A stretch of 58,139 bases of DNA from an uncultured Pelagibacteraceae bacterium (GTDB lineage: Bacteria; Pseudomonadota; Alphaproteobacteria; Pelagibacterales; Pelagibacteraceae): the NCBI GenBank assembly GCA_902590395.1, contig CACIWQ010000006.1, positions 1-58,139 on the forward strand, given 5' to 3'. A program made the position numbers and the translations under genes. Shown here one piece after another: positions 1 through 58,139 of this stretch (positions within the stretch are counted from its first letter, which is position 1; the number at the start of each line of letters is the position of its first letter). The notes beneath the pieces are model-generated. The model was given only the letters and a program-made list of their open reading frames with translations, searched no databases and was not told the DNA's origin.

Positions 1-588
1 ATAATTAAAAATATTTCATTGAAACACACAATGTATGCTCTACCAGCTTATTATATAGTTGCTCCAGCAGAGGCTTCTTCAAATTTAGCTAGATATGACG
101 GAGTAAAATATGGGCACAGAGCCAGAGGAAAAAACTTAATCGAAATGTATGAGAATACGAGATCAGAAGGCTTTGGGAATGAAGTAAAAAGAAGAATTTT
201 AATTGGCACATATGTATTATCTTCAGGCTATTACGATGCTTATTACTTAAAGGCGCAAAAAGTTAGACAATTAATTAAAAATGATTTTGACCAAGCTTTT
301 AAAGAGGTAGATGCGATATTGACTCCATCAACACCTAGCTCAGCATTTAAAATAGGAGATAAATCTGATGATCCTGTTTCAATGTACTTAAATGATATTT
401 TTACAGTACCAGTAAATTTATCAGGATTGCCGGCAATTTCCGTTCCAGCAGGATACGATAAAAACAATTTACCATTGGGATTGCAACTTATTGGCAAAGC
501 ATTTGATGAACAAACGATATTAAATTTGTCCTTAGCTATAGAAAAAAGAGCTAATTTTAAGAAAAATTATAAGGTTTGGTGGAGTTAA
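1..588 (+). CDS. gatA: Aspartyl/glutamyl-tRNA amidotransferase subunit A (5' end missing)
   Basis: GatA is the amidase subunit of GatCAB. It releases ammonia from glutamine so that mischarged Glu-tRNA(Gln), and often Asp-tRNA(Asn), can be converted to the correct aminoacyl-tRNA. The frame is open from base 1, so the N-terminal Ser-Ser-Lys catalytic region lies outside the window. The visible 195 residues carry the family block [22 protein letters not shown], then [11 protein letters not shown] and a C-terminal block with [12 protein letters not shown]. The TTG at 19 is only an internal codon. The stop overlaps the gatB start by one base, so the two are translationally linked. Confidence 0.96.
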
Positions 589-2054
589 TGACAGAAAAAA
601 AATTTGATTATTTTATAAGTGGTGAAAAAGATAAGTGGGAAGTGATTATTGGCTTAGAAGTTCATGCTCAAGTTATATCGCAATCTAAACTTTTTTCTTC
701 ATCATCAACAAAATTCGGAAGTGAACCGAATACTCAGGTGAGTTTAGTTGATTCCGGATTTCCAGGCATGCTTCCAGTAATTAATCAATTTTGTGTGGAA
801 CAAAGTATTAAAACAGGTTTAGGTTTAAAAGCAAAAATAAATTTAAACTCTGTTTTTGATAGAAAAAATTATTTTTATGCAGATTTACCACAAGGTTACC
901 AAATCTCACAATATAAAAATCCTATTGTTGGAGAGGGCCAGGTTATTCTTGATATGCCATATGGTACCAAAAAAATTGGCATTGAACGTCTTCATTTAGA
1001 ACAGGATGCAGGAAAAAGTATACATGATATGGATCCAGAAAATTCGTTTGTGGACCTTAACAGATCTGGAGTTGCGCTAATGGAAATTGTTAGCAAGCCG
1101 GATTTAAGATCACCTCAAGAAGTAAACTTTTATATAAAGAAATTAAGATCAATTATGCGCTATCTAGGAACTTGCGATGGAAATATGCAAGAAGGATCTT
1201 TGAGAGCAGATGTTAACGTTTCAGTAAGAAAAGTAGGAGATAAGAAGTTTGGCACCAGATGTGAAATTAAAAATGTTAATTCAATTAAATTTATGGAAAT
1301 GGCCATTGAATATGAAGCTAATAGACAGGTAGAACTATTAGAGTCTGGAAAAAATATAGATCAAGAAACTAGATTATTCGATACAAAAAAAAATTCTACT
1401 AGATCTATGCGTTCTAAGGAGGATGCTCATGACTATAGGTATTTTCCTGATCCAGATTTATTACCTCTTAATATAGACAAGGGTTTAGTTGATAAATTAA
1501 AAAAAGAACTGCCAGAACTACCCGACCAAAAGAAAGATAGATTTATAAAAGAGCACAATTTGACTTCTTACGAAGCAAATATACTAGTTTCTGAAAAGGA
1601 AATTTCAGATTATTATGAAGAAGTAATAAAAGGATGTGATAAAAAGCTGGCAACCAATTGGATTACGGTAGAATTATTCGCTGTTTTAAATAAAAAAAAT
1701 CTCTCAATAGCTCAATCACCCATAAGCGCAAAGAATCTATCTTCATTAATTAAAATGATTACTTCAGGAAAAATTTCAGGAAAGATAGCAAAGGATGTTT
1801 TTGAAAAAATGCAGTCAGGCGACAAAGATCCAGAAGAAATCGTAAAAAAAGAAGGTTTGTTGCAACAAAGCGACCCCAAAGAATTGGAAAAAATAATTGT
1901 AGCCGTGATATCAAAAAATCAAGATAAAGTAGCACAATATAAATCTGGAAAAGAGAAGCTCTTTGGTTATTTTGTTGGTGAAGTAATGAAAGTATCTAAG
2001 GGAAAAGCTAATCCACAACTAGTAAATGAGATTCTTAAAAAGAAACTTCACTAA
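588..2054 (+). CDS. gatB: Aspartyl/glutamyl-tRNA amidotransferase subunit B
   Basis: GatB is the kinase/tRNA-binding subunit of GatCAB; it activates the misacylated Glu or Asp with ATP and receives ammonia from GatA. The family signature [13 protein letters not shown] sits near the N-terminus, followed by the [19 protein letters not shown] region and EIKNVNS. The C-terminal third is the helical YqeY-like tRNA-binding tail ending [12 protein letters not shown] chose ATG 588 (488 residues) because it overlaps the gatA stop (TAATG) and has GGAG five bases upstream; an in-frame TTG at 576 would only add four residues. gatC is not in the window. Confidence 0.97.
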
Positions 2055-2059
2055 ATAAA

Positions 2060-2716
2060 ATGGGATCAAATCTTGTAATAACAAAAGAAATTGAGAATTA
2101 TATTAATAATCATTCACTTGAACTGACTGAAGTTCAAAAAGAAATAATTTCATACAATAATAGTTTAGGTGATATTAAAAGAATGCAAATTTCTATATCA
2201 CAATGTCATTTTCTGCATTTAATTGTTAAAATTTCGAATACCAAAAAAATTTTGGAGATAGGTACCTTCACAGGTTTAAGCGGTCTAACCATGTCCTTAT
2301 CCCTGCCTAGTGATGGACAGTTGGTAACCTTGGATAAAAATGCAGAAAGAAATAAAATTGCATATAATTTTTTTAAAAAAGCAAAACAAGAAAAAAAAAT
2401 TAAGACAATCACAGACTCAGCCTTGGTGGGCATAACTAATTTAAAAAAGGAAAAGCAAAAATTCGATCTTATTTTTATTGATGCGGATAAAGAAAATTAT
2501 AAAAATTACTACAATCAATCATTAGATTTAATAGATAAAAATGGTTTGATTATTATTGATAATGTTTTATGGCACGGGGAAGTAGTTAATGAAAAAAACC
2601 AAGATAAGTTAACCGCAATTATCAGAGAATTTAATTCTTTCATAAATAAAGATGAAAGAACGGAAAATCTAATTATTCCTGTTGGTGATGGTCTTACGGT
2701 TTGTAGGAAGCTTTAA
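2060..2716 (+). CDS. SAM-dependent O-methyltransferase (caffeoyl-CoA OMT-like family)
   Basis: This 218-residue Rossmann-fold methyltransferase belongs to the cation-dependent O-methyltransferase family (Methyltransf_3). The SAM-binding loop EIGTFTG lies at residues 66-72. The metal-binding acidic residues of the family are visible as FIDADKENY (D141) and IIDNVLWHG (D167, N168). The substrate cannot be deduced from sequence; bacterial relatives act on catechols and other small diols. The ATG lies five bases after gatB and the stop overlaps trhO by one base, so it is probably cotranscribed with gatAB, though no functional link is evident. Confidence 0.88.
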   Translation: MGSNLVITKEIENYINNHSLELTEVQKEIISYNNSLGDIKRMQISISQCHFLHLIVKISNTKKILEIGTFTGLSGLTMSLSLPSDGQLVTLDKNAERNKIAYNFFKKAKQEKKIKTITDSALVGITNLKKEKQKFDLIFIDADKENYKNYYNQSLDLIDKNGLIIIDNVLWHGEVVNEKNQDKLTAIIREFNSFINKDERTENLIIPVGDGLTVCRKL

Positions 2717-3615
2717 TGTATTTAATTTCAGGATTTTATAAGTTTAAAAATATATCTAATATAAAAAAAAATAAAAAAATTATTCAAGTTTATTTTATAA
2801 ATAAGAACATAAGAGGTACTGTAATTATTTCAAAAGAGGGAATTAACGGGACAATTTCAGCTAAAAAAAAAAATTTAGATTTAACTATAAAAAAAATTAA
2901 AAAGACTTTTAAGTTTACTAAATTTGATAATATAAATTCATCTATGTGTTATTACCAGCCTTTTCATAGAGGAAAAGTTAAAATAAAAAAAGAAGTTGTT
3001 CCTATGGGTATAAAAATCCTCAAGAGGAAATCCAAAAATCATGTTGATCCTACAAGTTGGAATAATTTAATAAAAGATAAAAATACTTTTTTATTAGATG
3101 CAAGAAAACCTTTTGAATATGATGTTGGAACATTTAAAGGGTCAATTAATCCAAACGTTGATAATTTTCGTGAATTTCCAAATTATTTAAAAAATTTAAA
3201 AAAAGATAAAAGAATAGCAATGTTTTGTACTGGCGGAATAAGATGTGAGAAAGCCAGCATCTTTCTTGAAAAAAAAGGATTTAAAAATGTTTTCCAGCTA
3301 AAAGGTGGAATTATAAATTACTTAAATAAAATTAAAAAAAAAGAAAGTTTGTGGGAGGGTGAATGCTATGTTTTTGATAATAGGGTTTCAATTAAACATG
3401 GTTTGATACCTGGTTCTTTTTCAATGTGTAGTGGATGCAGAAAACCAATTTCGGCAAAAAATAGGAAATCAAAAAAATATGAAGAGGGAGTATCATGTCC
3501 AAATTGTCACGACTACTTAAAATCCTCACAAAAAGAAAGATTTAGAATGAGACAAAAACAAATAAATCTTGCTAAAAAACTTGGAAAAAAGCACATATTT
3601 CAAAAAGAATTTTAA
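2716..3615 (+). CDS. trhO: tRNA uridine(34) hydroxylase, rhodanese family
   Basis: TrhO (formerly YceA) makes 5-hydroxyuridine at wobble position 34 of certain tRNAs. The 299-residue protein has the N-terminal acylphosphatase-like domain with EGINGTIS (residues 41-48), then a rhodanese domain from about residue 113 to 208 with DARKPFEYDVGTF and the active loop CTGGIRCEKA, whose catalytic Cys is C171. The C-terminus holds a Cys-rich patch (CSGCRKP and CPNCHD) typical of the family. The ATG overlaps the upstream stop by one base. Confidence 0.92.
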   Translation: MYLISGFYKFKNISNIKKNKKIIQVYFINKNIRGTVIISKEGINGTISAKKKNLDLTIKKIKKTFKFTKFDNINSSMCYYQPFHRGKVKIKKEVVPMGIKILKRKSKNHVDPTSWNNLIKDKNTFLLDARKPFEYDVGTFKGSINPNVDNFREFPNYLKNLKKDKRIAMFCTGGIRCEKASIFLEKKGFKNVFQLKGGIINYLNKIKKKESLWEGECYVFDNRVSIKHGLIPGSFSMCSGCRKPISAKNRKSKKYEEGVSCPNCHDYLKSSQKERFRMRQKQINLAKKLGKKHIFQKEF

Positions 3616-3617
3616 AA

Positions 3618-4979
3618 ATGAATTTATTAAAAGATAATGTTCCAAAATTAGTTCGAAAACTTGCCTTGCCCGCTATGGTGGGAACTCTTTTTCAAACGCT
3701 TTATAATATAGTTGACACTTTTTTTGCTGGAAAAATATCACCCGAAGCATTATCAGCTTTAAGTAAATCTTTTCCTATCTACTTTATAATAGTGGCAACA
3801 TCTATTGGAGTTACTGTAGCTGGCACTGCATTGATTGGTAACAGCATTGGTGAAAAAGATGAAAACAAAACTTTAAATTATTTCACGCACATTATTTTTT
3901 ACGGAATTTTAGTTTCTATAATTATCACCTATTTAGGATTAACTTATGCTGAAAAAGTCTTTTATTTAATGGGATCAACCGATGAAGTTGTTTTTTTAGG
4001 TCTCGAGTACATAAATGTTATTTATTTAGGCTCAATCCTTTTTATTTTAGTAGTTGCATTAAACTCTTTTCTTCATGCTGAAGGTGATACAAAAACTTAT
4101 CGAAACATTTTAGTTTTATCTTTTTTTCTTAATATTATTTTAAATCCTATACTAATTTTTGGTTTTCTTTTTATACCTGCAATGGGAGTTAAAGGTATTG
4201 GTATCGCTACTATAATTGCACAATCAGTATCATTAATTATTATTCTAATTAAGGTTTTAAAAAACAATAGAGTAAGAGAAATAAATAAAAATTATTTAAT
4301 ACCAAAATTTATTTTTTTTAAAAATATCTTTTTTCAATCAATGCCTATTACTGTATCTATTTGTGGTTACGCATTAGCCGCAGCCATTATTTTTACCTAT
4401 GTTGGTCAGTCAGGCGAATATGCAGCGGCAGGTTATGGGGCAGGAACTAGAATTGAACAAGTGGTTCTTCTTCCTATTTTAGGCATCAACACTGCAATTA
4501 TTTCAATAATAGCACAAAATTATGGTGCTAAAAATTTTGATAGAATAAAAGAAACTTATATTACCGCCATAAAGTATGCTTTTATTATAATGGTTATTTC
4601 TGGAATTATTGTTTTCATATCGGCAGGTATTATTACAGGTATTTTCTCGAACGATCCTGAAGTAATAGAATACGGAAAAAGATATTTAAAAATTTCAGCA
4701 TTTGTTTTACCTGCTTACCCAGTTTTCTTTCTATCAAATGGTTTTTTTATGGCCTTAAAAAAATCAGAAATGGCTATGATTTCAAACTTTTTTAGAAACG
4801 TGCTTAATCCAATAGTAGTATTTTACATAGCAAAATATATTGATGCGAGCTTTAGCACCTTTTTTTGGATATGGGTTGGAATAAATTGGTTTTTCTCAAT
4901 TTCGTATTTCTTGATTATTATTTACTATTTTAAAAATAGATTAGATAAATCTAGTACTGTCCTTAATCCAAGCCCATAA
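3618..4979 (+). CDS. MATE family efflux transporter
   Basis: A 453-residue, very hydrophobic protein with about twelve predicted membrane helices in two similar halves, the arrangement of multidrug and toxic compound extrusion transporters. The N-terminus (LALPAMVGTLFQTLYNIVDTFFAG) is the typical MatE opening, and a second pseudo-repeat starts near residue 240. Such proteins export cationic drugs or metabolites using Na+ or H+ gradients; the substrate here is unknown. It begins two bases after trhO. Its last 39 bp overlap the 3' end of soxG on the other strand, so the C-terminal codons are shared by two convergent genes. Confidence 0.9.
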   Translation: MNLLKDNVPKLVRKLALPAMVGTLFQTLYNIVDTFFAGKISPEALSALSKSFPIYFIIVATSIGVTVAGTALIGNSIGEKDENKTLNYFTHIIFYGILVSIIITYLGLTYAEKVFYLMGSTDEVVFLGLEYINVIYLGSILFILVVALNSFLHAEGDTKTYRNILVLSFFLNIILNPILIFGFLFIPAMGVKGIGIATIIAQSVSLIIILIKVLKNNRVREINKNYLIPKFIFFKNIFFQSMPITVSICGYALAAAIIFTYVGQSGEYAAAGYGAGTRIEQVVLLPILGINTAIISIIAQNYGAKNFDRIKETYITAIKYAFIIMVISGIIVFISAGIITGIFSNDPEVIEYGKRYLKISAFVLPAYPVFFLSNGFFMALKKSEMAMISNFFRNVLNPIVVFYIAKYIDASFSTFFWIWVGINWFFSISYFLIIIYYFKNRLDKSSTVLNPSP

Positions 4980-5510
4980 GTGATCTGAAAAAGATCTTCT
5001 TACGTAAAGATCTACATCATCCTTTGTTTTTCTATGTATAGTAACATCAACATTGTTAAGTATGGTTTGTACTACTTTATTATCTCCAAAATTTTCCGGA
5101 TTAAAATCAAAGGGAGATCCTTTGGAAAGTATTTCAAAAATATTAGAGCCTGTTAAATTAAATATAGTGTAATGGTCACTAACATTTGTAACGGCACCCA
5201 AATTCATCTTTGAAATATCTTTGAATAATAATTGTTCTAATTCATAGTCATTAGACTCTTTATCTACAGTATCATTTGAAACTAAAAGCCATTCATTGGG
5301 CCCTAACCACATACAGGTGATTTGTTCTTTAGTAGATGTAGAACAAGCTTCTTTTGGAAGAATCATCCCCAATATTTTTCCAACCCTACTAGCAAAATCT
5401 TTGTTTTCTAAATTACCTCTTAAATTAATTTTTGCTACAGGAGTTTTTTCCCTCATTGAAAAATTGTTATAAGTGAGGCTTTCTGCAATTGGTGATGTAA
5501 AATTAAGCAT
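4941..5510 (-). CDS. soxG: Sarcosine oxidase, gamma subunit
   Basis: SoxG is the gamma subunit of heterotetrameric sarcosine oxidase and has a fold related to GcvT/aminomethyltransferase. The 189-residue product shows the family block MWLGPNEWLLVS and the later DHYTIFNLTG. It is the last gene of soxBDAG; its start overlaps the soxA stop by 8 bp. The subunit is structurally needed for the complex, while catalysis is in alpha and beta. The 3' end overlaps the MATE gene, which fits an extremely compact genome. Assignment rests on both motif and position. Confidence 0.93.
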   Translation of the reverse strand: MLNFTSPIAESLTYNNFSMREKTPVAKINLRGNLENKDFASRVGKILGMILPKEACSTSTKEQITCMWLGPNEWLLVSNDTVDKESNDYELEQLLFKDISKMNLGAVTNVSDHYTIFNLTGSNIFEILSKGSPFDFNPENFGDNKVVQTILNNVDVTIHRKTKDDVDLYVRRSFSDHLWAWIKDSTRFI

Positions 5511-8508
5511 TTAATCTCTTACCTTCTTTATCTAAAAAAATTGTATCTGATACAGTGACTTCGATAGTTTTGTTTGGCATAGGAACATAAAGTTTTGTTC
5601 CTTTTAATTTTTTTCCATTTTTAACAACGGCTAAAGCAATAGATTTATTTAAATTAGGGCTATAATAACTTGATGTTACGTGTCCTATCATGTCCATAGG
5701 GGGTTTATTTTGAACTTCAGCCACAATTTGTGCTCCTTCTTCAAGAATTTCTTTTGGATCTTTAGTTAATAAACCCACATATTGTTTTCTATCCTCTCTC
5801 ATTGTGTCTGATCTGTACAAAGATCTTTTTCCTATAAAATCATATTTTTTCTTGCTAACTATCCAGTCCATTTGTAAATCAACAGGAGTAACAGTTCCGT
5901 CTGTTTCTTGACCTACTATTATAAAACCTTTTTCAGCTCTTAATAAATGCATAGCTTCTGTGCCATATGGCGTGATTCCATATTCTTTTCCAGCAACCAT
6001 ACATTTTGCCCAAACTGATTGACCATAATTAGCTTGAATATTTATTTCGTAACTTAGTTCACCAGTGAAACTTATTCTCATAACACGACAATTTATTTTA
6101 TCTATTAAACCATTTTTAAAACTCATATGTGGAAAGTTACTATCCGAATAGTCGATATTTTTTGTTACTTTTTCTAATATTTTTTTACTATGAGGACCAC
6201 AAACACTTATAGTTGCGAAATGATCAGTTACAGAAGTTAAATAAACTTTTAATTCAGGCCATTCTGTTTGTAGAAAATCCTCAAGCTTACCCATTACAGT
6301 AGCTGCACCACCTGTTGTGGTTGTCATTATATAATGATTTTCACTTAAACGTGTTGTAACACCATCGTCATAAACCATTCCATCATCGTTAAGCATTAAA
6401 CCATATCTACATTTTCCTATAGCTAGCTTACTCCAAGCATTTGTATAAACACGATTTAAGAACTCAGAAGCATCTCTACCTTGAATATCAATTTTTCCTA
6501 AAGTTGAAGCATCTAAAATTCCGGCATTTGTTCTTGCTGCTTTAGATTCTCTTTGGACTGCATCATACATACTTTCATTGTTAGAAGGGTAATACCAAGC
6601 TCTCTTCCATTGACCAACATCTTCAAATTTAGCATTATTTTTTTCATGCCAATCATGAATGGGTGTCTTTCTAGTGATATCAAAAAATTGTCCAACATTT
6701 CTTCCTACAAGAGCTCCAAAAGTTATTGGAGAGTAGGGAGGACGAAAGGTAGTTGTGCCTAATTCACCTAATTTAGTATTTGTAATTTCAGATATAATCC
6801 CTAAGGCATGCATATTTGCAATTTTTCCTTGATCGGTAGCCATTCCGGTTGTTGTATATCGTTTTACATGTTCTATTGATTTAAAACCTTCTCTTAGGGC
6901 AAGTTTTATATCGTTTGCTGTGGAATCATTTTGATAGTCAACAAAAGATTTAGTTTTCCCACTAATTTTACTGCTTGGTATCAACCATATATTTTCAAAA
7001 GTTCCACTTTTAGTTTCTAAAACATTAAACTGTTCTGTTTCCTTAATATCAAGAAATTCTCTAGTCTTTTCTTGAGCTTCTGAAATAATATTTTTTAATC
7101 CAAAAGTTCCATTACATGAACCAACAGATATCTGGCTAAGAGTACTTTTTTTGGGAAAAAAATAATGCTTTTTTTCGTCATAATCTAACTTGCCTCCTGA
7201 TTGCGTAAATAAATGGACAGCTGGTGTATAACCACCGGAGACACATAATAAATCACAATCTATTTTTAATTTATTTCCAACTACACTGGTATTGTCCTTT
7301 GACAACTTCATTACATATATTTTGTTAATTTTTTTATATCCTTCTGTATAAATTACAGCACTTTTCCAATGTATTTTGATACCTAGCACGTTACATTTTT
7401 TTGGTAGAGTCCCGTCTGATTTTTCTCGAATATCTATTATCGATTTAACTTTAACACCCTTGTTATGTAAAGTTATCGCTGTTTCATATGCATCATCGTT
7501 ATTCGTAAATATGCTAATATTGTTACCGCATTTCACACTATAAGTATTAGCATATTTTCTAACTGCTGAAGAAAGCATTATTCCAGGCCTATCATTACAA
7601 TCAAAAATCATTGGCCTTTCGATAGATCCAGTTGCTAAAATCACTTTTTTTGCTCTAACCTTCCATAAACGTTGTCTTATTTTTCCTTTTTTATCTTTAT
7701 CAGGCAAATGATCAGTTAAATTTTGCACCATGATTAAATAATTATAATTGTGATAAGCGGCAACACTAGTTCTATCTAATATTTTAATATGTTTATTACC
7801 TTGTAATTCTAGACAAGTTTTCCTTATCCACTCTAAAGGTGACAATTCATTTACTTTATTGTAATCATTGTTGGAAAAATTTAGATTTCCTCCAAAATTT
7901 GATCTTTCATCTACTAAGAGAACTTTTTTCCCAGCTTTTAAAGCTGTTTTTGCTGCTACCAATCCAGCTGGTCCAGCGCCGACAATAAGAACTTCGCAAT
8001 GATAATAGCAATGATCATAAATATCAGGATCTTTTTTTGTAGGAGATTTTCCTAAGCCAGCGGCTTTTCTGATAAAATATTCATATACATTTTCCCATAA
8101 ATTTGCGGGCCACATAAAAGTTTTGTAATAAAAACCGGCTGGAATAATAGGTGAGAATAAATTGTTAATTGATCCTAAATCAAAATTAACCGATGGCCAA
8201 CAATTTTGACTTATAGCATTTAATCCTTCATAAATTTCAATTTGGGTAGCTCGTAAATTTGGATCAGTTTTACCTTGATCTTTAATGATTTGAACTAATG
8301 CATTAGGCTCTTCCACGCCAGAAGTAAATATTCCTCTTGGTCTATGATATTTAAAACTTCTCCCAACCAAGTGAATTCCATTTGCTAGTAGAGCTGATGC
8401 TAAAGTATCACCTTTATACCCATAAAAAGTTTTCCCATTAAATTTAAAAGAAATAGTCTCGCTTCTATTAATTTGTCCACCTGATGATAATCTATATTTG
8501 TTCGACAT
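5503..8508 (-). CDS. soxA: Sarcosine oxidase, alpha subunit
   Basis: The large subunit of heterotetrameric sarcosine oxidase, which converts sarcosine, O2 and tetrahydrofolate to glycine, H2O2 and 5,10-methylene-tetrahydrofolate. The 1001 residues show the expected order: an N-terminal 2Fe-2S_4-like domain (FNGKTFYGYKGDTLASALLANG), a pyridine-nucleotide-disulfide oxidoreductase fold beginning VLIVGAGPAGLVAAKTALK near residue 175, and a C-terminal GcvT-like aminomethyltransferase half from about residue 600, where folate is expected to bind. SoxD ends in the first base of this start and SoxG overlaps the stop. The full length argues for an intact enzyme. Confidence 0.96.
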   Translation of the reverse strand: MSNKYRLSSGGQINRSETISFKFNGKTFYGYKGDTLASALLANGIHLVGRSFKYHRPRGIFTSGVEEPNALVQIIKDQGKTDPNLRATQIEIYEGLNAISQNCWPSVNFDLGSINNLFSPIIPAGFYYKTFMWPANLWENVYEYFIRKAAGLGKSPTKKDPDIYDHCYYHCEVLIVGAGPAGLVAAKTALKAGKKVLLVDERSNFGGNLNFSNNDYNKVNELSPLEWIRKTCLELQGNKHIKILDRTSVAAYHNYNYLIMVQNLTDHLPDKDKKGKIRQRLWKVRAKKVILATGSIERPMIFDCNDRPGIMLSSAVRKYANTYSVKCGNNISIFTNNDDAYETAITLHNKGVKVKSIIDIREKSDGTLPKKCNVLGIKIHWKSAVIYTEGYKKINKIYVMKLSKDNTSVVGNKLKIDCDLLCVSGGYTPAVHLFTQSGGKLDYDEKKHYFFPKKSTLSQISVGSCNGTFGLKNIISEAQEKTREFLDIKETEQFNVLETKSGTFENIWLIPSSKISGKTKSFVDYQNDSTANDIKLALREGFKSIEHVKRYTTTGMATDQGKIANMHALGIISEITNTKLGELGTTTFRPPYSPITFGALVGRNVGQFFDITRKTPIHDWHEKNNAKFEDVGQWKRAWYYPSNNESMYDAVQRESKAARTNAGILDASTLGKIDIQGRDASEFLNRVYTNAWSKLAIGKCRYGLMLNDDGMVYDDGVTTRLSENHYIMTTTTGGAATVMGKLEDFLQTEWPELKVYLTSVTDHFATISVCGPHSKKILEKVTKNIDYSDSNFPHMSFKNGLIDKINCRVMRISFTGELSYEINIQANYGQSVWAKCMVAGKEYGITPYGTEAMHLLRAEKGFIIVGQETDGTVTPVDLQMDWIVSKKKYDFIGKRSLYRSDTMREDRKQYVGLLTKDPKEILEEGAQIVAEVQNKPPMDMIGHVTSSYYSPNLNKSIALAVVKNGKKLKGTKLYVPMPNKTIEVTVSDTIFLDKEGKRLNA

Positions 8509-8780
8509 TATTTATTTGCCTTTTCTCCTATCTTGTAAACAGAATGAATTTTATCGTTTGATGTATCTCTAGCCATATTAAACCAGCGCCTACAACCGTG
8601 CGAATGATTCCATCTTTCGTATTGAAGACCTTTTATATTTTTTCTCATAAATAAGTACTCCGCCCATTGATCATCACTTAATTCAGTTGGTTGTTTTGGT
8701 CTTACTAAATGAGCTTCTCCACCATAGCTAAATTCACTATGATCTCTCTCTCCACAATATGGACATTTAATTATAAACAT
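8508..8780 (-). CDS. soxD: Sarcosine oxidase, delta subunit
   Basis: The small zinc-binding delta subunit of heterotetrameric sarcosine oxidase. The 90-residue protein starts with CPYCGERDHSEFSYGG (Cys6, Cys9 and a His), and has the later WNHSHGCRRWFNMARDT block that supplies the remaining metal ligands. It lies between soxB and soxA, separated by one base from the first and overlapping the second by one base, the usual B-D-A-G order. Confidence 0.96.
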   Translation of the reverse strand: MFIIKCPYCGERDHSEFSYGGEAHLVRPKQPTELSDDQWAEYLFMRKNIKGLQYERWNHSHGCRRWFNMARDTSNDKIHSVYKIGEKANK

Positions 8781-8781
8781 T

Positions 8782-10035
8782 TTAATGAGCTACAGCTGCA
8801 GCACCGTGTTCATCAACGAGATCTCCACTAACAAATCTATTGATATTGAATGCAGCGTTTAAAGCATGAGGTTCATCTTTTGCAATTGTATGAGCAAACA
8901 AATGTCCGGATCCAGGAGTGGCTTTAAACCCGCCAGTTCCCCACCCACAATTAAAATAAAGTCCTTTAATTGAAGTTTTGCTTATTAATGGGCTTGCATC
9001 TGGACATATGTCAACAACACCACCCCATTGTCTGAGCATTCTAAGTCTACTAAAAATTGGATAAAGTTCTAAAATAGCTTTCAAAGTTCCTTCTACAATT
9101 TCATGAGTACCTTTTTGCGTATAGGAAATATAAGAGTCAGTACCTGCTCCTATAACGAGTTCACCTTTGTCGGATTGACTTACGTATGCGTGAACGGCGT
9201 TAGACATAACAACAGTATCGATTATTGGCTTAATTGGTTCTGAAACTAATGCTTGTAAGGGTTTGCTTTCAAGCGGTAGTCTTAAACCAGCCATGTTTGC
9301 AATTACACTAGAATGACCTGCTGCCACTACACCAACTTTTTTAGTTTTAATAAAACCTTTTGTTGTTTCTATTCCTTCAATAGAATCACCATTTCTTTTT
9401 ATTCCTTTTACTTCACAATTTTGAATAATATCAACTCCCATTGAATCTGCGCCTCTAGCGTAACCCCAAGCAACGGCATCGTGTCTTGCCGTGCCAGCTC
9501 TTCTTTGTAAAGTACTACCCATTACTGGGTAACGGATGTTAGGCGAACAATTAATAATAGGGCAAAATTTTTTAACTTGTTGTACATTAAGCCATTCGCA
9601 GTCTATTCCATTAAGTCTATTAGCATGAGTTCTTCTTTTTAGTTCTCTTACGTCATGTTGATTATGCGCTAAATTCATTACACCTCTTTGGCTAAACATG
9701 ATGTTATAATTTAATTCTTGAGATAAATTTTCCCAAATTTTTAAGGCGTGGTCATACAATCCCGCACTTGCATCCCAAAGATAATTAGACCTTATTATTG
9801 TAGTATTTCTTCCAGTGTTACCACCGCCAATCCATCCTTTTTCCAATACAGCAATATTTTTTAAATTATGTTCTTTTGCTAAATAATATGCTGTAGCCAA
9901 ACCGTGTCCACCTCCACCAATAATAACGGCATCATATTGAGATTTAGGTTCAGGATCCCTCCAGGCTCGTTGCCAATTTTCATGGTAGCTTAATGAGTTT
10001 TTAATAAGTGCAAATATTGAATATTTTTTCTTCAT
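8782..10035 (-). CDS. soxB: Sarcosine oxidase, beta subunit
   Basis: The beta subunit carries FAD and covalent FMN and performs the amine oxidation. The 417-residue protein has a DAO fold: dinucleotide-binding [19 protein letters not shown] at about residues 38-56, and [19 protein letters not shown], where His185 is in the position expected for the covalent FMN link (family knowledge, not proven here). The C-terminal [20 protein letters not shown] block is characteristic. It starts 14 bases after the rarD stop on the same strand, so rarD and soxBDAG may share a transcript. Confidence 0.96.
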
Positions 10036-10049
10036 ATAAATAAATTATA

Positions 10050-10934
10050 TCAATTACGTATTTTTTCTCTAGATAAATCATGTAAATAAATAGCCACAGC
10101 TATCCAAATTATTATAAATCCAATTAATTTATTTAAATCAAAATATTCATTATAATAAAAAGCACCTAACAAAAACTGGCAAGTTGGAGTTATAAAGAAA
10201 ACCATACCAGATGTCCCTAGGCCAGCCAAATCAACACCTTTCAACCATAGAAAAAGTGGAATAACAGTCATAGGTCCAGCCAAAAATAACCAGAATGCAA
10301 TTTTAGGTTCACTTAGAGAGAAATAATAATTTCCATCAATTGAGATTAAATAAAAAACAACTAATGCTATAGGAGTAATAAACAAGCTTTCTATTAATAA
10401 TCCTACATCTGATTCAACATTTATCTTTTTTCTCAAAAGAGAATAAAAACTCCATGATAAAGCAACAATTAAACCCACCCAAGGAACCGAAGCGAAATTA
10501 AATAGTAAATAAATGACTGAAATTACCACAAGTAAAACTGATAATATTTTTTGTTTATTATATGGTTCTTTAAGAAATAAAATTCCAAAAAAAACACTGA
10601 GTATAGGCATTATAAAATAACCAAAACTAGCATCAATAATTTTGTTGGTCACAACAGCATATATCCAGGTTGACCAATTACAAAAAATTAAAATTCCTGT
10701 TATTAATAAGTATATTAATTCTTTCCTTTTTTTTATTACATAAAAAAAAATATCCCACTTAGAAAATAAAGAAGTTGTTACAATTAATGAAAAAGCTGTC
10801 CAAATAGTCCTATGAACCACAAGTTCAATTGGACCAGCAAAAGAAGCTGATTTAAAATAAAGAACTCCTATAGTTCCCCACCATAATGAACCGCTAGCAC
10901 CATATAAAATCCCGTGGAAAGTATTTTTTTTCAT
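10050..10934 (-). CDS. rarD: RarD-type EamA family transporter
   Basis: A 294-residue integral membrane protein with about ten helices, of the drug/metabolite transporter superfamily. The opening GILYGASGSLWWGTIGVLYFK and the KGVDLAGLGTSGMVFFITPTCQFLL block match the RarD branch. Family members move amino acids or other metabolites; none is proven for this branch in SAR11. It sits directly upstream of the sarcosine oxidase genes on the same strand, so uptake of a substrate related to methylated amines or export of a product is a reasonable guess, not shown by the sequence. Confidence 0.86.
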   Translation of the reverse strand: MKKNTFHGILYGASGSLWWGTIGVLYFKSASFAGPIELVVHRTIWTAFSLIVTTSLFSKWDIFFYVIKKRKELIYLLITGILIFCNWSTWIYAVVTNKIIDASFGYFIMPILSVFFGILFLKEPYNKQKILSVLLVVISVIYLLFNFASVPWVGLIVALSWSFYSLLRKKINVESDVGLLIESLFITPIALVVFYLISIDGNYYFSLSEPKIAFWLFLAGPMTVIPLFLWLKGVDLAGLGTSGMVFFITPTCQFLLGAFYYNEYFDLNKLIGFIIIWIAVAIYLHDLSREKIRN

Positions 10935-10990
10935 AAATTACTGATATCATTAAATTGAAAAGTAACTAAAATAAAGGTAAATAGATCGTA

Positions 10991-11082
10991 GGAGAGGTGG
11001 GTGAGTGGTTTAAACCAGTCGTTTGCTAAATGACCGTACGTGGAAACATGTACCGAGAGTTCGAATCTCTCTCTCTCCGCCA
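10991..11082 (+). tRNA. tRNA-Ser (anticodon GCU)
   Basis: The sequence folds as a class II tRNA. The acceptor stem GGAGAGG pairs with the 3' strand TCTCTCC (the last pair is G-T). The D arm contains GGGTGAGTGGTTTAAACC. The anticodon stem GTCGT/ATGAC encloses loop TTGCTAA (anticodon GCT). A long variable arm contains CGTACGTGGAAACATGTACCG, and the T arm is GAGAG-TTCGAAT-CTCTC. CCA is encoded. It reads AGC/AGU serine codons. It lies in the gap between two leftward genes and ends 3 bp from the slt stop. Confidence 0.95.
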
Positions 11083-11085
11083 TTT

Positions 11086-13311
11086 CTAATAGTGGGGCTT
11101 ATCTTCAAAAAAGTTGTATATTTTTATGGGTCTTCCACTTAGTATATAACGATATACGTTAACATTCTCCAAAACTCTTTGTACATAATTTCTAGTTTCT
11201 TTAAATTTAATTAGTTCTATCCAATCAACGTAATTGATTTTACCTTTTTGCGGATCGCCGTTAATTTTTTTCCAATATCGAACTCGTTTTGGTCCAGCAT
11301 TATAAGCAGCTAATGCAAAAGGGTAAGATCCTTCATAGTCCTCGAGTAATCCAGCTAAATAGTAAGAACCCAATTTAATATTATAATCAGGATCTGTTTT
11401 AAGTCTACTTTTTACGTAAGGAAGCTTTGCTTGCTTAGATACTAATTTTGCAGTGTATGTCATTAATTGCATCATACCTCTAGCACCGGCAGAACTATTT
11501 GCTCTTTGATCAAATTCACTTTCTTGTCTTATTACAGCGAGCACCAATTCCGATTTGGGCATAGTCTTCTGATTAACTACTTTTGGTGTTTGAATGACTG
11601 GATAATTTAATTCGTTATAAAATCTTTTTTCATATGATGCATTTTTTGCAATTTGTATTGCAAAATCATATCTGCCGATTTCAACAGATAGTTTTCCAGC
11701 AAGAATTTCACTTCCTTGTTCAATATCTAGTAATGCCAAATGTTTTAAAAAATCTTTAGCGTATTTAGTTTTATTTAACTCATGTAACAAACGAACACTT
11801 TTAATTAAATGATTTTTATTAAATTTTTTTATATATTCCTTTGATACTACATCTTGTTCAATTAACGAAAATGCTTCACCAGGATTAATTTCATTAAATG
11901 ACAATTGTCCATAATAAGTATTTAAATATTTAGCTGCCTCTTTAAACCATTCTTTAGATTTTTGTTCATTTTTTAATATTTTGTAAGTTCTTCCTATCCA
12001 ATAACCACCTCTTGATAGACTGATTGGATAGCCAACATTATTATAGAAACTCTTGAAATGTTTTAATGCTAAATTAGGATCATCTAAAAATGTTAATGCA
12101 ACCCAGCCTGATAGCCATTCAGCTTCAGCATATTCAGGACCATCCGACATTGAATGGTTACTAGAAACTTTGTAAGCCAAAGCGTATCGTTTTTTATAAA
12201 TTAATGATCTTGTTAATATTGATCTTTCTTTCCACCATATGTCAGGTCTAACTAGTTTAATTGGGTCTTTTGGTAATTTAAATAAAATTTCTAGCGATGG
12301 ATCCAATCTACCTCTTCGTCTTCTCCACTTTAATCGATCATACTTTAATCCAATATCATTTTTAAATTTTTCAGGAACTTTTGATATTGCGTTATCAACA
12401 CCGTAGGAACGAGACATTAATAATTGTCTAGCACGATATAGTGCAGTGTAATCTTTTGGCAAATATCTCAGCATTCTCTGTACATCCCAATGTTTTCCTT
12501 CCCAAGCATGCCAATCTGCTCTTTTGATATTATCGGAAACAGTGATTATTTTTTTATATTTCTTTCTTAAATATCGCAAATCTGATTTAGTTAATTTGGC
12601 TCTTATCCAACCCTCTTTAATTAATTTGGATCCTCTTTCAAAATCTCCTTGCTGTAAATATATTTCTCCAAGTTTAATTTTTCCAAATTGACTTAAAGGT
12701 TCTTTACCATCAAACCATTTGATAATACTTTTTGGGGGTGAAGTTTTAAGGTTTATTTTATGTTCAGCTAGATACCTCAACCTTCCTATTCGTGGATAAT
12801 CCGGGTTACTTTTTATGAAACTAAGATAATCATAAAAACTAGCGCTATTTGAATGTTTTATTAAATAAAGCCAATTTATTAAATTACGTAAATTTTTATC
12901 TTTTGCTTTTTGGGATAGTTTTATTGCTGTTTTCCATTTTTTTTGGTCAATTGCTTCAAAAGCTTCCTTGGCTATTTTAAAATCTTTCTTTGATAGTATT
13001 TCAGATTTAATGATGGTCTTAGTAACAGTCTTTTTAACGATAATAGGTTTTTTTTGTGGGTAGATAAAAACTTCAGAATCTTTTAATTCTTCAGTTTCAA
13101 CAACTTTTTTTTCAATGTCAGCTGATGTTGTCTCAGTGATTTTTTTGGGTTTTTTTACAGGGTAAATTTCTTTCTTTTTTGCTACTTTTTCTTTTATTTC
13201 TTTATCTGGGTCAGGTTTAGGTATAGGTAAAATCTGAGCTGCATTTGCTTGTAATGATAATATAATTGAAAATACTAAAAAATATACTTTAAGTTTGAGT
13301 AGATTCCTCAT
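11086..13311 (-). CDS. slt: Soluble lytic murein transglycosylase
   Basis: A periplasmic enzyme that cleaves peptidoglycan glycan strands, forming 1,6-anhydro ends. The 741-residue protein has an N-terminal signal peptide (cleavage expected after about residue 24, SLQANA), a Lys/Pro-rich stretch to about residue 95, a long helical solenoid of the Slt70 type, and a C-terminal SLT domain. The catalytic Glu is in AVIRQESEFDQRANSSAGARG, followed by GMMQLM and LAAYNAGPKRVRYW. It is divergent from dapA with only 44 bp between the two starts, so both promoters must fit in or around that gap. Confidence 0.94.
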   Translation of the reverse strand: MRNLLKLKVYFLVFSIILSLQANAAQILPIPKPDPDKEIKEKVAKKKEIYPVKKPKKITETTSADIEKKVVETEELKDSEVFIYPQKKPIIVKKTVTKTIIKSEILSKKDFKIAKEAFEAIDQKKWKTAIKLSQKAKDKNLRNLINWLYLIKHSNSASFYDYLSFIKSNPDYPRIGRLRYLAEHKINLKTSPPKSIIKWFDGKEPLSQFGKIKLGEIYLQQGDFERGSKLIKEGWIRAKLTKSDLRYLRKKYKKIITVSDNIKRADWHAWEGKHWDVQRMLRYLPKDYTALYRARQLLMSRSYGVDNAISKVPEKFKNDIGLKYDRLKWRRRRGRLDPSLEILFKLPKDPIKLVRPDIWWKERSILTRSLIYKKRYALAYKVSSNHSMSDGPEYAEAEWLSGWVALTFLDDPNLALKHFKSFYNNVGYPISLSRGGYWIGRTYKILKNEQKSKEWFKEAAKYLNTYYGQLSFNEINPGEAFSLIEQDVVSKEYIKKFNKNHLIKSVRLLHELNKTKYAKDFLKHLALLDIEQGSEILAGKLSVEIGRYDFAIQIAKNASYEKRFYNELNYPVIQTPKVVNQKTMPKSELVLAVIRQESEFDQRANSSAGARGMMQLMTYTAKLVSKQAKLPYVKSRLKTDPDYNIKLGSYYLAGLLEDYEGSYPFALAAYNAGPKRVRYWKKINGDPQKGKINYVDWIELIKFKETRNYVQRVLENVNVYRYILSGRPIKIYNFFEDKPHY

Positions 13312-13355
13312 AAATTTAAGATGATTAATTTTTTTAAACTATGTTATAAAGATTT

Positions 13356-14240
13356 ATGTTTAAAGGATCAATTGTTGCGTTAGTTACACCATTCAAAAAT
13401 AACAAACTTGATGAAGATTGTTATATTTCTTTGATTCACCACCATCTAAAAAGTGGTACATCTGGTATAGTTCCGGCTGGTACAACTGGTGAATCTCCCA
13501 CATTAACCCATGAAGAACATAAAAAAGTGATTAAACTTTGTGTTGAAGAAACTAAAGGAAAAATTCCCGTAATTGCTGGTACTGGATCAAATTCTACAGA
13601 AGAAGCTATTTCTCTTACTAAATATGCTGAGTCGACAGGTGCTAATGCGGCATTAGTAGTAACACCTTATTATAATAAACCTACCCAAGAAGGATTATAT
13701 CAACACTTCAAGGCAATAAATGACAGTTGTTCAATTCCAATTATAATTTACAACATACCTCCAAGATCTGTTGTTGACATGTCAGTTGATACAATGGCAA
13801 GACTTTTTGAATTAAAAAACATAGTAGGTGTCAAGGATGCGACAGCTGATCTTGATAGAGTAGATCAACAGAAAAAGAAAATGGGTAAAGATTTTATACA
13901 GCTTTCTGGAGAAGACGCGTCTGCTTTAGAATTTAATTTGCGTGGCGGCGTAGGATGTATTTCGGTAACAGCAAATGTAGCTGCAAAACTTTGCTCAGAA
14001 TTTCAAAATGCAACACTGAGTAAAAATAAAAGTAATTTACTAGCCAAAGCAAAAGAAATTAACGATAAGTTAATGCCTTTACATAAATCACTATTCGTAG
14101 AAAGTAGCCCGAGTCCAGTTAAATATGCTGCCAGTTTACTTAATTTATGTTCTGAAGATGTAAGATTGCCGCTAGTTAAAGTTACAGATTCTACCAAAAA
14201 AATTATTAAATCTGCTTTATCAAATGCAAATTTAATTTAA
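13356..14240 (+). CDS. dapA: 4-hydroxy-tetrahydrodipicolinate synthase
   Basis: DapA condenses pyruvate with aspartate semialdehyde, the first committed step to lysine and meso-diaminopimelate for peptidoglycan. The 294 residues contain the family signatures GTTGESPTL (42-50) and YNIPPRSVVD. The Schiff-base lysine is K160 in IVGVKDATAD, and Tyr132 is the proton-relay residue. It is the first gene of a ten-gene rightward run to recO; smpB follows after 3 bp. Confidence 0.97.
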   Translation: MFKGSIVALVTPFKNNKLDEDCYISLIHHHLKSGTSGIVPAGTTGESPTLTHEEHKKVIKLCVEETKGKIPVIAGTGSNSTEEAISLTKYAESTGANAALVVTPYYNKPTQEGLYQHFKAINDSCSIPIIIYNIPPRSVVDMSVDTMARLFELKNIVGVKDATADLDRVDQQKKKMGKDFIQLSGEDASALEFNLRGGVGCISVTANVAAKLCSEFQNATLSKNKSNLLAKAKEINDKLMPLHKSLFVESSPSPVKYAASLLNLCSEDVRLPLVKVTDSTKKIIKSALSNANLI

Positions 14241-14243
14241 ATA

Positions 14244-14714
14244 ATGAAATCAAAAACCAAAAGTGGTTTTAAAATAATTTGTAAAAACCGAAAAGCTGGA
14301 TTTAATTATTTCTTTTCTGAGTTTTACGAAGCCGGTATTGCATTACAAGGATCTGAAGTAAAATCTTTACGTGATGGTAAAGGAAACATTTCCGAAGCTT
14401 ATGCTTTAGATCAGCAAGGTGAAATTTATTTACTTAACTCACATATTCCATCATATAAAGAGTCCAGCTATAACAATCACCATCCTACAAGAAATAGAAA
14501 ATTATTATTAAATAAGCGAGAAATAAACAAACTTATTGGTAGAGTAAATAGAGAAGGATTTACTTTAATACCATTAAAATTATATTTTAAAAAAGGAAAA
14601 GCTAAAATTGAAATAGCTGTAGCAAAAGGAAAAAAACAATACGATAAACGACAAACCAAAAAGAAAATGGATTGGAATAGAGAAAGGGCTCGGTTTTTTA
14701 GAAGAACCAGTTAA
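14244..14714 (+). CDS. smpB: SsrA-binding protein SmpB
   Basis: SmpB binds tmRNA and delivers it to stalled ribosomes for trans-translation. The 156-residue protein has the oligonucleotide-binding beta-barrel with [19 protein letters not shown] and EIYLLNSHI, and the basic tail [19 protein letters not shown] that inserts in the mRNA channel. The length is normal. The tmRNA gene itself was not seen in this window. It is the second gene of the dapA run. Confidence 0.97.
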
Positions 14715-14719
14715 AAAAA

Positions 14720-15232
14720 ATGATATATCTTAGCTTAGGTTCAAACTTATCATCAAGCTTTGGCGATAGGTTTGATAATCTAGAAATAGCTATTGATTAT
14801 TTAAAGAAACACGACATTGAAATAATCAAAAGATCGAGCTTTTATGAAACTCCATCATATCCAGATTTTAAAAATCCAAAATTTATTAATATAGTTATTT
14901 TAGTTCAAACCGACTTGTTGCCACAGGAACTAATGAAAGTTTTACTATTGATCGAGCATAAACTTGAGAGAAAAAGAGATAAAAAAAACGATCCTAGAAC
15001 ACTCGATATAGATATTATTGACTATAAAAATCAAATTTTTAACTTTAAGTATAAAAATCTTAATCTTGAGATACCGCATAAAAAAGCTTGTGATAGAAAT
15101 TTTGTTTTATATCCTCTAGAAGAAATTAATCCCAATTGGAAACATCCAAAAACTAATGAAATAATCAAAACTTTAATACAGAAACTTTCTGATAATGAAA
15201 AGAAGTCTATATTAAAAGTTAAAAAACATTGA
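14720..15232 (+). CDS. folK: 2-amino-4-hydroxy-6-hydroxymethyldihydropteridine pyrophosphokinase
   Basis: FolK transfers pyrophosphate from ATP to hydroxymethyl-dihydropterin in folate synthesis. The 170-residue protein opens with IYLSLGSNL and carries the signature DPRTLDIDII at residues 91-100, whose two Asp residues bind Mg2+. It lies 5 bp after smpB and 12 bp before rsh. No folP or folB is adjacent. The product feeds the tetrahydrofolate pool used by sarcosine oxidase and GlyA elsewhere in the window. Confidence 0.94.
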   Translation: MIYLSLGSNLSSSFGDRFDNLEIAIDYLKKHDIEIIKRSSFYETPSYPDFKNPKFINIVILVQTDLLPQELMKVLLLIEHKLERKRDKKNDPRTLDIDIIDYKNQIFNFKYKNLNLEIPHKKACDRNFVLYPLEEINPNWKHPKTNEIIKTLIQKLSDNEKKSILKVKKH

Positions 15233-15244
15233 TATAGTAAATAA

Positions 15245-16981
15245 ATGCTCAATCAAGAAGATCTTATAAAGAAGGTAAAGACATATAATAAATTTCTTAA
15301 TCCTGAAACTTTGTCCAAGGCCTATAATTTTGCTCTAAAAGCACACAAGAATCAAAAGAGAGATTCGGGAGATCCTTATTCAGTCCATCCGGTAGCTGTT
15401 GCTGATATTCTATCAGACTTGAAATTAGATAGCGCGACAATAGCAACAGGTTTACTACATGACACTATCGAAGACACTAAAACTACTTATAAAACTGTCG
15501 AAAAAGAATTTGGTAAAGAAGTTGCAGATTTGGTCGAAGGAGTTACAAAAATCTCTGAACTAGAAGATAAAGTAGTCGAAAATTCTAAAGCAGAAAATTT
15601 CAGAAAATTAATTTTAGCCACATCAAAAGATATTAGAGTTTTGCTTGTAAAATTAGCTGATCGCTTGCACAACATGAGGACATTAAATTTTATATCTGAA
15701 AAAGATCGAAGAGAACGAATAGCAAAAGAAACTATGGAAATATACGCACCTTTATCCGACAGAATGGGCATGAACCGTATAAGAGATGAATTAGAAGACT
15801 TATCTTTTCAGGAATTGAATCCTCAAGCCAGAAATCTAATTGTGGAAAAATTGTCAACAAACAAAAAAGATAGAGAGGACAGTTTTAAAGAAACTAGTAA
15901 GACTTTTGAAAAAATTCTAAGAGAAAATAATATTGAAGCCAAAATAGTGGGTAGAGAAAAAACTCCTTTCTCTATTTGGAGAAAAATCCAAACAAAAAGA
16001 ATATCATTAGAACAATTAACCGATCTTGTTGGTTTTCGTATTATAGTTATAGATATAAAAACTTGTTATAATGCATTAGGTGTTTTTCATAGCAATTGGT
16101 CAACCATACCTGGAAAATTTAAAGATTATATATCTACGCCTAAAATTAATAACTATAAGTCATTACACACTTCCATAATTGGTCCAAAAAGACAAAGAAT
16201 AGAAATACAAATTAGAACAAATCAAATGCATGAATTTGCTGAAAGGGGCATAGCTTCTCATTGGAAATATAAATCTTCAGAAAAACTAAGCCATTTATCT
16301 TTAAAAGAATACGATTGGCTTAGAGATCTTGTTGAAATTATTGAAAAAGGTAATAGTCCAGAACATTTGCTTACATATACAAAACTTCAAATGTTCCAAG
16401 ACAATGTATTTTGTTTTACTCCACAAGGTGAAGTTATTAAACTTCCAAGAAATGCAACTCCCATAGATTTTGCATATGCTGTCCATACTAAAATAGGTGA
16501 CAGCGTAATAGGTTGTGAAATAAATGGAAAAAATTCACCTTTACAAAGCACGCTTAAAAATGGTGATTTAGTTAAAATTATACGTTCAAAAAATGTGTCG
16601 CCATCATTACATTGGTTGTCATCAGCACAAACAGGTAAAGCTAGGGCTTCGATTAGAAGATATTGGTTAAATAAAACTCATACTAACAAGGAAAAAGAGT
16701 ATGTTACCAGTTTATCTATACAAATTCCACATTTACCAGGAAAACTTGGAGAAGTTAGCAGCTTAATAGGATTCCATAAATGCAATATAGTCAATATTGA
16801 AATTGTTGCAAAAAAAACTGACTATTTAGAATTTATTTTTGATATACAGATTAAAGATTTAAAAAACTATACGAATTTAATAAGTGAACTTAAGTTAAAA
16901 GGATATATATTAAAAATTATACGGCACAGGAAGAAAGATGCTTTCTTACAAAGACTCCTTAAAAATTTTAAAAGAAACTAA
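15245..16981 (+). CDS. RelA/SpoT-type (p)ppGpp synthetase/hydrolase, shortened C-terminal region
   Basis: This enzyme makes and degrades (p)ppGpp, the stringent-response alarmone. Domains in order: HD hydrolase (about 25-170; LHDTIED at 71-77, LADRLHN at 137-143), synthetase (about 235-345; KFKD at 291-294, a form of the RxKD motif of bifunctional enzymes; NNYKSLHTS; IEIQIRT), TGS (about 387-447) and ACT (about 488-560). At 578 residues it is well below the usual 700-750. The missing part is the helical and zinc-finger/conserved-Cys region between TGS and ACT, where only about 40 residues remain. The 3' end overlaps pyrE by 44 bp. Confidence 0.94.
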   Translation: MLNQEDLIKKVKTYNKFLNPETLSKAYNFALKAHKNQKRDSGDPYSVHPVAVADILSDLKLDSATIATGLLHDTIEDTKTTYKTVEKEFGKEVADLVEGVTKISELEDKVVENSKAENFRKLILATSKDIRVLLVKLADRLHNMRTLNFISEKDRRERIAKETMEIYAPLSDRMGMNRIRDELEDLSFQELNPQARNLIVEKLSTNKKDREDSFKETSKTFEKILRENNIEAKIVGREKTPFSIWRKIQTKRISLEQLTDLVGFRIIVIDIKTCYNALGVFHSNWSTIPGKFKDYISTPKINNYKSLHTSIIGPKRQRIEIQIRTNQMHEFAERGIASHWKYKSSEKLSHLSLKEYDWLRDLVEIIEKGNSPEHLLTYTKLQMFQDNVFCFTPQGEVIKLPRNATPIDFAYAVHTKIGDSVIGCEINGKNSPLQSTLKNGDLVKIIRSKNVSPSLHWLSSAQTGKARASIRRYWLNKTHTNKEKEYVTSLSIQIPHLPGKLGEVSSLIGFHKCNIVNIEIVAKKTDYLEFIFDIQIKDLKNYTNLISELKLKGYILKIIRHRKKDAFLQRLLKNFKRN

Positions 16982-17522
16982 AGCTTTATTAGAAGGTCAT
17001 TTCATTCTCTCTTCAGGTTTTCACAGCAAAGAATATGTTCAGTGTGCAAAGTTGTTAAGCTATCCTAAGGAAGCTGAATTAATATGTAACTCGCTTAGCA
17101 AAAAAATTACCTCAAAATTTGGTAAAATTGATTTTGTTTTATCACCAGCTATAGGAGGAATTGTAGTTGGCTACGAGATAGGTAGACAATTAAATACACA
17201 AGCCATTTTTGCTGAGAGATTAAGTGGAAATTTAGTTTTGAGAAGAGGATTTTCTTTACCAAAAGATTCCAGAGTTCTTATAGTTGAAGATGTCATTACA
17301 ACGGGTAAATCTGCGCTAGAATGTTCTGAAATAGTTAAGAAAAATGATGCCAATTTGATTGGTTATGCATGTATTATTGATAGATCAGATAATAAAGTTT
17401 TAATAAAAGACGAAATTATTTCACAAATTAAAATTGAAATACCTATATACAAAAAGGACGAGCTGCCTGATGAATTAAAAAAAATTCCTGCCGTGAAACC
17501 TGGAAGCAGAAACATAATGTAA
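16938..17522 (+). CDS. pyrE: Orotate phosphoribosyltransferase
   Basis: PyrE joins orotate to PRPP to give orotidine 5'-phosphate in pyrimidine synthesis. The 194-residue protein has HFILSSGFHSKEYVQC near the N-terminus and the PRPP-binding loop VLIVEDVITTGKS at residues 113-125. The start lies 44 bp inside rsh, and the residues before HFILSSG match the family, so the overlap looks real rather than a start error; no later Met or alternative start precedes the conserved region. The stop overlaps the pdxJ start by one base. Confidence 0.96.
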   Translation: MLSYKDSLKILKETKALLEGHFILSSGFHSKEYVQCAKLLSYPKEAELICNSLSKKITSKFGKIDFVLSPAIGGIVVGYEIGRQLNTQAIFAERLSGNLVLRRGFSLPKDSRVLIVEDVITTGKSALECSEIVKKNDANLIGYACIIDRSDNKVLIKDEIISQIKIEIPIYKKDELPDELKKIPAVKPGSRNIM

Positions 17523-18247
17523 TGAAAAAAATTAAACTAGGCGTTAACATTGATCATGTTGCTACAATAAGAAATGCTAGAGGAGAAAAATATCCTGACC
17601 CGCTTAGAGCGGCCTTACTTGCTCAAAAAAGCGGAGCAGACTCCATTACTATTCATTTAAGAGAAGATAGAAGGCACATAAAAGACGATGATCTTAAAAA
17701 AATTAAGAATAGTTTAATCATTCCTCTTAATTTAGAAATGGCTCCTACAAAAGAAATGTTAAATATTGCACTAAAAAACAAACCAGACTACGTATGCATA
17801 GTACCCGAAAGAAGAATGGAAGTTACAACAGAAGGTGGTTTGAATTTAACTAAAAAAAAAAAGTTTCTAATTAAAGCAATTTCAAATCTAAAAAAAAAAG
17901 GAATTAGGGTTAGCTTGTTTATAGAACCAAATTTAAAAAATATTATATTGTCCAAAGAGCTAGGTGCAGATTGTGTTGAATTACATACAGGAAAGTTTTG
18001 TAGATATTTTAATAAAAAGAAAAATATTAACACTCTCTTTCTAAATATTAAAAAATCTGCTGTTTTAGCTGAAAGTTTAAATCTTGAAGTGCATGCAGGA
18101 CATGGACTTACCTACAAGTCGACTAAGAAGATTTCAAAGATTAAAAGCTTTTCTGAGTTTAATATAGGACATTACATTATTTCCGAATCAATTTTTAGCG
18201 GTTTAAAAAATATTATTAACAAATTTAAAAGAATTATAAATAATTAA
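17522..18247 (+). CDS. pdxJ: Pyridoxine 5'-phosphate synthase
   Basis: PdxJ closes the ring of vitamin B6, combining 1-deoxy-xylulose 5-phosphate with 3-amino-2-oxopropyl phosphate. The 241-residue TIM barrel opens with LGVNIDHVATIRNARG and has SITIHLREDRRHIKD, CIVPERRMEVTTEGGL and LEVHAGHGL, all family hallmarks. The start overlaps the pyrE stop (TAATG). Presence of pdxJ indicates the DXP-dependent B6 route; PLP is the cofactor of GlyA and MetY in this window. Confidence 0.97.
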   Translation: MKKIKLGVNIDHVATIRNARGEKYPDPLRAALLAQKSGADSITIHLREDRRHIKDDDLKKIKNSLIIPLNLEMAPTKEMLNIALKNKPDYVCIVPERRMEVTTEGGLNLTKKKKFLIKAISNLKKKGIRVSLFIEPNLKNIILSKELGADCVELHTGKFCRYFNKKKNINTLFLNIKKSAVLAESLNLEVHAGHGLTYKSTKKISKIKSFSEFNIGHYIISESIFSGLKNIINKFKRIINN

Positions 18248-18248
18248 A

Positions 18249-18644
18249 ATGAAAATCTTTGGCATAGGAACTGATATAATAAATATTAAGAGAATGGAAA
18301 AATCTTTAAAAAAATACGATAAAAAATTCAAAAGTAAAATCTTTTCTAAAAATGAAATAATTTATTGTGAAACCAAGAAAGATTCCGCATCTTCTTATGC
18401 GAAGAGATATGCAGCAAAAGAAGCTTTAAGCAAGGCATTAGGATCTGGAATTAGAAAAGGTATTAATTTTAAAAATATTGAAATTGGTAATAACAAACTT
18501 GGAAAGCCATTTATTAAACTTACTGGTGGGGCTCATGCTTATTTAAAAAAAAAAATTAAAAGGAATAAATATGATATACATTTATCCCTTTCAGATGATA
18601 AACCATGGGCGCAAGCCACAGTTATAATTTCATATAAACAATGA
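18249..18644 (+). CDS. acpS: Holo-[acyl-carrier-protein] synthase
   Basis: AcpS transfers 4'-phosphopantetheine from CoA to apo-ACP, activating fatty-acid synthesis. The 131-residue protein has the family motif IFGIGTDIINIKRMEK with the metal-binding Asp at residue 8, and YAKRYAAKEALSKALGSG with the second metal ligand Glu. It starts one base after pdxJ, and its stop shares ATGA with lepB. The pdxJ-acpS-lepB-rnc order is common in alphaproteobacteria. Confidence 0.95.
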   Translation: MKIFGIGTDIINIKRMEKSLKKYDKKFKSKIFSKNEIIYCETKKDSASSYAKRYAAKEALSKALGSGIRKGINFKNIEIGNNKLGKPFIKLTGGAHAYLKKKIKRNKYDIHLSLSDDKPWAQATVIISYKQ

Positions 18645-19369
18645 AAGAGAAAATTATTGATAATTTAAAAACAATTTTTTATGCATTAATTATTGCATTA
18701 ATAATTAGAAGCTTTCTTTTTCAACCATTTTATATTCCTTCATCTTCCATGGAACCAAATTTATTAATTGGGGATAGATTATTTGTATCAAAATACTCTT
18801 ATGGTTACAGCAAACACTCATTACCGTTTAGTCCAAATATTACTCAGAAAAGATTTTTTTCAAACAAACCTGAAAGAGGGGATGTTATTGTTTTTAAAAC
18901 TCCAGCGGATAATAGAACGGATTATATAAAAAGATTAATTGGTCTGCCTGGAGATACAATACAAATAAAGGACGGAGACCTTTACTTAAACGAAACCAAA
19001 ATTAAGCGAAAAAAAATTGATACAACATTTAAAATTAATTGTGGAAACAATGTTGTTCCAGTTAATGTCTTTGAAGAATTATTACCTAATGGAAAAAAAT
19101 ACATAGCTGTTTATGATCAAGATTACACAATTCTTAATACAGAAAAATATATAGTGCCAGAAAACCATTATTTTTTTATGGGTGATAATAGAGACTGCTC
19201 TAAAGATAGTCGTTTTTTAAGCAGCGTTGGATATGTAAACTTTTTAAACATTGTTGGTAAAGCGCGTATAATTTTCTTTTCAAACGATAAAGAAAATGGA
19301 AGTTTTTTTAAGTTTTGGAAATGGAACAAATCAATACGCGTAAATCGCTTTTTTGAAAAAATTCAATGA
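18641..19369 (+). CDS. lepB: Signal peptidase I
   Basis: LepB removes signal peptides from exported proteins on the outer face of the inner membrane. The 242 residues include one N-terminal membrane segment (about 10-28), then the nucleophile Ser36 in PSSSMEP and the general base Lys97 in DYIKRLIGLPGD. The C-terminal box FFMGDNRDCSKDSR is also present. It overlaps acpS and rnc by four bases each (ATGA), so translation is probably coupled along the run. Confidence 0.96.
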   Translation: MKEKIIDNLKTIFYALIIALIIRSFLFQPFYIPSSSMEPNLLIGDRLFVSKYSYGYSKHSLPFSPNITQKRFFSNKPERGDVIVFKTPADNRTDYIKRLIGLPGDTIQIKDGDLYLNETKIKRKKIDTTFKINCGNNVVPVNVFEELLPNGKKYIAVYDQDYTILNTEKYIVPENHYFFMGDNRDCSKDSRFLSSVGYVNFLNIVGKARIIFFSNDKENGSFFKFWKWNKSIRVNRFFEKIQ

Positions 19370-20031
19370 CAATAAATATTAATAAATTAGAAAAAAAATT
19401 ACAGATTAAAGTTAAAAATAAAAATTTATTGGTAGAAGCATTAACCCACAAAAGTATTGATCAAAATTTTAACAATGAGCGCTTGGAATTTTTAGGAGAT
19501 AGAGTGATAGGATTAATTCTTTCAAAAAAATTATTAGATCTTTACCCAAACAAATCCGAAGGAGATTTAGATAAGAGATTTGCTAAACTAGTAAATAGGA
19601 AAACTTGTGCTTCTATTGCTTTGTTGCATGGAATAGAAAATTTTATTAACACCATAGATCAAAATCATACTACTCGAATAAATGAAAAGATTTTAAGTGA
19701 CACGTGTGAAGCTATCATTGGTGCTATATATGTAGATAAAGGTTTTAATTATGTTAAAAATTTTGTTCTTAGACTTTGGGATCGAGAAATAAAAAAATCA
19801 GACATAACCGTCGTAGATCCAAAAACAAAACTGCAGGAATATTCCTTAAAACATTTTAAAAATCTACCTATATATCGTTTTTTAAGTTCAAAAGGTCCCA
19901 AACACAATCTTACCTTTAAAATATGCGTTTCAATAAAGGGGTCTAAGAAATTTGTTGGTGTTGGAAATTCCAAACAAAAGGCCGAACAGAATGCAGCTGA
20001 AAATTTATTAAAGAACATTGATATAAACTAA
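19366..20031 (+). CDS. rnc: Ribonuclease III
   Basis: RNase III cuts double-stranded RNA in rRNA and mRNA maturation. The 221-residue protein has the catalytic signature NERLEFLGDRVIGLI at about residues 36-50, the second acidic site SDTCEAIIGAIYVDKGF, and a C-terminal double-stranded RNA-binding domain from about 150. It starts in the lepB stop (ATGA). In many alphaproteobacteria era lies between rnc and recO; here recO follows directly after one base. Confidence 0.96.
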   Translation: MTININKLEKKLQIKVKNKNLLVEALTHKSIDQNFNNERLEFLGDRVIGLILSKKLLDLYPNKSEGDLDKRFAKLVNRKTCASIALLHGIENFINTIDQNHTTRINEKILSDTCEAIIGAIYVDKGFNYVKNFVLRLWDREIKKSDITVVDPKTKLQEYSLKHFKNLPIYRFLSSKGPKHNLTFKICVSIKGSKKFVGVGNSKQKAEQNAAENLLKNIDIN

Positions 20032-20032
20032 T

Positions 20033-20686
20033 ATGTACTGGAAAGATGAAGGATATTTATTATCGAAGACAAATCTAGATGAAAACTCTATTGTTATAGA
20101 TGTATTTACTTCCAACCATGGTAAATATACCGGAATTGTTTATGGAGGATCATCGAGAAAACAAAAAAAAAATTTTCAAATAGGTAATAAAATTTTAGTG
20201 AATTTAAAAACAAAAAGTGAAAATAAAATGGGTTATTTTAATGTTGAATTATTAGAGCCAATTTCTCCTTTATTTTTCCACAATAAAGAAAAATCAATCT
20301 CGATCATGGCTTCATCTACTATCTTAAAAATTTTGTTACCTGAAAGACAGATAAATAAAAAGATTTATAATTCATTCGAGTTATTATTTAATCAATTGAA
20401 AAATAATGACTGGATAAAACACTATATTTATTGGGAGTTATTTTTAGTAAAAGAGCTCGGTTATGAAATTAATTTTTTAACTCATAAGCAAAGTGAAATT
20501 GAACTTAACAATAAATATTTCAAGGTTCCAGAACTTTTCATAAAAAATGATATATCAAAACTTAATAAACAATTAATAAAAGAAGCTTTAATCTTTAATA
20601 AAAATTTACTTATGGAAAATTTTATCTTGCCCAATAAGTTAAAATTCCCTATATCGCGCAATATTTTAGAAAATTACTTTAATTAA
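20033..20686 (+). CDS. recO: DNA repair protein RecO
   Basis: RecO helps load RecA on SSB-coated single strands in RecF-pathway gap repair. The 217-residue protein opens with the RecO OB-fold sequence WKDEGYLLSKTNLDENSIVIDVFTSNHG and the GIVYGGSS turn, followed by a helical domain with WELFLVKELGYEI. It appears to be slightly short at the C-terminus compared with the usual 230-250 residues, and I see no zinc-finger cysteines. It ends the run that starts at dapA, converging on hemB with 13 bp between them. Confidence 0.88.
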   Translation: MYWKDEGYLLSKTNLDENSIVIDVFTSNHGKYTGIVYGGSSRKQKKNFQIGNKILVNLKTKSENKMGYFNVELLEPISPLFFHNKEKSISIMASSTILKILLPERQINKKIYNSFELLFNQLKNNDWIKHYIYWELFLVKELGYEINFLTHKQSEIELNNKYFKVPELFIKNDISKLNKQLIKEALIFNKNLLMENFILPNKLKFPISRNILENYFN

Positions 20687-20699
20687 GTTATAACAACAG

Positions 20700-21689
20700 C
20701 TATTTAAGTTTTGATGCAACGGAATCAGCAAAGTATGTCACTACTGCACTTGCGCCCGCTCTTTTAAATGAAATTAAACTTTCAATTATCGCATCTTCAT
20801 TTAGAGTTTTATTTATAATTCCATTTTTAATTAAGCTGTATTCGCCAGATACTTGATAAGCAAACACAGGTATTTTAAAATTATCACGAACTAATTTTAT
20901 TATATCCAAATAAGGCATACCAGGTTTTACCATGACAAAATCTGCACCTTCTTTGATATCTAGTGCTACTTCTCTAATTGCTTCCTTTGAATTTTTATAA
21001 TCCATTTGATAATTTTTCTTGTTACCTTTTAATGACTTAGAGGAGCCCACAGCATTTCTAAATGGACCGTAAAAGTTTGAAGCGTATTTTACAGCATAAG
21101 ATAAAATTTGTACGTTATTATAACCATTTTTATCTAAAGCTTTCCTTATTTGTCCAATTCTACCATCCATCATATCGGATGGTGCTATCACATCACATCC
21201 CATCTTTGCTTGAAGTAAAGATTGTTTAACTAAGATTTTGATTGTTTCGTCATTATCTACGTAATTATTTCTTAAAATTCCATCATGACCATGACTTGTA
21301 TATGGATCTAAAGCAACATCGCACATAATTCCAATTTCATTGTAATTTTTTTTAATTAATTTTAATGCTTTGCAAATTAAATTATTTTTATTTAGTGCCT
21401 CTTTACCATTTGCATTTTTTTTTGATGATGGTGTATGAGGAAATAAAGCGACCATAGGTATGCTTTTATTTATTGCTTTCTCAATTAATTTTAGAATTTT
21501 ATCTATTGAGTATCTATAAACTCCTGGCATTCCGTTTATTGCTTCTTTTACATTTTTACCTTCAGTTATAAAAATTGGCCATATAAGGTCATTTGGAGAT
21601 AGAGTATTTTCTTGAACCAATCTTCTAGACCATCCAGTTTTTCTATTTCTTCTGAGTCTAGTACTTGGATATGATCCTATATTTTTCAT
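20700..21689 (-). CDS. hemB: Delta-aminolevulinic acid dehydratase (porphobilinogen synthase), Asp-type metal site
   Basis: HemB condenses two aminolevulinate molecules to porphobilinogen in heme synthesis. The 329-residue protein has the active-site lysines in the regions SNFYGPFRNA...KKNYQMDY and FVMVKPGMPYLD. The metal segment reads DVALDPYTSHGHDG (residues 124-137): the zinc-binding cysteines found in some HemBs are replaced by Ala/Asp, the magnesium-type version known from alphaproteobacteria and Pseudomonas. It is a single leftward gene. A TGA-N9-TCA inverted repeat lies just upstream of its start (separate entry). Confidence 0.96.
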   Translation of the reverse strand: MKNIGSYPSTRLRRNRKTGWSRRLVQENTLSPNDLIWPIFITEGKNVKEAINGMPGVYRYSIDKILKLIEKAINKSIPMVALFPHTPSSKKNANGKEALNKNNLICKALKLIKKNYNEIGIMCDVALDPYTSHGHDGILRNNYVDNDETIKILVKQSLLQAKMGCDVIAPSDMMDGRIGQIRKALDKNGYNNVQILSYAVKYASNFYGPFRNAVGSSKSLKGNKKNYQMDYKNSKEAIREVALDIKEGADFVMVKPGMPYLDIIKLVRDNFKIPVFAYQVSGEYSLIKNGIINKTLNEDAIIESLISFKRAGASAVVTYFADSVASKLK

Positions 21690-21690
21690 T

Positions 21691-21705
21691 TGATAACCAT
21701 TCTCA
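21691..21705 (-). promoter_or_regulatory. Possible iron-responsive operator at the hemB start
   Basis: Read on the hemB strand the site is TGAGAATGGTTATCA, an imperfect inverted repeat with arms TGAGAA and TTATCA (5 of 6 positions match) around a 3-bp centre. It fits TGA-N9-TCA, the core of the RirA iron-responsive operator of rhizobia, and also resembles half of a Fur box. It ends one base before the hemB start codon, so a bound protein would block initiation. This is pattern matching on one site; chance is likely enough in AT-rich DNA that confidence is low. Confidence 0.3.
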
Positions 21706-21745
21706 ATTCAATTTCAAGTTTATATTATCTTATTTAATAACACTA

Positions 21746-21780
21746 TTGCGACAAATCCAACCTATTATTTATAATATAAT
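21746..21780 (+). promoter_or_regulatory. Sigma-70-like promoter for the oxygenase gene
   Basis: TTGCGA at 21746-21751 (4 of 6 to consensus) is followed after 18 bp by TATAAT at 21770-21775; a second overlapping TATAAT lies at 21775-21780. Transcription would start near 21782, giving a very short leader before the ATG at 21797. Seen in sequence; activity is inferred. Confidence 0.45.
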
Positions 21781-21796
21781 CGTGTAGTATTTTGTC

Positions 21797-22387
21797 ATGA
21801 GCAATTTTAAAGATTTCCATAAAGTTGAGGGTATGCATTTCGACATCGAGAAACTCAAAAAAGGATTGCACGAAGTTCTGAAAGTAAAAAATTATGAAAG
21901 TGCAAATGGAATTCCTAATTTTGCAGCTATCTGTTTAAATCAAGTTCCAGGAGATCCTAGTTCTACAATAGGAAATAAAGCAAGAGGTATATTCTGGACA
22001 AAACCTGATGCCACAGGAAATGAAGTATCAAGAGATGTTGCTATAGATGAAAGTTTATATACTGAATTTGTAAAAGAATATGAGCATACTTATTTCAAAG
22101 AAGTTTATGATATACTTTCTTCAAAATTTAAGCTTGGTAGAGTGAGAATACTATTAAAAGAACCAAGAACTACTTTAAGCTGGCATAGAGATCCTGAACC
22201 TAGATTGCACGTGCCTATTATTACTAATCCTGGATGTTTACAAGTTATAGAAAATGTAGCCAAGCATATGCCTGCTGATGGCTCTGCCTGGATTACCAAT
22301 AATGTAAAATATCACAACGCTTTTAATGGTGGGGAAGAAAATAGAGTCCATTTAGTGGCTTGTTTAATCGATTATAAGTTCCATTAA
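21797..22387 (+). CDS. Aspartyl/asparaginyl beta-hydroxylase-like 2OG-Fe(II) oxygenase
   Basis: A 196-residue protein resembling the Asp/Asn beta-hydroxylase (AspH) cupin-like dioxygenase family. The iron triad is visible: H130-x-D132 in SWHRDPEPRLHVP, with the distal His173 in KYHNAFNGGEENRVHLV; Arg183 is placed to bind 2-oxoglutarate, and the HVPIITNPGC strand is typical. The substrate is unknown; bacterial relatives modify free or lipid-linked acids or proteins. It stands alone with its own likely promoter, between hemB (opposite strand) and rpiB. The identification is good at fold level, weak for role. Confidence 0.72.
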   Translation: MSNFKDFHKVEGMHFDIEKLKKGLHEVLKVKNYESANGIPNFAAICLNQVPGDPSSTIGNKARGIFWTKPDATGNEVSRDVAIDESLYTEFVKEYEHTYFKEVYDILSSKFKLGRVRILLKEPRTTLSWHRDPEPRLHVPIITNPGCLQVIENVAKHMPADGSAWITNNVKYHNAFNGGEENRVHLVACLIDYKFH

Positions 22388-22424
22388 TCATATAAATTAC
22401 CAATCAAAATATTGTGGTATATTT

Positions 22425-22458
22425 TGTTATACTATATATATGTAGTTAAATTTTAACT
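22425..22458 (+). promoter_or_regulatory. Extended -10 and palindrome ahead of rpiB
   Basis: TGTTATACT at 22425-22433 fits an extended -10 element (TGnTATAAT-like). Just downstream lies a perfect 15-bp palindrome AGTTAAA-T-TTTAACT at 22444-22458, between the expected transcription start and the first codons of rpiB. It could be an operator or a small hairpin in the leader. The palindrome is a direct observation; function is inferred. Confidence 0.35.
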
Positions 22459-22467
22459 TTGGTACTG

Positions 22468-22914
22468 GTGAGATATAGAAAAGCAAAAATTAACAGAATT
22501 CTTCTAGCATCTGATCATGCTGGTTTTAATCTAAAAAGAAAGATTAAAAACTTTTTAATAAAGAAGGGTAAAAAAGTGTTGGATCTAGGCACGACAAATA
22601 CAAATTCAGTTGATTATCCTGATTACGCTCACGCTTTGTCTAAGAAAATGAAAAAAAACAGAAATCAATTTGGAATATTAGTTTGTGGATCTGGTATAGG
22701 CATGTCTATAGCAGCAAACAAGCACAAAAATATTCGTGCGGCACTTTGTTATAATATTAAATCTACCAAGTTAAGCAGACAACATAATAATGCCAATGTA
22801 ATGACCATAGGTTCAAGATTGATAAAAAAACAAATTGTATTAGATTGTGTAAACGTTTTTTTAAAAACAAAATTTGAAGGTGGCCGTCACATCAAAAGAG
22901 TTAAAAAAATATAG
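22468..22914 (+). CDS. rpiB: Ribose-5-phosphate isomerase B
   Basis: RpiB interconverts ribose 5-phosphate and ribulose 5-phosphate. The conserved part starts [13 protein letters not shown], with the catalytic region [10 protein letters not shown] and [17 protein letters not shown] (Cys and anion hole), and ends near [16 protein letters not shown]. No ATG is available before the conserved block: candidates are GTG 22468 (used here), CTG 22465 and TTG 22459, none with a convincing ribosome-binding site. glyA follows after 5 bp, an rpiB-glyA pairing common in alphaproteobacteria, often continuing to nrdR and ribD as here. Confidence 0.93.
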
Positions 22915-22919
22915 ATTTT

Positions 22920-24236
22920 ATGGCCAACATTAAAAAATATTCATCTAACAGTTATGAAAATTTTTTTGATAAAGATTTGTCAGTAACTGATCCAGATTTA
23001 TACAAATCGATAAAACTAGAACTAGAGAGACAACAGCAACATATTGAATTAATAGCGTCTGAAAATATTGTATCTAAAGCTGTTCTTGATGCTCAAGGGT
23101 CAATCTTGACTAACAAATACGCGGAAGGCTATCCCTCAAAACGATACTACGGTGGTTGTGAATTTGTTGATCAAGCAGAAGACTTGGCTATTGATAGAGT
23201 TAAGAAATTATTTGGTGCTAAATATGCAAATGTTCAACCGCATTCTGGTGCACAAGCTAATGGAGCTGTATATTTAGCTCTTTTGAAACCTGGAGACCCT
23301 ATACTTGGTATGAGTTTAAATTCAGGTGGTCACTTAACACATGGAGCAAAAGTAGCGCTTTCAGGAAAATGGCTAACTTCATTTCATTATGAAGTTGATA
23401 AAGAAACTGGTTTAATTGATTACGACCAAGTCGAAAAGTTAGCGCTTGAGTATAAACCAAAACTTATAATTGCTGGTGGTAGCGCATATTCAAGAATTAT
23501 AGATTTTAAAAAATTTAAAGATATAGCAACTAAAGCAAATGCTTACCTTATGGTAGACATGGCTCATTTTTCAGGATTGGTTGCTGGAAAAGGTTATCCA
23601 AATCCTATTGAACATGCAGATGTAGTTACCTCTACTACGCACAAAGTTCTTAGAGGTGGAAGAGGTGGAATAATTTTAACTAATAGAGAAGATTTATTTA
23701 AAAAAATTAACTCGGCTGTATTTCCAGGTTACCAAGGGGGCCCTTTAATGCATGTTATAGCGGCAAAAGCTGCGGCCTTTCATGAGGCTTTACAACCAGA
23801 GTTTAAAGAATATATTAAATCAGTTTTGGCTAATGCTAAAATTTTATCAGAGACTATGAAAAGCAATGGTTTTAAAATTTTTTCTGGAGGAACCGATACA
23901 CATTTGATGCTTGTAGATTTGAGACCTTTTAAAGTTACCGGTAAAGATGCAGAAACAAGTTTGTGCAGAGCTAATATAACGTGTAATAAAAATGGTATAC
24001 CTTTTGATTCTGCTAAACCAACTATAACATCAGGAATTAGATTAGGAAGCCAAGCTGCCACAACAAGAGGCTTTGGTTTAAATGAATTTAAAACTGTTGG
24101 AAATTTAATTACAAAAGTTATAGAAGGATTGTCAAAAAATCCGGAGGATAACAGTAAAACAGAAAAAGAAGTTAAAGCTGAAGTGATAGAACTTTGTTCT
24201 AAATTTCCTATTTATAATCATTTAGGAAGAAATTAA
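22920..24236 (+). CDS. glyA: Serine hydroxymethyltransferase
   Basis: GlyA, a PLP enzyme, interconverts serine plus tetrahydrofolate with glycine plus 5,10-methylene-tetrahydrofolate. The 438 residues show [20 protein letters not shown] (41-60), [26 protein letters not shown] and the PLP lysine K242 in [12 protein letters not shown]. The length is normal. In this organism it is the natural partner of SoxBDAG, which also yields glycine and methylene-tetrahydrofolate. nrdR follows after 3 bp. Confidence 0.98.
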
Positions 24237-24239
24237 TTT

Positions 24240-24704
24240 ATGATTTGTCCATTTTGTAGAGAAAAAGATACTTCTGTTGTAGATTCTCGACCTACCGAGG
24301 ATGGTACATCCATTAGAAGAAGAAGAGTTTGCGCGTGTGAAAGAAAAGAACGTTTCACTACTTTTGAAAGAGTTCAATTTAGAGAATTAACCGTTGTCAA
24401 AAGCAATGGTAGAAGAGTGCCTTTTGATAGAGATAAAATTGCTAAATCTATAACTATAGCATTACGAAAGAGACCTATAGACAGTGAATCCATAGAAAAA
24501 TTCATTTCCAAAATAGTGAGAAATCTAGAGGGTCTAGGTGAAAATGAAATACCTTCATCTACAATTGGCAAGTTTGTTATGGATGGCCTCGCAAATTTAG
24601 ATCAAGTAGCCTATGTTCGTTTTGCTTCTGTTTATAGAAACTTTAAAGAAGCAAAAGATTTTGAACAATTTATTGGCAACTTGAATGTTTACAAAACGGA
24701 CTAA
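24240..24704 (+). CDS. nrdR: Transcriptional repressor NrdR
   Basis: NrdR represses ribonucleotide reductase genes in response to ATP/dATP bound by its ATP-cone. The 154-residue protein has an N-terminal zinc ribbon (CPFC, Cys3 and Cys6; second knuckle at residues 31-33) and an ATP-cone from about 49 to 139 starting [16 protein letters not shown]. The second knuckle is [13 protein letters not shown], that is C-x-C with two extra residues before RFTTF, instead of the usual C-x2-C followed directly by xxRFTT. The rest of the protein is regular. It overlaps ribD by 20 bp; the glyA-nrdR-rib order is standard. Confidence 0.95.
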
Positions 24705-25788
24705 GTCTTCCCAAGATTCCTTTTTTATGAGACTTGCATTAATGCAAGCAAAAAAAGCGATTGGAAATACTAAAATGAACCCTTCGGTGGGTTGCGTCAT
24801 AGTAAAGAAAAATAAAATAATTGGAGTTGGATCTACTGGTTTTAACGGCATACCTCATGCTGAACATAATGCAATTAATTTTTGCAAAGAAAATTTAAAT
24901 AAGGCTAGCATGTATATAACTTTAGAGCCGTGCTCAAATTATGGCAAAACACCTCCTTGTGTAAATAAAATTATAAATAACAATGTTAAAAAAGTTTCAT
25001 TTTCAATCAAAGATCCTGACATAAGATCTTTCAATAAATGTGCAAAAAAATTTAAAGAAAATGGAATATTGGTGAAAAAAAATATTTTATCTAATGATAT
25101 AAAAAACTTTTACAAAAGTTATATAAATTATAAAAAACAACAAAAAACTTTTGTCACTGCAAAATTAGCAATATCCAAAGATCATTTTACTAAGAATTCT
25201 AAAAATAAATGGATTACCAATAGCTTTTCTCGAGGTAGAGTTCATATAATGAGAAGCATTAATGATTGTATTTTAACAAGCTCAAAAACGATATTAGAAG
25301 ATGATCCATCCTTTAACTGCAGAATTAAAGGATTTGAAAAAAGAAATCCATCCATTATTATTTTGGACAAGAATCTTAAACTTTCAAGTAAATATAGAGT
25401 TATTAAACAAGCTAAAAAAACAAATACTTATATTTTATTTAACAAACTAAATAAAAAAAAAATTAAATATATGAAAGGATTTAAAGTGAAATTTGTCAAA
25501 ATACCATTAAATATTGATGGTAATTTGGATTTAAATATAGTTCTTTCAAAAATTGCCCGGTTAGGTTTTTCAAGAGTTTTTTTGGAATCGGGTATAAAAT
25601 TAATGTCAAGTTTTTTGAAGATGAACCTGGTGAATGACTTTAAGCTATTTATATCTAAAGATAAAATTAATAAAAATGGATTATACTCCTTCAATAAAAT
25701 GAATATTTTATATCTAAAAAATAAAAAATATAAGATTGAAAATATAAATTTGCTAGGAGATAAACTATTATCTTATAGGATTAAATAA
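24685..25788 (+). CDS. ribD: Bifunctional diaminohydroxyphosphoribosylaminopyrimidine deaminase / 5-amino-6-(5-phosphoribosylamino)uracil reductase
   Basis: RibD performs the second and third steps of riboflavin synthesis. The N-terminal deaminase has the zinc motif HAE (58-60) and [11 protein letters not shown] (82-92, Cys83 and Cys92). The C-terminal reductase runs from about residue 150 to 367 with [11 protein letters not shown] and a C-terminal [18 protein letters not shown] region. I kept ATG 24685, which overlaps nrdR by 20 bp, because the family has about 15 residues before the MxxAL helix; ATG 24727 is the alternative. Confidence 0.95.
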
Positions 25789-26378
25789 TGTTTAATGGAA
25801 TTATTAGACATACTGGAAAAATAAATCATATTAAAAAATCGAGCAAAAATTGTGAAATTGCGATTATATCAAATCTTAAATTTCTACCTAAAGAGATAGG
25901 TTCTTCAATATCATGTTCTGGTGTCTGCTTAACATTGGAAAAATTTAAAAAGAGACTATCTTATTTTTATTTATCGAGAGAAACTTTAAAAAGGAGCAAT
26001 TTTAATTACTTAAAAAAAGGAGCCATAATAAATCTTGAAAAATCTATTAAATTTGGCGAAAGAATTTCAGGTCATTTTGTTCAGGGTCATGTTGATACCA
26101 CAAGCAGGGTAAAAAAAATTGATATTTTAGGTAAGTCGTGGTTTATTAGATTTGAATTACCAAATAAATTTAGAAACCTTTTAGTTGAGAAAGGGTCGGT
26201 ATCAATTAACGGGGTTTCTTTAACCATCTCCAAAATCTTAAAAAAGGGTTTTGAAATTGTGGTAATTCCAAAAACTTTAAAATTGACTAATTTATTTTAC
26301 TTAAAAGAAAAAGATTTAGTGAATGTTGAATTTGATATACTTGGTAAATATATAAATAGCTCTCTTAAAAAAAAATGA
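25788..26378 (+). CDS. ribE: Riboflavin synthase, alpha chain
   Basis: This enzyme dismutates two 6,7-dimethyl-8-ribityllumazine molecules to riboflavin. The 196-residue protein has the usual two lumazine-binding barrels: the first opens [12 protein letters not shown] and includes SCSGVCLTLE, and the second contains ISGHFVQGHVDTTSR and SINGVSLTIS. The start overlaps the ribD stop by one base and the stop shares ATGA with ribBA. Confidence 0.96.
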   Translation: MFNGIIRHTGKINHIKKSSKNCEIAIISNLKFLPKEIGSSISCSGVCLTLEKFKKRLSYFYLSRETLKRSNFNYLKKGAIINLEKSIKFGERISGHFVQGHVDTTSRVKKIDILGKSWFIRFELPNKFRNLLVEKGSVSINGVSLTISKILKKGFEIVVIPKTLKLTNLFYLKEKDLVNVEFDILGKYINSSLKKK

Positions 26379-27469
26379 AATTTTCAAATATAAGTGAAAT
26401 TATAAAAGATGCAAAAAATGGAAAAATGTTCATTTTGGTAGATGATGAGCATAGAGAAAATGAAGGGGATTTAATTATTCCTGCTCAAAAAATTAATGCT
26501 AAACTTATTAATTTTATGGCGAAATTTGGCAGAGGATTAATTTGCTTAACTTTGTGTCAAAAACAAGCTGATAAATTAAATTTAGAATTGATGTCACCAC
26601 ATAATATTGCGAGGAGTCAGACAGCATTTACAATTTCCATCGACGCAAAGAAAGGGGTAAGCACAGGAATATCGGCTCATGATAGAGCGAGAACAATAAA
26701 AACAGCTATTAAAAAAAAAGTTAGCAGTAATGAATTTGTATCACCGGGGCACGTATTCCCTATAGTTGCTAAAAATGGAGGCGTTTTAGTGAGAGCGGGG
26801 CACACAGAAGCATCGGTAGATATTTCACGATTATCAAAAAATGGATCGTCAGGAGTAATTTGCGAGATTATGAACGGAGATGGAACAATGGCCAAAGGTA
26901 AACAGCTACTTAATTTTGCAAAAAGACATAAGTTAAAGATAGGAAAAATTGATGATTTGATTTCATATCGATTAAAAAGTGAAAAAATGATTAAAGTAAA
27001 AAAAACATCACAAATTAAAATTAACAAACAGGTTTATAGAATTAAGGTATTCGAAAATTTATTAGATGGCTCAGAAAGCTTTGCTTTAATTAAGGGCAGT
27101 ATTAAAAAAAATAAAAGTACTAGAGTGAGAGTGATATCATCAAATGTAATCAAAAATTATCTCTTAGGTCAAAAATTACCAAATTATTTCAATCAAACTA
27201 TCGAACACTTTAAAAATCATAAGGACTGCGTTCTTGTTTTTGTCAGAGATTCTAATTTAAAGTCAGTTTCTGAAGTATTAAAAAATTATAAAGAAAAAAA
27301 ATTTTATAAAAATGGTTATGACAAACTAATAAAAAATTATGGTATAGGAGCTCAAATTATAAAATCTTTGAATATAGGAAAAATGATTTTAGTGACAAGA
27401 TCAAAAAAAAAAGTAGTTGGTTTGGATGGTTACGGTATTAAAATTATTAGACAGGAAATAATTAAATGA
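26375..27469 (+). CDS. ribB: 3,4-dihydroxy-2-butanone-4-phosphate synthase with degenerate GTP cyclohydrolase II domain
   Basis: The first 200 residues form an intact DHBP synthase: DDEHRENEGD (23-32) supplies the metal-binding acids, and GHVFPI, RAGHTEASVD and CEIMNGDG are present. It converts ribulose 5-phosphate to the four-carbon unit of riboflavin. Residues 211-364 keep the outline of GTP cyclohydrolase II (YGIGAQI, GLDGYGI) but lack the zinc motif C-x10-C-x-C and the neighbouring catalytic region, so this half is probably not a GTP cyclohydrolase. A separate ribA is then expected elsewhere. It overlaps ribE and ribH by four bases each. Confidence 0.93.
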   Translation: MKFSNISEIIKDAKNGKMFILVDDEHRENEGDLIIPAQKINAKLINFMAKFGRGLICLTLCQKQADKLNLELMSPHNIARSQTAFTISIDAKKGVSTGISAHDRARTIKTAIKKKVSSNEFVSPGHVFPIVAKNGGVLVRAGHTEASVDISRLSKNGSSGVICEIMNGDGTMAKGKQLLNFAKRHKLKIGKIDDLISYRLKSEKMIKVKKTSQIKINKQVYRIKVFENLLDGSESFALIKGSIKKNKSTRVRVISSNVIKNYLLGQKLPNYFNQTIEHFKNHKDCVLVFVRDSNLKSVSEVLKNYKEKKFYKNGYDKLIKNYGIGAQIIKSLNIGKMILVTRSKKKVVGLDGYGIKIIRQEIIK

Positions 27470-27882
27470 AAATATGCATAGTTGTTTCTAATTTTTATCC
27501 AAAGATTAGCAAAATGCTGCTTTATGGAGCAATTAAAAATTTGAAAAAAAATAAAATTACGAACATAAAAATAATTAATGTTCCAGGAACTCTTGAAATA
27601 CCAGTTGTAGTATCAAAATTTATTTCAAAATATGATGCATTCATAGTGCTTGGATGCGTTATTAAAGGAAAGACTCCCCATTTTGATCTTATTTGTTCAT
27701 CAGTATTTAATTCCATTTTGAATATAAGCACCAACTCAAAAATTCCAATAGGGAATGGTATCTTGACTTGCTACAACAAAAAACAGGCAATTAAAAGAGC
27801 TGACCCAGACAAAATAAATAAAGGCGGTGTTGCAGCTCAATCAGTAATTAGTGTACTCAAATCTTTTAAAAATGAAAAATAA
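27466..27882 (+). CDS. ribH: 6,7-dimethyl-8-ribityllumazine synthase
   Basis: RibH joins the RibD product (after dephosphorylation) with the RibB product to form lumazine. The 138-residue protein has the expected VPGTLEIPVV near residue 40, VLGCVIKGKTPHFDLIC with the catalytic His, and GNGILTCYNKKQAIKRADP. The length is a little short at the N-terminus relative to many homologues but all active-site segments are present. It is the fourth rib gene in a row, so the window holds the riboflavin pathway apart from ribA. Confidence 0.95.
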   Translation: MKICIVVSNFYPKISKMLLYGAIKNLKKNKITNIKIINVPGTLEIPVVVSKFISKYDAFIVLGCVIKGKTPHFDLICSSVFNSILNISTNSKIPIGNGILTCYNKKQAIKRADPDKINKGGVAAQSVISVLKSFKNEK

Positions 27883-28276
27883 TGAGGCTCAAAACAATCC
27901 TAGAGTTATCATAGTTCAAAAATTATATAGTTATTATTTAAATAAAGATTCTGAAATTATTTTTCCTAAACATAAATTTAAAAAATTTATAAAGGATGTG
28001 ATCAATGGCTCAATTGAGAGAAGAGAATTGATCCAAAGTTTAATGGACGATAAACTTAAAGATGATATAAACGAAAATAAAACTGAATTACTCCTAAAGA
28101 TAATGATAAAAGCAGCCATTTATGAATTCATGTTTATGCATAAAATTCCTACGAAAGTTATAATTTCCGAATATCTCAAAGTTGCAGATTTTTTCTTAGA
28201 AACGTCCCAAAAAAGTTTTTTAAATGCAGTATTAGACAAAATTTCTAAAGTAAGTAGAGCCCAAGTTGAAAGTTAA
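27872..28276 (+). CDS. nusB: Transcription antitermination factor NusB
   Basis: NusB, with NusE/S10, binds boxA RNA and supports rRNA antitermination. The 134-residue all-helical protein shows RVIIVQKLYSYYLN at the start, and EFMFMHKIPTKVIISEYLKVADFF, the conserved C-terminal helices. The ATG at 27872 is preferred because it overlaps ribH by only 11 bp; an in-frame GTG at 27851 would add seven residues. ribH-nusB is the standard order. Confidence 0.9.
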   Translation: MKNNEAQNNPRVIIVQKLYSYYLNKDSEIIFPKHKFKKFIKDVINGSIERRELIQSLMDDKLKDDINENKTELLLKIMIKAAIYEFMFMHKIPTKVIISEYLKVADFFLETSQKSFLNAVLDKISKVSRAQVES

Positions 28277-28287
28277 TCTAAGCTTTT

Positions 28288-28350
28288 AGTGCAAAAAGAA
28301 CAAAGATTTCTATTGCCTTTTGTGTTTTTTTTTGGCACTTTGCGTTTTTT
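28288..28350 (+). promoter_or_regulatory. T-rich leader/terminator-like segment before hppA
   Basis: In the 90-bp gap between nusB and hppA, AGTGC (28288-28292) can pair with GCACT (28335-28339), and alternatively GCAAA (28291-28295) with TTTGC (28339-28343); a run of seven T follows at 28345. This may be a weak terminator for the rib-nusB transcript or a leader for hppA. The stems are short, so this is tentative. Confidence 0.25.
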
Positions 28351-28366
28351 TAATCTTATTTTATAA

Positions 28367-30460
28367 ATGATTAGTACATTAAATTTTATTATAGCAGCTG
28401 GATTAGTAGCCATACTTTATGGTTATATTACTAGTAAACAAATTTTATCGGCTAGCCCAGGAAATGCAAAAATGCAGGAAATTGCTAGCGCTATTCAAGT
28501 AGGAGCAAAAGCTTATTTAAATCGCCAATATAAAACTATAACTGTTGTTGGAATAATAATTTTAATATTCATTATTTTTGCTTTGGGAATTTGGGTTGGA
28601 ATTGGTTTCTTTATTGGTGCATTCCTATCAGGAGCAGCTGGCTATATCGGCATGCTAGTTTCAGTACAAGCTAACGTTAGAACTGCTGAAGCGTCAAAAA
28701 AAGGTTTGGCCGCAGGTTTAAATATTGGATTTAAATCAGGCGCAATTACTGGAATGTTGGTAGCTGGTTTAGCCCTATTATCAATTTCAATATATTATTT
28801 AGTTTTATTAAAACTAAACGTCGAAAGTCGAGAAATAATTAATGCCCTAGTAGGTTTGGGCTTTGGTGCGTCTTTAATATCAATTTTTGCAAGATTAGGT
28901 GGCGGTATTTTTACTAAAGGAGCTGATGTTGGTGCTGATTTAGTAGGTAAAGTTGAAGCAGGTATACCAGAAGATGACCCCAGGAACCCAGCCGTAATAG
29001 CTGATAATGTTGGTGACAACGTAGGGGATTGTGCTGGCATGGCCGCTGATTTATTTGAAACGTATGCTGTTACGATAGTAGCTACAATGGTTTTATCTTC
29101 AATTTTCTTTGCGGGTAATTTAAGCATGATGATTTATCCTTTAGCTATCGGTGCAACTTGTATTATTACTTCGATAGCAGGAACTTATTTTGTTCGTTTA
29201 GGAAATTCCAAAAATATTATGGGGGCTTTATACAAAGGCTTTATAGCTACGTCTATTTTATCTTTAATCTTTCTTTATCCAGTTACAGACAAACTAATAG
29301 GTTTAGAAAATTTATATTCTTCAACCAATGCTCAATTTACTGGTTTTGGTTTATATATTTGTGGAGTTATAGGTTTAATAATAACAGGTTTGATAATTTG
29401 GGTAACAGAATACTATACTGGAACTAAATTTCGACCAGTTATGAGTGTTGCTAAATCATCAATTACAGGACATGGCACAAATGTTATACAAGGACTAGCA
29501 GTATCATTAGAGGCAACAGCACTACCTGCTTTAATAATTGTTGCCGGTATATTATTTACCAATAGCATTGCAGGATTATTTGGAATAGCTATCGCTGTAA
29601 CAACCATGCTAGCTTTAGCGGGAATGGTAGTTGCTTTGGACGCCTATGGCCCAGTTACTGACAATGCTGGAGGTATAGCAGAAATGTCAAATTTACCAAA
29701 AAGTGTAAGGAAAACCACAGATGCTCTTGATGCCGTCGGAAATACTACGAAAGCTGTAACAAAAGGTTATGCTATTGGATCAGCAGGTTTAGGAGCTTTA
29801 GTTTTATTTGCGGCATACACCGAGGATATAAAATTTTTTTCAAATGTTAGTGGTTCTGCATTAGAAAATATAACAGTGAATTTTGATCTTTCGAATCCAT
29901 TTGTTGTTGTTGGTCTCTTAATAGGTGGTATGTTACCATATTTATTTGGCTCAATGTCAATGCAAGCAGTAGGTCGTGCGGGTGGAGCTGTTGTGATCGA
30001 AGTAAGAAGACAATTTAAAAAAATTCCAGGTATTATGAAGCGTAAAAGAAAACCCGATTATGGTAAATTGGTTGACCTTTTAACTAAGGCAGCTATTAAG
30101 GAAATGATAATTCCTTCCTTGTTGCCTGTCCTATCACCAATAGTTTTATATTTAATAATATACATGATTGCTGGAATTGAGGCCGCCCTGTCTTCGTTAG
30201 GCGCAATGCTTTTAGGAGTTATAATAACCGGTTTGTTCGTTGCTATTTCTATGACGGCAGGTGGTGGAGCATGGGACAATGCAAAGAAATTTATTGAAGA
30301 TGGGAAATATGGGGGTAAAGGTTCAGAAGCTCATAAAGCTGCAGTTACAGGAGATACTGTAGGTGATCCATATAAAGATACAGCGGGTCCTGCTGTCAAT
30401 CCAATGATAAAGATTACAAACATAGTGGCTTTATTGCTTTTGGCAGTTGTCGCACACTAA
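28367..30460 (+). CDS. hppA: Membrane-bound proton-translocating pyrophosphatase, K+-independent type
   Basis: HppA hydrolyses pyrophosphate and pumps H+ across the inner membrane, recovering energy otherwise lost. The 697-residue protein is almost entirely membrane helices (about 16), with the catalytic loops [35 protein letters not shown] and, near the end, [18 protein letters not shown]. The diagnostic site reads [10 protein letters not shown] with Lys462 and Thr465, the K+-independent, H+-pumping pattern. It stands alone on the + strand; the downstream bamE is convergent with 2 bp between them. Confidence 0.97.
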
Positions 30461-30462
30461 AT

Positions 30463-30918
30463 TTATTTTCTCTTAGTTTCCATTTTTGTTCTGATGCTTG
30501 ACAAGAAACTATAAATGAAATTTTCTTTTCTTAATTCGTTTTCAGTAATATCTTTAGCAAATGTCATTTTTTTCATATCATCTTTATTAAAAAAGTCTTT
30601 TTTATCTAATATTCCATAGTCATTAAACTCTAATACTAGAACATTATTTTTTTTTAAGCTAGCTCTACCTAATTTTAGCAACTTTCCACGAGTCTTTGTT
30701 CTTTCAATATAAATCCATAAATTATCATTGAGCATTCCTTTGGTGGCTGGTTGACCTAAAATTTTGATTGTGTCATTTTTGTTGGATTCTTTAACAACTA
30801 TTAACTTTTGTCTATTTTCCAGATATGATAATCCGTGAGTTTTTATTACCTCATTTCTTTGACATGAAGTGCAGTAAAATAAAATTAGAATTAATAGAAA
30901 GTTTAAATTTTTTATCAT
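30463..30918 (-). CDS. bamE: BamE-like (SmpA/OmlA) outer-membrane lipoprotein
   Basis: A 151-residue lipoprotein of the BamE family, an accessory of the BAM complex that inserts beta-barrel proteins in the outer membrane. The hydrophobic N-terminus ends in a lipobox-like CTSC (lipidated Cys19). The later region TIKILGQPATKGMLNDNLWIYIE matches the SmpA/OmlA core (...LGxP...WxY). I chose ATG 30918 because the 11 extra residues of the longer frame would precede the signal peptide. The start codon abuts the start of the divergent bc1-chaperone gene (CATATG), leaving no intergenic DNA. Confidence 0.82.
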   Translation of the reverse strand: MIKNLNFLLILILFYCTSCQRNEVIKTHGLSYLENRQKLIVVKESNKNDTIKILGQPATKGMLNDNLWIYIERTKTRGKLLKLGRASLKKNNVLVLEFNDYGILDKKDFFNKDDMKKMTFAKDITENELRKENFIYSFLSSIRTKMETKRK

Positions 30919-31443
30919 ATGCTCAAAAACCAAGAAACAATTAATAACCAAGCAATTAACTTATATAATAAAATACTTTCATTATCACGTAATAAATTGT
31001 TCTATACTAAATTGGGATTAAGTGACACTTTTCAGAATCGCATAACCTTATTATTTCTTCATATATCATTTCTTAATATTAAAATTAAACATATTAAAGA
31101 AAGCAAAAACTACTTTGATTTTTTTCAAGAAGTATTTGAATTAATGTTTAGTAGAATAGAGCTTAACATGAGAGAAATTGGACATGGTGATGTAGCAGTA
31201 AATAAAAACATGAAACATCTAGTAAAAAATTTTTATAATATTTTGCTCAAATGCGAGAAATACAAGGAAAATACCTTAGAATTTAAAAAAACCTTCTTTT
31301 TTGAATGTTTAGAACCAATTGATAAAAAAAATCACTCTATTTGCCCCTTATTAATTGAATATTTTAATAAATATGAATCTTTTTGTTTTGATTTAAATCC
31401 TGATAATGTATTAAAAGGTGACCTAAATTTTAATATTAATTAA
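30919..31443 (+). CDS. Ubiquinol-cytochrome c chaperone family protein (CBP3/UQCC1-like)
   Basis: A 174-residue protein of the family that in mitochondria assists cytochrome b synthesis and bc1 assembly (Cbp3/UQCC1). The hallmark is the acidic-Arg segment SRIELNMREIGHGDVAVNKNMKHLVKNFYN (split here for reading: IELNMREIGHGD and VAVNKNMKHLVKNFY). Its neighbours include ribosomal protein L32, a pairing seen in alphaproteobacteria. The role in this organism is inferred from family; no signal peptide is seen, so it probably acts on the cytoplasmic side. It is divergent from bamE with abutting start codons. Confidence 0.83.
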   Translation: MLKNQETINNQAINLYNKILSLSRNKLFYTKLGLSDTFQNRITLLFLHISFLNIKIKHIKESKNYFDFFQEVFELMFSRIELNMREIGHGDVAVNKNMKHLVKNFYNILLKCEKYKENTLEFKKTFFFECLEPIDKKNHSICPLLIEYFNKYESFCFDLNPDNVLKGDLNFNIN

Positions 31444-31458
31444 AAGGCAAATATAAAC

Positions 31459-31638
31459 ATGGCTGTACCTAAACGAAAAACGTCAAAATCCAAAAGAAAC
31501 AAAAGAAGATCTCATCACAAAATTAAAGATGTGAATATTGTAGAAGATAAAAAATCGGGTGAGTTTAGACTTTCTCATCATGTTGATTTAAAAACAGGTC
31601 TGTATAAAGGCAGACAAGTTTTTGAACCTAAAAAATAA
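31459..31638 (+). CDS. rpmF: 50S ribosomal protein L32
   Basis: A 59-residue basic protein beginning [20 protein letters not shown], the L32 signature. It then has a short linker, [19 protein letters not shown] and a C-terminal [15 protein letters not shown]. As in other alphaproteobacteria the C-terminal zinc-binding cysteines are absent. It lies 15 bp after the chaperone gene and 16 bp before plsX, the common rpmF-plsX pairing. An AAGG-like ribosome-binding site occurs at 31443-31447. Confidence 0.97.
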
Positions 31639-31654
31639 TTTTTAAACACATAGT

Positions 31655-32659
31655 ATGACTAAAGTTGTAAATATTGCAATTGATGCAATGAGCGGTGAAA
31701 ACGCACCAGAAAAAATAATTTCTGGTATTGAAATTTCATTAAAAAAGAATCGTGAAAACTTTTTCTTAATTTATGGTGATCAAAATAAATTAGAAAAAGA
31801 AATCAAAAACAAAAAATTAGTTAATGGTTATTGTAAAATTATTAACACGAATGTCGTCATTTCTGATGAGGAGAGTCCTCTTAACGCAGCTAAAAAAGGT
31901 AAAGAGTCTAGCATGTGGAAAGCTATTGAATCTCAAAAAGAAAATAAGTCTGACATATCCTTATCAGCAGGTAATACGGGAGCGCTCCTTGTGATTTCAA
32001 GATTAATTTTAAATACTATTGAGGGAATAAACAAACCTGCACTTGCTGCTCTATGGCCAAATAAAAATAATATGAATGTTGTTTTAGATCTAGGAGCTAA
32101 TATTGAATGTGATGAAAAAAATTTGTTAGATTTTAGTATAATGGGTTCGGCGTTATTTAAATCACTTTTTGATTCAAATAGACCTAGAATTGCACTACTA
32201 AATGTTGGTCTTGAAGAAAATAAGGGAAGCGAAGTGCTAAAAAAAACTCATTCAATGTTAAAAAATATCAATTCACAAGATTTTGAATTCTGTGGATACA
32301 TCGAAGGAAATCATATTATGGACGGAAACGTTGATGTTATAATTACAGACGGTTTTACTGGTAATGTCGCTTTGAAAACAGCAGAAGGTACCGCCAATTT
32401 CATTACAAAAGGTTTAAAAGAATCTTTAAACAAATTATCGATATTATTATCATATCGATCTCTTAAGAGTTTTAAAGAAAAACTTGATCCAAGAAATTAC
32501 AACGGTGCTATATTTTTAGGATTGCAAAGCCCAGTTGTTAAAAGTCATGGTTCTACAGACGCAATTGGTTTTGCAAATTCAATAGATGTATGTCACAAAA
32601 TAGTTAGAGCCAATCTTATAGAAAAAATTAAATCTAATTTAATTTTATCAAATGCTTAA
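31655..32659 (+). CDS. plsX: Phosphate acyltransferase PlsX
   Basis: PlsX makes acyl-phosphate from acyl-ACP, the first step of phospholipid synthesis with PlsY. The 334-residue protein opens with IAIDAMSGENAPEKIISGI and has the conserved ISLSAGNTGALLVISRLIL, VLDLGANIECDEKNLLDFS and VDVIITDGFTGNVALK. fabH, which often follows plsX, is absent here: ihfA begins 8 bp before the plsX stop. Confidence 0.96.
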   Translation: MTKVVNIAIDAMSGENAPEKIISGIEISLKKNRENFFLIYGDQNKLEKEIKNKKLVNGYCKIINTNVVISDEESPLNAAKKGKESSMWKAIESQKENKSDISLSAGNTGALLVISRLILNTIEGINKPALAALWPNKNNMNVVLDLGANIECDEKNLLDFSIMGSALFKSLFDSNRPRIALLNVGLEENKGSEVLKKTHSMLKNINSQDFEFCGYIEGNHIMDGNVDVIITDGFTGNVALKTAEGTANFITKGLKESLNKLSILLSYRSLKSFKEKLDPRNYNGAIFLGLQSPVVKSHGSTDAIGFANSIDVCHKIVRANLIEKIKSNLILSNA

Positions 32660-32945
32660 AAAAAATTTTACAAAGAAAGATTTATCTAACAAGGTATATC
32701 GAAAATTAGGTTTTTCAAAAAACTTTTCATCTAAAATAATTGATGATTTTTTTGAATCTATATCTTCAGAATTAAAAAAACTTAATAGTGTAAAAATTAC
32801 TACTTTTGGAACATTTGATATACAAAATAAAAAAGAAAGATTGGGCAGAAATCCCAAAACTAGAGTGGCTGCTAAAATTTCTGCAAGAAAAATAATTAAG
32901 TTTAAATCTTCTAATGAAATTAAAAAAAAATTGAACAGTAAATGA
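32652..32945 (+). CDS. ihfA: Integration host factor alpha-type DNA-bending protein
   Basis: A 97-residue histone-like protein of the HU/IHF family. It has the N-terminal helices (TKKDLSNKVYRKLGFSKNFS), KITTFGTFDIQNKKERLGRNPKT with the conserved RxGRNPKT turn at the beta-arm, and the C-terminal KIIKFKSSNEIKKKLN. Position between plsX and a merR gene is the standard location of ihfA/himA. IHF alone versus HU cannot be fully separated by eye; gene order favours IHF alpha. Overlaps plsX by 8 bp and merR by 4 bp. Confidence 0.9.
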   Translation: MLKKNFTKKDLSNKVYRKLGFSKNFSSKIIDDFFESISSELKKLNSVKITTFGTFDIQNKKERLGRNPKTRVAAKISARKIIKFKSSNEIKKKLNSK

Positions 32946-33340
32946 CTGCTGGAGAAAAAAATGATGATGCTTATAAAACCATAGGTGAGGTAACGAAAGA
33001 ACTTGGTTTAATAGATAAAAAAACTGGTTCTTTGCAAACTTATACACTGAGATATTGGGAGAAAGAATTTAAACAAATAAAACCACTTATAAGGGCTGGT
33101 AAGAGACGATATTACTCCCAAAAGGACCTTAAAATAATCAAGCTTATAAAATTTTTATTAAAGGACAAGGGTTTAACAATTAAAGGAGTAAAAAAAATAT
33201 TACAAAATTCAAAGGCTCTTAACCTTGACGATGATATTGATTTAGGTGTAAATAGTTCGAATTTAAAGACTACCAAAAGTATAAAAGATAGGGTTAAAAA
33301 AATATCTAAGATTATAAAAGAACTTAAGGATTACTCATAA
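32942..33340 (+). CDS. MerR family transcriptional regulator
   Basis: A 132-residue regulator with a MerR winged-helix domain: IGEVTKELGL, then TLRYWEKEFKQIKPLIRAGKRRYYSQKDL, and a third helix KDKGLTIKGVKKIL. No C-terminal effector domain or cysteine pair is seen, only a short basic helix. This type (YHDM-like, after ihfA) is conserved in alphaproteobacteria, its ligand unknown. It starts in the ihfA stop (ATGA) and its stop overlaps the rpmG start (TAATG). Confidence 0.9.
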   Translation: MTAGEKNDDAYKTIGEVTKELGLIDKKTGSLQTYTLRYWEKEFKQIKPLIRAGKRRYYSQKDLKIIKLIKFLLKDKGLTIKGVKKILQNSKALNLDDDIDLGVNSSNLKTTKSIKDRVKKISKIIKELKDYS

Positions 33341-33531
33341 TGGCAAAAAAAACTTCTATAAAGGTTCGTTTAGTACCAGAGGGTAAACCTGACAGTCCTT
33401 TTTTTTATTACGTGAAAAAACCATCTTCTGGAGAAAAGGCAAAAATAAAATTAAAGGTTAAAAAATACAATCCAGCAACTCGTAAGCATGAGGTGTTTAT
33501 TGAAAAAAAACTGCCTCCACATAGTAAATAA
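33340..33531 (+). CDS. rpmG: 50S ribosomal protein L33
   Basis: A 63-residue protein with the L33 features KVRLVPEG, FFYYVKKP and the C-terminal KKYNPATRKHEVFIEKKLPPHSK. It is of the cysteine-free type. It is last in the rpmF-plsX-ihfA-merR-rpmG run and overlaps merR by one base. The following gene is convergent, 2 bp away. Confidence 0.93.
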   Translation: MAKKTSIKVRLVPEGKPDSPFFYYVKKPSSGEKAKIKLKVKKYNPATRKHEVFIEKKLPPHSK

Positions 33532-33533
33532 AT

Positions 33534-33818
33534 TTAGCGCTTTCTTTTAAAATTTCTTTTTTGATAATCTACGTAACTCCATATAATTGAAGTCCAAATT
33601 CTTCTCGTTATTTTTACATCTATACCGTTAGTGATAGATTTGTTTTTTATTTTCTTCAAGATTTCATTAATTCTTTTGTGATCTATAATTTGTTTTTTCA
33701 AACTCTTTATATTCATCATATGTTTTACTATTTTTGTTCTATTTTTGATAAGATTGAAAATCTTATTATCTATGTTATCAATTTTTTTTCTTGCTAGTGC
33801 TAACTTTTTTTTATTCAT
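33534..33818 (-). CDS. aroQ: Chorismate mutase (AroQ type)
   Basis: A 94-residue helical protein with the AroQ pattern: KIDNIDNKIFNLIKNRTKIVKHM (helix 1, Arg16-equivalent region), the VKITRRIWTSIIWSYVDYQ C-terminal helix, and a linker with DHKRINEIL. It would convert chorismate to prephenate for Phe/Tyr synthesis. ATG 33818 is used; a TTG at 33827 would add three residues. It is a single leftward gene between rpmG and ctaA. The match is at family level; no active-site detail can be verified by eye. Confidence 0.75.
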   Translation of the reverse strand: MNKKKLALARKKIDNIDNKIFNLIKNRTKIVKHMMNIKSLKKQIIDHKRINEILKKIKNKSITNGIDVKITRRIWTSIIWSYVDYQKRNFKRKR

Positions 33819-33856
33819 TGGCGACAATTTTATAATTTTAATTTTATAAGATAGAT

Positions 33857-34897
33857 ATGTATATTAATTCAATGCTGGAAGAAAATAAAAATTATTATAT
33901 TGAAAAATGGTTACTTTTGGTAACTTTTTTAGTAGCTTTTATGATATTTATCGGTGGTTTAACCAGATTAACTGATTCAGGTTTGTCTATTACTGAATGG
34001 GATTTAATATCTGGAATTCTACCACCCCTTACATTGAACCAGTGGGAAAACGCTTTCGCTTTATATAAAAAAATACCTGAGTATCAAATACTAAACTCCT
34101 CGATGTCTTTAGAAGAATTTAAAGTAATTTATTGGTGGGAGTATGTTCATAGGTTATTAGGCAGAATAATAGGATTAGTATACATAATTCCATTGCTTTA
34201 CTTTACTTTTAAGAGAAATCTAAAGACTAATTATTTGCTATCGCTTTATTTAATATTTCTGTTGATTTGCATACAAGGTTTCATTGGTTGGTATATGGTA
34301 ACAAGCGGTTTAACAGAGAGAACTGATGTAAGTCATTACAGATTATCTTTACATTTAACTCTTGCCTTTTTTATTTTCATACTTTTGTTCTGGAATTACC
34401 TTAAAATTAAAATTTATGATAAATATAACAACTTTAGTAAATTGCCATTTTTTTTACCAAACTTTTTTTTAATTTTTATTTTATTACAAATTTCTATTGG
34501 TGCTTTAGTATCTGGTTTAAATGCAGGTGAAATTTATCAATCCTGGCCATTAATGAACGATACCTATTTTCCTGACGACTCAAATATAAAAGATATGTTC
34601 TTACCAAATGTCTTTGAGAATCCTTCTCTTGTACAATTTATTCACCGAAATTTAGCATATTTGATTTTTATATTTTTCTTTGTTTTAATGATTTGCGTTT
34701 TTAAAAGTACAAAATTAGCGTATTTAAAAAATACAATGATGATTTTATTTGCTGCTCTTTTTCTTCAAGTTTTTCTAGGTGTATTGACTATTTTATCTGG
34801 CGCACAAATTGTATTAGCTTCACTGCATCAAATAGGATCAATTTTTTTAATAACCACATCAGTAATTTTAGTATACAAAAATTCTAAAATTAACTAA
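33857..34897 (+). CDS. ctaA: Heme A synthase (COX15/CtaA)
   Basis: CtaA oxidises the methyl group of heme O to the formyl group of heme A for aa3-type oxidases. The 346-residue protein has eight membrane helices in two similar halves. The conserved heme-ligand histidines are in WEYVHRLLGRIIG, RLSLHLTLAF, FIHRNLAYLI and ASLHQIGSI. The opening GGLTRLTDSGLSITEWD is the family signature. It is convergent with metY and overlaps it by 8 bp. Proheme synthesis is represented nearby by hemB. Confidence 0.95.
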   Translation: MYINSMLEENKNYYIEKWLLLVTFLVAFMIFIGGLTRLTDSGLSITEWDLISGILPPLTLNQWENAFALYKKIPEYQILNSSMSLEEFKVIYWWEYVHRLLGRIIGLVYIIPLLYFTFKRNLKTNYLLSLYLIFLLICIQGFIGWYMVTSGLTERTDVSHYRLSLHLTLAFFIFILLFWNYLKIKIYDKYNNFSKLPFFLPNFFLIFILLQISIGALVSGLNAGEIYQSWPLMNDTYFPDDSNIKDMFLPNVFENPSLVQFIHRNLAYLIFIFFFVLMICVFKSTKLAYLKNTMMILFAALFLQVFLGVLTILSGAQIVLASLHQIGSIFLITTSVILVYKNSKIN

Positions 34898-36218
34898 CTG
34901 CTTTCAATTTGCTTCTACCAGAGGCGTTAAGAGCTTGGTCTAAATCGGCTATAATGTCATCCGGATGCTCTATTCCAATAGATAATCTAACATATCCGGG
35001 AGTAACTCCTGCGGCTAACAATTCTTCTTCGGTAAGTTGACTGTGTGTAGTTGTTGCAGGATGTATAGCTAAACTTCTAGCATCGCCTATATTAGCAACG
35101 TGATAAAACATTTTTAGTGCTTCAATGAATTTTTTACCTGATTCAACTCCTCCTTTTACTTCGATACCAACTAAACCACCATTTCCACCTTTGAAGTATT
35201 TTTTTGCTCTATCGCCGATGGCACCTTTATGTAGAGTAGGGTAGATAACTCTTTCTACATTTTTATGTTTTTGTAAAAAAACAACAGCTTTCTCAGCATT
35301 TGAACAATGTTGTTTCATTCTTAAAGCAACGGTTTCTAAACCTTGAATTATCCCGAAAGCATTATCAGGAGCTAAAGCAGAACCTAAATCTCGTAGTAAA
35401 ACTACTCTTGCCCTTACTGCATACGCTACATTTGCTCCAGTAAGTTCAGGAACTACTTTACCCCAAACAGCTCCTCCATAGCTTGCGTCGGGTTCATTAA
35501 ATAAAGGTTGTCTTTTGGGATCAGTTGTCCAATCAAAATTTCCTCCATCAACTAAACATCCGCCAATAACTGTACCATGACCTCCAATAAATTTAGTTAG
35601 TGAATGAATTACCACCGCAGCACCATGCTCTAAAGGTTTACATATAACTGGCGATGCTGTGTTATCCATAATCAGAGGAATGTTATATTTTCTTCCGATA
35701 TCAGAAACTTCTTTTATGGGAAAAACACGCAAATAAGGATTTGGCAGCGTTTCAGCATAGATACATCTAGTTTTTTCGTCTATATGTTTTTCAAAATTTT
35801 TTGGATCAGATGGATCAGCGTATCTTACTTCAATACCTAATTTTTTTAATGTATGAGTAAATAAATTTACTGTACCACCATAAAGATCGGTTGAACTTAT
35901 AAAATTGTCTCCAGCTTGACAAACATTTGCTATAGCAAAAGTTGATGCAGCTTGACCTGAACCTACAGTCACACAGGCTAGCCCACCTTCTAATGCAGCA
36001 ACTCTTTTTTCTAGTGCGTCATTAGTTGGATTCATTATTCGTGTATAAATATTTCCAAATTCCTTTAAGGCAAAAAGGTTAGCAGCATTATCTGTACTCT
36101 TAAACTGATAAGAAGTAGTTCTATAAATTGGTACGGCTACTGCTGTAGTAGCTGGATCACTTCTATATTCTCCTCCATGTAGAGCTATAGTTTCTGGATT
36201 TTTTATATTTTTTGTCAT
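34890..36218 (-). CDS. metY: O-acetylhomoserine aminocarboxypropyltransferase / sulfhydrylase
   Basis: A PLP enzyme of the Cys/Met metabolism family that makes homocysteine (or methionine with methanethiol) from O-acetylhomoserine and reduced sulfur. The 442-residue protein begins with ETIALHGGEYRSDPATTAVAVPIY, has AALEGGLACVTVGSGQAAS, and the PLP lysine in VVIHSLTKFIGGHGT; the GYVRLSIGIEHPDDIIADLDQAL tail is typical. An AAAGGAAAAAAAA tract precedes the ATG as ribosome-binding site. The 134-bp leader region is a candidate for SAM-responsive control (see findings). Confidence 0.95.
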   Translation of the reverse strand: MTKNIKNPETIALHGGEYRSDPATTAVAVPIYRTTSYQFKSTDNAANLFALKEFGNIYTRIMNPTNDALEKRVAALEGGLACVTVGSGQAASTFAIANVCQAGDNFISSTDLYGGTVNLFTHTLKKLGIEVRYADPSDPKNFEKHIDEKTRCIYAETLPNPYLRVFPIKEVSDIGRKYNIPLIMDNTASPVICKPLEHGAAVVIHSLTKFIGGHGTVIGGCLVDGGNFDWTTDPKRQPLFNEPDASYGGAVWGKVVPELTGANVAYAVRARVVLLRDLGSALAPDNAFGIIQGLETVALRMKQHCSNAEKAVVFLQKHKNVERVIYPTLHKGAIGDRAKKYFKGGNGGLVGIEVKGGVESGKKFIEALKMFYHVANIGDARSLAIHPATTTHSQLTEEELLAAGVTPGYVRLSIGIEHPDDIIADLDQALNASGRSKLKAVS

Positions 36219-36352
36219 TTTTTTTTCCTTTTCTCTTTAAAGTCTAATTTTATGTAGTTAATTTGACTAGAAAATATGTTAAATGTAAAGCTTTTTTAGA
36301 CGCTAAAAATTTGACTTTATGTACAAATACAAGTACTTATGCGCGAATTACA
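36219..36352. other. Divergent control region between metY and rplM
   Basis: A 134-bp gap that must hold promoters for metY (leftward) and rplM (rightward). Visible structure: a 17-bp palindrome TTTTTAG-(3)-CTAAAAA around 36292-36308, a GTAC-(8)-GTAC hairpin around 36320-36335, and AGTC/GACT arms (36241-36268). On the metY side a GAGAAAAGG ribosome-binding tract overlaps the end. I could not fit a SAM-II or SAM-V riboswitch by eye. Confidence 0.4.
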
Positions 36353-36814
36353 ATGACAAACTTTACTAAGAAAAATGAAATTAAAAATAATTGGCTTTTA
36401 ATTAATGCCGAGAATGCCGTTGTCGGCCGTTTAGCTGCTTATATTTCAACGGTTTTAAGAGGTAAAAATAAAAGTCAATACACTCCACATATGGATAACG
36501 GTGATTTTATAGTTATTACTAATATAGAAAAAATTAAATTCACAGGAAAAAAACTTATTAAAAAAAAATATTATAGACATACAAATTATCCGGGCGGTAT
36601 CAAGAGTACAACTCCTTCAAACTTATTTAAAAAAAAACCTGAAGAAATATTAAAACTAGCAGTTAAAAGAATGTTGCCAAGCGGACCTTTAGCAAAAAAA
36701 CAACTTTCAAAATTAAAAATATATAAAGGGAATTCACATCCACACGAATCTCAGAACCCTAAAGTTATAGATTTTGTTAATGCTAATCCCAAAAATAAAT
36801 TTCTAGTAAATTAA
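36353..36814 (+). CDS. rplM: 50S ribosomal protein L13
   Basis: The 153-residue L13 protein, with WLLINAENAVVGRLAAYIS near the N-terminus, DNGDFIVITNIEKIKFTGKK, the YYRHTNYPGGIK segment and KRMLPSGPLAKKQLSKLKIY. ATG 36353 is the natural start, about 14 residues before the conserved block; a longer in-frame reading from 36263 would add 30 residues with no family counterpart. rpsI follows after one base, the usual rplM-rpsI pair. Confidence 0.97.
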   Translation: MTNFTKKNEIKNNWLLINAENAVVGRLAAYISTVLRGKNKSQYTPHMDNGDFIVITNIEKIKFTGKKLIKKKYYRHTNYPGGIKSTTPSNLFKKKPEEILKLAVKRMLPSGPLAKKQLSKLKIYKGNSHPHESQNPKVIDFVNANPKNKFLVN

Positions 36815-36815
36815 A

Positions 36816-37256
36816 ATGGAATCTCAATCTATTTCTCAAACACAAGAAAAAGACATTAAATTAGATTTTAAAGGGTCTAAATATGCCACAGGTAGAAGAA
36901 AAAAATCTATAGCAAGAGTGTGGCTTAAAAAAGGATCAGGTTCATTTTTTATTAATGGAAAAAAAATGGTCGATTACTTTACTAAACTTAATTTACAGAC
37001 AGCTATTAATAAGCCTTTTTTTATTACAAAAAGGGAAAATGAATTTGATGTAAAGTGTTCCGTTAAGGGGGGTGGACTAAGCGGTCAAGCTGGAGCAATT
37101 ATTCACGGTATTTCTAGAGCTTTAGTCGAATTTGAACCTGCTCTTAAACCTGCTTTAAAAAAAGAAAAACTCACCACGAGAGATTCGAGAACCGTTGAAC
37201 GAAAAAAATACGGTCATAGGAAAGCTAGAAGAAGTTATCAGTTTTCCAAAAGATAA
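36816..37256 (+). CDS. rpsI: 30S ribosomal protein S9
   Basis: S9 of 146 residues: an N-terminal extension of about 22 residues rich in Gln/Ser/Lys, then YATGRRKKSIARVWLKKGSG, VKGGGLSGQAGAIIHGISRAL, and the C-terminal tail KKYGHRKARRSYQFSKR that contacts tRNA in the P site. It starts one base after rplM. A 50-bp gap follows before argC, so argC and the following genes may be transcribed from the ribosomal promoter or their own. Confidence 0.97.
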   Translation: MESQSISQTQEKDIKLDFKGSKYATGRRKKSIARVWLKKGSGSFFINGKKMVDYFTKLNLQTAINKPFFITKRENEFDVKCSVKGGGLSGQAGAIIHGISRALVEFEPALKPALKKEKLTTRDSRTVERKKYGHRKARRSYQFSKR

Positions 37257-37306
37257 TATTTTCATTATAATTTATCTTATTACAAATTACTGATATAAAT
37301 AAAATC

Positions 37307-38332
37307 ATGAAAGATTCATTAAATATAGCAATAGCTGGAGCAACTGGTTATGTTGGTATAGAGCTTATAAAGATTTTATCTAAACACCCAAAGGTTAAAA
37401 TAGTTTATTTGTTCGCTCAAAAATCTATTGGAAAATCAATTAATTCTTTTGATAAAAAAATAAATAAAAGATCTTTGCCAAAAATATCAAAAATAGAATC
37501 GATTGATTGGAGTCAAATAGATGTGATTTTTACAGCTTTGCCAAATGGTGAAGCTCATAAAATTGCTAATAAAAAACCAGACGATGTAAAGTTAATAGAT
37601 TTATCTGCTGATTTTAGATTAGAAAATTATAAAATATATAAAAAATGGTATGGTATCGATCACAGCAGTAAAAACTTAATTAAAAATTCAATTTATGCAA
37701 TAACAGAATTTTCGAGATCTAAATTAAAGAATTATAACATTATATCTTGTCCTGGTTGTTATCCAACCTCAATACAATTGCCATTAATACCCCTAATTAA
37801 AAAAAAAATAATAAATGAAAAAAATATTATAATAGATTCTAAATCTGGTTATTCAGGAGCTGGCAAAAATATAAAGAAAAAATTTAATTTTAAAAATTTG
37901 TTTAATTCTGTATCTTCTTATGGGGTCGGATCGCACCGACACATGGCAGAAATTGATCAAGAAATATCTAAAATATCGAAAAAAAAAATAAAGGTAACTT
38001 TTACACCACACCTTATACCCACATTTAGAGGAATTTTGTCTACTATTTATTTGGAAACTATGAAAAAAAACTCAGCCAAGAAAATATATAATCTTTTAAA
38101 AAAATTTCATAAAAATAATTTTTTTGTTAAAATTGCCAAGTTTAATAAACCTATAGGCACTGGCGCTGTCATAAATACAAATTTTTGCCATATCACTGTA
38201 TGCAAAGATAGAAAAAAAAATAGAGTTATAATTATTTCTGCAATTGATAATTTAATTAAAGGTGCCTCGGGTCAAGCCGTACAAAATATGAATGTAGCTT
38301 ATCAATTAAAAGAAAGCTTTGGTTTAAAATGA
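37307..38332 (+). CDS. argC: N-acetyl-gamma-glutamyl-phosphate reductase
   Basis: ArgC reduces acetylglutamyl phosphate to the semialdehyde in arginine synthesis. The 341-residue protein starts with the NADP-binding IAIAGATGYVGIELIKIL, and the active-site Cys is in ISCPGCYPTSIQLPLIPL. It also has GVGSHRHMAEIDQEI and TPHLIPTFRGILST. The C-terminus ends NLIKGASGQAVQNMNVAY, characteristic of the family. It shares ATGA with the following lipoprotein gene. Confidence 0.96.
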   Translation: MKDSLNIAIAGATGYVGIELIKILSKHPKVKIVYLFAQKSIGKSINSFDKKINKRSLPKISKIESIDWSQIDVIFTALPNGEAHKIANKKPDDVKLIDLSADFRLENYKIYKKWYGIDHSSKNLIKNSIYAITEFSRSKLKNYNIISCPGCYPTSIQLPLIPLIKKKIINEKNIIIDSKSGYSGAGKNIKKKFNFKNLFNSVSSYGVGSHRHMAEIDQEISKISKKKIKVTFTPHLIPTFRGILSTIYLETMKKNSAKKIYNLLKKFHKNNFFVKIAKFNKPIGTGAVINTNFCHITVCKDRKKNRVIIISAIDNLIKGASGQAVQNMNVAYQLKESFGLK

Positions 38333-38898
38333 AGTATTTTTTCTACTTTCTTTTAATTTTTTTAGTTTTCGGTTGTGAAACTAATAAATCAGTATATTGG
38401 TGTGGAGATCATCCTTGTGTTAACAAAAAAGAAAAAGAAGCATATTTTAAAACAACAATGATTGTTGAAAAAAGAGTACTGGGTAAAAATGATAAGCTTA
38501 CCAAATCCGAAAAGGATGAAATAATAAAAAAAATAAAAGCAAATGAAAAAAAGAATTATAAAAAAAGAAAGGAAGCTAAAAAAACTGCTCGTCTTAAGGA
38601 AAAAGAAGAAAATAAAACATTAAATGAGGCACGTTCAAATAATGAAGAGGTTGCTGTTTCAAATGTTAGAGATTGTAAAAATCCGAAGGGCCTCCATCAG
38701 AAAATCATGTGTGCTACTGCTGATAAATTTACCAACAATGACTCGATTAAACTGAAGTCAGAAAATGATAAAAAAAAATTACTCGAAGGTAATACACTTA
38801 AAACAAATTCATCAAATGAATTTAGTGATTATGTTAAAAAAATAGCAGAAAAAAATAAGCTTAGACCTTACCCGGATATTAATGATATACCAAAATAA
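38329..38898 (+). CDS. Predicted lipoprotein of unknown function
   Basis: I do not recognise a known family. The 189-residue product has a hydrophobic N-terminus ending in a clear lipobox VFGC (Cys16), so it should be a membrane-anchored lipoprotein. After it comes a short Cys-containing segment SVYWCGDHPCVNKKEKEAYF, then a strongly charged Lys/Glu helical stretch (about 45-110), and a second conserved-looking segment DCKNPKGLHQKIMCATA. Four Cys residues beyond the lipobox could form disulfides. It starts inside the argC stop (ATGA), and hom follows after 5 bp; the position in an amino-acid operon is unexplained. Confidence 0.6.
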   Translation: MKYFFYFLLIFLVFGCETNKSVYWCGDHPCVNKKEKEAYFKTTMIVEKRVLGKNDKLTKSEKDEIIKKIKANEKKNYKKRKEAKKTARLKEKEENKTLNEARSNNEEVAVSNVRDCKNPKGLHQKIMCATADKFTNNDSIKLKSENDKKKLLEGNTLKTNSSNEFSDYVKKIAEKNKLRPYPDINDIPK

Positions 38899-38903
38899 AA
38901 ATC

Positions 38904-40196
38904 ATGCCCAAAAAAATTAATATAGCAATTGTAGGTTTTGGAAATATTGGCAGTTTTTTTTATAAAACATTAGAAAAAAATAAAAAGTCGATAGCGTTAA
39001 AGACAGGTAAGGATATTTTTATTAAATATATTTCAGCTAAACAATTAAATAAAAAAAGAATTATAAAAATTCCAAAACCCAAATGGATAAAAAATCCCTT
39101 GGAATTAACAACTAAAAATGACGTTGATATAATTGTCGAGTTGATAGGTGGATCTGATGGCATGGCAAAAAAATTAATTTTTGCTGCTTTGAAAAACAAA
39201 AAACATGTAATTACGGCAAATAAGTCTTTAATGTCAAAACATGGTGACATGTTAGCACTATTGGCTGAAAGAAATAACGTAAACCTTGAATACGAAGCTT
39301 CTGTTGCTGGTGGTGTGCCAGTAATACGACTTATCAAAGAAGGTTTAATATCCAACAAAATTAAAAAAATTTATGGAATTCTCAACGGAACAACAAATTT
39401 TATATTATCTTCTATGGAGGAAACTGGAAAAAGCTTTGTTGAAATTCTAGATTATGCAAAGAAACTTGGTTTTGCTGAAAGTAACCCTATTTCTGATTTA
39501 AATGGAAGTGATGCTGCAGCAAAAATTAAAATTTTATCTTCTCTTGCTTTTAATAAAAAAATATCTGAAAAAAAAATCTTAACAGAAGGTATTCAACACT
39601 TAAACCAAGAAGATATAGATCATGCTAAAAATCTAGGTTATAAAATCAAACTATTAGCAGTATCCGAAACTATAAATGGTAAACTAATGGAAAGAGTCCA
39701 TCCTTGTTTAGTCGACAAAAATTCTTATATTGCAAATATTAATAGCGTGTTAAATGCAATTATAGTTGATGGATATCCAATAGGAAGAACAGTATTACAA
39801 GGTGAGGGGGCTGGACCTGGAGCAACATCCTCAGCTTTAATTTCTGACTTATGTTCTATTCTGCGTGGAAATATTAAGTACCCATTTGGTGTTTCGCATG
39901 CTATGAGAAAAACTACTAAAAGCTTTAACATTTTAAAACGTTACTGTTCCTCATATTTAAGAGTGGAAGTTAAAGATCAACATGGAGTTCTCTCATCAAT
40001 AACTAAAATTTTTGCAAAAAATAAAATTTCAATTAAAAATTTGATACAAATACCTGACAAAAAGAAGAAAAAAGCTTCAATAATAATAATTACACATAAA
40101 ACTCTTGAGCTTCATTACAACAAATTGATTAAAAATTTAAATAAAAATAAATTCTTAATTAAAAAACCTACTTTTATAAGAATCGAAAAAGTTTAA
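38904..40196 (+). CDS. hom: Homoserine dehydrogenase
   Basis: Hom reduces aspartate semialdehyde to homoserine, the branch to threonine and methionine. The 430-residue protein has the NAD(P)-binding IAIVGFGNIGSFFYKTL, then VITANKSLMSKHGD, YEASVAGGVPVIRLIKEGL, GILNGTTNFILSSME and GSDAAAKIKILSSLAF. A C-terminal ACT domain (about 350-430), typical of the feedback-controlled form, starts YLRVEVKDQHGVLSSITKIF. It provides homoserine for the MetY pathway. glpX follows without a gap. Confidence 0.96.
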   Translation: MPKKINIAIVGFGNIGSFFYKTLEKNKKSIALKTGKDIFIKYISAKQLNKKRIIKIPKPKWIKNPLELTTKNDVDIIVELIGGSDGMAKKLIFAALKNKKHVITANKSLMSKHGDMLALLAERNNVNLEYEASVAGGVPVIRLIKEGLISNKIKKIYGILNGTTNFILSSMEETGKSFVEILDYAKKLGFAESNPISDLNGSDAAAKIKILSSLAFNKKISEKKILTEGIQHLNQEDIDHAKNLGYKIKLLAVSETINGKLMERVHPCLVDKNSYIANINSVLNAIIVDGYPIGRTVLQGEGAGPGATSSALISDLCSILRGNIKYPFGVSHAMRKTTKSFNILKRYCSSYLRVEVKDQHGVLSSITKIFAKNKISIKNLIQIPDKKKKKASIIIITHKTLELHYNKLIKNLNKNKFLIKKPTFIRIEKV

Positions 40197-41141
40197 ATGC
40201 TCATTGATAAAAATTATATATCAGCATTTGTTAAGACTACTGAAAGAGCTGCTTACGGTGCATCTTTACTCAAAGGTAAAGGTGATAAAATTGCAGCAGA
40301 TAAAGCTGCAGTCGATGAAATGAGATCTCAATTAAACAAAATTGATATGAAAGGAAGAATAGTAATTGGTGAAGGTGAACTAGATGAAGCTCCAATGTTA
40401 TACATTGGAGAAAAAGTTGGAAATAATAATGGATATGAATTAGATTTAGCAGTAGATCCTCTCGAAGGCACAAATTTTGCCGCTAAAGATTTACCAAATG
40501 CAATATCTGTATTAGCTGTAACACTTAAAGGTAATTTACTTAATGCACCGGAAACGTATATGGAAAAAATTGCTATAGGTCCTGGCTTGCCAAAAAATTT
40601 AGTCGATTTAGATTTTGGGGTAAAAAAAAATATCGAGTTACTTGCTAAAGCAAAAAAAATTTCACCTAATAAATTAACTGCATGTGTCCTAAAAAGACCT
40701 AGGCATGATTTAATTGTTAAAGAATTAAATTCTATGGGTGTTAAGATTAATTTTATATCAGATGGGGATGTTTTGGGTGTTATTTCTGTTGCTAATCCAA
40801 ATTCAAATATAGATCTATATATTGGGACTGGAGGAGGACCTGAAGGGGTTTTGGCAGCAGCAGCTTTAAAATGCTTGGACTGTCAAATCCAAACTAGATT
40901 AGTATTACAAAATGATGAAGAAAAAAATAGAGCAAAAAAAATTGGCATAAATGATTTTAAAAAAAAATATGACGTGAATGATCTTGTTAAAGGCGATGTC
41001 ATTTTTTGTGCAACTGGAGTTACCGATGGAAGTTTGTTAAAAGGAATAAAAAATAATGAAGATACATTTGAAGCAGAGACTTTTGTCCTTCATAAAAGCA
41101 GTAGTTTAAATAAAATTATAAAAAACAAAGTTAAAAAATGA
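40197..41141 (+). CDS. glpX: Class II fructose-1,6-bisphosphatase
   Basis: The GlpX enzyme, which dephosphorylates fructose 1,6-bisphosphate in gluconeogenesis. The 314-residue protein contains GRIVIGEGELDEAPMLYIGE (metal-binding Glu/Asp), LAVDPLEGTNFAAKDLPNA and YIGTGGGPEGVLAAAALKC, all GlpX motifs. Some bacterial GlpX also act on sedoheptulose bisphosphate. It directly abuts hom and overlaps recJ by 4 bp; the hom-glpX-recJ order recurs in alphaproteobacteria. Confidence 0.96.
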   Translation: MLIDKNYISAFVKTTERAAYGASLLKGKGDKIAADKAAVDEMRSQLNKIDMKGRIVIGEGELDEAPMLYIGEKVGNNNGYELDLAVDPLEGTNFAAKDLPNAISVLAVTLKGNLLNAPETYMEKIAIGPGLPKNLVDLDFGVKKNIELLAKAKKISPNKLTACVLKRPRHDLIVKELNSMGVKINFISDGDVLGVISVANPNSNIDLYIGTGGGPEGVLAAAALKCLDCQIQTRLVLQNDEEKNRAKKIGINDFKKKYDVNDLVKGDVIFCATGVTDGSLLKGIKNNEDTFEAETFVLHKSSSLNKIIKNKVKK

Positions 41142-42883
41142 ATTTCTCTTCAGTTAGTGGAAGAAAATGGAGATTTAAAAACTATAGTGACGCAGATATA
41201 AAAAAATTCAGTCAAAATTATTCTTTGAGCGAGATTGTCTCTAAGCTATTAGCTATAAGAAAAAAAAATATTGAAAATATTGATTTTTATTTAAATCCTA
41301 CAATTAAAAATATTTTACCAAATCCATTTCAAATCAAAGACATGGAAAATGCTACAAAAAGAAGCTTCTACGCTATTCAAAAAAATGAAACGATAGGAAT
41401 ATTTGGTGACTATGATGTGGATGGAGCATCTTCTACGGCGCTGTTATCCCGTTATTTTCTCTCAATCAATCAAAAAATCATAACCTACATCCCGGATAGA
41501 AAAAAAGAAGGTTACGGTCCAAACATCAATGGCTTTAATAAACTTATTAACACAGGAGCTAAAATTATTTTTACTGTAGATTGTGGAACATCATCTTTCG
41601 ATCCTATTGAAGAGGCACAAAATCAAAAGGTTGATGTTATTGTACTTGATCACCATCAATCTGGGGTAAAATTTCCTAATGCTTATGCAATAGTAAATCC
41701 AAACAGATATGATGATACTTCTAATCTAAATTATCTTTGTGCCACTGGTGTTTGCTTTATGTTTTTGGTTGCTTTAAACAAAAAACTAAGGGAAGAAAAT
41801 TGGTTTAATATTAATAAGATTAAAGAGCCTGAAATTTTAAATTTTTTAGATTTGGTTTCTCTTGGTACTGTATGTGATGTCGTTCCTTTAGTTGGATTAA
41901 ATAGGGCTATAGTAAAACAAGGTCTTAAAGTTTTAAAAAGGAGATCAAATTTAGGATTAAAAACACTTTATGACATGTGCAAGATTGATCACATGCCAAC
42001 CACTTACGATCTAGGATTTAAATTGGGTCCAAGAATAAATGCTGGTGGAAGAGTAGGTAAATCACATTATGGAGCTGAATTGCTTACTTCGGAAGATCCA
42101 CAAAAAGCCTACAAAATAGCTTCAGATTTAAATAAATCTAATGAAGAAAGAAAAAGCATTGAATTTGCTCTGATTGAAAAAGTTACATCCAAAATTAAAA
42201 CAGTCGAGGAAGATAATGTTTTTGTTCTTTCAGGAGAAAATTGGCACGAAGGTATTATTGGAATTATTGCTTCGAGAATAAAGGATAAATACAACAAACC
42301 GACTATAATAATTTCCATAGATAAAAATATTGGTAAAGGTTCAGCAAGATCTGTTGTTGGTTTTAATATAGGAAACGAAATAATAAAAGCTGTGCAACTT
42401 GGAATTTTAGAAAAGGGTGGTGGACATAAAATGGCTGGTGGATTTACTATCAAAAAAGGAAATATATCTAAGTTCAAAATTTTTCTTAATGATAACTTTA
42501 AAAAAACTAAAATTACTCCTTCTAAATTTGCAGACCTTCAATTAGACGCAATAATTGCACCAAGCGCTTTAAATGAAAGTTTCTACGATGAAGTTGAAAA
42601 TTTAGCTCCTTTTGGTTCAGGTAATAACGAACCAAAATTCGTAATAGAAAATTTAAAAGTTATTTCATCAAATATTGTTGGTAATAATCATATAAAATCT
42701 GTTTTAACCGGTGGTGATGGTACAGTAATTAAAAGCGTGGCATTTAATGCAAAAGATAGTGTTTTAGAACCTTTTCTTATTAAAGAAAATAAAAAAAAGA
42801 TTAATATTGCAGGTAAAATGAGTTTGAATAATTGGAAAGGAGATAAAAAGATTGAATTTATTATTGAAGATATCTCGATTTAA
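41138..42883 (+). CDS. recJ: Single-stranded-DNA-specific exonuclease RecJ
   Basis: RecJ degrades single-stranded DNA 5' to 3' in recombination and mismatch repair. The 581-residue protein has the DHH domain with FGDYDVDGASSTALL, VDCGTSS and VLDHHQSG, a DHHA1 domain with GGGHKMAGGFTI, and the C-terminal OB-like region from about 460. The length is normal for the family. It starts within the glpX stop and ends the rplM-to-recJ rightward block; the next gene is convergent, 3 bp away. Confidence 0.96.
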   Translation: MNFSSVSGRKWRFKNYSDADIKKFSQNYSLSEIVSKLLAIRKKNIENIDFYLNPTIKNILPNPFQIKDMENATKRSFYAIQKNETIGIFGDYDVDGASSTALLSRYFLSINQKIITYIPDRKKEGYGPNINGFNKLINTGAKIIFTVDCGTSSFDPIEEAQNQKVDVIVLDHHQSGVKFPNAYAIVNPNRYDDTSNLNYLCATGVCFMFLVALNKKLREENWFNINKIKEPEILNFLDLVSLGTVCDVVPLVGLNRAIVKQGLKVLKRRSNLGLKTLYDMCKIDHMPTTYDLGFKLGPRINAGGRVGKSHYGAELLTSEDPQKAYKIASDLNKSNEERKSIEFALIEKVTSKIKTVEEDNVFVLSGENWHEGIIGIIASRIKDKYNKPTIIISIDKNIGKGSARSVVGFNIGNEIIKAVQLGILEKGGGHKMAGGFTIKKGNISKFKIFLNDNFKKTKITPSKFADLQLDAIIAPSALNESFYDEVENLAPFGSGNNEPKFVIENLKVISSNIVGNNHIKSVLTGGDGTVIKSVAFNAKDSVLEPFLIKENKKKINIAGKMSLNNWKGDKKIEFIIEDISI

Positions 42884-42886
42884 ATT

Positions 42887-44443
42887 TTAATATTTAAGTC
42901 TTTTAAAAGGCTCTATTAAATCTTTTTCATAGTTTTTCCATACATTCAATGAACCTTGATAAATTTTTTGTCTAACCTGTACATCGCTAGCAGTTTTAAT
43001 TGGTCGTTTATTTTTATAAAAATTAACACAACTATCATCCCACTTCAGATCACATTCTTTTAATAACTTTTTGATCTGATTGTTGCTATCAGATACTAAC
43101 TCCTCATAAACAACGTCTACAATAAAATTTGGGATGTTTTCTTTCCAATGAAGCATTAGATCACTATAGAGATTTGAGAAGGCAATAATTTCGTTTAAAT
43201 TATATGCAAAATTTAATTTAGGATTTACAAAGTAATTTTTAAAAATAGATAAACAGTTATCTTTGGAATTTCTTACACAATGAACAATTTTAGCTTTTGG
43301 TAAAATTAATTTAATTATACCAATCCATTTAAAATTAATAGGTAGTTTATCAGTAACTCTTTCTGAGTTGTCTGAAAGTCTTTTGATTTTATCTATATAT
43401 TCTTGGCCAATCACTTTTAACTTATCTTCATTAATAGTATTTATGTTTTCTAGTAAGAGTGTCGAGCTTTTATTCTTGAAATATTTATCTTTTATATCAA
43501 TCAAAAAATCCAACTCATCTCCTCCAAAAACACTTCTATGATTTGATAGAATTTGCTCGACTAAAGTGGTTCCTGATCTTGGCATGCCCAAGATGAAAAT
43601 TGGAGTTTTGTCGAAACTTCCATTGTTTTTAAATTTATCGAAAAGTTTTTTATTGAATATTTTTTTAATATTTTCAAATTCTTTTTTTTCTTCTTGAATA
43701 GAAAAGTTTATCTTTCTCCTTCTTAAACTGTTACCTTCATTAAAATATTTAAATGCTTTTTTGTATTGTTTTGTGTCGTCATAAGCTTTTCCAAGAGCGA
43801 ATGCCAGTTCTGTTTTTTGCACATCGTTTATTTTCTTATCTATATATAGCTTTTGTAATAGAAATAAATGTTCATCTTTCTTTTTGTATTTATTTATTAA
43901 TCCTAAATTCCTGTGAGCGATACAAAAATATTTATTTAATCTAGTAGCTTCTTCTAAATATTTTTTTGCGCTAACTATTTCTCCCATATTTTTGTATGCC
44001 ACCCCAAGATTATAGTGAAATACCGCAAATTTTGGACTTATGTTAACAGCCTTCTTATAACATTCTATTGCATCATCATATTTATTTAAAAACAAATATA
44101 AATTTCCTAAATTATTATGCGGTTCTGAAATTTTATTATCTAGACTTATTGATTTTTTGTAATAATTTTCCGCTTTTGTTAAATCTTCCTTATTTCTATA
44201 AATACCACCTAAATTATTATATATCATTGCGTACTTAGGATTTATTTCAATACCTTTTTCATAACATTTTATGGCTTCATCCGTCTTTTTCCGATCAGTT
44301 AATATAAGACCTAATATATTATATAATATCACAACCCTAGGATACTGATCTAAAAGTTTCTTATTATATGATTCAGCTTCTGATAATTTTTTTTCTTTAT
44401 AGAGGTTTAATAATTGTTGAATTTGATTTTGAAGATTTTTCAT
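42887..44443 (-). CDS. TPR-repeat sulfotransferase
   Basis: A 518-residue two-part protein. Residues about 37-240 hold six or more tetratricopeptide repeats (for example AMIYNNLGGIYRNKEDLTKA and SEPHNNLGNLYLFLNKYDDA). Residues about 280-518 are a sulfotransferase domain: PIFILGMPRSGTTLVEQIL includes the PAPS 5'-phosphosulfate loop GMPRSGTT at 286-293, and KIVHCVRNSKDNCLS fits the 3'-phosphate site. Such fusions sulfate peptides or glycans in other organisms; the acceptor here is unknown. A second, single-domain sulfotransferase occurs at 52004. It is a single leftward gene before tRNA-Glu. Confidence 0.87.
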   Translation of the reverse strand: MKNLQNQIQQLLNLYKEKKLSEAESYNKKLLDQYPRVVILYNILGLILTDRKKTDEAIKCYEKGIEINPKYAMIYNNLGGIYRNKEDLTKAENYYKKSISLDNKISEPHNNLGNLYLFLNKYDDAIECYKKAVNISPKFAVFHYNLGVAYKNMGEIVSAKKYLEEATRLNKYFCIAHRNLGLINKYKKKDEHLFLLQKLYIDKKINDVQKTELAFALGKAYDDTKQYKKAFKYFNEGNSLRRRKINFSIQEEKKEFENIKKIFNKKLFDKFKNNGSFDKTPIFILGMPRSGTTLVEQILSNHRSVFGGDELDFLIDIKDKYFKNKSSTLLLENINTINEDKLKVIGQEYIDKIKRLSDNSERVTDKLPINFKWIGIIKLILPKAKIVHCVRNSKDNCLSIFKNYFVNPKLNFAYNLNEIIAFSNLYSDLMLHWKENIPNFIVDVVYEELVSDSNNQIKKLLKECDLKWDDSCVNFYKNKRPIKTASDVQVRQKIYQGSLNVWKNYEKDLIEPFKRLKY

Positions 44444-44529
44444 TAGTTGTATAATTGCATTTTTATTGCATCATAATAACAACTTCTTGACAAAAAAATA
44501 ATTATTCGTCATTGCAACAATCCCAAATA

Positions 44530-44535
44530 TATAAT
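44530..44535 (+). promoter_or_regulatory. -10-like element before tRNA-Glu
   Basis: A perfect TATAAT lies 21 bp upstream of the mature 5' end of tRNA-Glu, a suitable distance for a start about 15 bases before the tRNA. No good -35 is at the right spacing. Tentative. Confidence 0.3.
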
Positions 44536-44556
44536 AAATACAAGAATAATTTAATG

Positions 44557-44631
44557 GGTCCCATCGTCTAACGGTTAGGACAGATGGTTTTCAATCATCT
44601 AATCGGGGTTCGATTCCCCGTGGGACCGCCA
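44557..44631 (+). tRNA. tRNA-Glu (anticodon UUC)
   Basis: Cloverleaf with acceptor GGTCCCA/TGGGACC, D arm with GTCTAACGGTTAGGAC, anticodon stem GATGG/TCATC around loop TTTTCAA (anticodon TTC), and T arm CGGGG-TTCGATT-CCCCG. The discriminator G and encoded CCA follow. The FAH-family gene begins 8 bp after it, so the two may be cotranscribed. Confidence 0.96.
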
Positions 44632-44639
44632 ATATTTTT

Positions 44640-45488
44640 ATGAAACTCTTAAGAGTAGGTAGTTTAAATAGAGAAAAACCAGCTATAATTGATAATAATG
44701 GCTCAATAAAGGACCTGTCGTCATTAATATCTGATTTTAATCCTGACACCATTAATCTCAATTTAATTGAAACTATTAAAAAGCAGAATCTGTCTAAATT
44801 GCCAGAAATAGATAAAAATGTACGAGTGGGGGCCTGTGTATCCAGACCCGAAAAATTCATCGGTATTGGTCTTAATTACTCTGCGCACGCTAAGGAAACA
44901 GGTACTACACCTCCAAAAGAACCAATTGTATTTTTTAAGTCGAATAGTTCAATTTGTGGACCCAATGATACGGTTTACTTACCAAAAAAATCTGTAAAAT
45001 CTGATTGGGAAGTAGAGTTAGGTATAATAATTGGGCAGAAAGCAAAAAATATAACTGAAAAAGAATCTATGAAACATATTTTTGGATATTGCATAGTAAA
45101 TGATATTAGTGAAAGAGAATATCAAATCGAAAGATCGAGTGGCCAATGGGACAAGGGAAAAGCTTTTGACACTTTTGGACCTATAGGACCTTACATTGTA
45201 ACTAAAGATGAAATTACAAATGTTCAAAATTTAAATTTAGAATTAAAACTGAATGAAAAAATTATGCAAAAGGGCAACACTGATGATATGATTTTTAGTG
45301 TATCTTATCTTGTTTCATATTTAAGCTACTTCATGACTTTAAAACCTGGAGATATAATTACAACAGGAACTCCGCCAGGTGTTGGGATGGGTCGGAAACC
45401 ACAAATTTTTTTAAAGTCGGGTGACAAAATGAGTTTGAAGATAGATATTTTAGGTAAACAAGAACAAAAAGTTTTGTCAGAGAAATAA
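44640..45488 (+). CDS. Fumarylacetoacetate hydrolase (FAH) family protein
   Basis: A 282-residue protein of the FAH superfamily. The conserved core opens with KFIGIGLNYSAHAKETG, followed by FFKSNSSICGPNDTVYLP, the metal-binding acids DWEVELGIIIG and NDISEREYQ, and GDIITTGTPPGVGMG. Members include acylpyruvate hydrolases, oxaloacetate decarboxylases and 2-keto-acid hydratases; the substrate cannot be told from sequence. It begins 8 bp after tRNA-Glu, and the GIY-YIG gene overlaps its stop by one base. Confidence 0.9.
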   Translation: MKLLRVGSLNREKPAIIDNNGSIKDLSSLISDFNPDTINLNLIETIKKQNLSKLPEIDKNVRVGACVSRPEKFIGIGLNYSAHAKETGTTPPKEPIVFFKSNSSICGPNDTVYLPKKSVKSDWEVELGIIIGQKAKNITEKESMKHIFGYCIVNDISEREYQIERSSGQWDKGKAFDTFGPIGPYIVTKDEITNVQNLNLELKLNEKIMQKGNTDDMIFSVSYLVSYLSYFMTLKPGDIITTGTPPGVGMGRKPQIFLKSGDKMSLKIDILGKQEQKVLSEK

Positions 45489-45742
45489 TGTACCTAATGA
45501 ACTTTTTTGTTTACGTAATTGGAAGCAAAAAAAACCCTAAACGCACTTATGTTGGCTGGACAAATAATATAAAAAAGAGAATTGATAAACATAACAAAGG
45601 CCTAGGGGCCAAATTTACTAGAGGAAGAAGATGGAAATTAATATATTCTGAAACATTAAAATCGCAAAAAGCTGCAATGAAAAGGGAGTATCAATTAAAG
45701 AAGGATACTAAATTTAGATCAATAATTCGTTCTAAAATCTAA
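45488..45742 (+). CDS. GIY-YIG nuclease domain protein
   Basis: An 84-residue single-domain GIY-YIG protein of the YhbQ/UPF0213 or UvrC-N-like small group. The domain is visible as FFVYVIGSKKNPKRTYVGWTNNIKKRIDKHNKG (core motif VYV...TYVG), followed by a conserved Arg and the C-terminal Glu-containing KREYQLKK helix. Such small proteins are frequent in bacteria and are thought to act in DNA repair or processing; the role is unknown. Start at 45488 overlaps the FAH stop; a second Met is 9 bp later. Confidence 0.83.
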   Translation: MYLMNFFVYVIGSKKNPKRTYVGWTNNIKKRIDKHNKGLGAKFTRGRRWKLIYSETLKSQKAAMKREYQLKKDTKFRSIIRSKI

Positions 45743-46744
45743 ATGAACAAAAAAATATTAATATTTAGAACAGATAGAATTGGTGATTTACTTGTAAATT
45801 GTCCAATAATAATCTCTATAAAAAAACACTTCAAGTTGTCCAAAATTACATTGGTAGGATCCGAAAAAAATACCGAGTATGCAAAAACATTAGGAATATT
45901 CGATGATATTTATCAGTATCCATCTAAAGGCATAGTAAAAAGAATTAAATTTATATTTGAATTAAAAAAGATAAATTTTGATTATATTTTTATTTTTGAT
46001 GGAAAAGATAGATCTATGATTACCACGTTTTTTATTAAATCAAACAATAAGTATGCTATTACTTCAAACAAAAAAAACAATTTTATATGTAGGTTGCTTG
46101 GGATTAAATTTATAAAAGACAATGAAAATACAAATTTTAAACAAATATATGACCGGATAAAGGAGTTTTTGGATATAAAGATTTCTGAGAACAATTATGA
46201 CTTCCTCAGTAACAAATCAGATAATGCATTTGCATCACAAATACCAATTGATAAGTACTTGCATATACATTTGGATGAAAAGTGGGTTAATAATTTATAT
46301 ATTAAATCATATAAGGAAATTAATCCAAATTATAATGAATTTATAACCTTCTTAGGTAAAATTGCTGAATCAAATAATGTATTAATTACCACTGGTATTG
46401 TTGAGTTTAAATTACTTCACGATTTAAAGAATCAATTTTTTAAGAAAGTAAATGATAAAATTTATCTGAATGAAAATTACAAGAATAAAATTTATTTTAT
46501 TTATAAGCCAAGTTTTGATGATTTAGAATCTATTTTGAGAAAAACATATTTATTAATTTCGTGTCATGGGTCAATTACACATGCTTCTAATTCATTCAAT
46601 GTTAAAAAAATTGATATTATTGAACAAAATAGAGTTAAATTTTATAGAAGATACACGGCTCATTTAAACAATTACTCATGTGTATACAGGTCTAATTTTG
46701 AAGACTTGAAGGATAAATTATATAAAACTATATCTGTTAAATAG
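45743..46744 (+). CDS. Glycosyltransferase family 9 (heptosyltransferase-like)
   Basis: A 333-residue protein of the ADP-heptose:LPS heptosyltransferase family (GT9). It begins ILIFRTDRIGDLLVNCPIIISIKKHF, the GT9 opening with the conserved RxxxxGDxL. The central domain has YIFIFDGKDRSM and the C-terminal half ends with LLISCHGSITHASNSFNV, the nucleotide-sugar-binding loop. A role in lipopolysaccharide or surface glycan assembly is likely, but the sugar and acceptor are unknown. It directly abuts the GIY-YIG gene (no gap). Confidence 0.82.
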   Translation: MNKKILIFRTDRIGDLLVNCPIIISIKKHFKLSKITLVGSEKNTEYAKTLGIFDDIYQYPSKGIVKRIKFIFELKKINFDYIFIFDGKDRSMITTFFIKSNNKYAITSNKKNNFICRLLGIKFIKDNENTNFKQIYDRIKEFLDIKISENNYDFLSNKSDNAFASQIPIDKYLHIHLDEKWVNNLYIKSYKEINPNYNEFITFLGKIAESNNVLITTGIVEFKLLHDLKNQFFKKVNDKIYLNENYKNKIYFIYKPSFDDLESILRKTYLLISCHGSITHASNSFNVKKIDIIEQNRVKFYRRYTAHLNNYSCVYRSNFEDLKDKLYKTISVK

Positions 46745-46771
46745 ATCAATAATTTTTTTATAAATTTCATT

Positions 46772-47686
46772 TTAAATTTTTATTTTATTTAATGCATTGT
46801 TTTTGAATAGATTAGCTTCTTTTATATATCTTCTAACCATTTGAGTTGTCTTGTGTCCTGTCATAGCCATGATGCTTCTTTCCTCTGCTCCTAATTCGGC
46901 TGTTGAAGTAGCAAATCCCGATCTTAAGCTATGACCTGAATATTTGCTTGGATCTAACCCTGCCAAATACGAATATTTTTTTATTATCAATGCAACACTT
47001 TTATCTGAAATGTCAAAAATTTTTCCTGTTTTAATTTCTAATATATCAATCCATTTTTTTAATGAAGCTACAGGACAATATTTTGGGTTAGAAAAGTAGG
47101 GGATACCCTTCGTCATTCCTTCGCCAGATTGGTCAGTTTTTGATCTTTTGACAAATATTTTTACACCTTCAGTTACAAAGTCTAAATCCTCATAGTCTAT
47201 TGCTACTAACTCAGATCTTCTAAATCCACCAGAAAATCCAATCAGAATTAAAGCTCTATTTTTAATTCTACTTTTTTCATTTTTATCTTTATCAATCGCA
47301 TCAACTATTAATTTTAACTCATTGATTAATATTGGTTTTTTTGCTTTTTGATAACTTCCTAGTACTCGTTTTATGCCCATCAAATTTTCAGTAATCATTG
47401 GATGTTTTACATCAATGTAATGACCAGATATTTTGTGTATTACGCTAATAGAGGCCAACCTTCTCTTTAAAGTGCTAAATTTTGACGATTTGGATAAATG
47501 AGTTAAATAAAGTGTTATTATTTTTGGTTCAGATGGCATAGGTTTAAAACCATTTTTAATACAGAAGCTTGCAAAGTCTTTATAATCTGCTTTATATGCC
47601 CTTAGCGTGTTTGAGGCCTTGGAACTTCTAAGATTCTTTATAGTTTCCAATTCTAGGGATTTAACATCTGTTACTAAATCGTTCAT
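46772..47686 (-). CDS. Tyrosine recombinase/integrase
   Basis: A 304-residue site-specific recombinase with an N-terminal SAM-like DNA-binding domain (about 10-100) and a complete catalytic domain: Arg156 in GGFRRSELVA, Lys183 in SKTDQ, His252 and Arg255 in SGHSLRSGFAT, His278 in MTGHKTTQ, and the nucleophile Tyr287 in RRYI. All six positions are intact, so it should be active. It differs from XerC/XerD in the linker and lacks their usual genomic partner. It is leftward, its start is 4 bp from a perfect 9-7-9 inverted repeat, and two small unknown genes run the other way. This looks like a mobile-element or island integrase, though no att duplication was found. Confidence 0.93.
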   Translation of the reverse strand: MNDLVTDVKSLELETIKNLRSSKASNTLRAYKADYKDFASFCIKNGFKPMPSEPKIITLYLTHLSKSSKFSTLKRRLASISVIHKISGHYIDVKHPMITENLMGIKRVLGSYQKAKKPILINELKLIVDAIDKDKNEKSRIKNRALILIGFSGGFRRSELVAIDYEDLDFVTEGVKIFVKRSKTDQSGEGMTKGIPYFSNPKYCPVASLKKWIDILEIKTGKIFDISDKSVALIIKKYSYLAGLDPSKYSGHSLRSGFATSTAELGAEERSIMAMTGHKTTQMVRRYIKEANLFKNNALNKIKI

Positions 47687-47690
47687 ATTT

Positions 47691-47715
47691 TTCCGATAAC
47701 CATTAATTATCGGAA
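47691..47715. repeat. Perfect 9-bp inverted repeat with 7-bp centre by the integrase
   Basis: TTCCGATAA (47691-47699), seven bases, then TTATCGGAA (47707-47715). The arms are perfectly complementary. The geometry (9-bp arms, 7-bp centre) is the layout of tyrosine-recombinase core sites, and it lies 4 bp upstream of the integrase start codon. Alternatives are an operator for autoregulation or an RNA hairpin in the leader. Direct observation of the repeat; function inferred. Confidence 0.85.
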
Positions 47716-47762
47716 GTTATATATTGGATGAATTTTAAAGTCAACATATATAAATTTACTGG

Positions 47763-48008
47763 ATGGTAAAAAAAGATAGAAGAAAAGTAATAAAAACCAA
47801 AGTTGAAAAAGAAGTTATGGTCGATGAATTGGGTCTTGAAGATACACAAAGTTTTAAAGGAGCCCTTTTTAATCGACCTCTAACTTCCGTAGGCTTTTTT
47901 CTATTTATTTTAGGTCCTATAGTTGCCGTATATAATGGTTTTTTTGGTGGATTTATATGGATTGTTGGATGTGTAATAGCAGCTTATGGATCAGGTAAAA
48001 GGTTATAA
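47763..48008 (+). CDS. Small membrane protein of unknown function
   Basis: I do not recognise a family. The 81-residue product has a charged, Lys-rich N-terminus of about 40 residues and two predicted membrane helices (about 42-60 and 62-76: VGFFLFILGPIVAVYNGFF and IWIVGCVIAAYGSG), with GSGKRL at the end. ATG 47763 is the only plausible start. The next gene begins immediately after the stop. It is divergent from the integrase with 76 bp between starts. Confidence 0.55.
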   Translation: MVKKDRRKVIKTKVEKEVMVDELGLEDTQSFKGALFNRPLTSVGFFLFILGPIVAVYNGFFGGFIWIVGCVIAAYGSGKRL

Positions 48009-48401
48009 ATGTTTGGTAGTAGAAAACGAGTTATATTAGACAGAGGTCCAAGTTGGCCTGATTACCAGGTTGCTGAGCCGTTTGTAATTCGTTATTACCC
48101 CCTTTTTAGACATAGACCTAAGTGGTTTCCATTCAATATCTTCGTCCATAAGCTTCTAAAGAGCGATTTAGGGGACTTACACGACCATTATTGGTCATAT
48201 ATTACTATAATGCTAAAGGGAGGTTATTGGGAAACGACTGAAAAGGGTACTTTTTGGAGAAAACCTGGTTATATTGGGTTTAGAAGGTACAACATTAGGC
48301 ATAGTCTTAAGATACCAGAAGGAAAGTGTGCTTGGACGTTGTTGTTTGTTGGGCCCAAAAGGGAGGCAAAATTACACTCTAAATACGCAAAAAACCCTTA
48401 G
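48009..48401 (+). CDS. Cupin-fold-like small protein of unknown function
   Basis: A 130-residue protein rich in Trp, Tyr, Phe and Arg. The pattern HDHYWSYITIMLKGGYWE (residues 58-75), then GYIGFRRYNIRHSL (His98) and AWTLLFVGPKRE, matches the two conserved motifs of small single-domain cupins (HxH...E and ...H) often seen in phage and marine metagenomes. The metal-binding triad H58, H60 and H98 plus E75 is plausible but not proven. Base composition looks richer in G and C than neighbours, hinting at transfer. It abuts the 81-residue membrane gene and is followed by the diverged repeat. Confidence 0.55.
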   Translation: MFGSRKRVILDRGPSWPDYQVAEPFVIRYYPLFRHRPKWFPFNIFVHKLLKSDLGDLHDHYWSYITIMLKGGYWETTEKGTFWRKPGYIGFRRYNIRHSLKIPEGKCAWTLLFVGPKREAKLHSKYAKNP

Positions 48402-48554
48402 TTTAAGCCATTTTTTGGTTCTTTTGACCCCTTTTTTTTAAATCCGCTATATTCACCCTCCAGTTGTACCCTTTAGTCTAGATTTCTTAAACAAACCCCT
48501 TCTATGGCCGTTTAAACGCTATATTCGCATACTGCAACCCTTGTAGTTCAAGCC
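48393..48554. repeat. Diverged ~70-bp tandem repeat
   Basis: Two and a bit copies of a degenerate unit. Shared words recur in the same order: ACCCTT-(x)-AGT at 48394, 48468 and 48537; ACCCCTT at 48427 and 48495; CGCTATATTC at 48445 and 48517; and AACCCTT..AGTT.AAGCC at 48393-48409 and 48536-48554. Spacings are 68-74 bp. The first copy runs into the end of the cupin-like gene. Function unknown; a recombinase arm-site cluster or an old duplication are possible. Confidence 0.6.
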
Positions 48555-48787
48555 TTAATTGAACTTCTTTTTTATTTATATTTGCTTAAATTAGCCCTAA
48601 TTTATAAGGATTATTTTACCTAAAAATCGTTATGCTTTACTAATGTTTAAATAAGTGGCCATTTTACTTACTTATTTGGTTTTTTTATTGATTATATATA
48701 TAGATTATAATTTACTTTATGTTTATTAAGTAACTTACTGATTTTATTATATATTTTAATATACTTAAAGTGATACTTTAAATATTA
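48402..48787. other. 386-bp non-coding stretch after the cupin-like gene
   Basis: This is the longest gene-free stretch of the window. Its first part (to 48554) holds the diverged tandem repeat. From about 48660 to 48787 it is extremely AT-rich with alternating TA runs. No ORF of useful length, no tRNA and no classic terminator are seen. It is unusual here because most gaps in this genome are below 20 bp. Confidence 0.7.
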
Positions 48788-49639
48788 TTATTTAACAATA
48801 ACAACTGAACGCTCTCTAAACGATATATAAACACCCGAACATATGATGATAGCTAACCCAACCCAGGTCCAATAGTGTGGAAAGTCAGAAAAGAAATAAT
48901 AACCCAAAATTACATTTGTAACTATTTCGAAATAACCGTAAGGAGCCAATTTAGATGCATCAGCATATTTAAGAGATAAAATTAAAAATAAGTGACCAAG
49001 ACATGCAAAGATTCCCATCAAAGCAAGTAATGACCATTGATTGAAAGTAGGATTTACCCAAACAATAGGAACAATGAATGATCCAATAACTGCCCCTACT
49101 ACACCAGTTAATAGTAAAGTTAATAAAGGACTATCAGATGTATGAAGTTTACGAGTTATAACAAGATAAATGCCGTAGAAAAAACCTGTTCCTAGCGCCG
49201 ATATACTCGCTAAATTAAATTCGATTAATCCAGGTCTAATTACAATTAAACTTCCTATAAAACCAATTATTACTGCAGACCATCTTCTAAAACCTACTTT
49301 TTCACCTAAAAAAATAGGTGATAAAGCTGTGGTAATTAATGGTGCTACAAAAGCGAGTGTTAAAGCTTTTGCCATTGAAATTATAGAGATAGAGTAAAAA
49401 AATAATACATTAGCACAAAATAAAGTTAACCCTCTAAAAAATTGTAACTTTGGTTGAGAACTCATAGTTAAATTTTTTCTAAAGAAAAGAAACATAAAGG
49501 GTAAGGTAAAAAAAACTGTAAAAAAATATCTAGCCCATGTAATTTGAAAAAAGGATAATTCAGCACTTAAATACTTGGCTATGGTATCCATGAAGGGTAA
49601 AATAGCCCACGCTAAAAGATTATAAGATATAGCCTTCAC
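48788..49639 (-). CDS. EamA/DMT family transporter
   Basis: A 283-residue membrane protein with ten predicted helices in two EamA repeats: LLAWAILPFMDTIAKYLSAE opens the first, and GTGFFYGIYLVITRKLH opens the second; the loop LGEKVGFRRWSAVIIGFIGSLIVIRPG is typical. The group exports or imports small metabolites; the substrate is unknown. It is the last of four leftward genes (NDUFS4-like, SbmA-like, AEC, EamA) downstream of tRNA-Pro. Confidence 0.9.
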   Translation of the reverse strand: MKAISYNLLAWAILPFMDTIAKYLSAELSFFQITWARYFFTVFFTLPFMFLFFRKNLTMSSQPKLQFFRGLTLFCANVLFFYSISIISMAKALTLAFVAPLITTALSPIFLGEKVGFRRWSAVIIGFIGSLIVIRPGLIEFNLASISALGTGFFYGIYLVITRKLHTSDSPLLTLLLTGVVGAVIGSFIVPIVWVNPTFNQWSLLALMGIFACLGHLFLILSLKYADASKLAPYGYFEIVTNVILGYYFFSDFPHYWTWVGLAIIICSGVYISFRERSVVIVK

Positions 49640-49641
49640 AA

Positions 49642-50541
49642 CTAGTTAAAATATTTCAAAGAAATAAATACTACAACTATTAAAGTAAAAAATGATAAAA
49701 ATGTGGATAAAGCAACAGTACTTGCTATGCTGTTAGATATTTTTTTAGGAGAGTAAATTTCACCAATTAAAAAAGTAAGTACAGCTGACGGCATAGAAGC
49801 TTGTATAAACATAACACCCGCCTCAACACCGGAAAGATTAAAAAATCTTACAAAAGCAAAACCAACGATAGGTCCAATTATCACTCTAGTTAACGAATAC
49901 ACTAATGTTTCTTGGAATGAAAAAACTTTTATTTTTGATAATGCTACTCCTAGAGACATTAAAACTAGAAAAATAGCAGAATATCCAATTAAAAAAGTGG
50001 TGTTTTCTAAAAATTTAGGTGAAGGAATTTCATAATAAACAAAAAATAGTGAAACAAAAAGTGCATACACTGGTATACAATTAATCAACGGTCTCAAGGA
50101 AAATTTTTTACTGGCAAGCAAAATTCCGATACTAAAATGAAAAATTAAAATCATTGCAGTAGCTGCCGTAGCAATAGCTAAACCCATTTTTCCGTAAGCA
50201 AATAAACATAACGGCATGCCCATGTTTCCTGTGTTAGGTAAAATAAGCGGAGGGAGTAATCTGTATATATCTTTATTTAAAATTTTTAATAGCAAAACAC
50301 CTATAATGGAAAAAATTAACACATATAAGGTTATGTAGTATGAAAATCGTAAAAAAAGCTCCACACTTAAGTTAGTAGTCGTAAATGAGTAGAAAATAAT
50401 AGCTGGTAGACCAAAATTTCCAGCGAAAGTAGTGATAAACTTGGTGTCAAACTTAGGATCTTTTTTTCCATACCAATAACCAATCCCAATGGTAAAAAAT
50501 ACTGGAAACAACACCTCGAATAGCTTTGACAAAAGATCCAT
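49642..50541 (-). CDS. AEC (auxin efflux carrier) family transporter
   Basis: A 299-residue membrane protein of the AEC family, with ten predicted helices. The N-terminus is VLFPVFFTIGIGYWYGKKDPKF, and PLILPNTGNMGMPLCLFAYG is the conserved region with the NTGNxG motif; the C-terminal ASMPSAVLTFLIGEIY is also typical. Bacterial members such as MdcF or YfdV-like carriers move organic acids, so a carboxylate is a reasonable guess. It lies 2 bp from both neighbours, so it is cotranscribed with them. Confidence 0.9.
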   Translation of the reverse strand: MDLLSKLFEVLFPVFFTIGIGYWYGKKDPKFDTKFITTFAGNFGLPAIIFYSFTTTNLSVELFLRFSYYITLYVLIFSIIGVLLLKILNKDIYRLLPPLILPNTGNMGMPLCLFAYGKMGLAIATAATAMILIFHFSIGILLASKKFSLRPLINCIPVYALFVSLFFVYYEIPSPKFLENTTFLIGYSAIFLVLMSLGVALSKIKVFSFQETLVYSLTRVIIGPIVGFAFVRFFNLSGVEAGVMFIQASMPSAVLTFLIGEIYSPKKISNSIASTVALSTFLSFFTLIVVVFISLKYFN

Positions 50542-50543
50542 TG

Positions 50544-51542
50544 TTATCTAGATATTCCAGCGCTTAAATGCTTGGTTTCATTAAAACCTATGGATTTTTC
50601 AAATTCACTTAATCTTCTGTAAATTGATCTTAGTTCTGTAATTCTAGTCCAGTTTTGCATAAACAATGAAAAACTACTTTGCACTTCACGAAAAGCACTG
50701 GATGTTTGAATTAAAACACCTAAGGTCATTGCACCAGTAAACAAGCCTGGACCCATTAATATGTATGGAACAATTATCATCGACTGATTGTACATAATTA
50801 ACCATAAATCAAAATATCCGTAATGAAGAAATAAACGATGATAATTAAATTTTATTCCAGCAAATAATTCAAATATAGTTGGTGGCTTTGCATATTCAAT
50901 TCTATCATCTTCACCGTAAACAAGTTCTTTTCTAAATGCCGCCTCAACAACTTGATTGTTGTATTCTAATCCAGGAAGTTTAATGCCAACGAACCAGCTA
51001 ATAATAACACCACCTAAACTTGCGATCAAAGATACATAAACTAATGATCCATTGATATCTTTCAACCATGGTATAATTACATTTGAAGATAGACCCCAGA
51101 GTATCGGTGTGAATGCTATCAATAACATAATTGCTCTAATTATTTGTAGTCCTAAACTTTCAACTATTCTGGCAAAATTCATACAATCTTCTTGGATTCT
51201 CTGAGACGCACCTTCAACTTTAGAATCAACTTTTTTCCAGTAAGGCATGTATGCAAAAGTCATGGCTTCTCTCCATCTGAAAGCATACAAGCGAGTGAAG
51301 TAATTTGTAATTGTATAAATTATAACGTAAGGAATAGCCAATTTTAGAAATAGAAATATACCATCATAAAATTCAGATACTTCTCTTTCTGTTGCTTTTT
51401 GAAGTAGATCGTAAAAGTTTTTGTACCATTCGTTAATTTTTACATCTATCCAAGTTTGAGCAAGGAGAGATCCGATTATAAAAATAAAACCTCCCCAAGC
51501 CCACAAAGCCCATCTTCTATTAAGAAAAAAACTTTTTAACAT
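50544..51542 (-). CDS. SbmA/BacA-like family transporter
   Basis: A 332-residue membrane protein of the SbmA/BacA-like family: WIDVKINEWYKNFYDLLQKA, TRLYAFRWREAMTFAYMPYWKK, QRIQEDCMNFARIVE and GALTLGVLIQTSSAFREVQSSFS are characteristic. The family forms homodimeric peptide transporters driven by the proton gradient and looks like the membrane half of an ABC exporter without ATPase. It is about 70 residues shorter than classical BacA; the C-terminal periplasmic part is reduced. Substrate unknown; BacA imports peptides and supports very-long-chain fatty-acid metabolism in rhizobia. Confidence 0.87.
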   Translation of the reverse strand: MLKSFFLNRRWALWAWGGFIFIIGSLLAQTWIDVKINEWYKNFYDLLQKATEREVSEFYDGIFLFLKLAIPYVIIYTITNYFTRLYAFRWREAMTFAYMPYWKKVDSKVEGASQRIQEDCMNFARIVESLGLQIIRAIMLLIAFTPILWGLSSNVIIPWLKDINGSLVYVSLIASLGGVIISWFVGIKLPGLEYNNQVVEAAFRKELVYGEDDRIEYAKPPTIFELFAGIKFNYHRLFLHYGYFDLWLIMYNQSMIIVPYILMGPGLFTGAMTLGVLIQTSSAFREVQSSFSLFMQNWTRITELRSIYRRLSEFEKSIGFNETKHLSAGISR

Positions 51543-51830
51543 TTATTTGCTTTTTAAAAAATTATCGGCGTAAGACTTCTTTATTATCTTACGTTTTTGC
51601 GGTTCTACTATATAATAATCTATATTATTTTTTTTAGCATAGTTTATTGCTTGTTCTTTAGAATTAAATTGAAGCTTAATTTCAGACATTGTATCTTTAG
51701 AGCTTTCCCAACCCATCAGTGGGTCAATTCCGGTATCTAAAGTGTCAAATTCTAATAACCAATTTTTTGTATTTCTAATTCCAGATTGCATGGCGGTTTT
51801 AGTTGGTCTGTATATTTTTGCTCTTTTCAT
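51543..51830 (-). CDS. NDUFS4-like complex I accessory subunit
   Basis: A 95-residue protein of the ETC complex I NDUFS4/AQDQ family found in mitochondria and alphaproteobacteria. It has AKIYRPTKTAMQSGIRNTKNWLLEFD near the start, WESSKDTMSEIKLQFNSKEQAINYAKKN, and the final DYYIVEPQKRKIIKKSYADNF. It strengthens the NADH dehydrogenase N-module; nuo genes are not in the window. The leftward neighbours are transporter genes and tRNA-Pro lies upstream. Confidence 0.88.
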   Translation of the reverse strand: MKRAKIYRPTKTAMQSGIRNTKNWLLEFDTLDTGIDPLMGWESSKDTMSEIKLQFNSKEQAINYAKKNNIDYYIVEPQKRKIIKKSYADNFLKSK

Positions 51831-51881
51831 TGATTAAAACACTTAATAATTACTTTTAGCATAATAGGTTTCTTAATTAAA

Positions 51882-51958
<77 letters not shown>

Positions 51959-52003
51959 CTGTCTCAATTGTTTTATAGTTTAATTGTCGATTTTTAGCAA
52001 TAA

Positions 52004-52849
52004 CTATAAATATCCCAATTCGTTCATTTCGTCTTTAAAATTAGTTTCTATTTTTTTGATTAAATTTTTATCTAATAGAGTTTTCCAGTTATTTTTAGTT
52101 CCCAAATTAAAAAATTTGATTTTTTTTTTGGTAATTTTGGACATGACGGATTCCTCAAAACCAACTTTTTTTTCCATAATACTAAGTTTGTCAAAACTGG
52201 TAGATAAAATTGATTTATCTATTTTATTTTGATCTATGGAAATATTAATAATCCTTGATATGAAGTTAAGAATTGAGATAAATTTTTTTTTAGGTTCTGA
52301 TATTAGATCTTCATATTTAATTATTAAAATTGGGCAAAAATTAATATTTTTCCAAGATTTATAATGATCTGACCAATTTCCAATAAAATTAAAATCTTTT
52401 ATTTCATTTTTTTTATTAGTTTCAGGAAAAATAATTTTTCTCTTATTTGTCATAAAATCGAAAGCTTCATCTATTTTTAGTTCATAATGATGAGCTAATG
52501 AAGTAATTAAATTTCTTGGGTCTCTTACTATATATATTGCAGCTGCAGTATTATTTTTATCAGTAAATTTATTTCCGTTTATTGTGCAAAGCGCATTATG
52601 GGTCTTTAGAAAATGGATTTTCTGATCTTTATTAATAATTTCTTGATTTAAAATCCAATTTCTTGAAACGATGTCTTGATTATTATGACTCTTATCTATA
52701 TTTTCCGAAAGACTTTTTACAGAGAATCGCTCGATATTTTCCAATAATTTAAAACTAAAATCTCCATCATCAGAAAATATATATGAAGAAAGTAATGATC
52801 TTATCCAAGTATTTCCACTTTTAGGGTATGAAGCTATCCAAATTATCAT
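52004..52849 (-). CDS. Sulfotransferase domain protein
   Basis: A 281-residue single-domain sulfotransferase. The PAPS-binding loop is IWIASYPKSGNTWIRSLL (PKSGNTW at 9-15), the 3'-phosphate region is IYIVRDPRNLITSLAHHYELK, and YEDLISEPKKKFISILNFI follows. The C-terminal KTLLDKNLIKKIETNF resembles the last helix of the family. Acceptor unknown; related marine genes modify glycans or lipids. It is leftward, 45 bp from tRNA-Pro, divergent from nhaA. Confidence 0.87.
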   Translation of the reverse strand: MIIWIASYPKSGNTWIRSLLSSYIFSDDGDFSFKLLENIERFSVKSLSENIDKSHNNQDIVSRNWILNQEIINKDQKIHFLKTHNALCTINGNKFTDKNNTAAAIYIVRDPRNLITSLAHHYELKIDEAFDFMTNKRKIIFPETNKKNEIKDFNFIGNWSDHYKSWKNINFCPILIIKYEDLISEPKKKFISILNFISRIINISIDQNKIDKSILSTSFDKLSIMEKKVGFEESVMSKITKKKIKFFNLGTKNNWKTLLDKNLIKKIETNFKDEMNELGYL

Positions 52850-52910
52850 TTAATTAATATATACAATTCTAAACAATTATTTAATATTATGTTATTAACA
52901 ATTAAGTTTC

Positions 52911-54086
52911 ATGATTAATTATTTTACGGCTCCATTTAGGTGGTTTTTTAAATTAGAAGCTGCAAGCGGACTAGTTTTATTATTAGCAGCTATTGTAGCT
53001 TTAATATTAAGTAATTCAAATTTTAGTGACCTGTACTTTAAAATATTAAGCATTCACTTATTAATTGGTACTGAAAGTTTCGGTTTAGATTTAAGTATTT
53101 TACACTGGATTAACGATGCCTTAATGGCTGTTTTTTTCTTTATAGTAACTTTAGAAATTAAAAGAGAATTTATTCAAGGGGAGCTATCAAAACCTAAACA
53201 AGCGCTTCTACCAATTATAGGTGCTGTTGGAGGAATGGCTGTACCTGCTCTAATTTATATAATTATTAATTTTGAAACTGGCTACACCATAAAAGGATGG
53301 GCTATACCATCAGCCACCGATATAGCTTTTTCCATTGGTGTTTTATCACTTCTTGGTTCAAGAGTGCCGATATCATTAAAAGTTTTTTTAGTGGCGCTAG
53401 CAATAATTGATGATTTGGGAGCAATAATAATTATCGCATTTTTTTACTCATCGGAGCTTCAATATAATTATCTATTATTAATGGTTGTATCTTTTATTTT
53501 ATTACTTCTATTCAACAAATTTAATATAAAAAAATTTACACCATTTTTTTTAATTGGTATTTTGTTGTGGTATTTTACACATGGATCGGGAATACATTCT
53601 ACAATAGCTGGCGTTTTGCTTGCAGCAACTATTCCGCATAGAAAAAATGAAAAGGATTATTCTCTGCTTCTAAAATTAGAACATATGCTTTCTCCTTATG
53701 TGGCTTTTGGAATAATGCCCCTTTTTGCATTAGCAAATGCAGGGGTAGTTTTAAAGGACATTTCTTTTAACTCTCTTCTTGCTCCAGTGCCGTTAGGAAT
53801 ATTATGTGGTTTATTTTTTGGTAAACAAATTGGAGTATTTTTATTTTCATTTATATCAGTAAAATTAAAAATAGCCGAAATGCCTTCAAATTCAAATTGG
53901 ATTAAATTTTATGCTGTTGGAATTCTTACTGGAATAGGATTTACAATGAGCTTGTTTGTTGGGAACTTGGCTTTCGTTGACCATATTAATGAAATGGACG
54001 GTGTAAAAATTGGTGTTTTAAGTGGGTCATTTTTGTCAGCGATAGTAGGCTACTTTATGTTATTTATAGTTACAAAAAAAAAATAA
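52911..54086 (+). CDS. nhaA: Na+/H+ antiporter NhaA
   Basis: NhaA exchanges cytoplasmic Na+ or Li+ for external H+, important for pH and salt balance in seawater. The 391-residue protein has twelve predicted helices; the two essential Asp residues are D167 and D168 in ALAIIDDLGAI, and LEIKREFIQGELSKPKQALLP and PSATDIAFSIGVL are conserved. Length is that of the E. coli protein. The glutathione peroxidase follows after 11 bp. Confidence 0.97.
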   Translation: MINYFTAPFRWFFKLEAASGLVLLLAAIVALILSNSNFSDLYFKILSIHLLIGTESFGLDLSILHWINDALMAVFFFIVTLEIKREFIQGELSKPKQALLPIIGAVGGMAVPALIYIIINFETGYTIKGWAIPSATDIAFSIGVLSLLGSRVPISLKVFLVALAIIDDLGAIIIIAFFYSSELQYNYLLLMVVSFILLLLFNKFNIKKFTPFFLIGILLWYFTHGSGIHSTIAGVLLAATIPHRKNEKDYSLLLKLEHMLSPYVAFGIMPLFALANAGVVLKDISFNSLLAPVPLGILCGLFFGKQIGVFLFSFISVKLKIAEMPSNSNWIKFYAVGILTGIGFTMSLFVGNLAFVDHINEMDGVKIGVLSGSFLSAIVGYFMLFIVTKKK

Positions 54087-54097
54087 TAACCTTTTAA

Positions 54098-54655
54098 ATG
54101 TTAAAAAAAATTAAAGTAATTATATTAATAACAATGATATCCTTTTTTACAAATAATGTTACAGCTAATTATGAAAAACTTGCTTATGACTTTCAATTTA
54201 ACGATTTAGATGGAAGTCCGTTAAAACTTTCTGAGTATAAAGGCAAAATCATAATAGCTGTTAACGTCGCTAGTCAATGTGGTTTTACTAAACAGTATGA
54301 AGATATGCAAAAGATATGGAATAAGTATCAAGAAAGGAATTTTGTAATTTTAGGCATACCTTCAAATGATTTCGGAAAACAAGAACCTGGCACAAATAAA
54401 GAAATCAAAAATTTCTGTGAAGCAAAATTTGGTATAACATTTCCCATGACCGAAAAAATTTCAGTAAAAGGTGATAATGCTCACCCCTTTTATATTTGGG
54501 CTAAAAAAAATTATGGAAAGAGCGCTGTTCCAAAGTGGAATTTCCATAAAATTATAATTGATAAAGATGGAAAAATTGCTGAAACATTTTCATCAATCAC
54601 TAAGCCCACTTCTGAAAAATTTATCAAAACGATTGAAAAATTATTGGACAGCTAA
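54098..54655 (+). CDS. Glutathione peroxidase family protein (Cys type), exported
   Basis: A 185-residue peroxidase with an N-terminal signal peptide (about 1-23, ending TANYE). The catalytic tetrad is visible: Cys61 in NVASQCGFTKQY, Gln95 in NDFGKQEPG, and Trp147/Asn148 in VPKWNFHK. Cys replaces the selenocysteine of vertebrate enzymes, so it probably uses thioredoxin. It would detoxify peroxides in the periplasm, including H2O2 made by sarcosine oxidase if it diffuses out (inference). It is cotranscribed with nhaA. Confidence 0.93.
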   Translation: MLKKIKVIILITMISFFTNNVTANYEKLAYDFQFNDLDGSPLKLSEYKGKIIIAVNVASQCGFTKQYEDMQKIWNKYQERNFVILGIPSNDFGKQEPGTNKEIKNFCEAKFGITFPMTEKISVKGDNAHPFYIWAKKNYGKSAVPKWNFHKIIIDKDGKIAETFSSITKPTSEKFIKTIEKLLDS

Positions 54656-54656
54656 T

Positions 54657-56795
54657 TTATTTTGCCCACAAGTATCGGGTCTTAATTTTTTGATCATAAG
54701 TCTTTTCTAATATAAATTTGGATACTAAAGTTGAATTAAAGTATTTTAAGTATTTATTTTTTCCATTTTTAGCAATTTTTTTTCTTAATTTGTCCTCAAC
54801 GCAGTACTTCTGTATTTTTTCCGATAAATCTTTAAGATTTTTATAAAAGATCATCTCATTGTCATCGAAAAAGTCCCTATATTGCGTTCCCTCATCTACA
54901 AAAGTCAGTAAACCATTTCCTATTATCTGAGTAATTCTATCACTGCTATAATATTTGATTGGATTACCTCTACTTAAATTAATCCCCATTTTACAATTTG
55001 ATAATACTTTGTAAAATTGGTCAGCCCAAATAGGTTGGATATTATTCATTCCATATACCTCAAACTTAATATTAGGTGTTATTTTAATTAAATTTTTCAT
55101 AAATATTTCTCTATCATCTTTTTTTCCAATTTTTAATTTGCCCCTATGAACACCATGACTTAGTGCAAAAAAAACATCATATATACAATTTTTATTATAA
55201 TTACTTAAATACTCAAAAGATTTGTCGCATGGATTAGGTATGAAGTTATACTTTGTTTTGTCTTTTATAAAATCGAGAACATCGGGAGATGTAGTTAAAA
55301 AGTTTGCATCTAAATAATCCTGTTTATCTAAAATTCTCTTTTTATTATTGAGATAATCAGGTCCAGACTTAATTAATGGATCGAGAAACCACTGTGAAAT
55401 TTTAATTCCATTATCGTATTTCTTAATCTTCTGTAAAGTTTCTGGTAATACTGCATCTGCATGACCTAATACTATACAGTCTGGTTTATAATTTAAAAAA
55501 ACTTTAAACAATTTATCATTTAACGCATCTACACCTTTTAAATCGCTATAAGATTTATAATTTTTTATTATATCTCTGTCGCTAAACTCCAAAACGCTAT
55601 GGCCATTTCTTATAAAGCCATTATTTATTCTTCTACCAGTATTAAAATATAATCTTCCATCATATCTTTCATTAAAGTTTGTAACATGTAAAATCTTTAA
55701 ATTGGATTTATCAATATTAAGTAAATTTAATTTAAATTGACTCTCTCTTAAAATAACATTTCTGCATAGATCGATTTGCTCTGTTGATTTTTTGTGAGTA
55801 AAGTGAAAATTTTTATTAGATAGATATTGTAGTTTTTGTCTATATTTTTTGTTTTTTATTAATCCATCTATAGATTTATAAAGTTCTTTCTCATTTAAAT
55901 TATTTAAAATAATTCCATTTGTAACAGTTTCTGGCAGTCCTCCCCTATTACTAATGATTACGGCACAACCTCTGCTTGATGCTTCGAATCCAGTCCTTCC
56001 TAAAGGCTCCTCCCATCTAGAACAAGCCACGGCTATACTAGTTTTTGAGAATATTTTTAAAACTTCTTCATGTTTAATAAATCCCATTATATTTAAATTT
56101 TTATGTTTAAAGCTATATTTTTCTCTCTCTTCATCTCCTATAGCAACAGCCTTCCAATTTGAATATTTTTTTAGAATTTTAATAACTGATTTACAAAATA
56201 AATCAAAACCCTTGGCTTTATTTAATTTACCTACAAATGTAATTAAATTTTCTTTTAACTTAACATTGTAGGGCACTTTATTTGTAGAATGATAAATTAC
56301 AAAGAATTTAGAAGATTTATTATAATGATCGTCTAAAGATGATAGAAATCTTTTTTTAATCCATTCACTAATAAAAATTATTTTTTCAGCATTTTCAAAT
56401 AAATATATTCTTTCTTCTTTTGTTTTGGCTCCTTCCATTGTTAATGGATCATTATGAAAGTAAAGAACTAATTTGGATTTAGTTTTATTAACTAAATGTC
56501 TTAAGTAGCTCGGACGGTTATGAATTTCGATAATTTTTGAATTATTTTTTTTTTCATAACTAAGGAATTTATTTAAGTAAGCTTTACCTTTGCTGCTAAA
56601 TATATTTTTTTTACTTACTGGTAAATTTATATACTTAAGATTGTATCTTTTTCTATATTCAGTATGGCCATAAATCGTAATATCTTTTTTATAATTGCTA
56701 TTAATAGTTGTTTCTTTAACGTGTAAAGAAACAGCGCCAGCATAATTTGGTGAAAAATTTTCCTTGTACGGTAACAATATAGAAATTTTGCTCAT
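54657..56795 (-). CDS. Tandem two-domain glycosyltransferase
   Basis: A 712-residue protein with two glycosyltransferase halves. Residues 1-350 are GT4-like: LITFVGKLNKAKGFDLF, SRWEEPLGRTGFEASSRG (with the E-x7-E-like acids) and NRGGLPETV. Residues 355-700 resemble the CgeB/DUF3880-type glycosyltransferase: KILHVTNFNERYDGRLYFN, LGHADAVLP, a C-terminal GNGLLTFVDEGTQYRDFF. Each half ends with a basic helical tail. Such two-domain enzymes build surface polysaccharides. Sugar and acceptor are unknown. It overlaps the MBL gene by 4 bp on the same strand. Confidence 0.85.
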   Translation of the reverse strand: MSKISILLPYKENFSPNYAGAVSLHVKETTINSNYKKDITIYGHTEYRKRYNLKYINLPVSKKNIFSSKGKAYLNKFLSYEKKNNSKIIEIHNRPSYLRHLVNKTKSKLVLYFHNDPLTMEGAKTKEERIYLFENAEKIIFISEWIKKRFLSSLDDHYNKSSKFFVIYHSTNKVPYNVKLKENLITFVGKLNKAKGFDLFCKSVIKILKKYSNWKAVAIGDEEREKYSFKHKNLNIMGFIKHEEVLKIFSKTSIAVACSRWEEPLGRTGFEASSRGCAVIISNRGGLPETVTNGIILNNLNEKELYKSIDGLIKNKKYRQKLQYLSNKNFHFTHKKSTEQIDLCRNVILRESQFKLNLLNIDKSNLKILHVTNFNERYDGRLYFNTGRRINNGFIRNGHSVLEFSDRDIIKNYKSYSDLKGVDALNDKLFKVFLNYKPDCIVLGHADAVLPETLQKIKKYDNGIKISQWFLDPLIKSGPDYLNNKKRILDKQDYLDANFLTTSPDVLDFIKDKTKYNFIPNPCDKSFEYLSNYNKNCIYDVFFALSHGVHRGKLKIGKKDDREIFMKNLIKITPNIKFEVYGMNNIQPIWADQFYKVLSNCKMGINLSRGNPIKYYSSDRITQIIGNGLLTFVDEGTQYRDFFDDNEMIFYKNLKDLSEKIQKYCVEDKLRKKIAKNGKNKYLKYFNSTLVSKFILEKTYDQKIKTRYLWAK

Positions 56796-57562
56796 AAATT
56801 TATTTTGAGTCCATCATATGCAGGTACAACATTTTTTGGAAGCCTCTTAATTAAAAAATTATAGTCAATATCAGAATGTAGATTTGTTAGTATAGTTTTT
56901 TTAGGTTTTAAGTGATCATGCACAAAAAGAGCATCGTCTAAATTAAAATGTGTGTGGTGCTTTTGATATTTTAAGCAATCTAACACTAAAAGTTTAAGAT
57001 TTTTTAGAAATTTAATTTTTATAATTGATAAATCATTACAGTCACTTATATAGGCAGTTTTTTCAAAAACATAAATTAAACTCTTGGTAGCTCCATGAAC
57101 TGCATTAACAGTTTTGAAAAAGATTTTTTCGTTAAATTTACCTAGTGAGAATTTTCCTTTAATTATATTGGATTTAATTATGGGTGGATAAATATTAACT
57201 TTTTTAAATAAATATTCATGTCGGTTTCTAAGGTGTTTTATTGTTTTATGATTGCCGTAAATGTTTATCTTTTTTTTATATTTCCAAAAAAATGGTCTTA
57301 ATTCGAATAAACCGCTAGTTTGATCAGCATGTTCATGAGTAAAAACAACTGAAGATATATTTTTAATATTATTTGATACTAGCTGTTCTCTAATATCTGG
57401 AGATGTATCAATCAACACAGAATTTGTACCTTTCATTATAATTGCTGAACATCTTGTTCTTCTATTTTTTTTATTATTTTTATCACATTTGCCCCAAGAA
57501 CCATCAATTCTTGGTACGCCTATTGAACTACCACAACCTAAAATAATAAGTTTTGATTTCAT
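56792..57562 (-). CDS. MBL-fold metallo-hydrolase (PhnP-like)
   Basis: A 256-residue metallo-beta-lactamase-fold protein with GCGSSIGVPRIDGSWGKCD at the start, KNRRTRCSAII, the metal loop THEHADQTSG (His76, His78, Asp80) and later DCLKYQKHHTHFNLDDAL. The Gln after HAD is normal in the alphaproteobacterial branch that follows tatD, whose closest described relative is the phosphoribosyl cyclic phosphate diesterase PhnP. No phn genes are near, so the substrate is open. It lies 1 bp from tatD and in the standard tatD-MBL pair. Confidence 0.88.
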   Translation of the reverse strand: MKSKLIILGCGSSIGVPRIDGSWGKCDKNNKKNRRTRCSAIIMKGTNSVLIDTSPDIREQLVSNNIKNISSVVFTHEHADQTSGLFELRPFFWKYKKKINIYGNHKTIKHLRNRHEYLFKKVNIYPPIIKSNIIKGKFSLGKFNEKIFFKTVNAVHGATKSLIYVFEKTAYISDCNDLSIIKIKFLKNLKLLVLDCLKYQKHHTHFNLDDALFVHDHLKPKKTILTNLHSDIDYNFLIKRLPKNVVPAYDGLKINL

Positions 57563-57563
57563 A

Positions 57564-58139
57564 TTAACTTAAATTAAACAATTTCTTAAAGTTATTAGTT
57601 GTATAAGCTATTACATTGTCTTTTGGAATATTTTTAATTTTGGATAATTTCTCTATCGTATGAATTATATAAGATGGCTCATTTGGTTTACCTCTGTGCG
57701 GCATAGGGGCTAGATACGGAGAATCTGTTTCTACTAATAAATTTTCAATTGGAACCGAAGATACGGCTTGAGCTAAATCATTAGATTTATTGAATGTAAT
57801 GATACCACTAACAGATATATAACAGTTTAAATCAATGAGTTTTTTTGCGAATTCTTGTGAACCAGTAAAACAATGAATTAAAACTTTTAAATTTAAATTA
57901 GACATCTCACTTTTTAAAATCTCATATGTTTCTTTCTCTGCGTTACGTGTGTGCACAACTATTGGGATCTTTAGTTTTATAGCTGCATGAATATGCTCAA
58001 CAAAACTGTCTTTCTGGATCTTGCTTTCGCTATGATTATAAAAAAAATCAAGTCCCGTTTCTCCTATACCTATTATCTTTTTATTTTTAAGGGTATGTTC
58101 ACAAATAATGTCTGAATTTAAATCTTTATAATTTTTTGA
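57564..58139 (-). CDS. tatD: TatD family deoxyribonuclease (5' end missing)
   Basis: The frame is open to the window edge, giving 191 C-terminal residues of a TatD metal-dependent hydrolase. Visible: GIGETGLDFFYNHS (metal-binding Glu), IPIVVHTRNAEKE (His), HCFTGSQEFA, and LLVETDSPYLAPMPHRGKPNEP, the family signature with the metal-binding Asp. TatD enzymes are 3'-5' exonucleases in DNA repair and RNA quality control. The N-terminal HxH site lies beyond the window. It is the last annotated gene and is followed by the MBL-fold gene with a 1-bp gap. Confidence 0.96.
   Translation of the reverse strand, partial: SKNYKDLNSDIICEHTLKNKKIIGIGETGLDFFYNHSESKIQKDSFVEHIHAAIKLKIPIVVHTRNAEKETYEILKSEMSNLNLKVLIHCFTGSQEFAKKLIDLNCYISVSGIITFNKSNDLAQAVSSVPIENLLVETDSPYLAPMPHRGKPNEPSYIIHTIEKLSKIKNIPKDNVIAYTTNNFKKLFNLS

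Follow-up and report, generated by a model that had tools for sequence, protein, structure and literature searches.

A single-copy palindrome beside a Cre-like tyrosine recombinase is the probable dif-type site of SAR11 (Pelagibacteraceae)

In most Proteobacteria, two recombinases, XerC and XerD, act on dif, an 11-6-11 site at the replication terminus whose inner arms end in ATAA...TTAT, together with the FtsK gamma domain and KOPS. A single recombinase and a site with symmetric arms around an asymmetric spacer are known from Cre/loxP of phage P1, where loxP is a phage-borne 13-8-13 site. Among dif/Xer systems, single recombinases are represented by XerS/difSL of streptococci and lactococci, with the site linked to the recombinase gene (PMC2731167), and by XerH/difH of Campylobacterota, where the recombinase is likewise linked and the palindromic site lies at the terminus (PMC2731167, PMC5241119). 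XerL/dif resolves dimers with one recombinase in Legionellales, an order reported to be without dif/Xer, and a mobile element takes advantage of it by means of a dif mimic (PMC9765430). Features by which dif sites have been recognised are a palindrome, occurrence as one non-coding copy and location at the skew maximum, together with linkage to one recombinase in XerS/difSL and XerH/difH (PMC2731167). Pelagibacter ubique is stated to be without dif/Xer, which was read as streamlining making dimer resolution dispensable (PMC2731167). In our literature searches we met with no report of a dif site in SAR11, the ocean's most abundant bacteria, in which such a site has long been missing.

We analysed a stretch of 58,139 bp from an uncultured Pelagibacteraceae genome (the window). 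At positions 47691-47715 it contains, exactly as the original prediction claimed, a perfect 9-7-9 inverted repeat of 25 bp, which reads TTCCGATAA-CCATTAA-TTATCGGAA on the plus strand and TTCCGATAA-TTAATGG-TTATCGGAA in the sense of the recombinase gene (type I). The predicted gap of 4 bp (47687-47690) separates it from the ATG (47684-47686) of the intact recombinase gene (Table 1). The 25-bp sequence has no second copy in the window, as had been noticed, and is also single in the whole assembly (926 kb, 73% complete). Since about one perfect 9-7-9 repeat per window arises by chance (1.15 per 58 kb in Markov-shuffled windows; 0.15 if the arms hold at least three G/C), the palindrome alone is weak evidence and was rejected as significant by itself. 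It is therefore conservation in relatives, not palindromy as such, that shows the site to be functional. The G+C content of the type I site (8/25, 32%) does not lie below the genome average of about 30%; low G+C is a descriptive hallmark of dif sites (PMC2731167), for which we see no mechanistic requirement.

Table 1. Elements of the recombinase locus in the window, and dif-like sites in pelagiphage sequences
Sequence	Element	Position	Strand	Basis
Window	Lone tyrosine recombinase of 304 aa, Cre/XerH-like; proposed to act as a single-component Xer	46772..47686	-	PF00589, structure search
Window	Right arm, recombinase sense (TTATCGGAA), presumed recombinase-binding	47691..47699	-	near-invariant, 96 distinct modules
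Window	Asymmetric 7-bp spacer (TTAATGG in recombinase sense), where strands are presumed to be exchanged	47700..47706	-	kept as TTAATKG
Window	Left arm, recombinase sense (TTCCGATAA)	47707..47715	-	invariant, 96 distinct modules
Window	-10-like hexamer TATAAC, adjoins site, 17 bp from -35	47716..47721	-	sequence; layout kept in relatives
Window	-35-like hexamer TTGACT	47739..47744	-	TTGAC 28-30 bp from left arm, 117 modules
IMG/VR contig L327	dif-like site(s)	4180-4285		non-coding, upstream of terL
IMG/VR contig L316	dif-like site(s)	5280-5390		non-coding, upstream of terL
IMG/VR contig L310	dif-like site(s)	2050-2150		non-coding, upstream of terL
IMG/VR contig L318	dif-like site(s)	near 113	-	non-coding, upstream of terL
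HTVC106P	dif-like site(s)	35380-35436		non-coding, upstream of terL
HTVC035P	dif-like site(s)	35830-35888		non-coding, upstream of terL
HTVC100P	dif-like site(s)	34320-34378		non-coding, upstream of terL
Greip	dif-like site(s)			non-coding, upstream of terL

The motif search in related genomes, suggested together with the original prediction, covered 297 Pelagibacterales (244 Pelagibacteraceae and 53 members of a sister family); recombinase homologues were accepted at E < 1e-10. The recombinase is encoded in 205 genomes, once in each, and all 11 complete (single-contig) Pelagibacteraceae genomes scanned possess it. When start regions are aligned, almost all close homologues prove to be preceded by this 25-bp sequence. 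Among 96 modules with distinct proteins, the 25-mer is perfect in 88 and each of its columns is at least 96% conserved within variable flanks; it is near-invariant among proteins about 70% identical. The spacer TTAATGG is asymmetric, yet kept nearly as well as the arms. Because the distance from site to ATG varies among relatives (2 to 12 bp), the site does not belong to the context of the start codon.

Where the recombinase is more diverged, genomes contain at the same position a co-varied sequence, TTACTANYGATAA-TTAATKG-TTATCAATAGTAA (type II), which retains the inner arms and spacer of type I and has its outer arms exchanged. Recombinases of the two types are about 65% identical. The type I site was found in 50 genomes and type II in 155, and these are exactly the 205 with recombinase; none harbours both types or two copies, and the 17-bp core alone never occurs more than once per genome in the whole set of 297. 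On the recombinase tree, site type needs only two changes. Recombinase and site are missing in 92 genomes. These comprise all 53 of the sister family, where neither site type was found, and 39 of the 244 Pelagibacteraceae, which as far as listed are draft assemblies; incomplete assembly probably explains their lack of the locus. Both site types occur within a single genus in genera g2, g3, g6 and g7 of family f1, with identical flanking sequence around the two in g6 (L149 and L153), which suggests that the cassette at the terminus was replaced or switched its specificity.

The recombinase matches PF00589 (E 5e-18). All six catalytic residues attributed to it from the sequence are borne out by 50 homologues, in which R156, K183, H252, R255 and Y287 do not vary and at least 90% retain H278. 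With NCBIfam models it scores 61-65 bits for XerC/XerD (cut-offs 330-335), 51.7 for XerS (equivalog cut-off 267) and 62.1 for XerA (equivalog cut-off 220), thus far below the threshold in each case. Structure search of the PDB with an AlphaFold2 model (pLDDT 80.6) places Cre-loxP complexes as the best match (E 4e-11), followed by XerA and XerH. Cre is also among the early sequence matches, and by sequence the recombinase is nearer to Cre/XerA than to XerH.

Neither XerC nor XerD is present in the 11 complete Pelagibacteraceae, where the top XerD-model score (82 bits) is that of the recombinase described here. Both proteins occur in the sister family of the same order, with about 315 and 250 bits, and likewise in most of the other Alphaproteobacteria tested. 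Two other Alphaproteobacteria, G550 (2.0 Mb) and G456 (1.6 Mb), encode a relative of the recombinase and show no XerC/XerD match; they may represent further replacements of XerCD.

Despite its likeness to the systems introduced above, which includes the inner arm ends ATAA...TTAT shared with canonical dif, the locus coincides with none of them. Canonical XerCD/dif is ruled out, as the equivalog cut-offs are missed and the spacing is 7 instead of that in an 11-6-11 site. XerS/difSL has another site sequence, and both its spacing and its enzyme, judged from the XerS score above, differ. The difH spacer is 6 bp compared with 7 here, and its sequence is unrelated. XerL belongs to another bacterial class and, according to its description, is set apart as a longer protein with the catalytic tyrosine at 387/389 instead of 287. 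In contrast to loxP, the SAR11 site is 9-7-9 or about 13-7-13, chromosomal and situated at the terminus.

The site is located at the replication terminus, as marked by the cumulative GC-skew maximum. Within the window, this maximum is reached at 48.0 kb, compared with 47.7 kb for the site. Six complete genomes were fitted with a symmetric replichore model, one-third of each being sampled and the skew being noisy; the best terminus lies 0.3-2.9% of the genome from the site, and in each genome a fraction of 0.005 to 0.05 of all positions would do equally well (p 6e-6 when combined). In complete genome G011 (1,308,759 bp), for example, the type II site (998.8 kb) and the skew terminus are 0.5% of the genome apart. 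An unconstrained two-breakpoint fit to five of the six puts the terminus within 0.2-4.6% of the site, beating its own permutations in only three of these five. FtsK with a gamma domain (FtsK_gamma) is encoded in all 15 genomes inspected for it. KOPS-like octamers (GGGNAGGG) are oriented toward the site in a ratio of 26:4; a control octamer gives 20:10 (five genomes), so general G skew accounts for part of the KOPS polarity. Positions 44557-45742 of the window, shortly ahead of the terminus region, hold tRNA-Glu, then a gene of the FAA-hydrolase family and one for a small stand-alone GIY-YIG nuclease.

Taken together, we hold it very probable that the palindrome is the dif-type site of SAR11 (Pelagibacteraceae) and that the adjacent gene encodes its one tyrosine recombinase. 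The best reading of these sequences is a single-recombinase, Cre-like dif/Xer module. It relies on conservation, on one palindromic site per chromosome in one-to-one linkage with the recombinase gene (as in difSL and most difH), on co-variation of site and recombinase clade, and on terminus position. It further relies on a lone recombinase with a complete catalytic set and a model closest to Cre in genomes devoid of XerC/XerD, on the retained FtsK gamma domain and oriented KOPS, and on the presence of both site types in integrase-less pelagiphages (see below). A single copy is what a dif-type site should show, because its recombination partner is the sister chromosome's copy within a dimer. 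The 7-bp spacing, compared with 6 bp in known dif sites, is a point against this reading, as are the G+C content of the type I site and the 92 genomes in which recombinase and site are missing.

Expression data lend additional support. In two published data sets (PMC3090418, PMC5069961), a gene of strain HTCC1062 annotated xerD goes up along with recA: in one of them SAR11_1019 is reported to be induced, like recA, under sulfur limitation, and in the other an xerD gene and recA are both raised in the light. The xerD genes of both sets are probable orthologues of the present recombinase.

Binding, cleavage, activation by FtsK and autoregulation are what we infer for the module, which might operate as follows. 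Homologous recombination would fuse sister chromosomes into a dimer with two site copies in direct repeat. FtsK, steered by the oriented KOPS-like octamers, would join both sites at the septum, where a recombinase tetramer, one monomer per arm, could swap strands across the asymmetric 7-bp spacer and so return the dimer to monomers. Recombinase residing on its site, directly downstream of the -10 hexamer, would repress its own gene. If this is true, SAR11 kept dimer resolution and traded two-enzyme XerCD for one Cre-like enzyme; site and recombinase then form a self-contained cassette, SAR11 genomes gain an exact terminus marker, and two natural classes of site specificity exist with enzymes about 65% identical.

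The site adjoins a promoter, TTGACT-N17-TATAAC (47744-47716) in the window, whose layout relative to the left arm recurs in relatives wherever the motif was found (Table 1). The transcript start is predicted to fall inside the site. As the -10 abuts the site, bound recombinase should occlude its own promoter. Autoregulation is thus likely a second role of the site, not an alternative to recombination, and the operator for self-regulation proposed in the original prediction is plausible to this extent only. That the palindrome serves exclusively as operator of the recombinase promoter, bound by the recombinase or another regulator while recombination takes place elsewhere, appears improbable. 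The fixed spacing to conserved -35/-10 elements and the overlap with the predicted transcription start would suit such a role; for an operator, however, there is no need to preserve an asymmetric 7-bp spacer. The module moreover lies at the terminus, the genomes contain no other candidate site with the same core, integrase-less phages carry the site in non-coding DNA, and other Alphaproteobacteria have the same arms and spacing inside a reading frame, not at promoter position. The phage sites also speak against an RNA hairpin in the recombinase leader (attenuator or start-codon shield), which the site's location 2-12 nt ahead of the ATG, where the transcript is predicted to begin, might bring to mind. 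We give this explanation hardly any credence, because the spacer, its would-be loop, is conserved as well as the arms, the transcript probably begins inside the left arm, and arm changes between types I and II track recombinase clades.

It is just as hard to believe that an integrative mobile element carrying the recombinase uses the palindrome as its attachment site, although the enzyme has the phage-integrase fold and its closest relatives outside SAR11 are patchy and accessory-integrase-like. The gene is single-copy in all 205 genomes possessing it, including the 11 complete Pelagibacteraceae scanned, the core search found neither a second site nor a flanking repeat in 297 genomes, and IMG/VR yielded no real relative of the recombinase (the single match, L112, proved to be an integrase unrelated to it). 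Integrative elements are marked by two recombined att sites around cargo and by patchy occurrence, neither of which is observed here. A mobile integrase or island, being at odds with single copy, conservation across Pelagibacteraceae and lack of a second site, was rejected as largely refuted. Of the original wording, "strand-exchange site" is strongly supported by conservation, linkage and terminus position; "of this element", in a mobile sense, is not compatible with a single-copy, family-wide module fixed at the terminus. Constant association with the recombinase without rearrangement, combined with lack of binding by the protein, had been named as refutation. The site is indeed always beside the recombinase without rearrangement, and this does not refute the dif/Xer reading because dif modules look so.

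We also scanned IMG/VR with the 17-bp core. This retrieved 29 contigs, about 20 of which contain full or near-full sites. Those whose proteins were examined encode terL, portal or capsid, and the stretch examined contains no recombinase match; terL of site-bearing contigs is related to that of pelagiphages HTVC106P and HTVC010P. In several contigs a type II-like site is directly followed by a type I site. Isolates HTVC106P, HTVC035P, HTVC100P and Greip each have at least one site with 1 mismatch, compared with 4-8 in shuffled sequence, and the first two carry a type I site at spacer 6 with a type II-like site alongside. A PF00589 gene is absent in 10 of 11 pelagiphage isolates checked. The sole one belongs to HTVC028P (8992-9585), whose terL has no dif-like site nearby, which fits reliance on an integrase of its own.

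The arrangement of phage sites resembles that of known elements exploiting Xer (IMEX; PMC5357621, PMC4246890) and can be likened to the dif mimic used with XerL. It is conceivable, if rather doubtful, that HTVC010P-type (Ubiqueviridae) and HTVC106P-like pelagiphages hijack the SAR11 recombinase through dif mimics and are cryptically temperate or Xer-dependent. Tandem type II and type I sites could allow integration at host dif of either specificity; alternatively, phage genomes could be resolved through host dif. None of the 297 genomes contains a second core site, and accordingly no prophages with hybrid att sites came to light; as no integrated phage copy was found, phage use of host Xer is put forward as a hypothesis. 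A published description of HTVC010P-type phages mentions neither attachment sites nor integrases. The pelagiphages concerned are among the most abundant ocean viruses and mostly have no tyrosine integrase gene, and the module offers a direct route for testing their use of host Xer.

Outside SAR11, relatives of the recombinase at 35-41% identity are scattered in other Alphaproteobacteria. Five of nine such loci have a GATAA-N7-TTATC site at the recombinase start, two of these being perfect 9-7-9 repeats with differing spacers. The cassette of recombinase and site with 7-bp spacing is therefore probably older than its use in SAR11. In four loci (L332:1419, L334:1452, L335:1422 and L337:1329; match strand, 0-based) the site overlaps the N-terminal reading frame, and L339:1413 (reverse-complement coordinates, 0-based) shows the same arrangement. 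The peptide encoded across the site is LT[SR]DNxxLS, and its TTA leucine codon is retained even where the surrounding sequence looks GC-rich.
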